Source: Nitrospirales bacterium LBB_01
GTDB lineage: Bacteria; Nitrospirota; Thermodesulfovibrionia; Thermodesulfovibrionales; Magnetobacteriaceae
Reading direction: 5' to 3'
NCBI GenBank assembly: GCA_004376055.2
Contig: CP049016.1
Coordinates: 62,001 to 126,000 of the forward strand
Length of the DNA: 64,000 bases
Shown here piece by piece: positions 1-64,000 of the stretch; position 1 is the stretch's first letter; each line of letters opens with the position of its first letter. A program made the position numbers and the translations under genes. The notes under the pieces are model-generated. The model saw nothing but the letters and a program-made list of their open reading frames with translations. It did not search any database and had not been told where the DNA came from.

Positions 1-296
1 TGGTGGATTTTGCTCTGGAGGGACAGAGGCATAGCGGTAAGAGCGCCGAGGATGCAATCTATGAGGCATGTCTATTAAGATTCCGTCCGATAATGATGAC
101 AACAATGGCAGCGCTTCTGGGCGCTCTCCCTTTGGCTTTAGGCGGAAGCACAGGCTCAGAGCTAAGACGCCCCCTTGGTATAACAATTATAGGAGGACTT
201 ATACTCAGCCAAATTTTGACTCTCTATACGACGCCGGTTATCTATCTTGCTTTTGACAGATTATCCAACAGGATGAGAGGGAAGAGGAACTCTTGA
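1..296 (+). CDS. RND-family efflux transporter, 3' end only (MdtB-like)
   Basis: This is the last ~98 codons of an inner-membrane RND pump that begins before the window. The visible part (first codon at position 3) matches the final transmembrane segments of the complete RND protein at 667-3756 almost residue for residue, including the [18 protein letters not shown] stretch and the GSELRRPLG loop. Two adjacent RND genes of this kind are typical of MdtB/MdtC-type heteromultimeric multidrug pumps, which work with a periplasmic adaptor and a TolC channel. The gene ends with a charged cytoplasmic tail. Pump family is sure; the substrate cannot be read from this fragment. Confidence 0.85.
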
Positions 297-317
297 TAAA
301 GGAATGTTCTTTATTTT

Positions 318-589
318 GTCATTCCTGCGAAAGCAGGAATCCAGGTCCCTTAACAGAAATATTAAGAAGACTGGATTCCCGCTCGGGGGCGGGAATAACA
401 AAGAATAAAGACTTTTTAAAACAATAGATGCTTATATACTTAACTCAGATACATGGTTTTATGTCAGCTAAGGATACCTTAAAAAGGACTGGATTCCCGC
501 TCGGGGGCGGGAATGACAAAGGAGAGGATTTTCTTTTTCTTGTCATTCCTTTTCTTTTTCTTGTCATTCCTGCGGAGGCAGGAATCCAG
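318..589. repeat. Cluster of short hairpin repeats in the 297-666 spacer
   Basis: The 370-bp spacer between the two RND genes holds four hairpin units: 318-344, 371-400, 489-519 and 562-589. Each is built on an ATTCC(T/C)GC...GC(A/G)GGAAT palindrome flanked by GTC or CAG. Units alternate in orientation, and 371-396 and 489-514 share an exact 26-bp core. A 21-bp T/C-rich unit ending in GTCATTCC is tandemly duplicated at about 531-571. The segment from about 450 to 630 has a second copy at 42430-42610. The design resembles REP/dRS3-type intergenic palindromes. I see no gene here; a 67-codon frame at 428-631 is made of the repeat itself. Confidence 0.8.
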
Positions 590-666
590 TTTTTTCTTTG
601 CGGAGCTAAGGGCATAAGCATTAAACAATAAATACTGCGGAGTTTATCATAAACTAACAACACACT

Positions 667-3600
667 ATGAAATTTGTTGAAACATTCATAAGCAGGCCGG
701 TAGCAACCACTCTAATAACGGTTGCCATTGTTTTAGCCGGGGTGATTGCCTTTAAGTGTCTCCCTGTTTCTCCTCTTCCACAGGTTGACTTTCCTACAAT
801 ATCGGTTAGTGCTGCGCTTCCCGGAGCTGATCCTGAGACAATGGCGACATCAGTGGCAGCTCCTTTGGAAAAACAGTTTACCCGCATAGCAGGCGTCACT
901 GAGATGACGTCAACCAGTTACAGGGGCTCAACTTCGGTTACACTTCAATTTGAGCTTGATAGAGATATCAACGGCGCAGCGCGTGACGTTCAAGCGGCTA
1001 TTAACGCTGCGAGGAGTTACCTTCCTGCTAACCTTCCCACCAATCCCTCATATCGGAAAGTTAATCCGGCAGACGCTCCGATTCTTATCCTGGCGCTCAT
1101 CTCTGACACTGTCAGTAAGTCACGGATGTATGATATTGCATCCAGTGTGCTGCAGCAGAAAGTCTCTCAGATGAAAGGGGTCGGTCAAGTTTTTATTGGA
1201 GGCGGATCACTCCCTGCTGTACGTGTTGAGTTAAACCCCAATGCGTTAAGCAGATATGGAGTCGGGCTTGAAACCGTTCGCAGCGTGATTGCCTCTAATA
1301 ATGTTAACCGCCCAAAGGGACAAATATCTCAGGGAGACAAGACATGGGAAATTATAACCAACGACCAACTCCACGGCGCAAAAGAGTACCTTCCTTTGAT
1401 TATTTCCTCCGATAACGGCACGGTATTGCGCCTAACCGATGTCGCAACTGTGGAGGACTCGGTTGAGGACTTGCGAGTTGCCGGTATGGTTAATGGAAAG
1501 CAGGCTGTTATGCTGGTTATTTTTAGACAGCCGGGAGCTAATATCATTGAAACAGTGCAAAATATTCGGGACGTTATGCCTCAATTGAAAGCAATTTTAC
1601 CTGCCGCCGTAGATTTATCTGTAGTGCTTGACAGGACGCCTCCAATCAGAGGCTCCCTTAAAGAAGTTGAGCGATCGCTGATAATCTCCTTCATATTAGT
1701 AATACTTGTCGTGTTCTGGTTTATTCGGGATTTCAGGGCAACACTTGCGCCCGGTGTTGCCGTGTTTGTTTCCATTACAGGTACGTTTGCCGTGATGTAT
1801 CTATTGGGTTATTCGTTAAACAACCTCTCACTTATGGCTCTTACGGTTGCCACAGGGTTTGTCGTGGACGATGCCATTGTTGTGCTTGAAAACATATCAC
1901 GGTACAGAGAAAAAGGGATGTCTCCGTATGAGGCGGCGGTAATTGGTTCACGTGAAATTGCTTTTACGGTGGTCTCTATGAGTCTATCTCTGGTAGCTGT
2001 GTTTATCCCGATTTTGCTTATGCAGGGGATGATAGGCAGGCTCTTTAAGGAGTTTGCCATTACGCTTTCAGTATCAATACTAATCTCTTTAGCGGTTTCT
2101 CTTACAACAACGCCTATGATGTGCGCTACTGTGATTAAGCATAAAAAAGAACGGAAGCAGCATGGGTTTTTGTATGCCATCAGCGAGGGCTTTTTTAACA
2201 AGATATTGCATCTATACGAAAAGACCTTAATCGTAGCGCTGAGGCACTCTTTTCTAATGCTCTGTTTAACAGTAATTACGGCAATAACCAGCGTGTATCT
2301 GTTTGTAACAGTACCCAAGGGGTTTTTTCCGGAACAAGACAGCGGGCGAATCGCTGGAAGCATCCAAGCTTCACAGGACACATCGTTTCAAGCTATGAGG
2401 GGAAAGCTAACACAAATTATCAACATTATAAAAGATGATCCTGATATTGAGTACGTACTTGGATTTACTGGCGGTGGCGGTGGCGGCGGTTCAACAACAA
2501 ACACCGGACGTTTATTCCTTTCTCTTACTCCGTTTGAAAAACGAAAGTCATCTGCTCAGGAAATAATGAAAAGGCTTCGTAAGAAACTCAACAACGTTGC
2601 CGGAGCGCCTACATTTCTTCAGCCTGTACAAGACATCCGTATAGGAGGCCGCATTGGAGGTGCACTGTATCAATATACACTTCAGGGGGAAAACATAGCT
2701 GAGCTTAATATGTGGACGCAGAAGCTGACCGGGAAATTGAGAACCACGCCGCAGATTGTTGATGTTAACAGTGATTTACAGGTTGGCGGGCGGCAGGTTA
2801 CACTCGCTATAGACCGCGATACGGCTTCGCGTTTTGGCATAACTCCACAGGCGATAGATGCTGCCCTGTATGACTCATACGGTCAGCGGCAGGTCTCTGT
2901 CACATACACGGCATTAAATCAATACCATGTAGTAATGGAGGCTGCGCCACAGTATTGGCAGTATTCCGACTCGCTGAAAGACGTCAATGTTTTTACTGTC
3001 GATAAAAAGCGTATTCCTATTAGCGCCTTTAGCCGATATGGGGAAACACCAACCCCTTTAGCGGTAAATCATCAGGGGCAGTTTCCGGCTACAACTATTT
3101 CGTTTAATCTTGCTCCGGGCACAGCGCTTGGCGATGGGGTAAAGGCGATTGAGACTGTAGCTGTAGAGATGGGAATGCCAAAAAGCGTGCGTGGAACATT
3201 TGCCGGCACAGCGCAGGCGTTTAAGGCCTCCCTTGCCAATGAGCCGTGGCTTATCCTTGCCGCACTGATTGCTGTCTATATTGTGCTTGGGGTGCTCTAT
3301 GAAAGCTATGTTCATCCGATAACAATACTTTCCACGCTGCCCTCGGCCGGAGTTGGAGCTGTGGCGGCGCTTTTTATATTTAAAATGGAGCTAAGCATAA
3401 TAGCAATCATAGGGATAATACTGCTAATTGGAATAGTAAAGAAAAACGGTATAATGATGGTTGACTTTGCACTTGACACCGAGCGCAGACATGGGAAAAG
3501 CCCCAAGGATGCAATCTATGAGGCATGTCTTTTAAGATTCCGACCAATTATGATGACAACAATGTCGGCGCTTTTGGGCACACTGCCCCTTGCCCTTGGC

Positions 3601-3756
3601 ACTGGTGTAGGCTCAGAACTTCGCCGCCCGCTGGGGACCACAATTGTAGGCGGACTAATTCTAAGCCAGATGCTAACTCTTTATACAACTCCGGTAATTT
3701 ACCTATACCTTGACAGATTGAGGCTTTGGGTACAAAGGTTCAGGAAAGGGATTTAA
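667..3756 (+). CDS. RND multidrug efflux transporter, MdtC-like
   Basis: Complete 1029-residue inner-membrane proton-driven efflux pump of the RND (AcrB/MdtBC) superfamily. It starts with the family's MKFVETFISRPVATTL segment (TM1), has two large periplasmic porter loops and a second set of transmembrane helices. The paired aspartates of TM4 that relay protons are visible in GFVVDDAIVVLEN (around residue 400). The C-terminal half repeats the fold and ends just after the GSELRRPLG loop. A run of seven glycines (around residue 601, DNA 2470-2490) lies in the second porter loop and is unusual. It follows a paralogous RND gene, as in mdtB-mdtC. No strong ribosome site precedes the ATG at 667. Expected partners are a membrane-fusion protein (upstream of the window) and a TolC-like channel. 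Confidence 0.92.
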   Translation: MKFVETFISRPVATTLITVAIVLAGVIAFKCLPVSPLPQVDFPTISVSAALPGADPETMATSVAAPLEKQFTRIAGVTEMTSTSYRGSTSVTLQFELDRDINGAARDVQAAINAARSYLPANLPTNPSYRKVNPADAPILILALISDTVSKSRMYDIASSVLQQKVSQMKGVGQVFIGGGSLPAVRVELNPNALSRYGVGLETVRSVIASNNVNRPKGQISQGDKTWEIITNDQLHGAKEYLPLIISSDNGTVLRLTDVATVEDSVEDLRVAGMVNGKQAVMLVIFRQPGANIIETVQNIRDVMPQLKAILPAAVDLSVVLDRTPPIRGSLKEVERSLIISFILVILVVFWFIRDFRATLAPGVAVFVSITGTFAVMYLLGYSLNNLSLMALTVATGFVVDDAIVVLENISRYREKGMSPYEAAVIGSREIAFTVVSMSLSLVAVFIPILLMQGMIGRLFKEFAITLSVSILISLAVSLTTTPMMCATVIKHKKERKQHGFLYAISEGFFNKILHLYEKTLIVALRHSFLMLCLTVITAITSVYLFVTVPKGFFPEQDSGRIAGSIQASQDTSFQAMRGKLTQIINIIKDDPDIEYVLGFTGGGGGGGSTTNTGRLFLSLTPFEKRKSSAQEIMKRLRKKLNNVAGAPTFLQPVQDIRIGGRIGGALYQYTLQGENIAELNMWTQKLTGKLRTTPQIVDVNSDLQVGGRQVTLAIDRDTASRFGITPQAIDAALYDSYGQRQVSVTYTALNQYHVVMEAAPQYWQYSDSLKDVNVFTVDKKRIPISAFSRYGETPTPLAVNHQGQFPATTISFNLAPGTALGDGVKAIETVAVEMGMPKSVRGTFAGTAQAFKASLANEPWLILAALIAVYIVLGVLYESYVHPITILSTLPSAGVGAVAALFIFKMELSIIAIIGIILLIGIVKKNGIMMVDFALDTERRHGKSPKDAIYEACLLRFRPIMMTTMSALLGTLPLALGTGVGSELRRPLGTTIVGGLILSQMLTLYTTPVIYLYLDRLRLWVQRFRKGI

Positions 3757-3860
3757 GTAAGGGAAAGGGCTTTGCCCTCTCCCTTAGACCTTCTCCCACA
3801 AGTCCCCTAAAGGGGATTCCCCTCTCTGATTAATTCCCTTGACCTCAGGTTTGTTAGCAA
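3755..3860. repeat. Intergenic repeat, copy 1 of a ~105-bp element
   Basis: Directly after the RND stop codon lies a ~105-bp sequence that recurs at 19816-19923 after fhs. It contains a hairpin at 3759-3785 (AAGGGAAAGGGC, loop TTT, GCCCTCTCCCTT, one mismatch) and a second one at 3803-3816 (TCCCCTAAAGGGGA). The first hairpin may also end transcription of the pump gene, though no clear T-run follows. Parts of the element also recur at 32327-32353 and 42514-42537. Confidence 0.75.
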
Positions 3861-3911
3861 CGATTTGGTGGTGTAGTATTGTGTTTTGTTGGTGTGTTTG
3901 ATGTAGAAGAT

Positions 3912-3940
3912 TTTTTAATTGGCGAAACGCCAATTAAAAA
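3912..3940. terminator. Strong palindrome, possible bidirectional terminator
   Basis: A perfect 13-bp stem (TTTTTAATTGGCG / CGCCAATTAAAAA) with an AAA loop lies between the RND gene and the next small gene. The AT arms mean that either strand would end in a short U-rich stretch, so it could work as a terminator. This is judged from sequence only. Confidence 0.45.
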
Positions 3941-4021
3941 GTTTCAATTGCGAGTTTCACCCGCAAAAACAGATGAGCTGATGAAAAGATTTATAAAATA
4001 ACTCCATTTTGAAATTTGTTG

Positions 4022-4027
4022 TATAAT
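4022..4027 (+). promoter_or_regulatory. -10 box immediately upstream of the 4033 gene
   Basis: A perfect TATAAT lies only 5 nt before the ATG at 4033. There is no convincing -35 box and no Shine-Dalgarno sequence. If used, the transcript would begin at or next to the start codon (leaderless). Compare the promoters at 11346-11375, 11410-11438, 43465-43494 and 46330-46359. Confidence 0.4.
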
Positions 4028-4032
4028 AGAGC

Positions 4033-4242
4033 ATGAAGAGGAAGTCACTATACAACACAAACCCTTACTTGAAAGATACTGACAAGTGTTGGGAATATTT
4101 TGTTACGTCGGTAAATTCCTCATGTGCCATTGAGGGTATATCCGTGACAGAAGAGGAATCATGGGCTATAGTCAATTCAATCAAAAAGCGGCAAGAGAAA
4201 CCAAGTAAGTGCATAACTAAGTCTTTTTCATCGTCTGATTGA
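4033..4242 (+). CDS. Small protein convergent with a Fic gene
   Basis: A 69-residue protein beginning MKRKSLYNTNPYLKD with a SSCAIEGI segment. I recall similar short proteins (NPYLKD...SSAIEGI) as a recurrent small family in bacterial genomes but cannot give a function. Its last codons overlap the 3' end of the Fic gene on the other strand by 26 nt. A TATAAT 5 nt before the ATG suggests its own promoter. It could be an antitoxin-like partner or just a passenger of this accessory cluster; nothing in the sequence decides. The C-terminal dozen residues (KCITKSFSSSD) look unlike the conserved part and may come from frame drift. Confidence 0.5.
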   Translation: MKRKSLYNTNPYLKDTDKCWEYFVTSVNSSCAIEGISVTEEESWAIVNSIKKRQEKPSKCITKSFSSSD

Positions 4243-4699
4243 TAACATCAACAAATATCTCAGTCATTGGTGCATAATTTTTACTCATCCCTGCGTGTAT
4301 AGCCTTGATATAATTTCCCCACTTTTTGCTCTCCAATTGTACGTAGTTTAAAGGCGGCAGGTCAGCTTGCATAGCCATTAAATCTGCCAGAAGCCGTGCT
4401 ACTCTTCCGTTGCCCTCCCTGAAAGGATGAATAAGCAACAGTTCTACGTGCACTGTTGCGATAGCGCGTGCTATTTCTTCAATGGTTGCAAATATACAAG
4501 GTGTATTAATTGCAAGTTGTCCTTTTTCAAAATCACCAATCAACCTGGGTATATGTGCAGATGTAGAAAACTGAAAGTCTCCCTTGCTCAAATTAACCTG
4601 TCTGTACTTACCCGCCCATTCATATATATTGCCAAGCCATAATTTGTGAATCCTGCAAATATCCTTACCAGTTGTGTCGTATTTGGGGGAGAGGGTCAT
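4217..4699 (-). CDS. Fic/Doc-family protein
   Basis: A 160-residue Fic-fold protein. The catalytic motif is intact: H91-PFREGNG-R99 (consensus HxFx(D/E)GNGRxxR), with R102 completing it. Fic proteins transfer AMP or another nucleotide-derived group to target proteins and often act as toxins. The upstream IYEWAGKYRQVNLSKGDF block is the family's substrate-binding flap region. An in-frame stop lies directly before the ATG. Other members usually carry a further N-terminal helix, so the N-terminus may be lost or frameshifted. No separate inhibitory helix motif [ST]xxxE[GN] is obvious. Neighbours are a HEPN protein and a broken RhuM gene on the same strand. Confidence 0.8.
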   Translation of the reverse strand: MTLSPKYDTTGKDICRIHKLWLGNIYEWAGKYRQVNLSKGDFQFSTSAHIPRLIGDFEKGQLAINTPCIFATIEEIARAIATVHVELLLIHPFREGNGRVARLLADLMAMQADLPPLNYVQLESKKWGNYIKAIHAGMSKNYAPMTEIFVDVINQTMKKT

Positions 4700-4733
4700 T
4701 TATACAAGTCTCCATGGTCTTTGCAATGCTCTT

Positions 4734-5468
4734 TTATTGTCCCATATAATCCGATAAAAAACGGTTAACGCCTTCTATCATTCCCTTCACATCTTCAACT
4801 GTAAACTCCTCAAACCGTCCATGAGCCGCATGATTTCGTATATCAGCGTATTCTCTTAGTTGTTTTGCTTTGAGTTCGTTATACAATTCTGCTTTTTTAA
4901 GGTCAGTAATAAGAGGATCTAATGTCTTAAAGTCCCCATTACTCTTGAAAACAGAAATTGATGGATAATTCTTTATACATATTTCTCTAAGTGCCTTTTC
5001 AAGCACAGCGCCAGCTAAAACAGCAGCAGGGACATGGTTATATTTCCTACCTGCACCCTCCTCAATAAGTCTTTCTGCGTGTGTCATGTAATCAGCAGCT
5101 ATCTCAGCTTCTATTTGTGATGACAGGTCTGACAAGTAACCTTGTTCTAAATTATACTTCAGTGACTTAATGATAGCAACACACCTTTCAACACTTGAAA
5201 CTTCATTAGATAGTCTTCTAAAATTATCGGCATATTCTTTATGAACATGTCCTTCTGGAAATAACTGTGTCAGAAAAATATGACAATCTGTACGCCATTC
5301 TATAAATTCTGATTTATTAAGTCCTACTATAGGTATTTGCTTGCCATAATTAAGATGATCATTCTTATACTCAATTATTTGTACATTAGACAACAACTTA
5401 TTGCCTTCTTCTATTAACTCATCAAATCTTTTGTTGAACTTCTCATTTAATTGCTTAGGCAGAATCAC
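4734..5468 (-). CDS. HEPN-domain protein (DUF4145-like)
   Basis: A 244-residue soluble protein whose C-terminal third is a HEPN-like helical domain with the signature ADIRNHAAHG (R-x4-H near residue 215), the motif that forms the RNase site in HEPN toxins and defence proteins. The N-terminal part is helical and charged with no motif I recognise. The start is GTG at 5468, preceded by a run of seven G that serves as ribosome site. It lies between fic and the RhuM pseudogene on the same strand, which suggests a toxin/defence cluster. RNase activity is inferred from the motif only. Confidence 0.65.
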   Translation of the reverse strand: MILPKQLNEKFNKRFDELIEEGNKLLSNVQIIEYKNDHLNYGKQIPIVGLNKSEFIEWRTDCHIFLTQLFPEGHVHKEYADNFRRLSNEVSSVERCVAIIKSLKYNLEQGYLSDLSSQIEAEIAADYMTHAERLIEEGAGRKYNHVPAAVLAGAVLEKALREICIKNYPSISVFKSNGDFKTLDPLITDLKKAELYNELKAKQLREYADIRNHAAHGRFEEFTVEDVKGMIEGVNRFLSDYMGQ

Positions 5469-5527
5469 ATTTTCCCCCCCTACTTTTCCGTATCCTTTGG
5501 TACAGATGCGGCACGATTAATAAAAAA

Positions 5528-6631
5528 CTACTTTTGCTTTCCCCCCTTCTTCCCCTTATCACTGTCCGTTCTTTTATTATTGGAATTTTCCAAATATTTG
5601 ATGTTCTCTACAACCTTATCAAAATCACTGCCCGGCTCCTTCGCCTCAACTTGCCGTCTCTCTGCTTCAAATTTACCAAACTCTTGCTTTGCGTGCTCTG
5701 CAGCCAATTCATGCGATACCTTGCCTGCGTGGGTCAGAATGTTTTGTTCATTAAATTCAAGAAACGCATCAAGTTTTTTGACCCAATCGGCCATGTGCAT
5801 TGGTTTGCGATTCTTAGCCTGAAGCTCGGCATAATCAAGATACATGTTAACTATCCTGTTTAGCTCAAGCAACTCATCCACAGTAAGATAGTTTTTTGCT
5901 ACCGTAATGTCGGTTTTACGAATTGGCCCGTTGGGAGAATTTTTCCAAGTCATGAGCCCCATGTTTGGTTTCTTTGCATCTGCCCTGTGTTTTATCACCG
6001 TCTGCTGCAGTCTGTCCGTGAATAGCCCAATGGAGCTTATTCTGTACGGTGGCATAAAAAGCCTTAGTAATCTTTATATTTGGTTCATAATCAATGCTGG
6101 TAGCATAGATGTCCGTTATTTTCTGATAGAAACGCCGCTCGGAGGTACGTATTGCTCTGATTCGCTCAAGTAACTCATCAAATCATTCCCGAGAGTACGA
6201 CCTTCCTCTAGCCGTCTGTCATCAAGGACAAATCCCTTAACAATATATTCCTTCAGGGTCTGTGTTGCCCACTGCCGGAATCTTGTGCCTTGTTGTGAGC
6301 GAACCCTATAGCCTACTGCAAGAATCATGTCAAGGTTGTAATGGTTAACATCACGCTGAATCTTGCGTTTACCCTCAGTTTGAACTATTAAGTATTTCTT
6401 AATAGTTGCCTCAGGTGAGAGTTCACCTTCCTCAAAAACACTGGAAATATGCATGTTTACGTTTGGTACACTGGTTTGATAGAGTTCGGCAATTTCACGC
6501 TGGGTTAACCATACTGTGTTTCCGTCAAGGCGAACCTGTAGACGCAGTGCGCCATCTTTGTATATTAAAATGTTCCCACCTGGATTGTCTTGAGGTGGAG
6601 GATTTATATCTTTTCCAATTGTGTGTATCAT
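5528..6631 (-). pseudogene. RhuM-family gene broken by two frameshifts
   Basis: The two halves are clearly one gene. The N-terminal part (6631 down to about 6185) has the RhuM start (ILIYKDGALRLQVRLDGNTVWLT) and the Bro-N/ANT-like DNA-binding region. A middle stretch in another frame (about 6185-6005) reads LLERIRAIRTSERRFYQK and DIYATSIDYEP. The C-terminal part (about 6008-5528) reads KHRADAKKPNMG and MYLDYAELQAKNRKPMHMADW. Frame changes fall near 6185 and near 6005, neither at a homopolymer longer than three bases. RhuM proteins are common in genomic islands and of poorly known function. A good ribosome site (GGGGAGC) precedes the ATG. Residue 171 onward of the first frame is out-of-frame sequence. 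Confidence 0.85.
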
Positions 6632-6720
6632 AGAATGCTCCCCGTTAAAACAGATAAAATATTATAACACTTTTAGTAGAGGAAGATGTGTGCCAACGAA
6701 GTTAGACAAGGAAATGCGGT

Positions 6721-7578
6721 TTAGATATCTCTGTGGACGATTTCTACGTTAAGGGAGTGTTTGGAGATGAAAGCTGCAACTTTTTGGGTTATGGCAGGCG
6801 CTCTGTGGCGGCCTCCGGTGCAGCCTATTCCTATTGTTAGAAACGATTTGCCCTCTTTTATATAATTTGGTATCAGAAAATCCAGTAAATCCTCTATCTT
6901 TTTAAGGTATTCCACAGTGACATGGTTTTCTATGACGTAATCGCTTACCGATTTATCCAATCCAGTAAGCGGTCTTAGGTTTTCTACAAAATGGGGATTT
7001 GCCAAAAACCGTACATCAAACAACATGTCCAAATGGTGCGGAGTGCCGGATTTAAAACCAAACGAAATCAGCGTGACCTTTAACGACGAGGTTGAAACCC
7101 CTCCGAACAACGACGTTATATGGGTTCTCAACTGATGCGGCGTATATGCCGACGTGTCAACGATCATTTCTGCCTCGTTTCTAAGCGGTTTAAGCAGAGC
7201 CCCTTCGCTCTCCATTGCCTTAACCATGTTGCCGTCGTGGAGTTTTTGCAGAGGATGCGGCCGTCTCGTTTCCTTAAACCGCCGTATCAACACATCGGTC
7301 TCCGCCTCTAAAAACAGTATCTGAAGCGTATAAGCCTTTCTTAAGTGCACAAGGGTTGACTCCAAATCGGATAGAAAACTCTTTTCCCTGACATCCATAC
7401 CTATGGCTATGCTGCCCACCTCGGCGCTCTTTGTCGTTAACTTTACAAAATCATCAATCAAAGATGGCGGCAGGTTATCTACGCAAAAGTAACCGCTGTC
7501 CTCAAGGGCACGCAACGTCACTGTCTTACCAGCGCCGGACATGCCCGTAACTATCAGGACAAAGGTCTTAGAGCTCAT
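6721..7578 (-). CDS. rapZ: RNase adapter protein RapZ (YvcJ family)
   Basis: A 285-residue P-loop protein. The Walker A motif GMSGAGKT lies at residues 12-19, and the C-terminal domain carries IGIGCTGGRHRAP near residue 251. Both are diagnostic for RapZ/YvcJ. In enterobacteria RapZ delivers the small RNA GlmZ to RNase E and so controls GlmS (amino-sugar supply); in other phyla the exact targets are less clear. The start ATG overlaps the hpf stop by 4 nt (ATGA), so it is translated with hpf. Its place at the end of the lptCAB-rpoN-hpf block is the classic rpoN-operon order. Confidence 0.95.
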   Translation of the reverse strand: MSSKTFVLIVTGMSGAGKTVTLRALEDSGYFCVDNLPPSLIDDFVKLTTKSAEVGSIAIGMDVREKSFLSDLESTLVHLRKAYTLQILFLEAETDVLIRRFKETRRPHPLQKLHDGNMVKAMESEGALLKPLRNEAEMIVDTSAYTPHQLRTHITSLFGGVSTSSLKVTLISFGFKSGTPHHLDMLFDVRFLANPHFVENLRPLTGLDKSVSDYVIENHVTVEYLKKIEDLLDFLIPNYIKEGKSFLTIGIGCTGGRHRAPAITQKVAAFISKHSLNVEIVHRDI

Positions 7579-8111
7579 CGCGTTGGCTCTATCAGTCCAA
7601 AATCACCGTCTTTTCTTCTGTAAATCACGTTTACATCTCCTGTTAGTTCATTTGAAAAAATGTAGAAGTCTTTGTCCAGAAGCTCCAGATTCATCGCTGC
7701 CTCATCGGGCGGCATCGGTTTCATATCAAATCTCTTGCGTTTGATTATACGTATCTGGTGTGTGTCCTGAGTGGCTATTTCTGTGTGCTCTGCATGTCCT
7801 GCGGTACCCTTAGCGGCTCCTTTTCTCTTTGAGGTCAGCTTGTCCTTGTACTTTTTTATCTGACGCTCCAGTTTTTCCACCACCTCGTCTATTGACGAGT
7901 ACATCTCGGCTGTTATTGACTCAGCCTGAATCAGCACCCCGTTAGACTTTATCAGTACCTCTGCCTTGTGTCTGTACTTTTCTACCGTTAAGACTACCAT
8001 CGCGTCACACTCATGAACGAGCATCTTGGCAAACTTCTTGATTTTGCCCTCCGCATAGTCCTTTATTGACTCTGTTATGTCGAAATTACGTCCGGTAATA
8101 GATACGTTCAT
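7575..8111 (-). CDS. hpf: Ribosome hibernation promoting factor, long form
   Basis: 178 residues: an N-terminal HPF/YfiA domain (about 1-100) that binds the decoding region of the 30S subunit, a lysine-rich linker, and a C-terminal dimerisation domain (from about residue 120, including MPPDEAAMNLELLDKDFYIF). The C-terminal domain marks the long form, which joins two ribosomes into 100S dimers in stationary phase. A Shine-Dalgarno GGAGG precedes the ATG. It lies between rpoN and rapZ, as in many proteobacteria and Nitrospirota. Confidence 0.95.
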   Translation of the reverse strand: MNVSITGRNFDITESIKDYAEGKIKKFAKMLVHECDAMVVLTVEKYRHKAEVLIKSNGVLIQAESITAEMYSSIDEVVEKLERQIKKYKDKLTSKRKGAAKGTAGHAEHTEIATQDTHQIRIIKRKRFDMKPMPPDEAAMNLELLDKDFYIFSNELTGDVNVIYRRKDGDFGLIEPTR

Positions 8112-8150
8112 ATAGTGCCTCCAGTGTTTGTTGTTTTATTTATGTTGTGT

Positions 8151-9605
8151 TTAATTGGCTGTTTTTTTCCTCTTAGTGTGCGGAGCAATGCTAAGCTCCT
8201 CTCTGTATTTGGCAAGTGTGCGTCTTGCTATTTTTATTCCTTTACCGCTTAGAATGTCCATTAATTTCTGATCCGTTAGCGGATTGGTCTTGTCCTCTTC
8301 GCAGATGATTTTCTTTATCAGCTCCTTAACTGTCGTTGAGGATATATCGCCGTCATCTGAGCCCAGAGAGTTGCTGAAGAAAAACCTGAATGGATACACT
8401 CCGTGACCACATGCAAGGTACTTGTTAGAGGTGACGCGGCTTATGTTGCTCTCATGAACGCTTACGTCCTCAGCTATTGTTTTAAGGTTTAGCGGCTTTA
8501 GATATTGTATGCCGTTATCAAAAAACTCCCTCTGCCGCCTCAGAATGCTCTCTGTCACACGGTATATTGTGCGGTTACGCTCATCAAGACTCTTTATCAG
8601 CCACGTGGCAGAGCGATACTTTTCTAAAAGAAACTGTTTTTCTGTTTTATCCAGAATTGTTTTACTTTTTAAAAGCTCCCGGTACTTACTGCTTATCCGC
8701 ACACGTGGAGTATGCTCATCGTTTAGAAGTATCTTATAGAGGTCATCCACCTTTTCCACATATACATCAGGTGTGATAAAAGAAACACTGACGTTGGAAA
8801 AATTTCTGGCAGGCTTTGGCTCCAGTCCTTCAATTATCTTAACCGCCACCATTACCTCCTCAAGAGTCACACGGTAACTTCTGGCTATAGCCTGATACTT
8901 TTTTCTCTCTAAATCCTCCAGATTGTTTCCAATAATTTTCTCTACCAAAGTATCCTCAAGCCCCAGAATCTTTATCTGTATTATCAGACACTCTTTTATG
9001 TCACGCGCTCCAACGCCGGGAGGGTCAAAACTCTGTACCAGCTTCAACGCTTTTTCCACCACTAAGAGTTCCTCGCCGAGCACCTTTGCAAGCTCTTCAA
9101 CGGTTGCACGCAGATAGCCGTTTTCATCAATATTACCGATAATCATCTCAGCAGCCTCTTTCAGCTTGCCGTGTGCTGCAGACATATCCAATTGCAGCTT
9201 AAGATGGTCTGTTAAGTCCTGCGACTCGGAAAGGAACGTTTCAAAGCCCGGTTTTTCATCCTCTCCGGCAGTGAAATACCCAAGATCGCGTCCGTCTGCC
9301 CCGCGCTCTTCAAAGTACTCATCGACGGAAAAAGACGTCAGCCCCTCCATGGTTACCTCTGAATACGCCCCGTCATTATCGCCATCTGAACGAGCCTCTG
9401 GTTCATTGCCAAGCCCGCCCTCTGGCTCCCCCTGATACAAATCCTCCATATGTTCTTCAAGAAACGGATTTTCTATAATTTCCAGATTTATAGCCTGCGT
9501 AAGCTCAAGCTGCGGCAGCTGCAGAAGCTTTATCGCCATCTGCAACTGCGGCGTTAGTACCAGCTTTTGCGAAAGCCTTGCTTCTAATCGTGCTTCAAGT
9601 GCCAT
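8151..9605 (-). CDS. rpoN: RNA polymerase sigma-54 factor
   Basis: 484 residues with the full sigma-54 layout. The N-terminal glutamine/leucine-rich activator-interacting region starts LSQKLVLTPQLQMAIKLLQL. An acidic linker follows (about 60-120), then the core-binding domain. The C-terminus has the RpoN box ARRTLAKYRE, which reads the -24 promoter element. Sigma-54 needs AAA+ enhancer-binding proteins and often serves nitrogen, flagellar and stress genes. The ATG overlaps the lptB stop by 1 nt (TAATG), so it is cotranscribed with the LPS transport genes. Confidence 0.97.
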   Translation of the reverse strand: MALEARLEARLSQKLVLTPQLQMAIKLLQLPQLELTQAINLEIIENPFLEEHMEDLYQGEPEGGLGNEPEARSDGDNDGAYSEVTMEGLTSFSVDEYFEERGADGRDLGYFTAGEDEKPGFETFLSESQDLTDHLKLQLDMSAAHGKLKEAAEMIIGNIDENGYLRATVEELAKVLGEELLVVEKALKLVQSFDPPGVGARDIKECLIIQIKILGLEDTLVEKIIGNNLEDLERKKYQAIARSYRVTLEEVMVAVKIIEGLEPKPARNFSNVSVSFITPDVYVEKVDDLYKILLNDEHTPRVRISSKYRELLKSKTILDKTEKQFLLEKYRSATWLIKSLDERNRTIYRVTESILRRQREFFDNGIQYLKPLNLKTIAEDVSVHESNISRVTSNKYLACGHGVYPFRFFFSNSLGSDDGDISSTTVKELIKKIICEEDKTNPLTDQKLMDILSGKGIKIARRTLAKYREELSIAPHTKRKKTAN

Positions 9606-10327
9606 TACAGAGTGAAATCCTCGCCAAGGTATGCTTGTTTAACATTTTTGTTACTGATAAGTTTTTCTGGTGTGCCCTCATCCAGCACCTCGCCGTGATT
9701 TATTATGTATGCGCGATCGGTTATAGAAAGCGTATCTCTAACGTTGTGGTCTGTGATGAGAATTCCAAGCCCGCGGTTTTTTAAGTAAATCAGCATTTTT
9801 TTAAGCTCTATTATTGCTATCGGGTCTATCCCTGTAAACGGCTCATCAAAGAGAATGAACACTGGGTCCATAGCGATAGCGCGCGCTATTTCTGTGCGTC
9901 TTCTTTCCCCTCCGGAAAGGGTGTAGGCAATATTCCCGGCAATATGCGATATGGAAAACTCCTCCAAAACCTGCTGCACTTTATCGGCAATCTGTTGTCT
10001 TTTCATTTCCTTAATTTCAAGCACTGCCTGAATGTTTTGAGCTACCGTCAGTTTTCTAAATATTGAGGTCTCTTGCGGCAGGTATGATATTCCGCGTCTT
10101 GCGCGAACGTACATGGGCAGTGAGCCGATGTCTTGTCCGTTTAAAGCGATATGCCCTGCATCGTGTTTAACCATTCCCGTCAGCATGTAAAATGTTGTTG
10201 TTTTACCGGCTCCGTTAGGGCCCAGAAGTCCCACGATTTCGCCAGTTTTCAGAGTTAAACTTAAATTCCACACTACAGTTTTTTTAGAGTAACTCTTTTT
10301 TAGCCCGGTTGCTTCAATGGTGTTCAT
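9605..10327 (-). CDS. lptB: LPS export ABC transporter ATP-binding protein LptB
   Basis: 240 residues, a stand-alone ABC ATPase. It has Walker A GPNGAGKTT (near 36-44), signature LSGGERRR, Walker B FILFDEPFTGIDP and the switch histidine in ITDHNVRDTL. LptB powers extraction of LPS from the inner membrane with LptF/LptG and passes it to LptC and LptA. The stop codon overlaps the rpoN start, and its own start overlaps lptA by 4 nt, so the block is tightly coupled. lptF and lptG are not in the window. Confidence 0.96.
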   Translation of the reverse strand: MNTIEATGLKKSYSKKTVVWNLSLTLKTGEIVGLLGPNGAGKTTTFYMLTGMVKHDAGHIALNGQDIGSLPMYVRARRGISYLPQETSIFRKLTVAQNIQAVLEIKEMKRQQIADKVQQVLEEFSISHIAGNIAYTLSGGERRRTEIARAIAMDPVFILFDEPFTGIDPIAIIELKKMLIYLKNRGLGILITDHNVRDTLSITDRAYIINHGEVLDEGTPEKLISNKNVKQAYLGEDFTL

Positions 10328-10830
10328 TTGTCCTCAAGTTGTGCACGGCTGTTTTCCACAACAGATCGGTCATCGTTTAAGTAGTAAGTCATCTTAGTGC
10401 CGACTATTTTATTTTTACCCTCACTAGCCTCCGGGTTACCGGTAAAGACTACGTGTTCGTCTTTGCCTGCGAAGTAAACGGTTTTAGCGGCCGTGATTAC
10501 CTTCTCTGCGCGAATAAGTTTAGTGTTACCGGTTGCATCTATTTGTTTTACCTTAGACTGGTCATCGGTGTAATAGACGACCATTTTGTCGGCGTAAAAG
10601 GTGGTCTCTCCTTTTACTGCTTTAACGGAGCCTGTGAAAGTAGCAGTCTTATTTTTGTTGTCTGTGCTTAATTGATCGCTTGTAATTATCAGGGGTATGT
10701 TTTTATCTCCTTTAAATAGCTTCGCAGGGGTTGACTCGTTACCGGAGGGCGGTTGAGCGTATAGAGGTACCGTGCTTATTGCTATGATAATTAAAATTGC
10801 TATTGATACAGATCCCGTTTTATTTTTCAT
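10324..10830 (-). CDS. lptA: LPS transport periplasmic protein LptA
   Basis: 168 residues with an N-terminal signal peptide (KNK basic start, hydrophobic core about 8-23, AQ cleavage region) followed by the OstA/LptA beta-jellyroll. The pattern of short beta-strands (ATFTGSVKAVKGETTFYADK; VVYYTDDQSKVKQIDATGN) is typical. LptA forms the periplasmic bridge along which LPS moves to LptD in the outer membrane. Start and stop overlap lptC and lptB. Confidence 0.92.
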   Translation of the reverse strand: MKNKTGSVSIAILIIIAISTVPLYAQPPSGNESTPAKLFKGDKNIPLIITSDQLSTDNKNKTATFTGSVKAVKGETTFYADKMVVYYTDDQSKVKQIDATGNTKLIRAEKVITAAKTVYFAGKDEHVVFTGNPEASEGKNKIVGTKMTYYLNDDRSVVENSRAQLEDK

Positions 10831-11339
10831 TAGTTATAAACCACCTTTACATTGCCGTTTAAGGTTACGTTGTCACCATTTGATGAGTTAAAAGAATCAG
10901 CGGTCACGGTGTAATTTTTCCCTGTGATTGTTACACCGCTTTTAGAGCTAACCGTCTGAGTTTTGAAATCAACGTATATATCTTTTGACGTTATCTGAGC
11001 ATCCTTGTTGTAAGCCAGCATATCGCTGTCAACAGTTATGGTATTGTTGGAGAAGTCATAGAGACCGCTTTTGGCTTTAACAGTAATACTCTTTTCAGGA
11101 AAATCCGCCTCTATTCCGTCTATCTTAGCTGCTTTACGATTATCCTCTAAAATCAGCCTGTTCACTTTTGCTCTCCAAACAATCTTTGTGTCTGTGCTTC
11201 TGTAGATATTTACCTTTTCCATCACAGAGTCACCTGGTTGAATTTTAACATTTTTTGTTAAGTCATTCTCTGGCATTGCAAGCATTATATAAATCACCGT
11301 TGCTGCAATAACAACAATTATAGGGATAGTGTTTCTCAC
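10830..11339 (-). CDS. lptC: LPS export protein LptC
   Basis: 169 residues: one N-terminal transmembrane helix (about 4-21) and a periplasmic LptC-type beta-jellyroll. LptC receives LPS from LptB2FG and hands it to LptA. The start is GTG at 11339. There is no Shine-Dalgarno sequence, and a good promoter (11346-11375) has its -10 box ending only 6 nt before the GTG, so this first gene of the lptCAB-rpoN-hpf-rapZ operon may be translated from a leaderless mRNA. LptC proteins are weakly conserved; identity rests on fold pattern and gene order. Confidence 0.88.
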   Translation of the reverse strand: MRNTIPIIVVIAATVIYIMLAMPENDLTKNVKIQPGDSVMEKVNIYRSTDTKIVWRAKVNRLILEDNRKAAKIDGIEADFPEKSITVKAKSGLYDFSNNTITVDSDMLAYNKDAQITSKDIYVDFKTQTVSSKSGVTITGKNYTVTADSFNSSNGDNVTLNGNVKVVYN

Positions 11340-11345
11340 ACTCTG

Positions 11346-11375
11346 ATTGTATCACGAAAGCAGAGTTCTTTTCAA
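11346..11375 (-). promoter_or_regulatory. Promoter of the lptC operon (possibly leaderless)
   Basis: On the minus strand: -35 TTGAAA (11375-11370), an 18-nt spacer, -10 TACAAT (11351-11346), then 6 nt to the GTG of lptC. Both hexamers match sigma-70 consensus at 5 of 6 positions. Confidence 0.65.
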
Positions 11376-11409
11376 TGCAAAACTCATACCTAAGTGAAAT
11401 TATTAATGC

Positions 11410-11438
11410 TTGAAAACTACCCTCCTAAGTGATATAAT
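11410..11438 (+). promoter_or_regulatory. Promoter of the nucleotidyltransferase pseudogene (possibly leaderless)
   Basis: -35 TTGAAA (11410-11415), a 17-nt spacer, perfect -10 TATAAT (11433-11438), then 6 nt to the ATG at 11445. No ribosome site is present. Confidence 0.65.
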
Positions 11439-11444
11439 TAAGTT

Positions 11445-12394
11445 ATGATCGACAAGATGAAGCACATAGAGGCGCTCTATCGTACTGCTTTTGAAAAATA
11501 CGGGGCTATTGCCCTGTGGAGCAGCCGTCCGGTGCCAAATCCAACTCCTGCCGATGCGCTGGCTATCACACGCAGCTTGAGGGTAGAGGGCGGCATGGAC
11601 GCACGGCGGCTGGCAGAGCAGATAGAGGAGGCTTGCCGCGCCGCTCACTAAAATTCAGACGGGGATTTTGAGTATTCTAGCAGCTTACCGTGACCCGGAA
11701 AGTTACGTTGCAGGCAGTGCGCCATTAAACAAAGATGCGCCTCGCTACTCCTCCGATATTGACATATTCCATGACAGGGAGGAACGAGTGGCACAGGCAG
11801 CGGCAGTAGATAGCGCAGTCTTCAAAGGACAATGAAGCAACAAAAATAGAGTGGGTGGTTGACAGCGACTTCCGGTTTTTCCCCACTATACGGGATGACG
11901 CCTTTGGCTACATCCTACATCCTATTGATCTTGCCATGAACAAGGTTATGGCTGCAGCCGGACGAAAAGAACCGCGTGACGTGGTGGATTTGATAACAAT
12001 TAACGACAGGATTTTGCCGATAGGAGCCGTTATTCTGGCCGCAGTTGAGAAATCTACAGGGTTTACGCCCGAGGGGCTAATACACGAAATTCTCCGCGTT
12101 GCCAGTTATACGGAGTCTGACTTTAGACGTCTTGCAAGCGTGCCTCCTGTTGATGCCAAAGAGATAATGGCGCGGCTGCGGCAAGTTTTGGACGAAGCCT
12201 ATGCCTTTGTTGTCAGAATACCAACCGACAAAATAGGACTGTTATTTATAAAAGATGGGACAGTGGTTCAGCCTGATCCCGACCACTTTGAGGACTATCA
12301 AACTCATGCTGGACAAAGGCGTGGTCAGTGGCCTTCAAGCCCTGAAATTGCAGCAGCTATGTTAGAAAAATATACATCGCACAAGCCACATTAA
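11445..12394 (+). pseudogene. Nucleotidyltransferase (AbiEii-like) gene broken by two frameshifts
   Basis: Three successive frames make one gene of about 316 codons. 11445 to about 11640 reads an N-terminal helical part. About 11640-11835 carries the nucleotidyltransferase core (AGSAPLNKD...SSDIDIFHD, the GS...DxD motif). About 11835-12394 continues with TKIEWVVDSDFRFFP and RDVVDLITIND. Each switch is by +1, near 11640 and near 11833. The DxD core and general layout resemble AbiEii/MNT-type nucleotidyltransferases used in abortive infection and toxin-antitoxin systems. The family label is from motif only. The promoter still looks intact. Homopolymer error is unlikely at the first junction (GCCGCGCCGC). 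Confidence 0.75.
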
Positions 12395-12503
12395 CTTCTT
12401 TCGCTAAATTTTTTTTAATTTCTATGCATTAAGGCATTGAATTTTCCAACGGAAAAATGTTTTTATCTCTGTACTAACCATAATGAAATGGAGGCTTAAT
12501 TAG

Positions 12504-13010
12504 TTGCAGGAAAAACCGCTTGTGGGGATTGTGATGGGAAGCGACAGCGACTCACCAATTGTAGAGAAAGCCGTCTCAGTGCTCAAGGGTTTAGGAGTGC
12601 CGTTTGAGGTGACAATATCATCGGCTCATCGTATGCCTGAGGAAACTGCCACATATGCCAAATCTGCCCGTCAAAGAGGCATTGAGGTAATCATAGCGGC
12701 AGCCGGTATGGCGGCGCATTTGGCTGGCGCAATAGCCGCTAATACAACGCTACCGGTTATCGGGATTCCCATTAAATCTGGGGAATTAAACGGTCTTGAC
12801 GCTCTTTACTCCACAGTGCAGATGCCAACAGGCATTCCTGTTGCAACCGTTGCCATAAACGGCGCCGCCAACGCCGCATATCTTGCCGCTTCAATTTTGT
12901 CTATTAAATATCCCGAGATTACGGGTAAACTTAAAGACTACAGAGAAAGCACAAGAAAGTCGCTTGTTGAAAAATCAAAAATCGCTTGGGGGCCGCTGAC
13001 CCCTAATTGA
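12504..13010 (+). CDS. purE: N5-carboxyaminoimidazole ribonucleotide mutase
   Basis: 168 residues, class I PurE, which converts N5-CAIR to CAIR in purine synthesis. It shows the GSDSDSPIVEKA loop at the N-terminus and the SAHRMPEE motif with the catalytic histidine. The start is TTG at 12504, supported by GGAGG at 12490-12494 and no better ATG. Usually purK is a neighbour, but here purE stands alone. The promoter of the next operon overlaps its stop codon. A 109-bp AT-rich gap upstream holds no gene. Confidence 0.96.
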   Translation: MQEKPLVGIVMGSDSDSPIVEKAVSVLKGLGVPFEVTISSAHRMPEETATYAKSARQRGIEVIIAAAGMAAHLAGAIAANTTLPVIGIPIKSGELNGLDALYSTVQMPTGIPVATVAINGAANAAYLAASILSIKYPEITGKLKDYRESTRKSLVEKSKIAWGPLTPN

Positions 13011-13036
13011 AATTAATATCAGTTTTATGGTATAAA
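13007..13036 (+). promoter_or_regulatory. Promoter of the formate dehydrogenase operon
   Basis: -35 TTGAAA (13007-13012, overlapping the purE stop), an 18-nt spacer, -10 TATAAA (13031-13036). Both match consensus at 5 of 6 positions. The leader to the first gene (13083) is about 40 nt. Confidence 0.6.
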
Positions 13037-13082
13037 TACAGCTTGACGTCTTAAAAATTTATTTTTTGGAGCAGAAACGCCT

Positions 13083-13538
13083 ATGGAAGAAGTGCTGGAC
13101 AGAATAATTGACGATTTCGTAAAGAATGAGGGCAACCTTGTTTCAGTTTTGCAAAATATTCAGGATGAGCTTAACTACATCTCAGAGGAGTCCGTGTATT
13201 ATGTATCGGAGAAACTGAATATACCGGCAGGGAAATTCTTTGGGGTAGCGACCTTTTACTCGCAGTTTTACTTAAAACCGCGCGGCAAAAACATCATGAC
13301 TCTATGCAGCGGCACGGCTTGTCATGTTAAGGGTTCAGAAAAGCTTATTGACAGAACACGGCAGGAGCTTCAACTTGCCGCAGATGAGGAAACCACTAAG
13401 GACGGCAATTTCACACTTGAAAAGGTAGCCTGTGTTGGCGCCTGCAGCATTGCCCCTGTGGCAATCATCAACAAAAAAGTTCATGGTAAGGTCAACGTTA
13501 ACCAGCTTCTTAAGAAGATTAAAGAGCTGAATTCTTAA
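13083..13538 (+). CDS. NuoE/HndA-like [2Fe-2S] subunit of NAD(P)-linked formate dehydrogenase
   Basis: 151 residues with a thioredoxin-like [2Fe-2S] domain. The four cysteine ligands are visible as LCSGTACHVKG (C-x4-C) and ACVGACS (C-x3-C). A helical N-terminal segment precedes it, as in NuoE, HndA and HoxE. It passes electrons between the flavin subunit and the catalytic subunit. It is first in an operon with a NuoF-like flavoprotein, a selenocysteine formate dehydrogenase and fhs, so it most likely belongs to an NAD(P)-dependent formate dehydrogenase rather than to complex I. Confidence 0.88.
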   Translation: MEEVLDRIIDDFVKNEGNLVSVLQNIQDELNYISEESVYYVSEKLNIPAGKFFGVATFYSQFYLKPRGKNIMTLCSGTACHVKGSEKLIDRTRQELQLAADEETTKDGNFTLEKVACVGACSIAPVAIINKKVHGKVNVNQLLKKIKELNS

Positions 13539-13566
13539 AAACACTTAAAGAGTTAAGGTAAGAATA

Positions 13567-15345
13567 ATGAAAAAAAGAATCAGCATTAATGTTTGCATGG
13601 GCACTGGAGGCATTGCTGCCGGAGGCCAGGAGGTGCTGGACAGATTTGCCGAGGAATTGGAAAAAGAGGGCATAGATTCGTCATCTCATGAAATCTTTTA
13701 CATGCACAAGGTGGGCTGCCGAGGATTTTGCGCAAGAGACGTCCTTGTTGACGTCGTTATTGACGGCAATAAGACAACCTACGAGCACATCACACCCGAC
13801 CACGTCCCGCAGATTGTCTCAGAACATATAGTGGGCGGTGTTGCGGTTGCCGATCTATCAGTTAAAGAAGACTACCATGCCTTTAAGGATAAACAGGTTA
13901 AGGTGGTGCTTTCCGATTGCGGCGAGTTAGACCCTGAAGACATTGACGCTTACATAAAGAGCGCCGGGTATCAGTCCATAAAGCGAGTGCTTGACGGCAT
14001 GTCCCCCGAAGACGTCATTGGAATTATCAAAGGCTCTGGGTTAAGAGGCCGCGGAGGTGCCGGGTTTCCTACAGGTCTTAAGTGGGAGTTTGGGCGTAAA
14101 GAGCAATCCTCTATCAAATATTTAATCTGTAACGCTGATGAGGGTGACCCAGGTGCTTTTATGGATAGATCCGTTGTTGAGGGAAATCCGCATCTTCTCA
14201 TTGAAGGCATGGCTATTGGAGCATACGCAATAGGCGCCGACAAAGGGTATGTCTATATCAGGGCTGAGTATCCGCTTGCGGTTGAGAGGCTCCGGCTTGC
14301 GCTTAATCAGTCCCGTGAGCGCGGGTATCTGGGAAAGAACATTCTTGGCTCAAACTTTAATTTTGATATAAAGATAAAACTTGGCGCAGGAGCTTTTGTG
14401 TGCGGTGAAGAGACTGCCCTTATCGCCTCAATTGAGGGCAAGCGCGGAATGCCGAAGGCTAAACCGCCATTCCCGGCTCAGAAAGGACTTTTTGGAAAAC
14501 CCACCATTATCAATAACGTTGAAACTCTCGCCAATGTGCCCTATATAATCAGAAACGGCGCTGAGTGGTTTGCCTCTATGGGGACGGAAAAGAGCAAGGG
14601 CACTAAGGTGTTTGCTCTGACCGGGAAAGTGAAAAACACAGGTCTCATTGAAGTCCCAATGGGAATAACCTTGAGAGAGATAATTTACGACATAGGTGGT
14701 GGAATAGAAAAGGGCAAGAAGTTTAAAGCAGTGCAGACAGGGGGGCCATCGGGAGGCTGTCTTACCGAAGACCTCCTTGATATAAGCGTTGACTACGAGT
14801 CACTTGGGCAGGCAGGCTCTATAATGGGCTCAGGCGGTATGGTTGTGCTGGATGAGGACAACTGCATGGTCAACATTGCCAAGTACTTTTTAGAGTTTAC
14901 TCAAAATGAGTCCTGTGGAAAGTGCACGCCATGCAGAGTGGGCACAAAGCGGTTGCTTGAGATTCTTGATAGAATTACTGAGGGCAGAGGGAAAACCACC
15001 GATATGGAACTGCTTGAGGACCTTTCACGAGACATCATAGCGGCCAGTCTTTGCGGACTTGGTCAGACTGCGCCTAATCCCATCTTAAGCACTCTTAAGC
15101 GTTTCAGGGGCGAGTATGAGGCCCACATATTTGAAAAACGTTGTCCGGCAGGAGTCTGTAAAGCTCTGCTTACTTACACTATAGATGAGGCAAAATGCAC
15201 CGGCTGTACAGCCTGTTCAAGAGTATGCCCGGTTATAGCCATAACCGGAGAGAAAAAGAAACCCCACAGAATTGACCAGGCCCTGTGTGTTAAGTGTAAT
15301 TCATGCTTTGAGGCTTGTAAGTTCAAGTCAATCAAAAAGGTTTGA
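13567..15345 (+). CDS. NuoF/HndC-like NAD(P)H-binding flavoprotein subunit
   Basis: 592 residues in four parts: an N-terminal thioredoxin-like [2Fe-2S] domain (about 1-120), the FMN/NAD(P)H-binding NuoF core (GLRGRGGAGFPTGLKW near 162), a [4Fe-4S] site (ESCGKCTPCRVGT), and two C-terminal ferredoxin-type [4Fe-4S] clusters (CTGCTACSRVCP and CVKCNSCFEAC). This architecture is that of HndC, HydB and formate dehydrogenase beta subunits that couple NAD(P) to ferredoxin and formate. In the N-terminal domain I see CMGTGG and VGCRGFC, so one of the usual four ligands may be missing. It lies 28 nt after the NuoE-like gene and 13 nt before fdhA. Confidence 0.9.
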   Translation: MKKRISINVCMGTGGIAAGGQEVLDRFAEELEKEGIDSSSHEIFYMHKVGCRGFCARDVLVDVVIDGNKTTYEHITPDHVPQIVSEHIVGGVAVADLSVKEDYHAFKDKQVKVVLSDCGELDPEDIDAYIKSAGYQSIKRVLDGMSPEDVIGIIKGSGLRGRGGAGFPTGLKWEFGRKEQSSIKYLICNADEGDPGAFMDRSVVEGNPHLLIEGMAIGAYAIGADKGYVYIRAEYPLAVERLRLALNQSRERGYLGKNILGSNFNFDIKIKLGAGAFVCGEETALIASIEGKRGMPKAKPPFPAQKGLFGKPTIINNVETLANVPYIIRNGAEWFASMGTEKSKGTKVFALTGKVKNTGLIEVPMGITLREIIYDIGGGIEKGKKFKAVQTGGPSGGCLTEDLLDISVDYESLGQAGSIMGSGGMVVLDEDNCMVNIAKYFLEFTQNESCGKCTPCRVGTKRLLEILDRITEGRGKTTDMELLEDLSRDIIAASLCGLGQTAPNPILSTLKRFRGEYEAHIFEKRCPAGVCKALLTYTIDEAKCTGCTACSRVCPVIAITGEKKKPHRIDQALCVKCNSCFEACKFKSIKKV

Positions 15346-15358
15346 TTTCAGAGGTAAC

Positions 15359-18025
15359 ATGGATATAAATTTAACTATCAATGACAAAAATGTAACTGCA
15401 CAAGAGGGTAAGACTATTCTTCAGGCGGCCCGCGAAAGCGGGATTTTTATTCCAACCCTGTGTGATAACCAGCACCTTGAGCCTTACGGTGGCTGCCGGC
15501 TCTGTCTGGTTGAACTTGACGGCGTTAGAAGGCCGTTTTCCTCTTGCACCACACCGGTCACAGAGGGAATGAAGGTTAGAACCGATACACCCTACATTGA
15601 GAAACTTAGACGAACCGTTGTAGAGCTTCTTCTTTCCGACCACCCTAACGACTGCATGGTGTGTGAGCGTGCCGGAGACTGTAAACTCCAGGAGCTTGCT
15701 TACTTATACGGTCTGCGCTCTAACCGCTTTTACGGACAGAGACGGCAGTATCAAGTAAAAGACGGCAATCCGTTTCTTGAGCGTGATATGGAAAAGTGTA
15801 TCCTCTGCGGATTATGCGTACGGGTCTGTGATGAGGTACAGGGGGTTGGCGCAATAGACATATCATACAGAGGGTTTAAATCGAAAGTATGCCCTCCCTT
15901 TGAAAAGGATTTAAATTGCGAGTTCTGCGGTCAGTGTGTTTCACTGTGTCCAACTGGAGCGTTAAGCGGTAAGATTTGGGCTAAGAAGGGACGCCAACAT
16001 CTTAAAGAGGTTGATACCACATGCTCTTATTGCGGCACAGGGTGTAACATCACACTTGCGGTTAAAGATAATGAGGTCGCAAGGGTTTACTCCAAACCGG
16101 ACACCCACAATCAGGGATGGCTTTGTGTTAAGGGGCGTTTCGGGTTTGAATTCATCAAAAGCAAAGACAGGCTGAAAACTCCTCTTATCAAAAAAGACGG
16201 CAAGTTGCAAGAGGCCAGTTGGGAGGAGGCTCTTAGCCTTATAGCGGATAAATTTAAAGAGATAAAGAAACAGCACGGAGCTGATGCTCTTGCAGGGCTT
16301 TCCTCGGCACGATGTACGAACGAGGATAATTACATGTTTCAAAAGTTTATGAGGGCGGCAGTTGGGACGAATAACGTTGACCACTGCGCCAGGTTTTGAC
16401 ACAGCCCTACTGTGGCCGGTCTGGCCACCGTGTTTGGTTCAGGAGCTATGTCTAATTCCGTGTGCGAGATAGAAGGCAACGAGGTGATTTTTGTGATAGG
16501 CTCTAACACTAAGGAAAACCACCCTGTGATCGCACTACGGATGATTAAGGCTGTTAAAAATGGAGCTAAACTCATCATCGCTGACCCGCGTAAGGTGCCC
16601 CTTGTAAAGAAGTCGCACCTGTGGCTTCAGCAGCTTCCAGGCACCGATGTTGCCCTGATTAACAGCATCATGCACGTTATCCACAAAGAGGGATTGATAA
16701 ATAAGTCCTTTATAGCCGAGCGTACGGAGGATTTTGAAAAAATAATCCCTATAATTGAAAAATTTACGCCGGAGGTCGGTGAAAAAATCACCCGCGTGCC
16801 AAAGGACAAAATCATAGAGGCAGCGCGTATGTACGGCAGCGCCAAAAACGCCGGTATATACTACACAATGGGAATTACCCAGCACTCACACGGCACAGAC
16901 AATGTGTTTTCGCTAGCAAATCTTGTCCTGATGACAGGTAATATCGGCAAACCCAATGCCGGTTTAAATCCGCTAAGAGGACAAAATAATGTTCAGGGGG
17001 CATCGGATATGGCATGTGCCCCTAACGTCTATCCTGGGTATCAGAAGGTGGATGATGAGACTGTTCAGAAAAAGTTTGAGGCGGCATGGGGCGTTCCGCT
17101 TTCTAACAAAGTAGGGCTTAATGCTGTTGACATGATGTATGCCGCTGAGGCAGGCAAAATTAAGGGTATGTACATAATGGGTGAAAATCCGGTAATGAGC
17201 GACCCTGATAAGGAACACACTGAAAAGGTACTGAAAGATATAGATTTCCTCGTTGTGCAGGACATTTTTATGACTGAAACCGGACGGCTTGCCGATGTAG
17301 TGCTTCCGGCTACATGTTTTGCAGAAAAAGACGGCACATTTACTAACACCGACCGCACTGTGCAAAGAGTGAGAAAAGCTCTTGAGCCGCCAGGTGACGC
17401 TAAAGAGGACTTGTCGGTAATTGTTGAGCTTTCAAGACGTCTTGGCTATACAATGGCTAATAAGACAGCTGAGACGGTGTTTGATGAAATTGGCAGCTTG
17501 TGGATAAATATGAAAGGGATGAACTATCGCAGACTTGAACAGAAAGGGCTTCAGTGGCCATGCCCTGATGAGAATCATCCCGGAACGCCGTACCTTTTTA
17601 AGGACACATTTCCACGCGGCAAGGGCAGATTTACTCCTGTTGAGTATCGTCCATCGGAGGAGCTACCCGATGATGAGTATCCATTTGTGCTGACCACAGG
17701 AAGAGAGCTTTTCCACTACCACACCGGCACCATGTCACGGCGAGTGCGTGCGCTTTCCACGGTGTCACCGAAGGCGTATGTTGAAATCCATCCGGCGGAT
17801 GCCGAGCGTTTAAGTATCAGCGATGGTGAGATGCTGAAAGTCTCCTCACGGCGCGGCTCTATAGTGCTTAAAGCGAGGGTGATTAAGAGCCCCGATGTGG
17901 GAGTAGTGTTTATCCCGTTTCATTTCAAAGAAGCAGCAGCCAATGTGCTGACTAATCCCGTGTATGATCCGATATGCAAAGTACCGGAGTTTAAGGTTTG
18001 TGCCGTTAAAATAGAAAAACTGTAA
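15359..18025 (+). CDS. fdhA: Formate dehydrogenase catalytic subunit, selenocysteine-containing (readthrough of UGA at 16397-16399)
   Basis: One 888-residue protein is encoded if the in-frame TGA at 16397 is read as selenocysteine (Sec347). Upstream of it reads DHCARF and downstream HSPTVAGLA, the exact active-site context of molybdenum/tungsten formate dehydrogenases (DHCAR-x-U-HSPT). N-terminal order: NuoG-like [2Fe-2S] domain, His/Cys-ligated [4Fe-4S] (DHPNDCMVCERAGDC), two [4Fe-4S] clusters (CILCGLCVRVC, CEFCGQCVSLCP), then the FDH [4Fe-4S] (CSYCGTGCN) and the molybdopterin domains to the end. It interconverts CO2 and formate. The true start is ATG 15359 (AGAGG ahead); the frame is open further upstream but without support. 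Ribosomes that fail to recode would stop at residue 346. Confidence 0.95.
16397..16428 (+). promoter_or_regulatory. Bacterial SECIS element of fdhA
   Basis: UGA at 16397-16399 is followed by a perfect 6-bp hairpin GTGGCC-GGTCT-GGCCAC at 16412-16428. The loop GGUCU and its 12-nt distance from the UGA match the SelB-binding SECIS of E. coli fdhF, and the bases after UGA (CACAGCCC) also resemble that gene (CACGGCCC). This directs selenocysteine insertion. selA, selB, selC and selD are not in the window. Confidence 0.9.
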
Positions 18026-18040
18026 AGGAGGATTGTAACA

Positions 18041-19804
18041 GTGCCACTTGATCCAACAAAACACGCTGACTGGGAAATAGCCGAGGCAGCAGAAAAAAAC
18101 ATGAAAACCGTATATCAGTTGGCGGATGAGCTTGGGCTTGAAAAGAGCGAGCTTCTGCCACACGGCCACTACGTAGCAAAACTGGACTTTAAGAGCATCC
18201 TTAAACGGCTTTCCAGTAAGCCTGATGGCAAATACGTTGACGTTACCGCTATAACTCCGACCCCTCTTGGCGAGGGCAAGTCAACAACCACAATGGGTTT
18301 GACACAAGGACTCGGCAAACGTAAAAAGAGCGTAATAGCGGCTATCAGACAACCCTCCGGCGGCCCCACGATGAACATTAAGGGATCAGCCGCAGGCGGA
18401 GGGCTTTCTCAGTGTGTACCGCTTACCCCATTTTCACTTGGGCTAACAGGCGACATCAACGCCATAGTGAATGCTCATAACCTCTCAATGGTGGCTCTTA
18501 CCTCAAGAATGCAGCACGAGCTTAACTACACCGATGAGCAGCTTAGTAAGAGAAACCTCCGGCGGCTTGGCGTTGACCCAAACAACGTGCAGCAGGGCTG
18601 GATAATAGACTTCTGCGCACAGTCCCTGCGGAAAATGATAATCGGAATGGGCGGAAAGATGAACGGTTACATGATGGAGAGCCGTTTTGATATAGCGGTG
18701 TCATCAGAGATTATGGCTATTCTTGCCGTTGCTAATGACCTTAAAGACTTCAGAGAGAGAATGGGTAAAATCGTTGTAGCATACGACAAGCAGGGTAAAC
18801 CGATTTCAACCTCCGATTTAGAAGTGGCAGGAGCTATGACGGCATGGATGGTTCAGGCACTTAATCCTAACCTTATGCAGACTATTGAGGGACAGCCGGT
18901 TTTGGTTCATGCCGGGCCATTTGCAAACATTGCAATCGGGCAGTCTTCAATTATAGCTGACAGAGTGGGACTAAAACTTGCCGATTACAATATTACCGAA
19001 TCAGGGTTTGGAGCTGACATTGGATTTGAAAAGTTCTGGAACCTCAAGTGCAGATACTCAGGACTAAAACCTCATGCTGCGGTAATCGTAGCTACGATCC
19101 GGGCGCTAAAGTGTCACGGTGGAGCGCCGATTCCGGTTCCCGGTAAGCCCATTCCAGATGAGTATAAGGGAGAAAATGTTGAATGGGTTGATAAGGGCTG
19201 TATAAACCTTATTCATCACATAAAGACGGTAAAGGCGGCAGGGATTAACCCTGTAGTGTGCATTAATGCTTTCTTTACCGATACCGATGCAGAAATCGCA
19301 ATGGTAAGAAGAAACGCTGAGGCTGCAGGCGCTCGTGTGGCTCTATCCAGACACTGGGAAAAGGGCGGCGAGGGTGCGCTTGAGCTGGCCGATGCCGTAG
19401 TGGATGCCTGTAACGAGGAAAACCAATTCAGGTTCCTCTATCCAATTGAGATGCCGCTTACACAAAGAATAGAGAAAATTGCTAAGGAGATATATAACGC
19501 TGACGGCGCTGACTTCTCACCAGAGGCTCTTAAAAAGGCTAAGGCAATTGAGGCTGACCCTGAGTTAAGTAAGCTCGGCACTTGTATGGTAAAAACTCAC
19601 CTGAGCGTATCCGATAATCCCAACAAAAAGGGACTACCCAAAGACTGGAGACTATTTGTGCGGGATATACTGACCTACAAGGGCGCGGGATTTGTAGTGC
19701 CGGTAGCAGGAGATATAAAACTGATGCCCGGAACATCTTCTGACCCAGCTTATAGACGTGTTGACGTTGACGTAGAAACTGGCAGAGTTAAAGGTTTATT
19801 TTAA
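18041..19804 (+). CDS. fhs: Formate-tetrahydrofolate ligase
   Basis: 587 residues. The ATP-binding loop [14 protein letters not shown] lies near residue 70, followed by the family's TLRxPS-like segment [16 protein letters not shown]. The enzyme joins formate to tetrahydrofolate with ATP to give 10-formyl-THF, the second step of the methyl branch of the Wood-Ljungdahl pathway. The start is GTG at 18041 with AAGGAGG a few bases ahead. It sits 15 nt after fdhA, so formate made by the dehydrogenase is channelled to folate by the next gene. A slightly longer N-terminus than the ~557-residue clostridial enzyme is seen. Confidence 0.97.
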
Positions 19805-19815
19805 GAGAAAGAAGT

Positions 19816-19923
19816 AAGTAAGGGAAAGGGCTTTGCCCTTTCCCTTAAACCCTATCCCACAAGTCCCCTAAAGGGGATTCCCCTCTCCATCAATTCCCTT
19901 GACCCCATGTTCTTTATCAGCAA
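19816..19923. repeat. Intergenic repeat, copy 2 of the ~105-bp element
   Basis: Close copy of 3755-3860. It contains a perfect 12-bp hairpin (AAGGGAAAGGGC, loop TTT, GCCCTTTCCCTT; 19820-19846) and the palindrome TCCCCTAAAGGGGA (19864-19877). It lies between the convergent fhs and recJ genes and could end transcription from either side. Confidence 0.75.
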
Positions 19924-19947
19924 GCTGTCTTTGTTGGTTGAGGTATA

Positions 19948-21666
19948 TTATGTCAGAACAGGGCTTTTTCTGAGAGCTTTTACATTTAACTGAAGGGTTT
20001 TAGAGCCGTTAAACTCATTTAAGGTTGGAGTGACAACGGCATCCACTCTACCGGTGTTTGATACCATGTGGAGATGGTCGCCTAAGTCAAACCCAATAGC
20101 GTCAAATTGCACACCCTTGTCGCCAAGTTTTAGTTTCAAATGATTTTTCCCTACTATTTTAGGTGAATACGCTGTCAGCCCTCTGATTCCCAAAAAAGGC
20201 TCCTGATTTCCGTATCCAAACGGGGCAAGCATAGAGAGTTCGTTTAAGAGTTTAAAGTTAATATCCTGAATTGTGCAATCGGCGTCTATCATTATCATAG
20301 GCTGTGAGGTTGAATCTACCGATGTCCGGTCTATGGCTTCATTTAGAGCGATTATAAATTGCGGTATCATATCCAGTTTAAGTTTAAGACCAGCGGCCTG
20401 TTTGTGCCCGCCAAACTGGACTAAGTACTGAGAGCACTGTGAGAGTGCCTTATGTATATCAATTCCGGGTATTCCACGGGCAGAGCCCTTTGCTGTCGTA
20501 TCTTTAACATTCAGCACAAACGCTGGAACTCCAAATTTATCAACAAGCTTAGAGGCTACTATCCCAAGCACACCCTCATGCCACCCCTCATCATAAATAA
20601 CGATTGCACGGTCATACCCCTCAATCTCTATCTGATTAATGGCAGATTCAAAGACGCCCTCTTCTATCCGCTGCCGCCTGAAGTTAAGAGCGTCAAGATT
20701 TCCGGCTATCCGTTTTGCGTCAGTTTCCGAATCGGTTAAAAAAAGTTCCACAACCTCGGAGGCATCAGCCATCCGCCCTGCGGCATTTATTCTGGGAATT
20801 GCCGTATAGGAAAGCAGGTCAACGTCAATCGTCTTGTTGGCAGATGCCGCCACTTCAAATAGTGCCTTTAGTCCGGGTCTTTTACCCTCCGAGAGCACCT
20901 TTATACCATCTTTGACTATAAGCCTATTCTCTCCGATAAGCGGCGCTACATCAGCCACTGTCCCAATCGCTGCCAAATCAAGAAGGTCTACCACATTACT
21001 AATGTCAGAGCGGTTAAGAGCCAATGAAAGCATAAGAGCCACACCTGCTCCTGTAAGCTGTGAGTGCGGATTGTCAGAGGGCATAATCGCCGGATCTATC
21101 ACAGAATATGCATTCGGCAACACTGGCTGAACGGAATGTTCGTCAAAGGCTGGCTTATGATGGTCTGTGATTATAACGTCTATGTTGTATACCAGGGATT
21201 TATTAACCGCCTCAAATGAGGATACTCCGCAGTCAACCGTAACAATCAAAGAACAGCCGCTCTCATGTGCTAGATCAACTGCTGCTGCGTGAAAACCATA
21301 TCCGTGAACAAATCTGCTTGGAATAAAATATCTGGTTGTAAGCCCAAGTCTTTGCAGGGTTTTAATCATAATGGCCGTTGCCGATGTGCCGTCAGCATCG
21401 TAATCACCGTGCACAAATATGGTCTCAGAGCGTTGTACGGCAAGGTTTATTCGCTCTACCGCCCTGTCCATACCGGAGAGCATATATGGGTCAGCTAATA
21501 AGCTGACCGTGGAATCAAAAAAACTCCGTGCTTTTTCAGGAGTTTTGATGTCTCGGTTTATTAAAATTTGTGACAGAATTTGTGAAACATTGAGCGATTT
21601 TGCAAGATAGTCCACGTACTCGCTGTTTGTGCGCGCAAGTAGCCATTTCTTATCCAATCGTGCCAT
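19948..21666 (-). CDS. recJ: Single-stranded-DNA-specific exonuclease RecJ
   Basis: 572 residues of the DHH phosphoesterase superfamily. It shows HGDYDADGTSA (motif I), the DHH motif in IITDHHKP (near 165), and the DHHA1 motif GGHKQAAGL in the C-terminal half. RecJ degrades single-stranded DNA 5' to 3' in recombination and mismatch repair. It is the last gene of yajC-secD-secF-recJ, 8 nt after secF. The neighbourhood with secDF is common in several phyla. Confidence 0.96.
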   Translation of the reverse strand: MARLDKKWLLARTNSEYVDYLAKSLNVSQILSQILINRDIKTPEKARSFFDSTVSLLADPYMLSGMDRAVERINLAVQRSETIFVHGDYDADGTSATAIMIKTLQRLGLTTRYFIPSRFVHGYGFHAAAVDLAHESGCSLIVTVDCGVSSFEAVNKSLVYNIDVIITDHHKPAFDEHSVQPVLPNAYSVIDPAIMPSDNPHSQLTGAGVALMLSLALNRSDISNVVDLLDLAAIGTVADVAPLIGENRLIVKDGIKVLSEGKRPGLKALFEVAASANKTIDVDLLSYTAIPRINAAGRMADASEVVELFLTDSETDAKRIAGNLDALNFRRQRIEEGVFESAINQIEIEGYDRAIVIYDEGWHEGVLGIVASKLVDKFGVPAFVLNVKDTTAKGSARGIPGIDIHKALSQCSQYLVQFGGHKQAAGLKLKLDMIPQFIIALNEAIDRTSVDSTSQPMIMIDADCTIQDINFKLLNELSMLAPFGYGNQEPFLGIRGLTAYSPKIVGKNHLKLKLGDKGVQFDAIGFDLGDHLHMVSNTGRVDAVVTPTLNEFNGSKTLQLNVKALRKSPVLT

Positions 21667-21674
21667 CGTTGCTT

Positions 21675-22613
21675 CTATTTTTTCACAAGCTGCTTATCTC
21701 CAGCCCAAAGAAGCACAACCGGACTTGCCACAAACACCGAGGAATACGTGCCCACGATAACTCCCAAAGCCATTGCCAGTGCAAAGTCATGCAGCACCTC
21801 GCCGCCAAAAAAGTACAGAGCTAATGATGCAAAAAACACGGTCAGGGACGTTACGAGAGTTCTTGAGAGCACCTCGTTTATGCTTTTATTGATGACATTT
21901 GTAACCGGCTCTTTAATCATAGCGCGGAGGTTTTCCCTAATTCTATCAAACACCACAACTGTGTCAGTCAGAGAATAACCGGCTATTGTCAATAGTGCTG
22001 TCAAAAGAATCAGATTAATTTCATACCCCATAACATAAAACACGCCAAGCACTGCCAATACGTCATGAAAAGTGGCAAATGTGGCTCCAATGCTAAAGCT
22101 AAATTGAAACCGCCACCCGACATAAATCAGAATTCCTATAACAGATGCAATAACCGCCCACATAGCGTCGGTGCGCAGACGGCTGCCAACTTTTGGACCG
22201 ATTTCAGAGACCGAATCCACAGTCAAATTGTTATCTTTAAGTCCTTTGGTCAGTGTTTCTATGACTTTATCCGACACTCCGGCAGATGTTGAGGCGGATT
22301 TTGTGTCAATAGCTCCAGAGCCTATTTTTTTAATTACCACCAGCACCTTTTTTACTGCGGGGAACTCCTGTAAATCAGCTCCCGTAAGACCGCCCTCATC
22401 AAGAGCCTTTCTTACGTCAGATAATTTCACAGTTTTATCAAATTTCACCTGTACAGCCGTTCCTCCGGCAAAATCTATTCCAAGGTTAGCCGTTCCACGT
22501 ACGACAGCTATAATTGCAAGTATGCCCAATACGGAAAAAATCCCGGATACGGCAAAAGCAATATAGCGTTTTCCCATGAAATCTATGTTGGTTTTTTTTA
22601 TAATTTCAATCAT
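21675..22613 (-). CDS. secF: Protein translocase subunit SecF
   Basis: 312 residues with six predicted membrane helices and a periplasmic P1-like domain after TM1 ([10 protein letters not shown] motif near residue 45). The C-terminal block [12 protein letters not shown] is characteristic. SecF with SecD uses the proton motive force to pull preproteins out of the Sec channel on the periplasmic side. Start overlaps the secD stop by 4 nt. Confidence 0.96.
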
Positions 22614-24232
22614 ATACTTAAACTTTTAACCTCCCTTTCGGCGTTCATAAAATCAAACACGGCCTTTGTGCCTATCAGTGATGTAAAGAGATTGATTGCT
22701 ATACCAATGCTGAGAGTTACGGCAAATCCCTTTATAGGGCCTGTGCCAAACTGGTATAAAACCGCAGCCGTTATCAAAGTTGTAACGTGAGAGTCAACAA
22801 TGGTTAAAAACGCTTTATCGTAACCGGAGTCAACTGAGGCACGCGGCGTTTTACCTGCCTTTAACTCATCCCGCATTCGTTCAAACATCAAGACGTTTGT
22901 GTCCACAGCCATTCCGATAGCCAAAACAATACCGGCAATGCCTGGCATAGTCAGTGTGGCATTAAGAGCTGCCATAGCGCCCATGAGAAACACCATGTTT
23001 AGGACCAGTGCCAAATCAGCGATAAGTCCTGAGATTTTATAATAAAACGCCATAAACCCAGCCACCACAATAAAGGCTGCAATAGCGGTAAGTTTACCCG
23101 CCGCTATAGAGTCTGTACCCAGCGATGGTCCTACGGTTATATTCTGAAGCATGTTAACGGGAGCAGGGAGTGCTCCAGCCCTAAGCACTATTGCCAAATC
23201 CTTAGCCTCATCCATAGAATAGGAACCTGAAATCTGAGCGTTTCCGCCTGATATTTTTTCCTGTATCACAGGAGCCGAATACACGTTACCATCCAGTATG
23301 ATAGCAAGCCGCTTTTTAACATACTTGCCCGTGATTTCTTCAAATATCTTAGCCCCTTCAGAGTTGAAAGTTAAGGACACATACGGAGTGTTGTATCTGG
23401 TATCAATTTGAACCCTTGCTTCTGATATGTAATTGCCGGACATTGGAGAGTCTTTTTTCAGGAGCAGCGGTTTTTTAGTAACCTCTCCGGTTTCCTTGTT
23501 AGTGATTCGCTCAAACAGTATCTCATCCCCTTCAGGAATTTTAGCCTTCACCTTAGCCATCAGCTCATCCTCTTCAAACGGCTTAATGACAGCAGGCAGT
23601 TCAGAGGCTGCAGGGGATTCGTCATCAACGACCTTAAACTCAAGTTGTGCGGTTTTGCCGATTAATTCAATGGCTCTTTTAGGTTCTTTGACTCCCGGCA
23701 GCTGCACCACGATTTCGTTTTCACCCTGTCTTTGGATGACAGGCTCAGCCACACCAAACTGGTCTATCCGGTTTCTGATAGTTTCAAGAGCCTGTTCGCA
23801 GGCATTATCTATAATGTATTTCGTTTCCTTTTCCGACAACGAGTATATCACAGACGAACCGGAATCCCGAGCTGAGAGGGTGGGATAGGCATTTTCTATG
23901 GCTTTTCTGATTTCAGCAGAGGCTGGAGTCACGGTTATGTTTTTGCCGTCAAATTTTACATCGGCTTTAAGGTTTTTATTGTCTGAGAGTTTTTGAATTC
24001 CCTGAGAGATTCTGCCGGTAGTTTGTGAGACAGCCTTTTGTCCTTCAACTTCAAAGACGAGATAAAGGCCGCCTTGCAGGTCAAGTCCTAAAATTATGCC
24101 CTTATCTGGGGCCAGCTTCTTAATTATCGGTGGCAGATCTTTATAGAAAGGCATGTTGGGCAGGAGCGCAGTGAGAGTAAGTAAGAGAGCCAGCCCTATC
24201 AGTGAAAATCGCCACTTTACAGATTTTTTCAA
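22610..24232 (-). CDS. secD: Protein translocase subunit SecD
   Basis: 540 residues: TM1 (about 10-28), a long periplasmic region starting [14 protein letters not shown], and five C-terminal helices including [20 protein letters not shown], the conserved SecD TM4-TM5 stretch. It acts with SecF and YajC. The start is TTG at 24232 with GAGGAGG upstream. It is 24 nt downstream of yajC. Confidence 0.96.
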
Positions 24233-24256
24233 TTTTGCCTCCTCAATGTATCCTTA

Positions 24257-24586
24257 TTAATCTCCATCATGAGAGCCGCGCAGTGTTGTTATAAACGGTT
24301 TGCCGAATTTCACTTTTACATTTTCAGAGATTTTAAGCGTAACCGTGTTCTCGTCAACAGACTCCACAACGCCATAAATCCCGCCGGTTGTAATAACTTT
24401 ATCGCCTTTTTTAATGGCAGAAAGCATCTCTCTGTGTGCCTTTGCCTTGTTTTGTTGAGGACGTATCATTAAAAAGTAAAATATTATAAAAATCACCATA
24501 AGCGGCAGGAAACTCATAAATATATCCGGAGCTCCAGCCTGCCCACCTTGAGGCGGTTGCCCCATTGCCCACGCTATTGATAACAT
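24257..24586 (-). CDS. yajC: Sec translocon accessory protein YajC
   Basis: 109 residues from the ATG at 24586, which is preceded by GGAGGTGG at the right distance (an upstream TTG at 24601 would place the ribosome site inside the gene). One transmembrane helix, then MIRPQQNKAKAHREML and GDKVITTGGIYG, the family signature. The N-terminal part includes a QPPQGGQAG stretch typical of the family. First gene of the yajC-secDF-recJ group. Confidence 0.95.
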   Translation of the reverse strand: MLSIAWAMGQPPQGGQAGAPDIFMSFLPLMVIFIIFYFLMIRPQQNKAKAHREMLSAIKKGDKVITTGGIYGVVESVDENTVTLKISENVKVKFGKPFITTLRGSHDGD

Positions 24587-24683
24587 ATCATCCACCTCCA
24601 AAATTTTTAGCCTCTATTCTAACTCCTATCAGTCAGATAAAGCAACAACACAAAAATAAAAACTACAGAGAGCAAATTATTTG

Positions 24684-24712
24684 TTGACAAAATAATCATA
24701 TTAAGTTAAAGT
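24684..24712 (+). promoter_or_regulatory. Promoter of speD
   Basis: -35 TTGACA (24684-24689, consensus), a 17-nt spacer and -10 TAAAGT (24707-24712, 4 of 6). The leader to the TTG start of speD is about 48 nt and carries AGGAGG. Confidence 0.5.
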
Positions 24713-24766
24713 ATAAATCGCAATGGATAGTATATCTATAATGAAACTTAATAGGAGGGTAGGCAA

Positions 24767-25174
24767 TTGCATGCTTTAGGTAAACATCTATTAATTGAAT
24801 TAAGGGAATGCAATCCCAGCAAGATAATTGACCTCAGAGAAGTAACCGATGCGTTGGTCGGCGCAGCAAGAGCAGCGAAAGCAACGATAGTTGACGTTTC
24901 TTTTCATGAATTTAACCCTTTTGGTATTAGTGGAATGGTTATAATTGCGGAATCACATCTTTCTATACACACATGGCCCGAGTATAATTATGCTGCGGTG
25001 GATATATTTACCTGCGGCGATATAATTAACCCTGACCTTGCGGCAAAGTATCTGATAGACAAGTTTGAGTCTAAAAGCCCCTCCGTTATGGAAATGAAGC
25101 GCGGAATTATTTCTGAAAAAGACATCAAACTGCCGCATAAGGTATTTTCGGACGATTTCCAGTATGTTTCATAA
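24767..25174 (+). CDS. speD: S-adenosylmethionine decarboxylase proenzyme (SpeH type)
   Basis: 135 residues, prokaryotic class 1B AdoMet decarboxylase. The self-cleavage site is AE-S63-HLSIHTWPE: cleavage before Ser63 makes the pyruvoyl cofactor, at the same residue number as in the Thermotoga enzyme. It supplies decarboxylated AdoMet, the aminopropyl donor for spermidine. The start is TTG at 24767 after AGGAGG (24753-24758); the ATG four bases later is out of frame. MtnP (60998-61783) would recycle the methylthioadenosine by-product. Confidence 0.96.
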   Translation: MHALGKHLLIELRECNPSKIIDLREVTDALVGAARAAKATIVDVSFHEFNPFGISGMVIIAESHLSIHTWPEYNYAAVDIFTCGDIINPDLAAKYLIDKFESKSPSVMEMKRGIISEKDIKLPHKVFSDDFQYVS

Positions 25175-25302
25175 CCCGATGAGACGCATTATGAGTTTAC
25201 GGTTTACGATAATGTGAGCCTACCGGAGCGGGTTGCTTAGAGTCCTATTGTGCTTCGTTTTTTTCATTACCGTTTAGCAGCTAAACTAATAAGGTAGAGC
25301 CC

Positions 25303-26523
25303 CTATTTAGAAAGGTTACCGGTAATTGTTAATAACGCAATAGGAACTAAAATCCACCCTGCAATAATATGAATGTGCATGTACATTAAAACCACTTTGT
25401 GACCATCTTTTGGTTTGTACTTCTTTTCTATTTTAAGGTCAACCAAAGGTATAAAGAGGTCAAGACTGTACCAGAAGCGGTTATAAAGAGTCATCATATA
25501 CTGATCCAGTGTGTTGTCTTCAGGAGTATTGAGATGTTCTTTTGACTCAGCTGATTTCATGACTTTTGGTTTAAAGAAAAAACATCCAAGCAAAAATAAG
25601 ATAAAGATAGGAACAAACGTATACTCAGGATGTCGGCCGTGACCGGTAAGCCAGCGATTAAACTTATTATAAATCCAATTATATGAAACAGCCATCAGTT
25701 TTGTTTCTTTATTTTTCATCTCCATATAAATCTTATTTGCATCATCGGTTTTCCCCTGGCTTTTAAAATATGTTTCCATAGTTGTGTAAACATCACTATT
25801 AAATTCTGTTCTTTCAAGGAAGTCTTTCCTTTTTGTTTCGTTATCAATCCCATAAATATGTTTATAGATCATTCCGGTCAGGTTTACTTTAATTAATGTT
25901 TTATTGTCTTTGTTGGTGGCATTGTCTTCAAATTTTATATTGTCAAAACTAATAGATTCAAAAGACGAATCCTTCATATTGAAATTGCCTGCAAAAGTAG
26001 TATTTCTAATTAATGTGCCCCCGCCTACTTTCATGCCATGAAATAAATAAGAGTATTTTCTGTTAGTTTTATCGTAATAAGTCACTAACTTTTTATTACT
26101 CTCAAAGCTTGAACCATTTGCTTCAAAATTCCCTGAAATATTCATTCGACCAAAATTTGCTGGACTATGAAATTTAGTATTTGCAAATTTTACATGACCA
26201 TCTACTTTCATGCTATTAAATAAAGCCTCGTCATTTTCACTTAAAAACTGTGCGCTATCTGCTTCAAAGTTGCCATCAATCTCAGCAGCAACAAAATCTA
26301 CATAACCATTAAATTTAACATTTCGAAAAAATATTGCATCTTTAGATTTTATAGCATTAAAATTGGCCTTTTGTTCAAATGTGCTACTTTCAAAAGATAT
26401 TTTTTTCTCAAAAGAGCTGCTTGAGAAATCAACATTACCATAAAAGAGAGAGTAATCTAACCATAACTCATAAGGAATCGTAACATTACTGATGGAGGTC
26501 TCCGATAACAATTGCACTATCAA
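25303..26523 (-). CDS. Pentapeptide-type repeat protein with C-terminal membrane domain (probable frameshifted 3' part)
   Basis: 406 residues from a TTG at 26523. Residues about 25-190 form irregular five-residue repeats with F at regular spacing (VDFSSSSFEKKISFESSTFEQKA), typical of a pentapeptide beta-helix. The C-terminal 130 residues carry two membrane helices (about 300-317 and 380-400) and the block YNRFWYSLDLFIPLVDL, a region I recall from pentapeptide/ion-channel-like membrane proteins. The first codons overlap the preceding frame (26486-26845) by 38 nt, have no ribosome site, and look like the continuation of it after a frameshift near 26490. Function unknown; cell-envelope location inferred. 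Confidence 0.6.
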   Translation of the reverse strand: MIVQLLSETSISNVTIPYELWLDYSLFYGNVDFSSSSFEKKISFESSTFEQKANFNAIKSKDAIFFRNVKFNGYVDFVAAEIDGNFEADSAQFLSENDEALFNSMKVDGHVKFANTKFHSPANFGRMNISGNFEANGSSFESNKKLVTYYDKTNRKYSYLFHGMKVGGGTLIRNTTFAGNFNMKDSSFESISFDNIKFEDNATNKDNKTLIKVNLTGMIYKHIYGIDNETKRKDFLERTEFNSDVYTTMETYFKSQGKTDDANKIYMEMKNKETKLMAVSYNWIYNKFNRWLTGHGRHPEYTFVPIFILFLLGCFFFKPKVMKSAESKEHLNTPEDNTLDQYMMTLYNRFWYSLDLFIPLVDLKIEKKYKPKDGHKVVLMYMHIHIIAGWILVPIALLTITGNLSK

Positions 26524-26845
26524 TTCTTAACCCGTTGCTGTGTAGTTTTTCATTCTTTGCACTTTCTTTAATTAGTTTCTCAAGTTCAGATGCTGTTACT
26601 ATATCTCCTTTACAATAAATTATTTCGCCTTTTTCTAATATTTGTTTAATTTTTTCTTTTGTTATTCTGCTAAAGCAACTTGTTTCATTGTTTTTAGCTC
26701 CATAGTTAGCTACTGCAACATTATTAGCAAGCTTAATTGCTCCGTAAGAATCAAATACATTAGACAGCAAAAACAAAATCGAAAAAATTGCGATAACGCT
26801 TAAAAATCCTTTTCTTGTAAATCTTTCTTTCAGTGTGTACAGCAT
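26486..26845 (-). CDS. Membrane-anchored N-terminal part of the pentapeptide-type protein
   Basis: 119 residues with a strong ribosome site (GGAGGGG) before the ATG at 26845, one transmembrane helix (about 13-32) and then an extracytoplasmic stretch with GEIIYCKGDIVTASEL and RIDSAIVIGDL. Such 'IIxGDL' segments normally lead into pentapeptide repeats, which here continue in the next frame. So 25303-26845 is most likely one ~510-residue gene interrupted by a single frameshift, or a pair made by translational slippage. Confidence 0.6.
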   Translation of the reverse strand: MLYTLKERFTRKGFLSVIAIFSILFLLSNVFDSYGAIKLANNVAVANYGAKNNETSCFSRITKEKIKQILEKGEIIYCKGDIVTASELEKLIKESAKNEKLHSNGLRIDSAIVIGDLHQ

Positions 26846-27023
26846 GTTCGCCCCTCCATTTCAAAAATTTACGAATACTCAGTAAATTAATGCCGCAACT
26901 GTAACACATTTTTCATATAGATTTCAACACAAAATGCTCTTCTAAAACGTTTAGCAATACAACTTTTGTAGGTAATTTCTTGGGGTGGTTTGTGTAGTAT
27001 TGAGGACTTTGTTTGATGTTAGT

Positions 27024-27051
27024 GTAGGGGCGAATAATTATTCGCCCCTAC
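27024..27051. repeat. 28-bp perfect palindrome, copy 1
   Basis: GTAGGGGCGAATAA followed by its exact complement TTATTCGCCCCTAC. It lies 17 bp after the end of the phage-tail-like gene 27068-28462. Other copies are at 28487-28514 and 28571-28590, and a shortened variant at 33214-33236. I recall this palindrome as common between genes in many bacteria. It may also act as a terminator. Confidence 0.85.
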
Positions 27052-27067
27052 TAATTTATTTATAACA

Positions 27068-28462
27068 TTACTCCACATATAACTCCATACATACTCCATT
27101 TTCAGAATAAGCAGAAGTGCCTGCCGGTACTACTTCTTTAAGCCATAGTGCCGCTTTTGCCGGATGTGTTTTAAACTGCAGCGTGTTGTTGGTTGCCCAT
27201 GTGCCGCCCCATGCGTTTGTCGGAACTGAGAAATACTTATACCCTGCGTTTGCATTGTTAGGCGTAAATGTGGAGTTAATGCTCCCTGTGCCGACACTCC
27301 CTGCGTAAGTGCCAGAGCATGTAAACGCTGTTGCAGATGTAAACGTAAATGTCCACGTGTCCTCAATCGTTCCCTGATTGTCAAGGGTCAGCTTGGTTAA
27401 ATCAAACGTGCCGGAGCCGGATATTGATTTGTTATCAGCAGACGTCTTTATATCGCCCAGAGACAGTGCCACAGCGCAATATGTGTTTGAGGTTGCGTAA
27501 TTATTAGCAGCCTGCTCAACCGTCTTAATCGTTAAGACGTTACTGCTCCAGCTCCATGACTGCTCGGTATAGTCGGCGGTTACGTTTGTTGAATTATCCG
27601 GCGCTGTTGAAAAGGTAATTGAAAACACTCCTGCGTTTGAAATCGTGCCTGAGCTTATAGACGTTCCTGTTATTGTTCCAGAACTGCTTGTTGTCGCTTG
27701 ATAATTAACGCTGCCAATTGTGTATTTGACAACCACAGTGGATTGTTTAACCGGAGTGTGTGTAACCGTGCCGGTAAAAGTAGTTTGAGAGCCGGTGCCT
27801 GCTCCTAAAACCTCGCCTGTGTAGCTGTTGTTTTGAGAGGTCACGTACTCAAGGTTACCGTTAGAGTTATAGCTAAAAACCTTATTGCCGCCCAGATATG
27901 TTCCATAGGGATACATGTCCTCATCTTCTACACTTGAGGGAGTTTGTTTTATCCACTTTGAGCCGTTGTAATAGACGGAGTCAAAGGCTTTAACGTCAGT
28001 GTCCATTGTCTGAGAGGTTAGAAAGTGGCTGTTTATAACGATTACCTGACCGTTGTCAATATAGAAATCGTTGTTTTCAAACAAGATTGACACCTGCTGA
28101 GCGCCCGCCGTTATGGCTGAGTTAAGGGCGCCGCCGCCTGCCCAGTTATAAGTTGAGTTCAAGTCATTCTGTGTATCTGTCATAGTACCCGCTCCGATAT
28201 AGAACCTATCGCCTGCCGGAGATGGAAAGATTAAGTAAGAGAGCACTGAGGCTGCCGTCTCAAGACTGGTGTTTTTATTCCATAAAAACAATTTACGGTG
28301 TCTTGTTACACCATTTATACGCTCCGGTCTTGTTACTCGTGGAAACAGGTTGTGTTTTTGACGATTGGTGATTGAATTGTACCCTGCCCTGCCGCCATTT
28401 GCCGATGTGTCGGTTACAGTTGCCGACTTTACATATGATATGTCGCTGCGTGTTACTGACAT
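27068..28462 (-). CDS. Phage-tail-like structural protein
   Basis: 464 residues, rich in S, T, G and N, with a good ribosome site (GGAGGAG). The N-terminus MSVTRSDISYVKSA... and the HNLFPRVTRPERINGVTRH segment resemble proteins I recall from tail/baseplate regions of Mu-like prophages. Residues about 210-300 (GAGTGSQTTFTGTVTHTPV ... GVFSITFSTAPD) form a beta-domain seen in phage tail and adhesin proteins. No enzyme motif. Two phage-like genes lie upstream on the same strand, but no integrase, capsid or terminase gene is present. Palindromic repeats flank it on both sides. Family recognition is from memory; function as a structural or binding protein is inferred. Confidence 0.6.
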   Translation of the reverse strand: MSVTRSDISYVKSATVTDTSANGGRAGYNSITNRQKHNLFPRVTRPERINGVTRHRKLFLWNKNTSLETAASVLSYLIFPSPAGDRFYIGAGTMTDTQNDLNSTYNWAGGGALNSAITAGAQQVSILFENNDFYIDNGQVIVINSHFLTSQTMDTDVKAFDSVYYNGSKWIKQTPSSVEDEDMYPYGTYLGGNKVFSYNSNGNLEYVTSQNNSYTGEVLGAGTGSQTTFTGTVTHTPVKQSTVVVKYTIGSVNYQATTSSSGTITGTSISSGTISNAGVFSITFSTAPDNSTNVTADYTEQSWSWSSNVLTIKTVEQAANNYATSNTYCAVALSLGDIKTSADNKSISGSGTFDLTKLTLDNQGTIEDTWTFTFTSATAFTCSGTYAGSVGTGSINSTFTPNNANAGYKYFSVPTNAWGGTWATNNTLQFKTHPAKAALWLKEVVPAGTSAYSENGVCMELYVE

Positions 28463-28486
28463 TTGTTTACTCCTCCATTTGTTTTT

Positions 28487-28514
28487 GTAAGGGCGAATAA
28501 TTATTCGCCCCTAC
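28487..28514. repeat. 28-bp palindrome, copy 2
   Basis: Same palindrome as 27024-27051 with one mismatch (GTAAGGGCGAATAA...). It lies between the 464-residue gene and the next gene, so the 464-residue gene is bracketed by two copies. Confidence 0.85.
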
Positions 28515-28537
28515 TGAATTCACTTTTTCATAGGATT

Positions 28538-29086
28538 CTACTTGCCGCAATCACTGCACCCTTTTTTTAAGGGCGAATGATTATTCGCCCCTACTGCCAA
28601 TACTTGCTGCCTATCCTCAAATTCCGATACCGGTACTCCCACAAATCCACGTGGCATCCCTATAAACGTCTTCTTTTCAACGCTGAAAATACTTGAGAGA
28701 GATACCGGATACCTTTCGTCAAAATGAATTTGAAGCGCAATCACGGGTTTAGTCTCTAAATCAGCATTAAATAAGAAACTGATTGTTGCCAGCCGTCTTG
28801 AGTCGTAGTATTCAAACACGCCGATAGAATTTATATCTGAGGTTTCAGGCGCAATAGACGGCTTCAAGTGTGAGGGGAAAAGGCCATCTCCCAGATTTAC
28901 GATTTCTGAAAACTGGAAAGGGTTATTCTTAAAACAAAAACTGATACTCTCAAGGGCATCGCTTACGATGTTATCAATCTCACGCCGCACAATTGTAATC
29001 TGAGCGCCCTTTAGCGTGTCAAAATAGCTGATGATTTTGTTGTCGTCATTATTCATAATGTTGTGCAAATCCCCCCTTAGTGTCAT
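28538..29086 (-). CDS. Phage-like hypothetical protein with repeat-derived C-terminus
   Basis: 182 residues. It overlaps the stop of the preceding 125-residue gene by 1 nt, so it is coupled to it. N-terminal ~160 residues look like an ordinary soluble protein of mixed alpha/beta composition; I recognise no catalytic motif. The last ~15 residues (VGANNHSPLKKGC) are encoded by a copy of the intergenic palindrome (28571-28590), showing that a repeat inserted at or near the original end and now supplies the tail. Most likely a tail or baseplate component. Confidence 0.6.
   Translation of the reverse strand: MTLRGDLHNIMNNDDNKIISYFDTLKGAQITIVRREIDNIVSDALESISFCFKNNPFQFSEIVNLGDGLFPSHLKPSIAPETSDINSIGVFEYYDSRRLATISFLFNADLETKPVIALQIHFDERYPVSLSSIFSVEKKTFIGMPRGFVGVPVSEFEDRQQVLAVGANNHSPLKKGCSDCGK
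28571..28590. repeat. Palindrome copy 3, inside the coding region
   Basis: GGGCGAATGATTATTCGCCC, one base different from the core of the other copies, 80 bp from copy 2. It encodes part of the C-terminus of the 28538-29086 protein. Confidence 0.85.
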
Positions 29087-29463
29087 CAGACCTCCATAAG
29101 CTTTATAACACCGTAGAAATAGTCATCGTCTATGAACTCTGCCGTATCAGTCACCGGAGTAAACTCTAACACAGGGGAATCCTCATGACGAAACCGCACG
29201 GTATATATATCGCCGTTAAATTCAAACTCGTAAATCTCTTCATAAACGCTTGCCATATCAAGAAGCGTTTTTAAATCCTTGTACGTAATCCATCCATAGT
29301 CGCTGCCTCCGGTCAGGTCTATGGTGCGTCCTGTAATCTCCGTTCCATAAATAACAACATCGCCGCTGAGAGTTCTTTCCACAGTCTCAGATATCCCAGT
29401 CCACTCAAAACAGTTTGGCCACGTCAGATCATTTGGCAGTGTTATGTCACCCAATTTTATCAC
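29086..29463 (-). CDS. Phage-like small protein of the tail module
   Basis: 125 residues, acidic, start GTG at 29463 (AAGGAAGG lies rather far upstream). The pattern LPNDLTWPNCFEWTGI and VRFRHEDSPVLEF(T)P resembles small proteins seen next to tail genes in prophages. No motif of known function. First gene of the three-gene minus-strand module 29463-27068. Confidence 0.55.
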   Translation of the reverse strand: MIKLGDITLPNDLTWPNCFEWTGISETVERTLSGDVVIYGTEITGRTIDLTGGSDYGWITYKDLKTLLDMASVYEEIYEFEFNGDIYTVRFRHEDSPVLEFTPVTDTAEFIDDDYFYGVIKLMEV

Positions 29464-29579
29464 TGTTACTTAACCCATCCTTCCTTTTTTTTCAGTGTTC
29501 ATACATAACATTATTTACAACTTTGAACTGCTTTTGTGTAAAAACTGATAAATCTGCAAAATTAAATAATTTCATAAGT

Positions 29580-29607
29580 TAAAGTTTGTGAGGCAATTTA
29601 CCGACGA
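29580..29607 (+). promoter_or_regulatory. Possible sigma-28 (FliA) promoter of the YjfB-like gene
   Basis: TAAAGTTT (29580-29587, consensus -35 of sigma-28), 12 nt, then ACCGACGA (29600-29607) against the -10 consensus GCCGATAA. The predicted start is about 40 nt before the ATG of a motility-related gene. Spacing is one longer than usual and the -10 is imperfect. Confidence 0.4.
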
Positions 29608-29655
29608 AGGAGTAAGGGTTGACGAAAGATATAGACGACAGGGGGTGACAGAGAT

Positions 29656-29859
29656 ATGGATATAAGCGGGGCTAACAGTTTGGGATCACTTGATTCTCAG
29701 CAGGGCATGCTGGTAGCCAAAAAGGCGCTTGATGCGATGAAAGCACAGGGGCAGATGGCTTTGAAATTGGTGGAAACTGCAGCTACAACCGGTCAGGCAC
29801 AGGTACAAAGCCCACAGAACCCTGAGGGCACAGGTAAAATCGTTGATGTGCGTGTTTGA
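29656..29859 (+). CDS. YjfB-like putative motility protein
   Basis: 67 residues: MDISGAN..., a helical centre (KKALDAMKAQGQMALKLVETA) and a disordered P/Q/G tail. This matches the small YjfB family (putative motility protein), often made with late flagellar genes. A GGGGG ribosome site precedes the ATG and a sigma-28-like promoter lies upstream. No other flagellar gene is in the window. Exact role unknown. Confidence 0.75.
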   Translation: MDISGANSLGSLDSQQGMLVAKKALDAMKAQGQMALKLVETAATTGQAQVQSPQNPEGTGKIVDVRV

Positions 29860-29934
29860 GTGAGCACTTAAAATTTCATTATACTTATTTAACCTCCTTT
29901 TCCAAATGTAAGTTTGGTTAACTTCACAGCTTTG

Positions 29935-29964
29935 TTGACACCCGCTGCATATTTTTGTTACATT
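29935..29964 (+). promoter_or_regulatory. Possible promoter of parA
   Basis: -35 TTGACA (29935-29940, consensus), an 18-nt spacer and -10 TACATT (29959-29964, 4 of 6), about 38 nt before the TTG start of parA. Confidence 0.45.
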
Positions 29965-30002
29965 AAGTTAGTCGTATAAATCTTTGTTGAGGGGGATACT
30001 GT

Positions 30003-30770
30003 TTGGTAACTATATGCCTTGCCAACCACAAGGGTGGTACTGGTAAGACGTCATTGTCTATTAATCTGGGGACGTATTTTGCCAGAAAAAAGCTCAAGGT
30101 TTTGCTTATTGATATGGACCCGCAGGGACACGTGGCTCCGGGCATAGGTGTGGAGGTCGGATACAATGACCGCTCAATGGCTGATATACTTTCAAATCAG
30201 GAGGATATTACTACCGTAATTCAAAAAACCCCTGTGAAAAATCTTGACATTGCCCCTGCTAACATAAGGCTAAGTCTTGTCAATGAGACTCTTTATAATT
30301 CCTTCAAACGTGAGCGCCGTCTTATGAAATCGATGGATTCCATATATAAAAATAAAACCTATAATCTGGTGATTATAGACTGTCCACCGTCATTGGGCCC
30401 GCTTGTAGAAAATACGCTTATGGTGGCGGATTATTGCCTTATTCCGTGTGAACCCTCAAGCCGCTCAATTGACGGGCTGGCAGATTTCATACTGAAAATG
30501 AAGGAGGTTAGAGAGGGCGCACTGGATGATAACTGGAACATAGTGCTATCGAGGGTTAAAAAGGCAGCAAGACTAACAAACGAGGTCATAGAGGAAAAAC
30601 TCTCTGATTATAAGGACAGGATATTGAAAACGAAAATATATGAACGGGAATCAATCAATCAGGCGCAGATGGCAGGCATTCCGGTGTTTGACTTTCCTCG
30701 CGGACAATTGGCTTCAGAAAATTTCACTAAATTTGGGAAGGAAGTATCGCTACAGTGCCGAATAAAATAA
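30003..30770 (+). CDS. ParA/Soj-family ATPase
   Basis: 255 residues, deviant Walker ATPase. P-loop KGGTGKTS with K10 (the signature lysine) and K15, Walker A' DMDPQG, and Walker B VIIDCPPSLG. Such proteins form ATP-dependent gradients on the nucleoid or pole to position plasmids, chromosomes, chemoreceptor arrays or flagella. The start is TTG at 30003 behind GAGGGGG. No ParB-like gene follows; instead a gene of unknown family overlaps its end by 16 nt. A role in placing cell structures is therefore as likely as DNA partition. Confidence 0.88.
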   Translation: MVTICLANHKGGTGKTSLSINLGTYFARKKLKVLLIDMDPQGHVAPGIGVEVGYNDRSMADILSNQEDITTVIQKTPVKNLDIAPANIRLSLVNETLYNSFKRERRLMKSMDSIYKNKTYNLVIIDCPPSLGPLVENTLMVADYCLIPCEPSSRSIDGLADFILKMKEVREGALDDNWNIVLSRVKKAARLTNEVIEEKLSDYKDRILKTKIYERESINQAQMAGIPVFDFPRGQLASENFTKFGKEVSLQCRIK

Positions 30771-31354
30771 AAAAACTGATGATTGAGGGCGGCTCTCGCC
30801 TTAAAAAACAAACCAAAAAAACCGAAACACTTAAAGCCATGAAAACCGGCGGAAAGGGCTCTGGCTTGCAATTAAACAGTACCGTTCGTAATCTTAATGA
30901 TTCCCGTAAAATCACTGCTTATAAGGACATACCAGACAGTGAGACCTCTTTTGCGGCCGATGTAGTAGAAAAATCAATTGAAACTGTTGAAACAGATAAT
31001 TTCTCAGAGGGCAAAGATGATTTCATAGCAAGGAACATATCTCCTCAGATGAAAGAGAGTTTGAAATTTGTCATGAGATCAAATATTAGTTTGGAGTGTC
31101 TTGAGGTTATAGAACAGGTTTCCATTGAAAACAAAAATCTGGTTCCTTTTTTAAAGAAATTGGACAAGTATGGCTTGACCAAAATTTGTGAGATAACGGA
31201 TGATGATGACTATGTGATAACCACAAAGCTGCGGATAATAGCGCTGTTAAACAAAATAAGCAAAAACGAGATAATTCATAAACTTCTCAGAAGAACCGGA
31301 GCGCTCATACAAGCTCTGAGACGGCTGAAAGAACTTCTTTTTGTTAACTTATAA
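30755..31354 (+). CDS. Unknown protein coupled to parA
   Basis: 199 residues from a GTG at 30755 inside the last codons of parA. The first ~45 residues are very basic (RLKKQTKKTETLKAMKTGGKG), resembling a DNA- or ATPase-stimulating tail. The middle is acidic and probably disordered. Residues ~100-195 are helical and end with LLRRTGALIQALRRLKELLF. A basic N-terminus in the partner of a ParA-type ATPase often stimulates ATP hydrolysis, so it could be the cargo adaptor of the ParA. I do not recognise the family. Confidence 0.65.
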   Translation: MPNKIKKLMIEGGSRLKKQTKKTETLKAMKTGGKGSGLQLNSTVRNLNDSRKITAYKDIPDSETSFAADVVEKSIETVETDNFSEGKDDFIARNISPQMKESLKFVMRSNISLECLEVIEQVSIENKNLVPFLKKLDKYGLTKICEITDDDDYVITTKLRIIALLNKISKNEIIHKLLRRTGALIQALRRLKELLFVNL

Positions 31355-31384
31355 AGTATCCGGGCGAAAGTGCCGGTGCAGCTA

Positions 31385-32311
31385 ATGGAACACTGTTTTA
31401 CAATAGAGGCTGCCGATGCCGGGGAGAGGCTTGACGTTTTTCTGACAAAAAAAACAGGGCTTACCCGCTCAAAAATCAGCAAACTTACAGGCATTGACGC
31501 TGTCCGTGTAAATGACGCTGCCGTTAAGTGTGGTTACCGGTTAAGGGCCGGTGAGACGATAACGGTTTCAAATGTAAACTCTGACGAAAGTGGGCTATTA
31601 GTTCCTGAGGACAAACACGTTGATATAGTGTATCAGGACAGTCATCTTGTTGTAGTGAATAAACCGCCCTTTATGCCGATGTATCCGGGGGCGGGTCATA
31701 GCGGAGGGACGCTTATGAACGCTCTTGCTATGAAAGTACAGAGTTCTGCAACAGTGGGCGCTCCACTTAGACCGGGAGTTGTCCACAGAATTGACAAAGA
31801 CACCTCAGGGCTTGTGGTAGTAGCTCTGGATGATGACACCTATTATGCGTTAGTGGAGCAATTCAAAAAAAAAGAGGTCAAGCGTTCATATAAGGCGTTG
31901 ATTTATGGCAAATTTAAAGAAGATGCCGGTGTTGTGACACTTCCTGTAGGCCGTTCTGCATCTGACAGAAAAAAGATGTCAACACGCTCAAGGCATCCCC
32001 GTGCTGCAATAACAAACTGGCGGGTTTTGCGGCAATACGTAGGAGCTACGCTAATTGAGGCCATACTCTCTACCGGACGAACACATCAGATACGTGTACA
32101 TTTTTCGGCACTTGGACATCCGCTCTTAGGGGATACCTGCTACGGCAATAAAGACAACATAGAAATACGAGGAGCTAAAATAAAGATACCCAGACAGATG
32201 CTTCACGCCGCTCAACTTGGATTTATCCATCCTGTAACAAAAAAACTCCTTGAGTTTGAAAGCGATATTCCCGCCGATATGGCAGCTATACTTGATTTGT
32301 TTGAAAAGTGA
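31385..32311 (+). CDS. RluA/RluD-family pseudouridine synthase
   Basis: About 308 residues. An N-terminal S4 RNA-binding domain (RLDVFLTKKTGLTRSKISKL) is followed by the catalytic domain with HRIDKDTSGLVVVA, whose aspartate is the nucleophile, and TGRTHQIRVH. The enzyme isomerises uridines, most likely in 23S rRNA helix 69 if it is the RluD type. A GTG at 31370 is an alternative start, with no ribosome site at either; the ATG at 31385 fits the family length. It is 15-30 nt after the ParA partner gene. Confidence 0.92.
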   Translation: MEHCFTIEAADAGERLDVFLTKKTGLTRSKISKLTGIDAVRVNDAAVKCGYRLRAGETITVSNVNSDESGLLVPEDKHVDIVYQDSHLVVVNKPPFMPMYPGAGHSGGTLMNALAMKVQSSATVGAPLRPGVVHRIDKDTSGLVVVALDDDTYYALVEQFKKKEVKRSYKALIYGKFKEDAGVVTLPVGRSASDRKKMSTRSRHPRAAITNWRVLRQYVGATLIEAILSTGRTHQIRVHFSALGHPLLGDTCYGNKDNIEIRGAKIKIPRQMLHAAQLGFIHPVTKKLLEFESDIPADMAAILDLFEK

Positions 32312-32326
32312 TAAAGGAGATTGGGG

Positions 32327-32353
32327 AAGGGAAAGGGCGCTGCCATTTCCCTT
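32327..32353. terminator. Hairpin of the GGGAAAGGGC repeat family after the pseudouridine synthase gene
   Basis: AAGGGAAAGGGC...GCCATTTCCCTT with one unpaired base, the same stem as at 3759 and 19820, here without the rest of the repeat. It lies 16 bp after the stop codon and may stop transcription, although no T-run follows. Confidence 0.5.
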
Positions 32354-32458
32354 AGACACAACACTTTTTATGTAAAAAGACAACTTGACTGATGCCATCT
32401 AATTATGTTGCACTAACTTAATTTAGAACGGATTTTATAAAATTAAAAAAGAGAGTGT

Positions 32459-32743
32459 ATGGACGTCATTGAAATATTGAAAAGCCACGAAAAAGTGATA
32501 AAGAGCCGATTTCACATCAGCTGTATAGGAGTGTTTGGTTCCTTTGCACGTGGAGAAGCAAAAGCAGAAAGCGATGTCGATGTACTTGTTGAATTTGAAG
32601 AGGGATATGTTACTTTTAACAACTACGCCGATCTAAAATTTTATCTTGAAGACTTGTTCAGTAGAGAGGTAGATTTGGTAACCATCAATGCCATTCGTCC
32701 ACAAATGAAGGATTTCATTCTAAGTGAAGTCACCTATGCGTAG
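32459..32743 (+). CDS. mntA: MntA-type nucleotidyltransferase antitoxin
   Basis: 94 residues, minimal nucleotidyltransferase. The catalytic motif G27-S28...S38-D39-V40-D41 is complete (GSFARGEAKAESDVDVLVEF). In the MntA/HepT systems this protein adds AMP to a tyrosine of the HEPN toxin and silences it. The stop codon overlaps the hepT start by 8 nt (ATGCGTAG), typical for such pairs. Confidence 0.88.
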   Translation: MDVIEILKSHEKVIKSRFHISCIGVFGSFARGEAKAESDVDVLVEFEEGYVTFNNYADLKFYLEDLFSREVDLVTINAIRPQMKDFILSEVTYA

Positions 32744-33086
32744 AGGCTATAGGCTTTACCTTGAAGATATCCTAACTGCTATTGTGAAGATTCAGCGGTT
32801 CATAGACACAACTTCATTTGAGGAGTTCATAGTTGATGATAAAACTTATGATGCAGTAATTCGTAACTTTGAAATTATTGGCGAGGCCTCAAAGAATATC
32901 CCACAAGAGGTGCAGGATAATTATCCTGCTGTTGATTGGAAAAAAGTCTATCTTTTCAGAAATGTGCTTGCCCACGAGTATTTTGGTATTGACAATCAAC
33001 TGCTGTGGGACATAATTCAGAATCGTCTGCCTGAACTGAGTATGGAGATTCAAAGTATTCTTGAAAAGGGCAACACAACTACTTAA
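32736..33086 (+). CDS. hepT: HepT-type HEPN ribonuclease toxin
   Basis: 116 residues from the ATG at 32736 (a GTG at 32724 is also in frame). The HEPN catalytic motif R75-NVLA-H80-E-Y82 (R-x4-H-x-Y) is intact, including the tyrosine that is adenylylated by MntA. As a free toxin it would cut RNA. Forms a two-gene toxin-antitoxin unit with mntA, followed by a 220-bp AT-rich spacer. Confidence 0.88.
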   Translation: MRRGYRLYLEDILTAIVKIQRFIDTTSFEEFIVDDKTYDAVIRNFEIIGEASKNIPQEVQDNYPAVDWKKVYLFRNVLAHEYFGIDNQLLWDIIQNRLPELSMEIQSILEKGNTTT

Positions 33087-33213
33087 GATTGTCAATTTTG
33101 TTGTGGCTCAGCGATTTACAAAAAAACACTTGACAACACGGTTGCTTTAGCGGAGAGAGTCTAAGGGGAAAACAGAGTCCTTCCTTATCATCCTATTTTT
33201 TTCGCTAAAAGGT

Positions 33214-33236
33214 GCAGGATAATTATTCGTTCCTGC
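33214..33236. repeat. Shortened variant of the palindrome repeat
   Basis: GCAGGA-TAATTATTCG-TTCCTGC: the right arm and centre follow the palindrome of 27024-27051 (TAATTATTCG), but 5 bases of the left arm are missing and the outer arm is GCAGGA/TCCTGC. It lies in the 220-bp hepT-argG spacer, which otherwise holds only a -10-like TATAAT at 33258-33263 before argG. Confidence 0.5.
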
Positions 33237-33307
33237 GTAACTTTACATTTTTACCGTTATAATGCTAACTTTTAAGGAAACGAATTTTTAGTTAGCAGGG
33301 GGGCAGT

Positions 33308-34495
33308 ATGAAAAAAGTGGTGCTTGCGTATTCGGGCGGGCTGGATACGTCGGTTGCTATAAAGTGGCTTAAGGAAAGTGTTGATGCCGATGTGATAGCC
33401 TTTTGTGCCGATTTGGGGCAGGGTGAGGAACTTGACCATGTAAGAGAAAAAGCGCTTAAAACAGGAGCGTCAAAAGTCTATGTGGAAGACGTAAGAGAGG
33501 AGTTTGTCAATGATTACGTTTTTCCTATGCTCAGAGCTAATGCCGTCTATGAGCAGTATTATCTGCTTGGAACATCAATAGCAAGACCGTTAATTGCTAA
33601 AAAACTCATAGAGATTGCGATAAAGGAAAACGCTGCTTACGTTGCTCATGGGGCTACCGGTAAGGGCAACGATCAGGTGCGGTTTGAGCTTGGCTCTTAT
33701 GCCCTGAAGCCTGACATTAAGATAATAGCTCCGTGGCGGATGTGGCCCTTTAAATCAAGGCAGTCACTGATAGAATATGCCGCAGCACACGGAATAGATG
33801 TTCCTGTAACTAAAGAAAAACCTTACAGCACTGACAGAAACGCTCTTCATATTAGTTATGAGGGCGGCATACTTGAAGACCCGTGGGCTGAGCCTCCCTC
33901 CGATATGTTTACACTTATGGTGTCTCCTGAAAAAGCCCCCGGTGTGCCCACATATATTGAGATTGCCTATGAAGGAGGAAACCCTGTAGCTGTTGATAGC
34001 AAAAAAATGACTCCGTTTGAACTACTTTCAGCATTAAATAAAACAGCCGGCGCTAACGGCGTTGGCAGGGTGGACATAGTAGAAAATCGCTATGTCGGCA
34101 TTAAATCACGCGGGGTATATGAAACTCCGGGAGGCACTGTCCTTCACATAGCCCACAGAGCGGTTGAGTCCATAACTATGGACAGAGAGGTGCTCCACTT
34201 GAGGGATTCCCTAATTCCAAAGTACGCCGAGATGGTCTATAACGGATACTGGTTTTCACCGGAGCGGCTTGTCCTCCAAAAATTTATGGATGAGTGCCAG
34301 GATGTGGTAACAGGGACGGTGTGTCTTAAGCTCTATAAGGGTAATTGCATAATTGTGGGCAGAAAGTCGCCGCATTCACTCTATGACTCTAAGCTTGCCA
34401 CGTTTGAAGAAGAGGATGTGTATAATCAGGCAGATGCCGAGGGCTTTATAAAACTAAATGCGCTTAGATTAAAAACGGGACGCTTAAAACTCTAA
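33308..34495 (+). CDS. argG: Argininosuccinate synthase
   Basis: 395 residues. It begins [15 protein letters not shown], the PP-loop ATP-binding motif, and carries the family blocks APWRMWPF and YSTDRN. It joins citrulline and aspartate with ATP in arginine synthesis. AGGGGGGC precedes the ATG and a TATAAT lies 45 nt upstream. It is followed 18 nt later by dprA. argF and argH are not in the window. Confidence 0.97.
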
Positions 34496-34513
34496 GGCCA
34501 TAGGGATTTTCTG

Positions 34514-35692
34514 ATGCAAGGGGACATAAGGCACTGGCTGGCGCTTTCTGCGATAAAAAATGTGGGACCCGGTACAGTTCGGAAGTTGCTGGCTCATTTT
34601 AAAACTCCTGAAAACATATTTAAGGCAAGTCTCAACGAGCTTAAGGGTGTTGAGGGTGTTAAATCATTTAGAGCCGAGAGCGTTAAGAATTTCAACGGCT
34701 GGGATGTTGTTGAGGTTGCGTTAAAAAAAATAGAGCAAAATGGAATCAAAGTGTTTTCCTACATGGATGATGACTACCCTGAGATGTTGAAAGTGTTTCC
34801 GGATAGTCCTACTCTGCTATTTGTCAAAGGGGATATTGTAAGTGAGGACCGCTACGCTATAGCGATTGTGGGAACACGAACGCTCAGTCATTACGGACAG
34901 AGGGTTACGGAGAAATTTACAGGCGAGCTTGTCAATATGGGCTTTACGATAGTAAGCGGGATGGCAAGAGGGATAGACACGATAGCGCATCGTGAGGCGT
35001 TAAAGTGTAATGGGCGCACCATAGCGGTTCTGGGTTGCGGCATAGACATAGCGTATCCTCCGGAAAACTTGTGGCTGATGCAGCGGATAGCGGAAAGCGG
35101 CGCAGTGGTGTCTGAGTTTTTACCCGGCACTCGGCCCCAAAGAGAGAATTTCCCGATACGAAACAGAATCATAAGCGCCTTTTCTCTTGGAGTTCTTGTG
35201 GTAGAGGCAGGAGCAAGGAGCGGCGCTCTTATTACCGCCAAATTTGCCCTTGATCAGGGTAAAGAGGTGTTTGCTGTCCCTGGAAACGTGCTCTCATCCT
35301 CGGCTCAGGGCGCCCACAGCCTCATTCAAAGCGGAGCTAAGCTTGTCAACAACGCCAACGATATTTTAGAGGAACTCGGCGATTTAATCAAAGCCTACAT
35401 CAAAGAGAGAAAGCCGCCAGTTAAACGTAAGGTGGAAAAAACAGAAACGACAGACGTTAAAAAGCTCAAAGCGCCTAAGACTCAAATTACGACTGCCGAT
35501 GAAAAACCTGTCTTAGAGGAAAGTGACGATTCTAAAAAGGTATTTTCCGTGCTTGGATTTGAAGGCATTCATGTTGATGAGATAATCCGGAGGACGTCAC
35601 TTCCGGCTCATAAGGTACTGAACGTTTTACTTGAGCTTGAATTAAGGGGGCTTGTTAAACAGTCTGAGGGCATGAAATTTTATATTGTGTAA
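34514..35692 (+). CDS. dprA: DNA processing protein DprA/Smf
   Basis: 392 residues: N-terminal helix-hairpin-helix/SAM-like region (LSAIKNVGPGTVRKLL), Rossmann core (AIVGTRTLSHYG, FTIVSGMARGIDTIAH, AVLGCGIDIAYP), a charged linker and a C-terminal winged-helix (HVDEIIRRTSLPAHKVLNVLLELE). DprA binds incoming single-stranded DNA and loads RecA in natural transformation. Order dprA - small gene - topA recalls dprA-topA neighbours in many bacteria. Confidence 0.95.
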   Translation: MQGDIRHWLALSAIKNVGPGTVRKLLAHFKTPENIFKASLNELKGVEGVKSFRAESVKNFNGWDVVEVALKKIEQNGIKVFSYMDDDYPEMLKVFPDSPTLLFVKGDIVSEDRYAIAIVGTRTLSHYGQRVTEKFTGELVNMGFTIVSGMARGIDTIAHREALKCNGRTIAVLGCGIDIAYPPENLWLMQRIAESGAVVSEFLPGTRPQRENFPIRNRIISAFSLGVLVVEAGARSGALITAKFALDQGKEVFAVPGNVLSSSAQGAHSLIQSGAKLVNNANDILEELGDLIKAYIKERKPPVKRKVEKTETTDVKKLKAPKTQITTADEKPVLEESDDSKKVFSVLGFEGIHVDEIIRRTSLPAHKVLNVLLELELRGLVKQSEGMKFYIV

Positions 35693-35769
35693 CAAAGGGT
35701 GTTTATTTAAATAGGGTGTTTTGTCTAATATAGGTGGAAACGTAAGCAGTCCACATGGAGGTTGAAAAG

Positions 35770-36054
35770 ATGTACAGGAAATTTATGACGTTACTTAAGC
35801 TGATAGCAAACGAGATAGTGTTAAATGATTTAAATTTTGAGGAGAGTAACGTCAACATGATGGTTAAAGACTACAATGTAGCCGATTTATACGAGGACTT
35901 GATGGAACTGGAAAGTCTTGGAATAATGACTGACGAGGATATTGACACGCTTAAGTCCTTTTTGACTTACGTAATAGCAAAAGACACCCACATAGACAGG
36001 GATGAGATTTATTCAATGGTCTTTGGCCGCGGTAAAAGGATCGTATGGCATTAA
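35770..36054 (+). CDS. Small conserved acidic protein between dprA and topA
   Basis: 94 residues from the ATG at 35770, which has GGAGG (35757-35761) at 8 nt; a first ATG at 35755 would put this site inside the gene. Helical, acidic, with ADLYEDLMELESLGIMTDEDIDTLKSFL. The place between dprA and topA is that of smg (DUF494) in proteobacteria, but I cannot confirm homology. The last 10 nt overlap topA, so both are translated together. Confidence 0.65.
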   Translation: MYRKFMTLLKLIANEIVLNDLNFEESNVNMMVKDYNVADLYEDLMELESLGIMTDEDIDTLKSFLTYVIAKDTHIDRDEIYSMVFGRGKRIVWH

Positions 36055-38336
36055 AACTTTTAATAGTGGAATCTCCTGCAAAGGCAAAAACAATAGAGAA
36101 AATACTGGGTAAGGACTTTACGGTAAAGGCATCGGTTGGTCACATTCTGGATTTACCAAAAAAGGTGCTGGGTGTGGACAGAGAAAACGGCTATGAACCT
36201 GAGTACATCACAATCCCCGGTAAAGAGAAAATCACATCGGAACTAAAAGAGGCAGCCAAAAAAGCCGAAGAGGTCTATTTAGCTCCTGACCCTGACAGAG
36301 AGGGTGAGATTATAGCCTGGCACATATCGACAATAATAGCGCAAAACAAAGGCAAGCAGCCTAAAATGTTCAGGGTGACCTTTAATGAGATAACAGAACG
36401 TGCGGTAAAAGAAGCAATGACCCGTCCGGCAAATATTGATATGAACAAGGTCAATGCTCAACAGGCCAGACGAGTGCTGGATAGGCTTGTCGGCTATGGG
36501 TTAAGCCCAATGCTGTGGAAAAAGATAAGTTTTGGACTAAGCGCCGGCAGGGTGCAATCGGTAGCGGTGCGGCTGATTGTTGACAGGGAAAGAGAGATTG
36601 AAGCGTTCAAAAAAGAGGAGTACTGGTCATTAACCGCCTCATTTCTTGCCGATGTTGAGCCCTCATTTCCGGCAAGACTGCACAAATATGAAGGTATAAC
36701 TGTTATAGAGAAATCCCCGAAGGGTAACAAATTTTTTATTACCAAAGAAGAACAGGCAGCGAAAATAAGAGAAGGTCTTTTAACCGAGACTTACACGCTT
36801 AAAAGTGTGGACAAAAAGGAAAAAAAGAGAATGCCTGCTCCACCCTTTATAACCAGCACACTTCAACAAGAGGCAATCAAACGGCTTCGCTTTACGGCAA
36901 AAAGGGCTATGAGTATAGCGCAAAAGCTTTACGAGGGTGTGAGTTTGGGGAAGGAGGGCTCGGTTGGGTTAATAACCTACATGCGAACGGATTCTGTCCG
37001 CACAGCACCCGAGGCGGTGGCGTGGGCTAGGGAGTATATAGAAAAGACCTTTGGTAAAAAGTTTGTACCAGATAAGCCCCATACATTTAAAACCAAGAGC
37101 TCAGCTCAGGACGCCCATGAGGCTATACGACCGACATACGTTACGTATCCTCCTGAGACGATAAAAAAGCACCTTAAACCAGAGGAATTCGCTCTGTATG
37201 AGCTTATCTGGAAGCGTTTTATGGCAAGTCAGATGGCACAGGCAGAGCTTCTTCAGACCTCGTTTGATATATTGGACAGCACTGAGAAAGCGCTGTTTAG
37301 AGCATCAGGCACGATAATTAAATTTAAGGGATTTCTGGCGCTCTACTCCGAATCGCTTGAAAGTGATGAAAATGGTGAAAGCTCCGTATTACCGGCACTA
37401 AGTGGAGGAGAGAAACTAAAACTCCTTGAACTTAAACCTGAACAGCATTTCACACAGCCCCCACCCAGATACACCGAGGCCTCCCTTGTTAAAACTCTTG
37501 AGGAAAAAGGTGTTGGCAGACCCAGCACTTATGCCGCTATTTTATCCACCATAGGGGAACGACAGTATGTTAACAAGGAGGAGGGAAAGTTTAAACCCAC
37601 TGAGCTTGGAAAAATTGTAAATGATTTACTGGTTAAGCGATTTCCGGAGCTGATTGACATAACCTTTACGGCAAAAATGGAGGACGACCTTGATAAGGTA
37701 GAAGAGGGGAGTATTCGTTGGAATTCTCTCATAGAGGACTTCTACCCGCCGTTTAAAAAGGAGCTGGATGAGGCCTCAGGAGCTAAGGACAGGGTTAAGC
37801 CAGAGGATATTCCCACAGAGGAGGTTTGTGACAAGTGTGGGATGGCAATGGTAAAAAAATGGAGTAAAAACGGCTGGTTTCTTTCCTGCAGCGGTTATCC
37901 AAAGTGTAAAAACGCAAAGCCCCTTGACGACGAACAAAACGGCTCAGGCAGCGCTCCGGTAGAACAGACCGATGAGATATGCGATAAGTGCTCCTCCCCT
38001 ATGATTATAAAGACCGGCAGATTCGGCAGATTTATGGCCTGCTCCGGCTACCCCGGCTGCAAAAACATAAAGCCAATCCCTACCGGACTAAAGTGCCCTG
38101 AGGATGGAGGGGATATTATAGAGAGAAAGGCCACAAAAGGGAAATTCCCGGGACGGCTATTTTATAGTTGCAGCAACTACCCTGAGTGCAAATTTATCTC
38201 TAACTACAAACCGGTCAATGAAAGCTGCCCGCACTGTAACGCAAAAGCTATGTACGAAAAGAAAAACAAAGCCGGCGATACGATTATCTTCTGTCAAAAC
38301 AAAGACTGTAAAAACAAAGCAGCAGATGCTGACTGA
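36045..38336 (+). CDS. topA: DNA topoisomerase I
   Basis: 763 residues, type IA topoisomerase that relaxes negative supercoils. TOPRIM domain at the start (LIVESPAKAKTIEKIL; the DPDREGE acidic triad), active-site Tyr312 in GLITYMRTDS, and C-terminal Cys4 zinc ribbons from about residue 595: CDKCGMAM...CSGYPKC, CDKCSSPM...CSGYPGC, CPEDGG...CSNYPEC and a fourth shorter one (CPHCNAK...CQNKDC). Zinc ribbons bind single-stranded DNA and RNA polymerase. Good ribosome site AAAGGA. Confidence 0.97.
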   Translation: MALKLLIVESPAKAKTIEKILGKDFTVKASVGHILDLPKKVLGVDRENGYEPEYITIPGKEKITSELKEAAKKAEEVYLAPDPDREGEIIAWHISTIIAQNKGKQPKMFRVTFNEITERAVKEAMTRPANIDMNKVNAQQARRVLDRLVGYGLSPMLWKKISFGLSAGRVQSVAVRLIVDREREIEAFKKEEYWSLTASFLADVEPSFPARLHKYEGITVIEKSPKGNKFFITKEEQAAKIREGLLTETYTLKSVDKKEKKRMPAPPFITSTLQQEAIKRLRFTAKRAMSIAQKLYEGVSLGKEGSVGLITYMRTDSVRTAPEAVAWAREYIEKTFGKKFVPDKPHTFKTKSSAQDAHEAIRPTYVTYPPETIKKHLKPEEFALYELIWKRFMASQMAQAELLQTSFDILDSTEKALFRASGTIIKFKGFLALYSESLESDENGESSVLPALSGGEKLKLLELKPEQHFTQPPPRYTEASLVKTLEEKGVGRPSTYAAILSTIGERQYVNKEEGKFKPTELGKIVNDLLVKRFPELIDITFTAKMEDDLDKVEEGSIRWNSLIEDFYPPFKKELDEASGAKDRVKPEDIPTEEVCDKCGMAMVKKWSKNGWFLSCSGYPKCKNAKPLDDEQNGSGSAPVEQTDEICDKCSSPMIIKTGRFGRFMACSGYPGCKNIKPIPTGLKCPEDGGDIIERKATKGKFPGRLFYSCSNYPECKFISNYKPVNESCPHCNAKAMYEKKNKAGDTIIFCQNKDCKNKAADAD

Positions 38337-38486
38337 TACCAACTATGAGACCGTTACAAAATCCACAAAAATAGAGAAACAGTGTTTTCCTGTTAATGTT
38401 TGATTCAAACCCGCAGATAAAAAACCTTTTCTATTATAACGCTTTTTATGTTAGAGTAACAGGAAAAATAAGGAGGACACTCTATA

Positions 38487-38807
38487 ATGATAATGGATAC
38501 TCTTAAAGAGTTTGCGATGGCAGCGCTTGGCGCTCAGGAAATGGTAAAGCAGTTTGTCGAGGATTTGGTAAAAAAGGGAGAATTGAGTGAGTCTCAGGGC
38601 ATGAAAATGGTCAAAGAGTGGTCAGAAAGAATTGGTAAGACCGGCAGCGAACTCTCCTCAAATATGACAGAGACCATCAGCTCGATTTTAGAGAAAATGA
38701 ACCTTGCTACAAAGGATGATGTTGAAAAGTTAAGTAAGAAAGTGAATTCACTCTCGGCGCGTCTCAGCGTCCTTGAGGGCACACACGATGAGCAGAAGAA
38801 GCCATAA
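38487..38807 (+). CDS. Phasin-like / PHA granule-associated family protein
   Basis: 106 residues, almost all helix, with a C-terminal coiled coil (KDDVEKLSKKVNSLSARLSVLEGTH) and an AMAALGAQEMVKQFVEDLVKKGELSE start. It resembles the small phasin-like (PhaI/PhaF N-terminus) proteins often found ahead of ubiB/ABC1-kinase genes. A strong AGGAGG precedes it and the ubiB-like gene begins 18 nt after it. Granule binding is inferred from family only; no phaC is in the window. Confidence 0.65.
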   Translation: MIMDTLKEFAMAALGAQEMVKQFVEDLVKKGELSESQGMKMVKEWSERIGKTGSELSSNMTETISSILEKMNLATKDDVEKLSKKVNSLSARLSVLEGTHDEQKKP

Positions 38808-38825
38808 AGGAATATAACTCAACAA

Positions 38826-40526
38826 ATGTTTTCTGAAATCCTGAAACTAACTAAAACCTACAAAAACATAAACAGAATAACTCAGATTCTGAACATTCTG
38901 GCAAAACACGGATTTGGACAATTTATCGAGCAGCTTAACTTAAACCGGCTGATACCGTTTAGAAAGCGTTTGAAAATCCTTGCCCAAAGCGAGATAATAG
39001 AAACAACAATAGCAGAACGGCTGAGGCGGGCTTTTTCCGACCTTGGGCCATCCTTTATAAAACTTGCTCAAATACTGTCCTCACGCCCAGACCTGATAAC
39101 AGAGAAATATGCCGCTGAGTTTGCAAAACTTCAGGATGAGGTGCCGCCGTTTGCGTATGCATCGGTGAGAGAGACAATAGAGAAAGACCTCCATATGCCG
39201 ATTGAGGAAATCTTTGCTGAAATAGAAGAAACCCCCGTTGCGGCAGCCTCAGTTTCACAGGTACACAGGGCAGTCCTTAATGACGGCACAAAGGTGGTAG
39301 TTAAGGTACAGAGGCCGCATATCCGGCAAACTATAGAAACTGATATAAACATAATGAGATTTCTGGCCTCCCTGATGCTTAAGTACATGCCCGGAACAGA
39401 TATATTTAACCCCCTGGGAATAGTTGAAGAGTTTGCAAAAACCATAAAAAGAGAACTGAATTTTATGGAGGAGGCTAAAAACGTACAACGCTTTGCAAGG
39501 AATTTTAAAGACATTGAGAACGTAAAAATCCCGATACTGTATCCTGCCTATACCTCAGAGAGAGTAATTGTGCTTGAGCGGATAGAGGGCATAAGGATAA
39601 ACGATGTAAAGTCAATGGAAAAATTTGGATTTGATAAAAGTGCGATAGCAGAAAATCTTGTTAATGCCTACTTTAAGATGATTCTTGAGGACGGTTTTTT
39701 TCATGCCGACCCGCACCCTGGAAATCTTTTTATTACAGAAGACGCTGTGATTGGCATTGTTGACTTTGGTATGGTCGGATGGCTCACTCCAGATGTTATG
39801 GAAAGCATCGCTGGAATTCTTATAGCTATTGTCAACAAGGATTTTGAAAGTCTGGTAGATGAGTTTATAACCATAGGGATGGTCACAGAGGAGGTGGACA
39901 TAGACAGGTTTAGGAGAGAGTTTCTAAACGATATGATGGAAATCCTTATACCTCTTTATGACACAGCGCTTGCAGAGATTAACTTTGCCGAATATCTTGA
40001 CACTATAACCAAAGTTTCCCTTAAACATAAACTTAAGATTCCCTCATCACTTCTTTTGATAGATAAGTGTATGCTCATGGTCGATAGCATTGTAAGAGAA
40101 ATAGACAAAGACTTTAACTTTATAACTGCCTCAGCCCCATACACTGCAATGCTTATCAGGAAAAAGTACGGACCTAAGAAGATGTATGCTAAGGTCGGGA
40201 AAAACCTCTCAGATTTGGCCGATTCCATTGTTGATACTCCAAAGAAACTGCGAGTTCTGCTCAGAAAAATGATAAATAATGAATTTAGTGTAAAATTTAA
40301 TATTATAGGCATAGAGCGTCTTATACGAGATTTTGACCGTTCAACCAACCGCCTTTCTTTTAGCATTGTGACAGCCTCAATCATAATGAGCTCTGCAATA
40401 TTAACCATGTCAGGGATAGGGGCTAAGATTTTTGATATGCCTGCAATTGGGACCCTTGGCTTTGTAATATCCTTTTTTCTGGGGATATGGCTTATTATTT
40501 CAATAATACGATCGGGAAGGCTCTGA
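38826..40526 (+). CDS. ABC1/UbiB-family atypical kinase
   Basis: 566 residues. ABC1 kinase signatures: SFIKLAQILSSRPDLI (KxGQ-type motif, here KLAQ), the Ala-rich loop AAASVSQVHRA, the VAIK-like VVVKVQRP, HADPHPGNL (catalytic loop) and IVDFGMVG (metal). Two C-terminal membrane helices (about 515-560). UbiB-type kinases are needed for quinone synthesis and lipid homeostasis; the substrate is not known. The Ala-rich loop carries Ser where Gly is common. Confidence 0.9.
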   Translation: MFSEILKLTKTYKNINRITQILNILAKHGFGQFIEQLNLNRLIPFRKRLKILAQSEIIETTIAERLRRAFSDLGPSFIKLAQILSSRPDLITEKYAAEFAKLQDEVPPFAYASVRETIEKDLHMPIEEIFAEIEETPVAAASVSQVHRAVLNDGTKVVVKVQRPHIRQTIETDINIMRFLASLMLKYMPGTDIFNPLGIVEEFAKTIKRELNFMEEAKNVQRFARNFKDIENVKIPILYPAYTSERVIVLERIEGIRINDVKSMEKFGFDKSAIAENLVNAYFKMILEDGFFHADPHPGNLFITEDAVIGIVDFGMVGWLTPDVMESIAGILIAIVNKDFESLVDEFITIGMVTEEVDIDRFRREFLNDMMEILIPLYDTALAEINFAEYLDTITKVSLKHKLKIPSSLLLIDKCMLMVDSIVREIDKDFNFITASAPYTAMLIRKKYGPKKMYAKVGKNLSDLADSIVDTPKKLRVLLRKMINNEFSVKFNIIGIERLIRDFDRSTNRLSFSIVTASIIMSSAILTMSGIGAKIFDMPAIGTLGFVISFFLGIWLIISIIRSGRL

Positions 40527-40639
40527 CGTGTTTTTTTTGTAGTGTCTGTACATTTCCCGATTATTTTTTGTACAATACGGTGTGTTTGTGTAAACGTAAA
40601 CCGTTTGAACGCAGAATTAATGCAGGGGGATTTAAGCAT

Positions 40640-41047
40640 ATGTCACTGATTACATGGAATGACAATTTGAGTGTGGGAGTAAAGGAGCTGGATGACCAGC
40701 ACAAGAAACTGATAGCTTTAATAAATGAGCTGTTTGACGCCGTAACGGCAAGAAAAGGCAAGGATGCGCTCGGACCGGTGTTAAGCGAACTGGTAGAGTA
40801 CACAAAGTACCACTTTGGCAATGAGGAGAGATTATTTGCGACGCATGGTTACGTAAATGCAGCTGCTCACAAGCAGGAGCATGATGATTTAACGCAGAAG
40901 GTTATTAGCTTTGATGCTCAGTTTAAAGCCGGACGCGCTATGGTGGATCTGTTGCTAATGAATTTTCTGAAAGACTGGCTTACCAAACACATCGTAGGCA
41001 CAGATAAGAAGTACTCGGCCTTTTTAAACGAGAAGGGTATAAAATAG
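40640..41047 (+). CDS. Bacteriohemerythrin
   Basis: 135 residues from ATG 40640 (AGGGGG at 40624-40629). All seven iron ligands of the diiron-oxo site are present: H21 (DDQHK), H58 and E62 (YHFGNEE), H77 and H81 (HKQEH), H117 and D122 (KHIVGTD). It binds O2 reversibly and may store or sense oxygen, useful to microaerophiles. It follows the kinase gene by 113 nt. An upstream in-frame extension without ribosome site was not used. Confidence 0.93.
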   Translation: MSLITWNDNLSVGVKELDDQHKKLIALINELFDAVTARKGKDALGPVLSELVEYTKYHFGNEERLFATHGYVNAAAHKQEHDDLTQKVISFDAQFKAGRAMVDLLLMNFLKDWLTKHIVGTDKKYSAFLNEKGIK

Positions 41048-41096
41048 AGTTCTCCCAATAAACTAACTGAAATTAACCGCAAAACCGTAGCTTTTC

Positions 41097-41915
41097 TTAC
41101 TGACTGCTCTTTTTGAAAGCTAATTGATATAACTTTTTGACAATGCTAAGTCCATCGCTGGTGTGCAGCTTTTTAGCGTTTTTTAACAAGTCAGGATTTC
41201 CTGATGGAAGCAGCTCCTGTATTTTTTTTATATTAGCGGCTAATATGAATTCGTCATAGTCATAATTTGAAGCAAAGTAAACTACGTTTCTTGATGTTTT
41301 ACATTCAACATACCACATGTTTTTAAACACTGCTTTCATATTGTTTACGGCGTTATTGAGATTTTCCGTATCTGAAGTTATTAGATTAACGACACAAACT
41401 CCCTCTGGTTTCAGAGTTTTAGCAAGATTTTGGAAAAATATTTTTGAAGAGAGGTTCTTTGGCTGAGCGCTCCCCTTATAAGCATCCAACAGGGCTATAT
41501 CGTGCGAAACAGGGCAGCTTTCAATAAAAGAGTACCCATCGTCAACATAGAGTTTCATAAGCGGATTTTCTCTGAAACCAAAATAATTTTTAGCAATAAA
41601 CACAATGTCTTTGTCTATTTCCACCACATGTATGAGACACTGTTTTACAAGTATTGATAACGCCGTCGGAACTGAGCCGCCTCCAAGCCCTATTGAGACA
41701 ACTGACTTAGGCGTTGGGATAAAGACAAGCGCAAGGAGCATGTATTTTGCGTACTCAAGACCTGGAACAGTAGGGTTTTTTAAATCAAAAACGCTCTGCC
41801 TTACTCTTTCTGGTGACCAAAGGGTTAATTTATCGCCATCAATAGTTACGACAAGGTCGTTGTGCTGAGTTTGCTTATAATATAATACTGACTCGTTACC
41901 GTAGTGTTTGGTCAT
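41097..41915 (-). CDS. Spermidine synthase-like methyltransferase-fold protein
   Basis: 272 residues. AdoMet-binding Rossmann fold of the spermidine/spermine synthase family: SIGLGGGSVPTALS (motif I), VVEIDKDI (motif II acidic) and ALLDAYKG. The polyamine synthases have a DxxDP/D-T-T-D-P acidic motif at that last place, which is absent here. So it is likely a relative of unknown substrate rather than a true SpeE. SpeD lies 16 kb away. The ribosome site is not clear. Single gene in minus orientation. Confidence 0.75.
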   Translation of the reverse strand: MTKHYGNESVLYYKQTQHNDLVVTIDGDKLTLWSPERVRQSVFDLKNPTVPGLEYAKYMLLALVFIPTPKSVVSIGLGGGSVPTALSILVKQCLIHVVEIDKDIVFIAKNYFGFRENPLMKLYVDDGYSFIESCPVSHDIALLDAYKGSAQPKNLSSKIFFQNLAKTLKPEGVCVVNLITSDTENLNNAVNNMKAVFKNMWYVECKTSRNVVYFASNYDYDEFILAANIKKIQELLPSGNPDLLKNAKKLHTSDGLSIVKKLYQLAFKKSSQ

Positions 41916-41967
41916 TGCTTTTAATTTTGTGTCCCTCTTATCAATGAGTTAAAACGTATGAATAAAA

Positions 41968-42000
41968 CAAAGACACTCTTGTTGTACAAGAGTGTCTTTG
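41968..42000. terminator. Terminator of the cold-shock gene
   Basis: Perfect 15-bp stem CAAAGACACTCTTGT / ACAAGAGTGTCTTTG with a TGT loop, 21 bp after the csp stop codon. On the minus strand the stem is followed by GTTTTATT. Confidence 0.8.
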
Positions 42001-42020
42001 CAGTTTGTTGCTTTGTTCGA

Positions 42021-42221
42021 TTAGAGTTTAACTACGTTAATTGCCCTAAGGCCCTTCGGGTCTTTCTCGATGTCAAAACTAACAGCTTCACCTTCGGCAA
42101 GAGATTTAAAACCGTTACCCTTAATAGAAGAGTGGTGAACAAATACATCTTTACCATCTTCGTTGGTGATAAATCCAAAACCTTTGGATACATTAAACCA
42201 CTTGACTTTACCTTTAGCCAT
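42021..42221 (-). CDS. Cold-shock domain protein
   Basis: 66 residues from the third ATG ([10 protein letters not shown]..., 42221). The family has both RNA-binding motifs, KGFGFI (RNP1) and VFVHH (RNP2). Two further ATGs (42230, 42227) lie closer to the AAGGAGGT ribosome site; the third gives the usual length and better spacing (10 nt). It binds single-stranded nucleic acid and aids translation at low temperature or in growth. It has a consensus promoter with a leader of about 115 nt, typical of cspA-type regulation by mRNA structure. Confidence 0.95.
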
Positions 42222-42343
42222 TTCCATCATACCTCCTTATTCATAAACTAAAGTATCAGAAAAAACAACTCGATAGAAAAGCCAAAAAGCAAAAGTCTTT
42301 GTGGCCTTGTGCAAATTACTAATACTTCTGAAACTTCATAAGT

Positions 42344-42373
42344 ATTATGATATATCATTTAGCAAAATGTCAA
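42344..42373 (-). promoter_or_regulatory. Promoter of the cold-shock gene
   Basis: Minus strand: -35 TTGACA (42373-42368), an 18-nt spacer, -10 CATAAT (42349-42344). The predicted leader runs about 115 nt to the ATG at 42221. Confidence 0.7.
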
Positions 42374-42429
42374 TCAAAATCTTTTGTAAATAAATATATT
42401 TTTTTTAATGCTTATTGAGTTAACTCCTG

Positions 42430-42610
42430 TAAATTTTTTTCAGTCAGCAAATGATACAGTAAAAAGGACTGGATTCCCGCTCGTAGGCGGGAATGACAAA
42501 GGGGGGCAATTTTACAGGGGAATCCCCTTTAGGGGAGGTCATTCCTTTTTTTCTTGTCATTCCTGCGAAGGCAGGAATCCATTTTTTTGTTTGCGGAGCT
42601 AACTGCATAG
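42430..42610. repeat. Composite hairpin-repeat element, second copy
   Basis: A ~180-bp segment that parallels 450-630. Left: CAGTCAGCAAATGATAC...AAAAAGGACTGGATTCCCGC; hairpins at 42469-42499 and 42556-42581; right: TTTGCGGAGCTAACTGCATA. Between them, 42514-42537 (CCCCTTTAGGGG with flanks) is the inverse of the palindrome in 3803-3816 and 19864-19877. Size, paired hairpins and repeated copy suggest a non-autonomous mobile element. The 540-bp gap 42231-42770 otherwise holds the csp leader and promoter; I see no gene. Confidence 0.65.
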
Positions 42611-42770
42611 GCAATTTTTTTTAATTCCTGTAAAGGTAACTCCGTTTGAGGGTTTTTATGTCCATCATGACGGCTATTAAACCAATATGATACAAGTAAG
42701 AATGCTGACGAGGTGTTTTAAAGGCTAATAATTTACAGCTGCTTACGCAAAAAATAGACAGAGTCGCTAA

Positions 42771-43457
42771 TCAATGAAACAAGTCAAAATTACCCTTTAT
42801 AAAACTCACAACGGCTTCATAATCTTTAAACTGTCTCTCCAACTCTTTAAACTCTCTAAAGTGCACACTGCGTTTGTTTTTTCCTCTTCTTACGCCGACA
42901 CCGATATGCAGCATCTCGTGGTAAATAATATATTCTACAATATATCTCGGTATAAGCGGTTTATCCAATACTGGATTTATGGTAATAATACCGAGTTCGG
43001 AGTTGTAAGCGCCAAGCCTGCGCCTCTTTGCAAATCCCATAGATGAGCGTCTTGCCCACGTTATAACACAACTGATGCTGCCCCCAAAGTATGTGCTGTT
43101 AACGGCGTCAAACATTTCCCTGAGGTCGTGAAATTTTCCCTGTGTAATGACAGTTCTTTTGCGGTTGATAGGCGGGGTCTTAATTGAGTCAGCATTGTCT
43201 TTGATATATTTTTTTATAACGGAGTTTTTTGTCTTTTTGTTTGAGGCAATATTGGCTATTTCTTTCATAACGCCAAAAGGCGCCGTAAGAAACATCTTGT
43301 GTGCCCTCACTACAAGCGTTTTATCCTTAGTGGTTATTGTAAGAAGGCTTGAGGAATTGTCGGTTATGGTGAGGTTGGTAGATATGCCCACAGCCTTTTC
43401 AATACACCTTTTTAATCTGTCAAAACCATCAGCATTACCTGCACCTGAGTCATACAT
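42771..43457 (-). CDS. SprT-like zinc metalloprotein
   Basis: 228 residues. The C-terminal half has a zinc-protease-like site, YHEMLHIGVG (HExxH) followed by HFREFKELERQF (third ligand). The SprT-type layout (FDAVNSTYFGG, ITWARRSSMGFAKRRRLGAYN, IITINPVLDKP, YIVEYIIYHEMLH) is clear. Proteins of this type are linked to protein quality or DNA-protein crosslink removal, but bacterial members are unknown. No ribosome site; a promoter -10 ends 7 nt before the ATG. Confidence 0.85.
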   Translation of the reverse strand: MYDSGAGNADGFDRLKRCIEKAVGISTNLTITDNSSSLLTITTKDKTLVVRAHKMFLTAPFGVMKEIANIASNKKTKNSVIKKYIKDNADSIKTPPINRKRTVITQGKFHDLREMFDAVNSTYFGGSISCVITWARRSSMGFAKRRRLGAYNSELGIITINPVLDKPLIPRYIVEYIIYHEMLHIGVGVRRGKNKRSVHFREFKELERQFKDYEAVVSFIKGNFDLFH

Positions 43458-43464
43458 CAGTGAT

Positions 43465-43494
43465 ATTGTAAAACAAACAAGTGACGTCTGTAAA
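43465..43494 (-). promoter_or_regulatory. Promoter of the SprT-like gene (possibly leaderless)
   Basis: Minus strand: -35 TTTACA (43494-43489), an 18-nt spacer, -10 TACAAT (43470-43465), then 7 nt to the ATG. Both hexamers match 5 of 6. Confidence 0.6.
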
Positions 43495-44438
43495 TTTATG
43501 CATCTAAACGACTAATTGCCGCTAATTTCCTCAATATAGCATGGTACGTCAGAGACATATAAATCAAATGAACCGTTTGTAACGCTGTAGTATGAAACAG
43601 TGAAGTTACCGCTCTCATCTGCTGGGGTGCTCTGTGTTACTAATGCGCCTGTGACACTTGTGCTTGACAGTGGAAATGTTATAGTCTTGCCTGTGTTTGC
43701 CCATACCACATACACAGGTTTACCGGCTACCTCAAATTTATAGGCATACGTGGAGTTGTCCTGAAAGGCAGGAGCGGTTGTAACTGATGTGAAAGAATCA
43801 ATTTTTTTTATCAATTTCTTAAGCGTATAGTATGCTTTTTTTTTTCTGTCTCCCTGGGGATCAATAAGTCCGGCATCAGACATTTTGTAATAGACATAAA
43901 AGATTTTTTCAGCTCCGTCAGCAAAAGCCTTTACATAACCTTTCACAATGTTCTTTGCCTGAGAGTGCTCATCCGGCGAGTTGTTAGCTCCTGTGTCCGG
44001 GTGGTTTGTGCTAAAAACCATGTATTCGGTGTTCCATAGTCTGTTAACATTTTTATGGCTAAAGATATCGTGCCAGAGGCTTGTCGCAAGGTCTCCGACA
44101 TCATCGTGCTGCGGCAGATAGTGCCAATTGCCTACGTCAAAAGGTGAAGCCCCCGTCAAATCCAGCACATCCTGCCAGTATGAGGTGTTACCGCCGGTTG
44201 CTCCGCCATTTAATATCTGTGCCTGAGGATAAACTTTCTTAATCGCTGTTGTTGTGACCTTAACAAGCTCCATGTAGTCAGTCTCTGTTCCCTTATAAAA
44301 TATCATTGGCGAGTCGGGGGTAAGGCTGGATATAGTGGACCCCATTGTCAAGACCACTTTTTAGTGGACTTAAGGTATAGCCCTCTAAGAGGGTATTTAG
44401 TCTGTTAGTATAAGGGTAAGGGATAGGGTAATGCATCC

Positions 44439-45266
44439 TTACGCCGCCATCGCAAAATCAGAGCTTTTATAAACCTCGGCAGGTGTTTTGCCTCTAAGCG
44501 TAGAATGCGGACGCTCATTGTTATAAAAATCAAAATAGCTCCTTAGCGCTTTAATCAACTCATCAACAGTTTCATAATCTTTTATATAAACCTCCTCATA
44601 CTTGACACTGCGCCACAGCCGCTCAATCATGATATTATCCATAGCCCGTCCTCTGCCATCCATACTTATCCGAATCCCATTGCTCTGAAGCACATTGATA
44701 AACGCTGCCCCTGTATACTGGCTGCCTTGATCTGTGTTGAATATCTCAGGACTGCCATAGAGCCTAAGGGCTCGCTCAAGGCTACTTACGCAAAAACCAT
44801 CATCCATTGTCACTGACACCTCCCATGACAGCACATAGCGGCTATACCAGTCCATTACTGCTGTCAGATACACAAAGCCATGTCTCATTCGAATATACGT
44901 TATATCACTGCACCAGACTTGGTTGATGATAGTAATATCTAATAATCGCAGTAGATAAGGGTAAACTTTATGTTGCTTATTCCGTACTGTCGTTCTTTTT
45001 CTGGGTGCTATAGATACAAGACCCATCAACATCATCAAACGCTTTACTCGCTTGCGATTTACTTTATATCCTGCTCGGAAAAGAATGTAAACCATTGTGC
45101 GGCTTCCATACCATGGATGCATTGTGTACTGCTCATCTATTGCCCTCATCACCTTCAAATTCTCCTCGCTCTCCGGTACTGCCTGACGATAATAACTGGA
45201 GCGTGGAAGGCTTAGCAGGTTACACTGCTGACGAATACTCAATTCCTTATTTGCTGGCTCTATCAT
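44439..45266 (-). CDS. IS3-family transposase OrfB (DDE integrase)
   Basis: 275 residues. The catalytic triad is D121 (WCSDITY), D179 (FNTDQGSQYTG) and E215 (NIMIERLWRSVKYEEVY), with 35 residues between the second D and E (DD35E). The N-terminal HTH_21 region precedes it. It is normally made as an OrfAB fusion by -1 frameshifting; the -1 frame from orfA's A9 run is open through to the ATG here. Confidence 0.94.
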   Translation of the reverse strand: MIEPANKELSIRQQCNLLSLPRSSYYRQAVPESEENLKVMRAIDEQYTMHPWYGSRTMVYILFRAGYKVNRKRVKRLMMLMGLVSIAPRKRTTVRNKQHKVYPYLLRLLDITIINQVWCSDITYIRMRHGFVYLTAVMDWYSRYVLSWEVSVTMDDGFCVSSLERALRLYGSPEIFNTDQGSQYTGAAFINVLQSNGIRISMDGRGRAMDNIMIERLWRSVKYEEVYIKDYETVDELIKALRSYFDFYNNERPHSTLRGKTPAEVYKSSDFAMAA

Positions 45267-45280
45267 CGCTCGTTTCTCAC

Positions 45281-45574
45281 TTACCGTTGCGCAAGTAACA
45301 GGCTCTTTTTTTTTAGCCAGTCCACTTCTACTTGCAACTTCCCTATTTGACTATATAACCGCTCTCGCTCTGATTCATATGCCGCCTGAGAATTTTCTTG
45401 CACTCCATTAAATAACGTTGACGCCCCTTCTACTAAATGCTTTTTCCATTCATTCACCTGGTTCACATGAATATCAAATTCCTGCGCTATCTCATTGGCT
45501 GTCCTCTGACCTTTGAGCGCTTCTATTGCTACTTTTGCTTTGTACTCTTTGCCAAACTTCCGTCTGTTTTTCAT
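45281..45574 (-). CDS. IS3-family transposase OrfA
   Basis: 97 residues: helix-turn-helix (KAKVAIEALKGQRTANEIAQEF) that binds the IS ends, and a leucine zipper (YSQIGKLQVEVDWLKKK). A run of nine A followed by G (45305-45313) near its end is the probable -1 slippage site that joins orfA to orfB. Confidence 0.92.
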   Translation of the reverse strand: MKNRRKFGKEYKAKVAIEALKGQRTANEIAQEFDIHVNQVNEWKKHLVEGASTLFNGVQENSQAAYESERERLYSQIGKLQVEVDWLKKKSLLLAQR

Positions 45575-46329
45575 TTTATCCTCCCATTCATTACAACCAG
45601 CTCTATCTTAACTGATTGTCTCATATTTGGGATCCACTATAGGATTCAGGTTCGTTTAATATTTCCCAATACATGATGGGATATAGAAGCCCTGGCATAT
45701 CGTTGAGGCCGTCTCCGTTATACCTCTCAACCAAAGCCTTTACAAAGGCACTGTAAGCTTCAATATCATGTGGATTGTACCTGCTTGTGGGTAAATCAGC
45801 AAGCCATCCTGTTGAGGCCTCCCAGTTCTGCATCCCCTCCCAGTACTCCTGATCCCAGTCAACAAACGGCCAAATTGTTGCCACAATAGAAATTCCGCGC
45901 TTCTGTGCTTCACTTACATACGCATCCGGTATCGTAAAGTCATACACTCCTTTTTTGCGCTCAATTATGTTGCGGTTAAAAGGGCCGGGATGTGGCCTGT
46001 CCCACTTAAATCCAAGATCATCATGCGGTGTAAAATACGAATACGATGTAAACGCAGTGCTCCACGGTATTGACACTGACGAGCTGCCAACCAATCCAAA
46101 GACATTCCCGAGATAGCCAAACCGGTACGTGTTATCATCTGCACATAACAGCATACCCGGCGATAGAAATACCAAAAAAAGCACCATAAGACATGTAATC
46201 CTTGACATAAAAACCACCTGCTAAACAGCTATTGCTGATTTGTAATCAAAGACGGTAGAAAAAATGTATCATTATTTGTACAGGTTTGTCAATATGTCAA
46301 ATTGCCTTGACACACTACTTAGTATCAGA

Positions 46330-46359
46330 TTGACATTTTAGCGCTTATAAATTTATATT
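46330..46359 (+). promoter_or_regulatory. Promoter of the glycosyltransferase gene (possibly leaderless)
   Basis: -35 TTGACA (46330-46335, consensus), an 18-nt spacer, -10 TATATT (46354-46359, 5 of 6), then 6 nt (ACCCCA) to the ATG at 46366. There is no ribosome site. Confidence 0.65.
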
Positions 46360-46365
46360 ACCCCA

Positions 46366-47592
46366 ATGAAAATCCTCCACTTAAGCACATACGACACGCA
46401 CGGAGGCGCCTCCAGAGCAGCATACAGAATTCACGCAGGTTTAAAGAGCCGCGGGGTTGAATCTTGTATGCTTGTGCAAAGAAAATTCAGCAATGATCAA
46501 ACAGTTGAACCAATAGAGGTTTATAAAACAAAAGCAAATCTGAAGCGCAGGTTGTTTTCAAAAATTGAAGAGCTCCCCTTAAAAATTTATAAAAGAACCG
46601 TAAACTACTACCTGCCGCTTCTTCAGGATAATATTGCTGATAACCCCCTCATAGCTGCCGCCGATATAATCCACCTGCACTGGATTTTGTACGGGTTTGT
46701 ACGACCGGATTTTTTATTAAAACTGAGAAAACCTGTTGTCTGGACAGTACAGGATATGTGGCCGTTTACCGGCGGATGTTTTTACTCTTTTGACTGCAAC
46801 GGGTATGAAAGAAGCTGCGGAAACTGTCCGGAACTTAACAGTAAATTTAAAATTGACTACTCATACTGGCTGCTAAAACTAAAGGAAAAGCTATGGAAAA
46901 ATATTAACTTTACAGTGGTAGCGCCATCAAACTGGCTGGCATCGTGTGCATCAAAAAGTGCACTTTTCAGCGCTAAACCTATACGTATGATTCCAAGCTC
47001 TTTAGATACGGCTCTGTTCACACCTACAGAGAAAAAAGCGGCAAGAGATATTCTCAAACTGCCTCAAGATAAAAAAATTGTTCTCCTTGGAGCCGTAGTA
47101 ACTACCGATAAACGTAAAGGATATCAGTACCTGACAGATGCGCTAAAGAAGCATGTGTGCACTTTTGACGTCATGATTTTTGGAATGCAGGATAAGGATA
47201 ATCCTTTAAATATTAACTCTAAAGTCTATAACATGGGTTTTATAAACAATGATGCACAGCTTTCGCTGATATATTCTGCGGCAGATGTTTTTGTTGTGCC
47301 TTCAATTCAGGAGGCATTTGGACTTGTTGCCATTGAAGCTATGGCCTGTGCTACACCGGTTGTCGCCTTTAATGCCACAGGTCTGCCGGATGTGATTAAA
47401 CACAAACAAACCGGCTATTTAGCTCAACCCTATGACGCTGATGATTTATACAACGGAATCTTATGGGTGCTTGAAGACGAAACCAGATTAAATGATCTGT
47501 CAATTAACGCAGTTGAGCGGGTTAAGTCCAATTTCACATACGCTGTCCAGTCGGAAAGATACGTTAAACTATATGAGGAGATACTGTCTTAA
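46366..47592 (+). CDS. Glycosyltransferase family 4 protein
   Basis: 408 residues with the GT-B fold. The start MKILHLSTYDTHGGASRAAYRIHAGL and the cysteine-rich WTVQDMWPFTGGCFYSFDCNGYERSCGNCPEL segment resemble WcaC/colanic-acid type enzymes. The C-terminal donor-binding region has PSIQEAFGLVAIEAMACATPVV (E-x7-E). It probably adds a sugar to a surface polysaccharide or lipid-linked glycan. It opens the plus-strand block of sugar genes. Confidence 0.9.
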   Translation: MKILHLSTYDTHGGASRAAYRIHAGLKSRGVESCMLVQRKFSNDQTVEPIEVYKTKANLKRRLFSKIEELPLKIYKRTVNYYLPLLQDNIADNPLIAAADIIHLHWILYGFVRPDFLLKLRKPVVWTVQDMWPFTGGCFYSFDCNGYERSCGNCPELNSKFKIDYSYWLLKLKEKLWKNINFTVVAPSNWLASCASKSALFSAKPIRMIPSSLDTALFTPTEKKAARDILKLPQDKKIVLLGAVVTTDKRKGYQYLTDALKKHVCTFDVMIFGMQDKDNPLNINSKVYNMGFINNDAQLSLIYSAADVFVVPSIQEAFGLVAIEAMACATPVVAFNATGLPDVIKHKQTGYLAQPYDADDLYNGILWVLEDETRLNDLSINAVERVKSNFTYAVQSERYVKLYEEILS

Positions 47593-47599
47593 GCTATGT

Positions 47600-47629
47600 T
47601 TGGATACTTTCCCCCTCAACTGTTATAAT
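47600..47629 (+). promoter_or_regulatory. Promoter of the YchF-like GTPase gene
   Basis: -35 TTGGAT (47600-47605), an 18-nt spacer, perfect -10 TATAAT (47624-47629). Leader about 20 nt with AAGGAGG before the TTG start. Confidence 0.5.
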
Positions 47630-47656
47630 ACTGCTTTATAAGGAGGCTTTAAAAAA

Positions 47657-48733
47657 TTGAAAATAGCAATAACCGGACTTGTTAACTCCGGGAAAACCAC
47701 TATATTTAATGCACTAACAGGCTTAAGTCTTGAGACGTCCATATACCCCTCAACACCCTCTGAGCCGCACCCAGGTCTTGTAAAAGTACCTGACGCAAGG
47801 ATTGATACCCTTTCAAGTATCTATAAACCAAAGAAAACCACTTATTCAACCGTAGAGTACATAGACTTTATTGGAATATCAAAGGGAGGGCTTCTCCAAA
47901 ACAGGAAATCCTTTGACGCTATAAAAGACGCCGACGCTCTTGTTGAAACTATCCGGGTATTTAAGGATGAGTCGGTAGTACATCAGGAAAACTCAATAGA
48001 CCCCGTCCGTGATGCTCTTAATGTCGAGATGGAGCTGATTTTTGCAGACTTTGACCTGGTTGAAAAACGTATTGCCAAGATGGAGGACGGCTCTAAACGG
48101 GGCAAAAAACCCGATGAAGTGGAAATGAAGCTGCTTCAAAAGTGCAGGGACTATCTTGAGCGTGAGGTGCCGCTTAGAGCCGCTGAGTTTTCAGAGGTGG
48201 AACTGAAAGGGCTTCGCCATCTTCAGTTTGTATCAATCAAACCAAAAATAATTGTTCTCAATATGGGTGAGGGCGATGCGCCGCCTGAGGACATTGTGTC
48301 ACAGATTAGCCAAAAACTAAAACTCCAGCCGCAGTTTATAATGCCAGTGTATGGCAAAATAGAGATGGAAATAGGACAGCTCTCTCCAGAAGAGGCAAGG
48401 GAGTTTCTTGATGAGTTAAAAATAGAGGAGCCTGCTCTTAATAAATTAATACGCGCTAGTTATGCTCTGCTTGGGGCTATTTCTTTTTTAACCGTAGGAC
48501 AGGATGAGGTGCGTGCGTGGACCATAAGGGGCGGCTCCACAGCGCTTGAGGCTGCAGGCAAAATCCACTCCGACATTGAAAGAGGGTTTATTCGTGCTGA
48601 GATCGTCTCCTATACAGATTTTATGGCAGCAGGCACAATGCCTGACGCCAAGAAGGCTGGCACTGTCCGACTTGAAGGAAAAACTTATGTCGTAAACGAT
48701 GGAGATATTGTAAATTTTCGTTTTAATGTGTAA
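47657..48733 (+). CDS. YchF/OLA1-family GTPase-like protein
   Basis: 358 residues. G1 GLVNSGKTTIFNALTG near the start and DFIG (G3); the C-terminal TGS-like domain reads VRAWTIRGGSTALEAAGKIHSDIERGFIRAEIVSY, diagnostic of the YchF family. YchF proteins bind ATP better than GTP and associate with ribosomes. The start is TTG at 47657 after AAGGAGG. The G4 position reads NMGE. Divergent central region compared with typical YchF. Confidence 0.88.
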   Translation: MKIAITGLVNSGKTTIFNALTGLSLETSIYPSTPSEPHPGLVKVPDARIDTLSSIYKPKKTTYSTVEYIDFIGISKGGLLQNRKSFDAIKDADALVETIRVFKDESVVHQENSIDPVRDALNVEMELIFADFDLVEKRIAKMEDGSKRGKKPDEVEMKLLQKCRDYLEREVPLRAAEFSEVELKGLRHLQFVSIKPKIIVLNMGEGDAPPEDIVSQISQKLKLQPQFIMPVYGKIEMEIGQLSPEEAREFLDELKIEEPALNKLIRASYALLGAISFLTVGQDEVRAWTIRGGSTALEAAGKIHSDIERGFIRAEIVSYTDFMAAGTMPDAKKAGTVRLEGKTYVVNDGDIVNFRFNV

Positions 48734-48766
48734 AATTAAATCATTTGCATAAACGGGTTACAGCTT

Positions 48767-48796
48767 TTGCCAAATCAAATGGTTTTAAGCTATAAT
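48767..48796 (+). promoter_or_regulatory. Promoter of the glgM-glgE genes
   Basis: -35 TTGCCA (48767-48772), an 18-nt spacer, perfect -10 TATAAT (48791-48796). Leader about 70 nt. Confidence 0.55.
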
Positions 48797-48871
48797 TCCA
48801 CCGGTATGATGTGTAGTAAATTAACGAGTGGGTAAACGGCAAACTGTCAGGCACCCTGTAGAGGAGCATAT

Positions 48872-50074
48872 ATGAAAGCATTGATATTGACAAACGAATA
48901 TCCACCGAATGTTTACGGCGGAGCCGGTGTGCATGTGGAGTACCTAAGCCGTGAGATGTCTAGGCTTATTGATGTAGATGTAAGGTGTTTTGGTAATCAG
49001 GACTCAGGCCCTGGAAATTTAAAAGTGAACGGCTTTAGCTTTGACCCAAAACTGTTTGAAAATACAGATAAACAGTTGAAGTCAGTTTTTACTGCCCTCT
49101 ACAACTGTGTGATGATGAACTCAACCCCAATTGATGCAGACGTTATTCACTGCCACACATGGTACACACATTTTGGCGGCATTACCGCAAGAAAATCCTA
49201 TAATATTCCTCTTTTTATAACAACTCACTCACTTGAACCACTGAGGCCGTGGAAACGTGAACAGTTGGGACACGGCTACGATATGTCGGTATGGATTGAA
49301 AAAACCGCACTTAACATGGCTGATTCCATAGTGGCAGTCTCAGAGGGAATGAAACAGGATATAATAAGGCTTTTTGATATAGACGAAAAAAAGATAACCG
49401 TAATTTATAACGGCATTGATACGGATGAGTATAAACCAACGCAGTCAGAGGAGATACTGACAGAGTACGGCATTGACCCCAACAAACCGTATGTGCTTTT
49501 TGTAGGCAGAATCACAAGACAAAAGGGCATAATACATCTGGTAAATGCTATCTCTCATATAAATGACGAGGTTCAGATTGTGCTTTGTGCCGGCCAGCCG
49601 GACACTCCTGAGATTAAGGCTGAGATGGAGGCTGGTGTAAAGAAAATTCAACAAAAACGGAAAAATATTATCTGGATACAAAAAATGGTACCCAAACCGC
49701 ATATAATTCCCATTTATTCCCATGCCTCGGTTTTCTGCTGTCCGTCCATTTATGAACCCTTTGGAATAATAAATCTTGAAGCTATGGCCTGCTCGATACC
49801 GGTTGTGGCCTCTGCTGTAGGCGGCATTGTGGAGATAGTACAGGACGGGATAACCGGCACACTGGTCAACCTTGAGCAGCTTAAAGAGTGCCCCTTTGAA
49901 CCTGTTGAGCCAAATGTGTTTTCAAAAGACCTTGCAAATGCCATAAACAAAATTCTTGACGATAAAGCGCTCAGGCTAAATATGGGACTATCTGGTAGGA
50001 CACGAGCTGAGCAGCACTTCAGTTGGAAAACTATTGCAAGAGAAGTAGTTGATTTATATAGTAAATATATATAA
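48872..50074 (+). CDS. glgM: GT4 glycogen synthase / maltose-1-phosphate synthase (GlgM-like)
   Basis: 400 residues. It begins with TNEYPPNVYGGAGVHVEYLS, the signature of the actinobacterial GlgA/GlgM class, and has HTHSLEPLRPWK-type (here TTHSLEPLRPWKREQLG) and the E-x7-E motif PFGIINLEAMACSIPVV. GlgM makes maltose-1-phosphate from ADP-glucose and glucose-1-phosphate. Its partner GlgE is the next gene, 48 nt on, which favours the maltose-1-phosphate route over classical GlgA. Whether it also makes glycogen directly cannot be read from sequence. Confidence 0.88.
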   Translation: MKALILTNEYPPNVYGGAGVHVEYLSREMSRLIDVDVRCFGNQDSGPGNLKVNGFSFDPKLFENTDKQLKSVFTALYNCVMMNSTPIDADVIHCHTWYTHFGGITARKSYNIPLFITTHSLEPLRPWKREQLGHGYDMSVWIEKTALNMADSIVAVSEGMKQDIIRLFDIDEKKITVIYNGIDTDEYKPTQSEEILTEYGIDPNKPYVLFVGRITRQKGIIHLVNAISHINDEVQIVLCAGQPDTPEIKAEMEAGVKKIQQKRKNIIWIQKMVPKPHIIPIYSHASVFCCPSIYEPFGIINLEAMACSIPVVASAVGGIVEIVQDGITGTLVNLEQLKECPFEPVEPNVFSKDLANAINKILDDKALRLNMGLSGRTRAEQHFSWKTIAREVVDLYSKYI

Positions 50075-50122
50075 CAGACGGATGTTGGCAAAATAAACTA
50101 ATAGCCGCTCGGAGGATTCAGG

Positions 50123-52126
50123 ATGAATGCTGTTTTGATAAAACCCTTTGTAATAGAGGCGATAACGCCGTCAGTGGATGGTGGTAAGTTTCCGATAAAA
50201 CGGGAGGTTGGAGAAACTCTAGTTGTAACTGCCACAGTCTATAGAGACGGTCACGACGTAACTCGGGTCTTTCTTAAGTATAAGGAAAAACACGGTGATA
50301 AAACGTGGCAGAGTGTAGAGATGGAATCACTCAATGCTGGGCTTGATTTATGGCGGGGAGCGTTTTTACTTGAAAAAAACACAAGATATCTTTATACGAT
50401 AGAGGCATACACGGACACTTACCAGTCATGGCTCAAAGATACTACCAAGAAATTTGCAGCCGGAGCCGATATTAAAAGTGAGCTGACAGAGGGTGAGATT
50501 TTTATAAAATCTCTAATAGATGAAAGTGTTCCCGAAGATGAGAAATCATACGTCAGTGGGATTCTTGTCCTTATAGGCAAGAAAAAAAATCAGAAAGACA
50601 AACTTACGATAATGTCTGATACAGTGTTGACAGATTTTATTACAACGTATGAGAAAAAGCCTGATTTGACGGTTTATGAACCCTGCCTTGAGGTCGTTGT
50701 TGACAGAGAGCGAGCGCGTTATGCCGCATGGTATGAGATATTTCCGCGTTCTCAGGGAAATAAACCCGGAAAAAGCGCCACGTTTAAGGACTGTATAAAG
50801 CGTCTTCCTGAGATAAAGGAGATGGGCTTTGACGTCTTATACCTTACTCCGATTCATCCCATCGGAGTTACAAAACGAAAAGGACCAAATAACAGTTTAA
50901 ACCCCTCAGAGCTGGACCCTGGCTGTCCGTATGCGATAGGGAGTGCTCTTGGCGGTCATAAGGCTGTAGAGCCCGGCCTTGGCATGTTAAAGGATTTTGA
51001 TGAGCTGGATAAAGCCTGCAAAAAAATGGGAATGGAGATAGCTCTTGATTTTGCGATTAACTGCTCACCAGATCATCCCTACGTAAAGGAGCATCCTGAG
51101 TGGTTTTTTAAGCGCCCTGACGGAACGATTAAGTATGCTGAAAATCCCCCTAAAAAGTACGAGGATATCTATCCACTTAATTTCTATGCCCCCGGGGATA
51201 CACAAGATAAACTCTGGAACGAGATGAAAAGCATCCTTGAATTTTGGATCAAGCACGGCGTCAGAATATTCAGAGTGGACAACCCACACACTAAACCGAT
51301 ACCGTTTTGGCATTGGCTGATTACAGAGCTTCAGAGCGACTACCCGGATGTGATATTCCTCTCTGAGGCGTTTACACGACCGCCTATGATGAGAATGCTT
51401 GCCAAAGTGGGTTTCACTCAGTCTTATACGTATTTTACGTGGAGAAATTTTAAAGGTGAAATTATAGATTATTTTACGGAGCTTACCCACTCGGAAAGTG
51501 CCGAGTATATGAGGGGAAACCTGTTTGCAAACACCCCGGATATTTTACCTCGGATTTTACAAATAGGCGGAAGATCAGCTTTTAAGATGCGTTTTGTTTT
51601 AGCAGCCACACTGTCTTCTGTCTATGGCATATACAGCGGGTATGAGTTATGTGAAAACACAGCCATTACAGGTAAAGAGGAGTATTTTAACTCCGAAAAG
51701 TATGACTATAAAGTATGGGACTGGGACAGAGAAGGCAATATTAAGGATTTTATCACAAAAATAAACAGAATCCGGCATGAAAACAAGGCACTGCACAAGT
51801 ACAAAAACCTGCGTTTCTATCAATCGGATAACGATAATATCTTATTTTACGGAAAGACCTCTGGCGATAATAAAAATGTAATTCTATGTGCGGTTAACCT
51901 TGACCCCTTTAATACCCATAGCTGCAAACTGACAATTCCTACCGAACTGTTTGGGATAGCACACGATGAGACGTATGAGCTTCAGAACCTCATAAACGGA
52001 GAGCGTACTCCGCTTAGAGGACAGGAGTATTTTGTTACCTTAAACCCCGACTGGGAACCATGCTTTATATACAAGGTGAATCGCTGGGTTCATACGGAGG
52101 ACAAGTTTGACTATTTTAATATGTAA
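50123..52126 (+). CDS. glgE: Alpha-1,4-glucan:maltose-1-phosphate maltosyltransferase GlgE
   Basis: 667 residues, GH13_3 enzyme. An N-terminal beta-sandwich (about 1-190), then the TIM barrel with the nucleophile D386 (FRVDNPHT) and the acid/base E415 (FLSEAFTRP), which line up with D394 and E423 of Streptomyces GlgE. It moves maltosyl units from maltose-1-phosphate to the growing glucan, releasing phosphate. GGAGG lies ahead of the ATG. Paired with glgM. Confidence 0.94.
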   Translation: MNAVLIKPFVIEAITPSVDGGKFPIKREVGETLVVTATVYRDGHDVTRVFLKYKEKHGDKTWQSVEMESLNAGLDLWRGAFLLEKNTRYLYTIEAYTDTYQSWLKDTTKKFAAGADIKSELTEGEIFIKSLIDESVPEDEKSYVSGILVLIGKKKNQKDKLTIMSDTVLTDFITTYEKKPDLTVYEPCLEVVVDRERARYAAWYEIFPRSQGNKPGKSATFKDCIKRLPEIKEMGFDVLYLTPIHPIGVTKRKGPNNSLNPSELDPGCPYAIGSALGGHKAVEPGLGMLKDFDELDKACKKMGMEIALDFAINCSPDHPYVKEHPEWFFKRPDGTIKYAENPPKKYEDIYPLNFYAPGDTQDKLWNEMKSILEFWIKHGVRIFRVDNPHTKPIPFWHWLITELQSDYPDVIFLSEAFTRPPMMRMLAKVGFTQSYTYFTWRNFKGEIIDYFTELTHSESAEYMRGNLFANTPDILPRILQIGGRSAFKMRFVLAATLSSVYGIYSGYELCENTAITGKEEYFNSEKYDYKVWDWDREGNIKDFITKINRIRHENKALHKYKNLRFYQSDNDNILFYGKTSGDNKNVILCAVNLDPFNTHSCKLTIPTELFGIAHDETYELQNLINGERTPLRGQEYFVTLNPDWEPCFIYKVNRWVHTEDKFDYFNM

Positions 52127-52141
52127 CACGCTCAAGACAAG

Positions 52142-52954
52142 ATGGAGTGCTGCGTAGTGGACGCATTTAAGTTCATCGGAGATATGGTAAGCAACAAGGG
52201 GTTGATTTTTGAGCTAACCATGAGGGATTTTAAGTCAAAGTATCTTGGGTCTTATTTAGGACTTATTTGGGCTTTTATCAATCCGATGGTGTATGTTGTG
52301 ATTTTATGGTTTGTTTTTTACCTTGGCTTTAAGAGTTCAACAGTAGGAAAGGTTTCTTTTTTCCATTGGCTTATAGCGGGTATTGTGCCGTGGTTTTTTA
52401 TTTCTGACAGTTTATCCAGTGCTGCGCACTCTATAGTTGACTATAGTTTTTTAGTGAAAAAAGTTGTATTTAGGATTAGCCTGCTTCCACTTGTAAGAAT
52501 TCTGTCTGCCCTGTACGTGCATCTGTTTTTTCTTGTTTTAGTCCTTTTGATTTATTTTTTCTCAGGGTACAGTCTTGATTGGCATGTGTGCCAGCTGCCG
52601 TATTATCTTTTTGCCGCTGTTGTGTTTGTTACTGGGGTGTCGTGGATAACGTCTTCAGTTACCATCTTTTTCAGGGATATGGGACAGATAGTCAACATGC
52701 TCTTACAGTTTCTCTTTTGGTTAACGCCAATATTTTGGCAAATTAACATTATACCGGCGAAGTTCGTGTTGTTTTTAAAGCTCAATCCTGTCTTTTATAT
52801 AGTCAATGGATACAGAAACAGCTTAATAAACAGAGTGTGGTTTTGGGAGGAGGGATTACTTTCTATTTATTTCTGGATTGTAGTTGCTTTTGTGTTTTTT
52901 ACGGGAGCATTTCTTTTTAGAAGGCTGAGGCCTCATTTTGCAGATGTGATATAA
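52142..52954 (+). CDS. ABC-2 type polysaccharide transporter permease (Wzm-like)
   Basis: 270 residues with six membrane helices. The start has the usual family block ELTMRDFKSKYLGSYLGLIWAFINP, and WFFISDSLSSA and LFWLTPIFWQ are also typical. It forms the channel for export of an O-antigen or capsule chain with the next gene. There is no clear ribosome site; GTG at 52157 is an alternative start. It is 15 nt after glgE, and may be cotranscribed. Confidence 0.92.
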   Translation: MECCVVDAFKFIGDMVSNKGLIFELTMRDFKSKYLGSYLGLIWAFINPMVYVVILWFVFYLGFKSSTVGKVSFFHWLIAGIVPWFFISDSLSSAAHSIVDYSFLVKKVVFRISLLPLVRILSALYVHLFFLVLVLLIYFFSGYSLDWHVCQLPYYLFAAVVFVTGVSWITSSVTIFFRDMGQIVNMLLQFLFWLTPIFWQINIIPAKFVLFLKLNPVFYIVNGYRNSLINRVWFWEEGLLSIYFWIVVAFVFFTGAFLFRRLRPHFADVI

Positions 52955-52958
52955 AACT

Positions 52959-54332
52959 GTGAGCACACTTACGTTTAAAGGGAATACGATTTTGACGGAA
53001 AACACACATATTTTGGGGGATACTGCCTCTACGCTATTGGATAACTACTCAGGGGAAACAGCCATAAGGGCAGAGGGTATTTCTAAAGTCTATAAACTCT
53101 ATAAGAGAAAAATAGACAGGCTAAAGGAATCAATACATCCGTTAAGAAAGCAGTATCATGTTAATTTCTATGCACTTAGAGATGTTTCATTTGAGTTAAA
53201 AAAAGGTCAAACAATTGGAATAATTGGTAAGAATGGAGCTGGCAAATCAACGCTGTTACAGATTTTGACAGGAGTGTTGACACCATCTGCAGGGGTGGTA
53301 TATAGAACCGGCAGGATATCTGCACTGCTTGAGCTCGGTGCCGGATTTAATCCGGAGCTGACTGGTATAGAAAACGTTTACTTTAACAGCACTCTGATGG
53401 GTTATTCTAAAAAGGAAATAGATGAGAAAATAGATGACATTGTAGGTTTTGCTGAAATAGGGGACTTTGCTGAACAGGCTGTTAAAACGTACTCAAGCGG
53501 AATGTTTGTGAGGCTTGCTTTTGCCGTAGCTATAAACATTGACCCTGACATCCTTATCGTTGATGAGGCGTTAAGTGTTGGAGACATACGATTTCAGCAA
53601 AAATGTTTCAGACGCTTCAGGGAATTCAAAGAACAGGGGAAAAGTATAATATTTGTCTCTCATGACATGGGAGCAGTTAAAAATTTTTGCGACATTGCAG
53701 TGTGGCTTAAGGACGGTTCCATACACTCCTTTGGCGACCCTGAGGTTGTAAGTAAGCATTATTTTTCTTTTATGTGTTACGATTCGCTAACTACAGTAGA
53801 TGACACTAAGGCAACCCAGAGCATTGACAATGTCACCGATGATGTTTCCTTGTGGGAGGATGTAAGCGGGTATTCCTCATTTGGCGAGGGAGGGGCTGAG
53901 ATAGAGCGGGTGACACTTATCGACAGAAAAACAGGACAACGCATTGATGCTTTAAATGGAGGAGAGGACGTCCGTTTTATAGTTGATGGTAGGGCAACAA
54001 AACTGATAGCACATCCAGGAATTGGAATAATCCTTAAGGATATCTACGGTAATTTCATATTTACCATTAACAACTACATGTATAACATTTCGATAAAGCC
54101 TCTAAACCCAGCCGATAAAATCAGGGTAGAATTTGACTTTGTGTTTCCAAAGCTAAAAAATGGGCACTATACCTTTACGGCCTCTATTTCCGACGGCACC
54201 CTTGAAACCCACATCCAAAACCATTGGGTGCATGATGCTTACCTCGTACGGCTCGTTAATAACGACATCCGATACAAGATGGGCTGCTACGTCATCCTTG
54301 ACGATGTTGATATGAAAATTGACCTCAGATAG
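52959..54332 (+). CDS. ABC transporter ATP-binding protein with C-terminal carbohydrate-binding domain (Wzt-like)
   Basis: 457 residues: ATPase domain (about 30-270) with Walker A GKNGAGKST, signature YSSGM and Walker B DILIVDEAL, followed by a Wzt C-terminal beta-domain (about 305-455) that recognises the end group of the polysaccharide. The start is GTG at 52959, 4 nt after the permease. It powers export of an O-polysaccharide. A basic linker precedes the ATPase domain (YKLYKRKIDRLKESIHPLRK), usual for this family. Confidence 0.92.
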   Translation: MSTLTFKGNTILTENTHILGDTASTLLDNYSGETAIRAEGISKVYKLYKRKIDRLKESIHPLRKQYHVNFYALRDVSFELKKGQTIGIIGKNGAGKSTLLQILTGVLTPSAGVVYRTGRISALLELGAGFNPELTGIENVYFNSTLMGYSKKEIDEKIDDIVGFAEIGDFAEQAVKTYSSGMFVRLAFAVAINIDPDILIVDEALSVGDIRFQQKCFRRFREFKEQGKSIIFVSHDMGAVKNFCDIAVWLKDGSIHSFGDPEVVSKHYFSFMCYDSLTTVDDTKATQSIDNVTDDVSLWEDVSGYSSFGEGGAEIERVTLIDRKTGQRIDALNGGEDVRFIVDGRATKLIAHPGIGIILKDIYGNFIFTINNYMYNISIKPLNPADKIRVEFDFVFPKLKNGHYTFTASISDGTLETHIQNHWVHDAYLVRLVNNDIRYKMGCYVILDDVDMKIDLR

Positions 54333-54452
54333 ACAACTCCAGCTTTAAGAAAACCTGCTTTTTACAGACTGAAGATGACCCAATGGAAGTTATTTAAACT
54401 GCTATTTTTTTGCATTCATTACAACTTTGCTAATTTCTAAACCTTATGGTTT

Positions 54453-54479
54453 CAAGGGAGGGACTTTGTCCCTCCCTTG
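54453..54479. terminator. Hairpin between convergent wzt-like and PFOR genes
   Basis: Perfect 12-bp stem CAAGGGAGGGAC / GTCCCTCCCTTG with a TTT loop, without T-runs. It lies in the 165-bp gap between the convergent genes and probably ends transcription from both. Confidence 0.6.
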
Positions 54480-54497
54480 ATGGATTACTAATATTTC

Positions 54498-57400
54498 TTA
54501 CTCAGAAGGTGTCCAATTTGCCCAGTGTTTAAGGAAATTCCATCTCCTCTTAACATCGTACTCGGCTTCTTTCATAAGTTTTGCAGCTACTTCAGGCTTG
54601 GATACCTTAAGCTGCTGGTATCTGTTCTGAGCATAGCAGTAATCGGCAAGTGAGCCTGTTGGCTCTTTGCTGTCTAACTGCATAGGGGTTTTGCCCTCAG
54701 TCTCAAGTGTGGGGTTATACCTGTAAAGTGGCCAGTAACCCGTGCTCACGGCCTCTTTCATTATGTCAACAGTCTTAGTGGTGTTTATACCCTGTGCGAT
54801 ACAAGTTGAGTAGGCTATTATAAGCGATGGGCCTTTATACGCCTCAGCCTCTATGAATGCCTTGATAGTCTGAGCAGGGTTTGCTCCAAATGCAACCTGT
54901 GCCACATAAACATGACCGTATGTTGACATTATTAGCCCTATGTTCTTTTTGCCTGTGGTTTTTCCGCCAGCGGCAAACTGTGCTACTGCTCCACGCGGGG
55001 TTGCTTTTGACATCTGACCACCGGTGTTTGAATAAACCTCGGTGTCCATGATGAGTATATTTATGTTTTCACCGGATGCAAGCACCTGGTCAACTCCGCC
55101 GTAACCTATGTCATAACCCCACCCGTCTCCTCCTAAGCACCACACTGATTTCTCTACAAGGAAGTCGGCAAGTGATATAAGACTCTTTGCCTCGTCAGAG
55201 TTATCGCCGGCAAGCGCCTTTTTAAGCTCTGCAATTCTTGCTCTCTGTGCCTCTATACCCTCCAGATTACTCTGATCGGCATTCTTGATAGCATCTATAA
55301 GGGATTTTTGACCGGAAAGCTTTGAGCCTAATTGATCAATAAGTTCTGCTGCCTGTGAGCCAAATTTATCAACAGCCTGTCTCATGCCAAGACCAAACTC
55401 TGCGTTGTCTTCAAACAAGGAGTTTGCCCAGCTTGGACCGCGCCCGTCGGCTCTCTTAGCGTATGGCGTTGTGGGAAGGTTACCGCCATAGATAGATGAG
55501 CAGCCTGTAGCATTTGCTATCATAAGTCTGTCGCCAAAGAGCTGAGTAAGGAGCTTAATATACGGGGTCTCACCACAGCCTGAACATGCGCCTGAGTACT
55601 CAAACAGCGGTCTTACAAGCTGACTGCCCTTAAGTGTGCTGATTTTGTACTTAGACGGGTCTGTTTCGGGAAGATTAAGGAAAAACTTGTAGTTATCGGC
55701 CTCAGAGTAACGAATTGGCTCTTGTAGCGCCATATTAATTGCCTTAACGTCGGTGCGTTTCCCGTCCTTATCCTTCTTGCGTCCCGGGCATACCTCCACA
55801 CAAGAGCCACAGCCAACACAATCCTCTGGTGCCACCTGAACCGTAAACTTAAGACCGGTCAATTCCTTGCCAGTAGCGTCAACCGATTTGTAGTCCTTAG
55901 GAGCGCTGCTCAGATTAGAGGACTCATAAGCTTTAATTCTGATAGAAGCATGTGGGCAAACAAATGAGCATGTGCCACACTGTATACAAGCATCCGCCTC
56001 CCACACAGGTATATGCAGAGCAATGTTTCTCTTTTCATACTGAGTGGTAGCAGTGGGCCAGGTGCCGTCTATCGGCATAGCTGACACAGGAAGAGCATCA
56101 CCGCTTCCTTCTATTATCTTAGCCGTTACATCTTTAACAAACGCTGGAGCATCGTCAGAGACCGCCTTACGCATAGTTATCTTACTTGTGACCTTAGCAG
56201 GCACCGGCACTTCAACTATATTTGCGATAGACTTGTCCACTGCCGTATAGTTCATTTCGACAACTTTGTCGCCTTTTTTCTGATAAGTCTTCTTGATTTC
56301 CCTCTTGATGGCTGTGATAGCCTCATCTTTTGTTACAACGCCTGAGATTACGAAAAATGCAGTCTGCATTATCATGTTGATTCTGTTACCCAGACCCAGC
56401 TCCTCGGCAAGCGCTATGGCGTCAATTATATAAAACTTCATGTTCTTTGTGATTAATGCCTTTTGCACCTCTTTAGGCAGTGTATCCCATACGGTGTCTT
56501 TTCCGTGCGAGGTGGTCAAAAGAAATATGGCGCCATCTTCGGCATTCCCCAGCATGTTGTATTTTTCAAGGAATGACGTGTTGTGACAAGCGATAAAGTT
56601 AGATTTGGATATAAGGTATGGGGATGTGATATTGCCCTTACCGAAGCGCACATGTGAGGTGGTGATTGAGCCGGATTTCTTAGAGTCATACACGAAATAG
56701 CCCTGAGCATGGTTGGCGGTTTCGCTTCCGATAATTTTAATTGTGTTTTTGTTGGCTCCAACAGTGCCGTCAGCACCAAGACCATAAAACATCGCACGCA
56801 CAGTGCCGGCCCCTTCTATGTCAAATGATGGATCGTACTTAAGGCTTGTCTTTGTGACGTCATCGTTAATACCTATAGTGAAGTGATTTTTGGGTTTGGC
56901 TGCTGAGAGGTTGTCAAAAACACCCTTAGCCATAGCTGGTGTGAAGTCTTTAGAGCCAAGCCCGTAACGGCCGCCCACGATTGTCGGGTACTTTTTAAGT
57001 TTGCCGATACCCTGCTCAATCGCCTCGCCGATGGCTGTTCTAACGTCAAGGTACATTGGCTCACCGGTAGCGCCGGGCTCTTTGGTTCTGTCAAGCACGG
57101 CGATGGATTTCACTGTGGCAGGGATAGCAGCTGCAAATGCCGCCACGTCAAACGGTCTGTAGAGTCTTACGTGTATAAGACCAACTTTCCCGCCATTTTT
57201 GTTTAAGTAGTCAACGGTGTTTTGTACAACCTCGCCGCCTGAGGCCATAACAACGACTATTTGCTCGGCATCCTTGTCGCCGTAGTATTCGTAAAGTTTG
57301 TATTTGCGGCCAACCAGCTTGGCAAACTTATCCATTGCTTTTTGCACTATGCCAGGCACTGCGTTATAGAATTTATTGACTGTTTCACGGCCCTGGAAAT

Positions 57401-58073
57401 AAACATCAGGGTTCTGAGCGGTACCGCGCATTGAGGGTCTGTCAGGCGTTAGACCTCTCATACGGTGCTCTACGATTTTGCTGTTATCAATCATTGCTCT
57501 CATGTCATCAAAGGTAAGCTCCTCAATTTTGGCAACCTCGTGCGAGGTTCTGAAGCCGTCAAAGAAATGCAGAAATGGAATACGTGAGTCTAAAGTAGCA
57601 GACTGAGCGATAAGCGCAAAGTCCATAGCCTCCTGCACGTTTTTTGAAGCAAGCAGAGCAAATCCAGTGTTTCTTGTAGCCATAACGTCTGAGTGGTCGC
57701 CAAATATGGAAAGCCCCTGACATGCAAGTGAACGAGCAGTAATGTGAAACACTGTTGGGGTTAACTCACCGGCTATTTTATACATGTTTGGGACTATGAG
57801 CAGAAGTCCCTGTGAGGCAGAACATGTGGTCGCAATAGCTCCAGCGGAAAGTGAACCGTGCACGGCGCCTGCCACTCCGGCCTCTGACTGCATCATGCCG
57901 ACTTTGGGAACTGAGCCCCAAATGTTAACCTGTCCGGCTGCTGTCTTAGAATCGCAGATTTCCGCTATCGGTGATGACGGCGTAATCGGGTAAATTGTTA
58001 TTATCTCGTTTGTGGCATGAACAGTATGTGCGCAAGCCGTACAACCATCCATTGTTACCATCTTTCTACTCAT
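54498..58073 (-). CDS. nifJ: Pyruvate:ferredoxin (flavodoxin) oxidoreductase
   Basis: 1191 residues, the single-chain form. N-terminal domain with TVIYPITPSSP-like (IITIYPITPSSPIAEICD) pyruvate binding, domain II, the gamma-type domain, two [4Fe-4S] motifs CIQCGTCSFVCP and CVGCGSCVEVCPG (about 690-760), a further Cys pair (GACSGCGETPY), and the TPP domain with GDGWGYDIGYGG and NTGGQMSKATP. It interconverts pyruvate, CoA and acetyl-CoA plus CO2 with low-potential electrons. Together with fdh-fhs it fits anaerobic carbon fixation. GGAGGG precedes the ATG and a promoter lies at 58189-58216. Confidence 0.97.
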   Translation of the reverse strand: MSRKMVTMDGCTACAHTVHATNEIITIYPITPSSPIAEICDSKTAAGQVNIWGSVPKVGMMQSEAGVAGAVHGSLSAGAIATTCSASQGLLLIVPNMYKIAGELTPTVFHITARSLACQGLSIFGDHSDVMATRNTGFALLASKNVQEAMDFALIAQSATLDSRIPFLHFFDGFRTSHEVAKIEELTFDDMRAMIDNSKIVEHRMRGLTPDRPSMRGTAQNPDVYFQGRETVNKFYNAVPGIVQKAMDKFAKLVGRKYKLYEYYGDKDAEQIVVVMASGGEVVQNTVDYLNKNGGKVGLIHVRLYRPFDVAAFAAAIPATVKSIAVLDRTKEPGATGEPMYLDVRTAIGEAIEQGIGKLKKYPTIVGGRYGLGSKDFTPAMAKGVFDNLSAAKPKNHFTIGINDDVTKTSLKYDPSFDIEGAGTVRAMFYGLGADGTVGANKNTIKIIGSETANHAQGYFVYDSKKSGSITTSHVRFGKGNITSPYLISKSNFIACHNTSFLEKYNMLGNAEDGAIFLLTTSHGKDTVWDTLPKEVQKALITKNMKFYIIDAIALAEELGLGNRINMIMQTAFFVISGVVTKDEAITAIKREIKKTYQKKGDKVVEMNYTAVDKSIANIVEVPVPAKVTSKITMRKAVSDDAPAFVKDVTAKIIEGSGDALPVSAMPIDGTWPTATTQYEKRNIALHIPVWEADACIQCGTCSFVCPHASIRIKAYESSNLSSAPKDYKSVDATGKELTGLKFTVQVAPEDCVGCGSCVEVCPGRKKDKDGKRTDVKAINMALQEPIRYSEADNYKFFLNLPETDPSKYKISTLKGSQLVRPLFEYSGACSGCGETPYIKLLTQLFGDRLMIANATGCSSIYGGNLPTTPYAKRADGRGPSWANSLFEDNAEFGLGMRQAVDKFGSQAAELIDQLGSKLSGQKSLIDAIKNADQSNLEGIEAQRARIAELKKALAGDNSDEAKSLISLADFLVEKSVWCLGGDGWGYDIGYGGVDQVLASGENINILIMDTEVYSNTGGQMSKATPRGAVAQFAAGGKTTGKKNIGLIMSTYGHVYVAQVAFGANPAQTIKAFIEAEAYKGPSLIIAYSTCIAQGINTTKTVDIMKEAVSTGYWPLYRYNPTLETEGKTPMQLDSKEPTGSLADYCYAQNRYQQLKVSKPEVAAKLMKEAEYDVKRRWNFLKHWANWTPSE

Positions 58074-58188
58074 ACACTTCCCTCCATCAATTTAGTTTTT
58101 TATTTGTTTTGACCATCAAATCCGTCAAAATTACCAAAGCCTTTTCGTGCTTTTATCCCCTGCTTCTATCGGCATTTACATTTTGCCC

Positions 58189-58216
58189 ATTCTAACTTAT
58201 TTCAAAATACAGTCAA
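58189..58216 (-). promoter_or_regulatory. Promoter of the PFOR gene
   Basis: Minus strand: -35 TTGACT (58216-58211), a 16-nt spacer, -10 TAGAAT (58194-58189). Leader about 110 nt. The 308-bp gap 58074-58381 holds this and the next promoter, and no gene. Confidence 0.6.
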
Positions 58217-58307
58217 CGAAAGTATAAAGTATCATTGTAAATAAATTCAAGTAATTTTATTATAAATTTAAAAGGATTTTTAAAAATTTGCAAGGTAATA
58301 GGTGTGT

Positions 58308-58336
58308 TTTACTTGTTTATCGGTTAATGTTATACT
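58308..58336 (+). promoter_or_regulatory. Promoter of the restriction-modification genes
   Basis: -35 TTTACT (58308-58313), a 17-nt spacer, -10 TATACT (58331-58336). Leader about 40 nt to the ATG at 58382. Confidence 0.45.
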
Positions 58337-58381
58337 CACGTCAGTGCAATAAAAATTTTAAACACAGCAAAAAACGAGAAA

Positions 58382-58576
58382 ATGATGAAACCAATTGAAA
58401 TGTTAAGTGATGCGGTCAGTTATCGTCCTCATGAAGATACTGCTGACTTACAATCTTCTGAGCAAATAACTTTTTATGAAAATAAAAGTAAAAAGCCCTT
58501 TACTGTATATCATGATGACACAGAGCACTCAATAAAACTTCTCAAAGGCGACAGTATAGAAAAAAGGAGCAACTAA
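58382..58576 (+). CDS. Small protein preceding the restriction enzyme gene
   Basis: 64 residues from ATG 58382 (a second ATG follows at 58385), charged, ending 4 nt before the restriction endonuclease. No helix-turn-helix is evident, so it is not an obvious controller (C) protein. AT-rich like the next two genes, so probably transferred with them. Role unknown. Confidence 0.5.
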   Translation: MMKPIEMLSDAVSYRPHEDTADLQSSEQITFYENKSKKPFTVYHDDTEHSIKLLKGDSIEKRSN

Positions 58577-58580
58577 CACA

Positions 58581-59393
58581 ATGGCAATTACAAAAAAAGA
58601 AGTAATTACTGAGGTGTATGAACTCTGCACGAAAAACAATGACATGATTTTTGATAATGATACTGTTAAAAGGATTTTAAAACGACATAATTCTAAAACG
58701 AACCCTTACGATATGACTAAATTGGATGATTTGTCAACATTTCCAGAAATATTAATAAACAACGATTTTTTTATTGCACATATTGGTAAAGGTAAGCATC
58801 AATTTGTGAAAGGAATCAAGAATGTTTTTCATGATTTCGAAAAAATAAAAAAAGAAGAATGTATTGTTTGGCCATATAGACCAAGTATTTTAAATGATTT
58901 TTCCGTTTCAGAAAGCAGTATTTTATCACTTTGTTTTAATCAAAGAATAATCCATGATTTTTTATATTTAGATATTGCTGCAAATCCTAAAATTTATAAC
59001 AGTGAACGGAAAAGAGGTATAACATTCGAGTATAGTATAAACGGAAATACTTTCAATTTTGAAGGATTACAAATTGAAATAGATTTAACTACCGAACTTT
59101 CGGGAAAAGTAACAGTTTTTGAAGGGAAAAATACAAAAAATCCCAATAACTGGTTAGACAATTTTAATATTTACCAATTATACAATCCATTTCGATACTA
59201 TTATGATTTAAAAAAATCAGAACACTTAAGCATTAAAGAGATAGATGTTTGCTATCTTGTAAGACAAAAAAAAGAAGATGGCTCTAATATCAGATTATAT
59301 AAATATACTTTTGCAGATTATAAGGATATAACATCAATTCAATTACTGAAAAAAAGAGAATACCGTTTAATGCGGAGGGATTTCGATGAATGA
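58581..59393 (+). CDS. Type II restriction endonuclease (putative)
   Basis: 270 residues. A PD-(D/E)xK-like site is visible: D168 in LQIEIDLT and E181-G-K183 in VFEGKN, where the two acidic residues bind Mg2+ and the lysine assists cutting. Overlaps the following methyltransferase gene by 8 nt, as usual for restriction-modification pairs. Strongly AT-rich compared with the surrounding genes. The family is judged from the active-site pattern and context; the recognition site is unknown. Confidence 0.75.
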   Translation: MAITKKEVITEVYELCTKNNDMIFDNDTVKRILKRHNSKTNPYDMTKLDDLSTFPEILINNDFFIAHIGKGKHQFVKGIKNVFHDFEKIKKEECIVWPYRPSILNDFSVSESSILSLCFNQRIIHDFLYLDIAANPKIYNSERKRGITFEYSINGNTFNFEGLQIEIDLTTELSGKVTVFEGKNTKNPNNWLDNFNIYQLYNPFRYYYDLKKSEHLSIKEIDVCYLVRQKKEDGSNIRLYKYTFADYKDITSIQLLKKREYRLMRRDFDE

Positions 59394-60186
59394 AGAACCT
59401 ATAAATAAAATATATAATGGAGATATTATGACTCTGTTGAAACAACTTCCTGATAAGTGTGTTGATATGGTCTATAGTGATCCTGATTATAATATTGGAA
59501 TAAAGTATAACGCTAATAGTTATACAACTTCATTTGAATCCTATATTTCATGGTATACAGAATTAGCAAAAGAATCTATGCGTGTATTAAAAGATGAAGG
59601 GAATATTTTTTTTATCAATTATCCGCGTCAAAATGCTTATTTATGGGTACATTACTTAGATAAAGCTTGTTATGAAGTCTCTGAATATGTTTGGGTGTAT
59701 AATTCCAACGTAGGACATTCTCCTAGAAAATTCACTCGCGCACATAGAAGTATTTTACATTGTAGAAAAAATAAAGAAAGTAAATGGTACAAATCACAAG
59801 TAGCAGAGCCTTACAAAAATCCGACAGATAAAAGAATAATAAATAATATTGCTAATGGTTCGTCAGGTAGAATGCCATATTCTTGGTTGTATTTTGATCT
59901 GGTTAAAAATGTATCGAAAGATAAAACTATGCATTCCTGTCAAATTCCAACAGGATTAGTAGAAAAGCTGATTAAAGCATCAACAATAGAGAATGATATT
60001 GTCTTAATTCATTTTGCTGGTTCTGGGAATGAAATATTTACTTGTAAAAAACTAAATCGAAATTTTATTAGCGCAGAAATAGATGTAATATATTACCAAA
60101 TGATAAACGAACGATTGAAAATTAATGGTGATATTCCCGATAAATATAAATTAAAAAAAGAAATACAAATACAGAAAATATTTTAG
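59386..60186 (+). CDS. DNA methyltransferase (N4/N6 type), partner of the endonuclease
   Basis: 266 residues. Catalytic motif IV is D32-P33-D34-Y35 (variant of DPPY), near the N-terminus, and AdoMet motif I is F210-AGSG at the C-terminal end, giving the beta-class order (IV ... I). It methylates adenine N6 or cytosine N4 in the recognition site to protect host DNA. GGAGGG precedes the ATG. Very AT-rich. The endonuclease gene overlaps it. Confidence 0.88.
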   Translation: MNEEPINKIYNGDIMTLLKQLPDKCVDMVYSDPDYNIGIKYNANSYTTSFESYISWYTELAKESMRVLKDEGNIFFINYPRQNAYLWVHYLDKACYEVSEYVWVYNSNVGHSPRKFTRAHRSILHCRKNKESKWYKSQVAEPYKNPTDKRIINNIANGSSGRMPYSWLYFDLVKNVSKDKTMHSCQIPTGLVEKLIKASTIENDIVLIHFAGSGNEIFTCKKLNRNFISAEIDVIYYQMINERLKINGDIPDKYKLKKEIQIQKIF

Positions 60187-60373
60187 CAGGCTTGGGCGGA
60201 GGGAAAACATAGCAGGGCTTGGCATTAAAGTGGAGTATGTTTATGTGTTAAGTGATTGGTTTAAAAAGCCTCAATACAAGGATGTACTGGACTATATTCA
60301 TAGCGTTAATTGCCACTACAGATTCAATGAGCTTCCTTTGCCGTGGCTTGGATTGCCTGTGAAAGAAGGCTGA
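60180..60373 (+). pseudogene. Remnant 3' end of a lost gene
   Basis: Directly after the methyltransferase an open frame reads ENIAGLGIKVEYVYVLSDWF..., continues through PLPWLGLPVKEG and ends at a stop at 60373, with no start codon or ribosome site. Composition is less AT-rich than the methyltransferase. It looks like the C-terminal end of a larger gene; my recollection is that such segments occur in restriction endonucleases, but I cannot confirm it. Confidence 0.5.
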
Positions 60374-60393
60374 CAAAACTGCCTGACCAGCCA

Positions 60394-60975
60394 TCATTTT
60401 TCATACTTCTTTACAATTATATCATTTAGCTTTCTTTTTGGCACATAATGAACGGAGTTTTCATCGCGCCAGTATTGTATGCTTGCGCCATCATCTAACT
60501 CTGTGACTACAATCTGCTCTTTTGGTTTTCCAATGGCTATTACCATTTGAATTTCCAGCGTGTCAGGGATTTCAAGCATTTCCCGCAGCTCTTCTTTTTT
60601 TATAGAGATAAGAATGCAGCCACCAAATCCTTTTTCTCTTAGCGCTAAAAGTATAGTCTGAGCCGCTATGCCGTGGTCGCAGATTATATTTCTGCTGATA
60701 TTGGTATCCCCAAGCATCACAATGTAGGCGGCAGGGCGCTCCCCAATAGCAGGCCCCGGCCAGTCTTTTAAGTACCCGGCCCACGTAAGAGTGTTGAAAA
60801 TTAGTTCGTTTGTCTTGGCTTCATTAGACATTATGTATTTAAGCGGCTGAAGGTTTGCGGCCGATGCCGTATATCTTGATATATCAACTGCCCACGAAAG
60901 TGTCTCCATCGCTACCGGAACATCCTGATAAAATCTCCTAACTGAGCGGTTTCCCTTAACCAATTCCTCTATCAC
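60394..60975 (-). CDS. Nitroreductase-family protein
   Basis: 193 residues, FMN-binding nitroreductase fold: GNRSVRRFYQDVPV (phosphate-binding Arg-Ser-Arg), the DHGIAAQTILLALREKGFGGC stretch and MVIAIGKPKEQ. Members reduce nitro groups, quinones or flavins with NAD(P)H. Start GTG at 60975 with GGAGGAG. Substrate not known. Lies 22 nt after mtnP on the same strand. Confidence 0.88.
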   Translation of the reverse strand: MIEELVKGNRSVRRFYQDVPVAMETLSWAVDISRYTASAANLQPLKYIMSNEAKTNELIFNTLTWAGYLKDWPGPAIGERPAAYIVMLGDTNISRNIICDHGIAAQTILLALREKGFGGCILISIKKEELREMLEIPDTLEIQMVIAIGKPKEQIVVTELDDGASIQYWRDENSVHYVPKRKLNDIIVKKYEK

Positions 60976-60997
60976 TTTCTACTCCTCCCATCTATAA

Positions 60998-61783
60998 TCA
61001 CAACTTAGCATCCTTTAAAGCGTTCTTACACGCACAGCCATGAAGCTCCCCAATGTCTGATACCACCTGAAACAGCAGAGTGTTAAGTTTTTGAGAGACC
61101 TTTCTGACAGCATCAATCACCTCAGTGGTGGTGAGTTTTTCTTTGCTTATTCCAGCCGCATAATTTGTAACTGTGGCAACTGTGGCATAGCAAAGTTCAA
61201 GTTCTCTTGCTAAAATAGCCTCAGGCATCTGAGTCATCCCAACCATGTCTGAGCCAAGCTGACCGTAGAGCTTAATCTCAGCTCTGGTTTCAAACCGGGG
61301 GCCCTCGGTGCATACATAAGTGCCTCTTGGCAAAACCGATATATCGCACTCAGCGGCGCTTTTTAAAATAAACGCTCTTAGCGCCGGACAGTAAGGTTCA
61401 GTAAAATCCACGTGATACACTGCGTCCTCATCAAAAAACGTAGTGGGACGATTCTTTGTCATATCTATAATTTGATCAGGCAGCACTATATCACCGGGAG
61501 TCAGTATTGAGCTTATAGAGCCAACAGAGCCGGTTGCAATTATGGTTTTAACCCCCAGTTTTTTCATTCCCCAAATATTTGCCCGGTAGTTAATCATATG
61601 CGGCGGAATGTTGTGAGATGAGTGGTGCCTGGGTAAAAATACGACATCCTGTCCGCCAATTTTTACTATCTTAAAATTATCCGAGGGCTTGCCAAAAGGA
61701 GTTTCAAGCGGAATATCTTTAACCTTTTGAAGCCCCTTCATCTCATATATGCCGCTTCCTCCTATAATCCCTATGTTTGCCAT
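60998..61783 (-). CDS. mtnP: S-methyl-5'-thioadenosine phosphorylase
   Basis: 261 residues, PNP family. Phosphate loop GGSGIY near the start and TEGPRFETRAEI in the middle; C-terminal VATVTNYAAG. It splits methylthioadenosine, the by-product of spermidine synthesis, to adenine and methylthioribose-1-phosphate. GGGAGG before the ATG. Related by pathway to speD at 24767. Confidence 0.93.
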   Translation of the reverse strand: MANIGIIGGSGIYEMKGLQKVKDIPLETPFGKPSDNFKIVKIGGQDVVFLPRHHSSHNIPPHMINYRANIWGMKKLGVKTIIATGSVGSISSILTPGDIVLPDQIIDMTKNRPTTFFDEDAVYHVDFTEPYCPALRAFILKSAAECDISVLPRGTYVCTEGPRFETRAEIKLYGQLGSDMVGMTQMPEAILARELELCYATVATVTNYAAGISKEKLTTTEVIDAVRKVSQKLNTLLFQVVSDIGELHGCACKNALKDAKL

Positions 61784-61902
61784 TTTATAAGCCTCCCATT
61801 AGTATGAATAAACTCTGTTTTATAGTATAATGTATCAGTACCATATATAGCAGTGTATAATAGTCTAAAAGACAGAAAAAAAGCCAAAGGAGGCTTGTAT
61901 TA

Positions 61903-63294
61903 ATGCTTAAAGAGGAGCTTTGCCATGATATGATACGGGCGGCATTAAGCCGTGGAGGGGATTACTGTGATGTGTTTTTTGAGTCAAAAACCCCTCTTTC
62001 TATCTCCCTTGAAGATGGTAACATAGAGAGATTTTTTACGGGTAATGATACCGGCGTAGGCATTCGGGTGATAAGCCGCAACAAAAGCTGCTACGCTTAC
62101 ACAAATGAGCTTACATCCGGCGCTCTTTTAGATGCGGCAAGCGGGTTAGCTCTGGCTGTAATCGGGAGAAAGCCAAAGGATATTACGCTTAACCTTGTGC
62201 GCTCAAAACCTGCCATAGATTTTGCAATACTAAAACCTCCCGTCTCAATCAAAGCTGAGGAAAAGACGGATTTAGTAATGCGGGCAGACAGAGCGGCAAG
62301 AGCATTGGCAGATAAAATCAGACAGGTGTCGGTTAGCTATCATGACTACATTCAGCGTGTGATGATAGTTAACTCGGAGGGACTTTTGTGTGAGGATGAG
62401 CGTGTGCAGAGTCTTTTTACTGTGACTGTTGTGGCATCTGATGAGGGCATAACACAGAGCGCTTATGAGTCTGCTGGAGGATTTACCGGCTTTGAACTTT
62501 TTGATTCCATTAATGTTGAGGAGCTTTCAATTAAGGCTGCAAAACGAGCGCTTATGATGCTAAGAGCAGATCGGATTCAAGGCGGACGAATGCCTGTGGT
62601 AATTTCCTCAGAGGCTGGAGGAACAATGATTCATGAGGCGATAGGACACGGACTTGAAGCGGACTTAACCGGTCAGGGGCTTTCCGTCTATGCCGGTAAA
62701 CTCGGAGAGCGTGTTGCCTCAGATGCTGTCACAGTAATTGATGACGGGACAATGCCGGGCAAACGCGGCTCCTACCGGTTTGATGACGAGGGAACACACT
62801 CAGGCAGAAATGTGTTGGTAGAAAACGGCATTTTGGTAAAATATATGAATGACCGCCTATGGGCTATGAAAGACGGAGCCGCTCCAACCGGAAACGGGCG
62901 TCGAGAATCATATAAGTATAGACCGATACCGAGAATGACAAACACTTACCTTGCCGCAGGCTCTGATAAAGCTGAGGACGCCTTCAAGGGAATCAAAGAG
63001 GGACTTTTCGTAAAGAAAATGGGAGGCGGTCAGGTCAATACGGTTACCGGTGATTTTGTGTTTGACGTTCAGGAGGGATTTTTAATTAAAGACAGCTGCA
63101 ACACGGGGCAGCTTGTACGGGGAGCAACACTCTGTGGAAACGGCCCTGAGGTGCTAAGGTCAATAGATTTCATATCATCTGATTTAGGGTTTGCCATTGG
63201 CACATGCGGCAAAGACGGTCAGGGAGTGCCTGTTACGGATGCTCTGCCGACAATACGAATACCAGAGATTGTAGTAGGAGGCGCTTCACGGTGA
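61903..63294 (+). CDS. tldD: TldD/PmbA-family metalloprotease TldD
   Basis: 463 residues. The metal site H244-E245-x3-H249 (HEAIGHGLEADL) is intact, and the GxxTPGKRGSYRFDDEGT-like segment TMPGKRGSYRFDDEG follows. TldD with TldE (PmbA) processes peptides and helps degrade CcdA-type antitoxins; tldE is not in the window. AAAGGAGG precedes the ATG. Its stop overlaps a possible start of the following TolC-like gene. Confidence 0.95.
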   Translation: MLKEELCHDMIRAALSRGGDYCDVFFESKTPLSISLEDGNIERFFTGNDTGVGIRVISRNKSCYAYTNELTSGALLDAASGLALAVIGRKPKDITLNLVRSKPAIDFAILKPPVSIKAEEKTDLVMRADRAARALADKIRQVSVSYHDYIQRVMIVNSEGLLCEDERVQSLFTVTVVASDEGITQSAYESAGGFTGFELFDSINVEELSIKAAKRALMMLRADRIQGGRMPVVISSEAGGTMIHEAIGHGLEADLTGQGLSVYAGKLGERVASDAVTVIDDGTMPGKRGSYRFDDEGTHSGRNVLVENGILVKYMNDRLWAMKDGAAPTGNGRRESYKYRPIPRMTNTYLAAGSDKAEDAFKGIKEGLFVKKMGGGQVNTVTGDFVFDVQEGFLIKDSCNTGQLVRGATLCGNGPEVLRSIDFISSDLGFAIGTCGKDGQGVPVTDALPTIRIPEIVVGGASR

Positions 63295-63299
63295 TTGAT

Positions 63300-64000
63300 A
63301 TGGTGAAGTATTTTACTAAAGCGCTTTTTGCCGCATTTGTGATGTTTTTTTTTCACAGTACTCTCTTACATGCTGAGTTAGACACGATAGCGCCGGGCTC
63401 TTTGCTTACAGTAGAGTCCTGTGTTGAGACAGCCGTAAAACATCACCCTGAACTTCTTAGTTACTACTATGCTATAAAAGCAAAAGAGGCACAGGTTGGA
63501 CAGGTGAGGGCAGGATTTTTACCGCGCCTTGATTTTACGTATTCATACACGAGAATTCAGTTGGTAAACGATTTCCCTGCCACATCCCAAAAGGTTTATA
63601 ATAACTCCGATTTCTATACAGCCCTTGGGCTTACTCAAACCATCTACGATTTTGGAAAAATCAGCACTAATCTTGAAATTTCTAACCTTAAACTTGACGC
63701 TTCACATTTTGATTACATCACTAAACTTGACTCAATAACCTTTGAGGTTAAGAAAGCATACTTTGGCGTACTTAAAGCGTTAAAATCCCGCGATGTTGAT
63801 ACTGTAACAGTTAAGCAGTTTACGGAGCATCTTGAGCAAGCTAAGAACTTCTACAAAGCCGGCACAAAGTCCAGATATGATGTGACTAAAGCAGAAGTTG
63901 ATTTAAGTAACGCAAAGCTCACACTCCTAAAGGGTGAAAACGCTCTCAAACAGGCTTGGGTATCTTTTAATAACGCTATGGGTATTTACTCAACATCGGA
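63300..64000 (+). CDS. TolC-family outer membrane efflux protein, 5' part
   Basis: Runs off the window end. The start is ATG 63300 (a GTG at 63291 overlaps the tldD stop and is in frame). A signal peptide (AFVMFFFHSTLLHA) is followed by the TolC repeat: LTVESCVETAVKHHPELL, AGFLPRLDFTYSYT, GLTQTIYDFGKI, and AGTKSRYDVTKAEVDL with conserved NAK/heptad pattern. TolC channels serve RND pumps and type I secretion, so it may work with the MdtBC-like pump type at the window start, but it is 60 kb away. Confidence 0.9.
   Translation, partial: MVKYFTKALFAAFVMFFFHSTLLHAELDTIAPGSLLTVESCVETAVKHHPELLSYYYAIKAKEAQVGQVRAGFLPRLDFTYSYTRIQLVNDFPATSQKVYNNSDFYTALGLTQTIYDFGKISTNLEISNLKLDASHFDYITKLDSITFEVKKAYFGVLKALKSRDVDTVTVKQFTEHLEQAKNFYKAGTKSRYDVTKAEVDLSNAKLTLLKGENALKQAWVSFNNAMGIYSTS

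Follow-up and report, generated by a model that had tools for sequence, protein, structure and literature searches.

A lineage-specific ParA-type cassette of two overlapping genes, a candidate positioning device, in a presumably magnetotactic family of Nitrospirota

Many ATPases of the ParA type are called orphans, with no partner identified, in PMC10241942. There, as in PMC7993993, activators of ParA/MinD ATPases are given a common layout, a short positively charged N-terminal stretch grafted onto another domain. Among the closest described systems is PomZ/PomX of Myxococcus, in which, according to PMC7993993, a ParA without ParB is joined by a non-homologous partner with a short basic N-terminal peptide, a variable linker, and a conserved C-terminal part. 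In PpfA/TlpT and ParC/ParP, as described in PMC10241942 and PMC5706961, a ParA with its partner has some chemotaxis genes in the vicinity. At the locus described here, the overlap of two genes and their conservation allow a partner to be proposed for an orphan ParA.

The analyzed window, 64,000 nucleotides long, comprises bases 62001–126000 of a single-contig genome of 3.27 Mb. The host family, whose bacteria are largely uncultured, we take to be probably magnetotactic Nitrospirota. The initial annotation had reported a sigma-28-like promoter, a YjfB-like gene, an orphan ParA gene, and a partner gene in a row, and all four were found in place (Table 1). The best reading of the locus is that the last two genes would form a lineage-specific ParA-type positioning cassette; a limited literature search found no publications on the pair.

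Table 1. Positions of the locus features within the window
Feature	Position	Strand	Basis or remark
Sigma-28-like promoter of YjfB-like gene	29580..29607	+	Exact TAAAGTTT-N12-ACCGACGA; YjfB homologues of four genera have it upstream too
YjfB-like small protein, 67 aa	29656..29859	+	Pfam PF14070 match below cut-off; homologues in relatives
Candidate sigma-70-type promoter of ParA cassette	29935..29964	+	TTGACA-N18-TACATT, TG before second hexamer
Orphan ParA ATPase, 255 aa, TTG start	30003..30770	+	Walker A KGGTGKTS; Pfam, NCBIfam, tree, alignment
ParA/partner gene overlap, 16 nt	30755..30770	+	9/11 loci alike
Partner protein, 199 aa, GTG start	30755..31354	+	Putative new family
Partner residues 1-28, candidate ParA-activating peptide	30755..30838	+	Basic motif KIKxLMxxGxSR, net charge +7
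Partner residues 86-199, candidate cargo-binding C-domain	31010..31351	+	Conserved; alone in ParA-less genus
RluD-type pseudouridine synthase	31370..32311	+	Pfam; after partner, usual neighbor, not thought part of the mechanism

Pfam searches with the ATPase returned AAA_31 (E 2.2e-44) and CbiA (E 1e-19), and the deviant Walker A motif together with the ParA-type domain places it in the ParA branch of the ParA/MinD superfamily. Soj chains were among its best matches in PDB sequences, and an McdA chain (E 5e-10) scored far below the Soj and ParA chains. Basic stretches near SRVKKAARL and FKRERRL are largely conserved in the alignment. The start codons at 11 loci were TTG (four), GTG (four), CTG (two, inferred), and ATG (one), and this choice may keep expression low. 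With a ParB query, neither the window nor any of 16 relative loci gave a match at E≤1e-3, in agreement with the claimed absence of ParB; the query did recover its own locus, L003.

A phylogeny against the Soj, FlhG, and MinD proteins of the same genome, which covers the Soj and FlhG part of the check proposed with the initial annotation, was computed from 116 ParA-type proteins, consisting of 80 loci among the matches listed in a genome-contig search, the family loci, and own-genome paralogues. In this quick tree, which has several long branches and an outgroup that does not lie on one side of any branch, the family ParA proteins formed one clade (SH-aLRT 100), located outside a 75-row clade (support 99) that holds the genome's Soj and all 65 ParB-linked rows. 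The window ParA shares the ParA domain and Walker A motif with Soj of the ParABS system, but differs in lacking a nearby ParB and conserved parS sites and in falling outside the ParB-linked clade. By reading the sequences, we assign the genome's own loci as Soj-ParB (2.59 Mb), FlhF-FlhG-FliA (2.88 Mb), and MinC-MinD (1.53 Mb), and the window ParA is distinct from the Soj (which has ParB beside it), FlhG, and MinD so named. FlhG and MinD belong to the same ATPase superfamily, but both are encoded separately in the genome, and a membrane-targeting C-terminal extension like theirs is absent in 10 of 11 family ParAs, the window protein included, the remaining one (G084) having a short lysine-rich tail (presence only was compared).

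Further ParA kinds were encountered in the family. A second ParA without ParB occurs at seven loci in two genera (L002, at G000:C1:399447-400172, and L123, L128, L129, L131, L132, and L135), each time followed by a partner of 132–155 aa that overlaps it by 8–11 nt and starts like MAKKxxVMxRLSALxPAVPTxTR. Another kind, the ParA L126 in G108 (34% identity), overlaps by 35 nt a gene for a putative partner of 75 aa whose N-terminus is basic; the sister position of L126 in the tree is not trusted.

The overlap of ParA with its partner gene, described in the initial annotation, was confirmed. Nine of 11 loci share a length of exactly 16 nt, and the other two show a 25-nt overlap (G141) or a 3-nt gap (G084). 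The strongly basic N-terminus was likewise borne out, with a net charge over residues 1–28 ranging from +3 to +9 in all 11 ParA-linked partners. In ten of these KIKxLMxxGxSR is present without deviation, and G084 reads KKKNLMSRGRLR; the G123 partner has KMK. Within the genus, identity was 84–88% over the first 25 residues, 23–47% over the linker, and 85–86% over the last 110 residues; the partner is composed of a basic N-terminal motif, a fast-evolving linker, and a conserved C-domain. The alignment contains 14 partners and excludes G108, which was read by eye and counted in the 11-locus comparison, and a fragment from G129.

Searches with the partner against Pfam, NCBIfam (best E 0.13), PHROGs, and PDB sequences gave no informative match, and judged by these comparisons it is a new protein family. 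Homology to a DNA-partition protein, which the initial annotation had named as evidence against its reading, was not found in any of the four collections. A profile built from the partner alignment gave two PDB matches (E 1.1 and 1.2), which were taken as chance, and nine Pfam families that each matched one of the 14 partners (best E 0.0055) were dismissed. The helical C-terminus that had been described is suggested by weak single-sequence AlphaFold2 models, with a mean pLDDT of 47.5 for the whole partner and 61.0 for the C-domain alone. A short N-terminal basic stretch attached to another domain corresponds to the activator layout in PMC7993993, and by this analogy the partner is probably an activator of the ParA ATPase. 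The suggestion of an ATPase stimulator or cargo link therefore holds as to build, which is that of known ParA/MinD activators, and the cargo put forward with it (flagella or chemoreceptor arrays) is a possibility; because the C-domain has no identified homologue, it indicates no cargo.

To define the range of the cassette, we compared genomes of the family, order, and phylum. ParA orthologues (61–95% identity) were present in the window's genome and 10 of 18 other family genomes, and G116 and G123 hold ParA fragments at contig ends. Of the 149 order genomes sampled, 16 contain the partner, as do 12 of 395 phylum genomes, and ParA at E≤1e-45 was found in 9 of the 395; all of these belong to the one family, to which the cassette is limited among the genomes sampled in order and phylum. 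Weak matches of the partner profile in the phylum (E 0.005–0.01), in five further genomes and at a second place in G002, were rejected as unrelated; by reading, we take them to be LpxB (four), a response-regulator/HD-type protein (one), and HisD (the G002 place).

The cassette has a promoter-like element of its own. The candidate in the window agrees with the consensus at 10 of 12 positions, and a scan of the window region gave six such sites versus 4.2 expected, so that as a single site it is unremarkable and not above chance. TTGACA with a TTA-type second element precedes ParA at each of 11 loci; G116, read by eye, also has it, making 12 of 12 loci from five genera of related genomes.

Neither ParA nor partner was found in G057. 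No ParA orthologue was found in the genus g5, comprising G067, G076, G100, and the 56% complete G149, where the protein search covered ParA. The first three genomes retain a C-domain protein of 132–142 residues, in which the N-terminus reads ERRKxRRRD and KIKxLMxxGxSR is absent, and in all three TTGACA lies about 40 nt before its start codon (in G067 by eye), as if parA had been lost between promoter and partner. Since this genus keeps a basic N-terminus, charge does not track ParA, and only the motif does; the joint absence of ParA and motif counts as one evolutionary event. As a natural experiment, in which ParA is absent, the C-domain is kept, and the N-terminal motif is changed, the genus points to the part of the partner that would meet the ATPase. 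At L158, L159, and L161 of this genus, the start codon follows the second promoter element by about 8–11 nt, so the partner mRNA may be leaderless there.

Taken together, it seems rather likely that ParA and the overlapping partner encode a two-protein positioning device. ParA would dimerize with ATP and bind the nucleoid, the basic N-terminal peptide of the partner would touch the ParA dimer and trigger ATP hydrolysis, and the C-domain would hold a cargo, which repeated binding and release would move or space over the nucleoid. Nucleoid binding, ATPase stimulation, and cargo transport are thereby transferred from the named families. Compared with PomX, the window partner is shorter and shows no sequence match, and no PomY-like third gene was recognized.

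Our best guess for the cargo, a tentative one, is a chemosensory array. Of the 12 ParA loci, five have YjfB as the immediate upstream neighbor (the window, G002, G015, G092, and G116) and two, G027 and G108, have CheY there; these seven loci with a motility neighbor come from two genera. In G116, CheY, YjfB, and ParA stand in a row. The closest own-genome homologue of the G027 CheY, 59% identical, lies directly before CheA; in G100, the gene immediately before the ParA-less partner encodes an MCP; and elsewhere in several genomes of the family CheY, by reading, directly precedes YjfB. The window's genome also has 17 CheW-domain matches. These neighborhoods are suggestive of a chemotaxis link, and the cassette may possibly place the chemosensory (or flagellar) apparatus, with the C-domain docking onto a Che or MCP complex, much as in ParC/ParP or PpfA/TlpT. 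In those systems the partner carries a CheW or chemoreceptor domain and the pair lies in a che operon. By contrast, Pfam found no CheW or receptor domain in any of 14 partners, and in the loci read the pair stands outside any che operon. Moreover, a promoter-like element of its own precedes the ParA-partner pair, neither YjfB nor CheY adjoins ParA upstream in the remaining five loci (G037, G146, G141, G047, and G084), and chance adjacency is possible because signaling genes are so many (136 matches to a CheY query in the genome). The RluD gene is found downstream of the partner at 13 of 15 partner-bearing relative loci (once with a gene between), but not at those of G047 and G084.

Alternatively, the pair might be a diverged DNA-segregation system, in which the partner would bind DNA in place of ParB. 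Partition ParAs and Soj are named relatives of this ParA, and the partner is basic at both ends; however, a normal Soj-ParB pair already exists in the genome, and no DNA-binding domain was recognized by Pfam in the 14 partners. In scans with the parS consensus, no parS-like site with up to two mismatches was found in the window. Two of 16 relative loci have such sites (two copies in G002 and one in the ParA-less G067), which speaks for segregation, and the other 14 have none; this absence says little, because short ParB loci tested likewise showed no site. A parB/parS pair near the locus in relatives, which would have contradicted the initial annotation, was not seen in any conserved way. Elsewhere in the genome, a perfect parS site is located at 3.19 Mb, followed 49 bp further by a copy with one mismatch; on a circular chromosome, the perfect site would be about 174 kb away from ParA. 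A further site with one mismatch, at 0.21 Mb, lies about 119 kb from ParA. We regard a role in DNA segregation as unlikely.

It also appears quite unlikely that the cargo is an inclusion of these bacteria such as the magnetosome chain or a storage granule. Inclusion positioning by a ParA-type ATPase is known from McdA/McdB (PMC7993993), and ParA, partner, and magnetochrome domains all occur in the same family, but this overlap is explained by family membership alone. Magnetochrome matches were found in 17 of 19 family genomes (16 above the cut-off), among them the ParA-less genus and G057, and their presence, tried as a marker of the cassette, fails to separate genomes with and without ParA. 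Because they also occur in ParA-less genomes, magnetosomes are a shared background and not a cassette marker. If the genome is circular, about 0.94 Mb separates the cassette from this genome's magnetochrome match, and the chain of other magnetotactic bacteria is moved by MamK (PMC5059902). More speculatively, and to be viewed with considerable doubt, a ParA motor and a new cargo adaptor might place a structure peculiar to these bacteria, such as a sensory array that is linked with the chain of magnetosomes, and in one genus the adaptor, freed by the loss of parA, might work alone. A sensory or magnetic cargo would open up the biology of positioning in a family of probably magnetotactic bacteria.

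YjfB has been placed in a flagellar sub-module beside sigma-28 and called uncharacterized in PMC11607428. The YjfB-like gene of the initial annotation is real, and resembles this flagellar-region protein by a weak family match and by its sigma-28-like promoter, but its score against YjfB_motility (PF14070; E 1.5e-4, 22.2 bits) falls under the Pfam cut-off of 27 bits. The profile matched in 8 of 19 family genomes at E≤0.1, passing the cut-off in one (G057, 29.5 bits), and homologues were found at E≤1 in 15 of 19. The promoter sequence, too, is exactly as had been claimed. Judged on the window by itself, TAAA-N14..17-CCGA, a short motif, cannot be called rare, with 14 sites versus 9.2 expected and at least 14 in 9 of 100 shuffles. 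Calibration on flagellin genes found no TAAA-N14..18-(C/G)CGA within 400 nt, where available, in the upstream regions of five overlapping loci from among six flagellin matches; at the locus L176, GCCGATAA is also present, without a well-spaced TAAA. Two flagellin loci of the window's genome (L172 and L176) look sigma-54-like, with TGGCAY-N5-TTGCA and without a well-spaced sigma-28 site. Conservation before YjfB homologues was therefore used instead: seven of 14 homologues have TAAA-N15..17-CCGA in the 200 nt before the gene, with 0.15 expected from shuffles, and this is more than chance. Four of the seven loci are from one genus (window included) and three from three further genera; the 14 homologues are 16 loci minus L150 and L151, where the gene was not refound by tblastn.

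That YjfB, ParA, and partner form one unit driven by the sigma-28-like promoter is very improbable and the grouping finds no support, since, even though all three genes point in the same direction and read-through from YjfB into ParA is possible because no terminator-like site was found between them on the + strand, TTGACA stands directly before ParA at all 12 loci (one by eye), YjfB adjoins ParA in only five of these, and YjfB sits elsewhere in other family genomes. Two separate transcription units are the likeliest arrangement suggested by the sequence, and YjfB, to which the sigma-28-like promoter belongs, is for these reasons probably a neighbor under flagellar-type control and outside the ParA-partner unit.

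Several other features of the window were recorded. Beside YjfB, at 27068–29463 on the minus strand, lie three ORFs, two of which match phage families of unknown function (phrog_6128 and phrog_4408); the block is kept in the genus's three relatives and is possibly a domesticated piece of phage. Two ORFs at 44439–45574 on the minus strand look, by reading, like an IS3-type transposase and apparently split a glycosidase-like gene (43512–44357 and 45621–46217). A formate dehydrogenase-like gene contains an in-frame TGA at 16397–16399 (CARF-U-HSPTVAGLA), which, by its motif, is probably selenocysteine. Adjacent small genes at 32459–33086, presumably nucleotidyltransferase-like and HEPN-like, are a possible toxin-antitoxin pair, and a similar pair occurs in L004.
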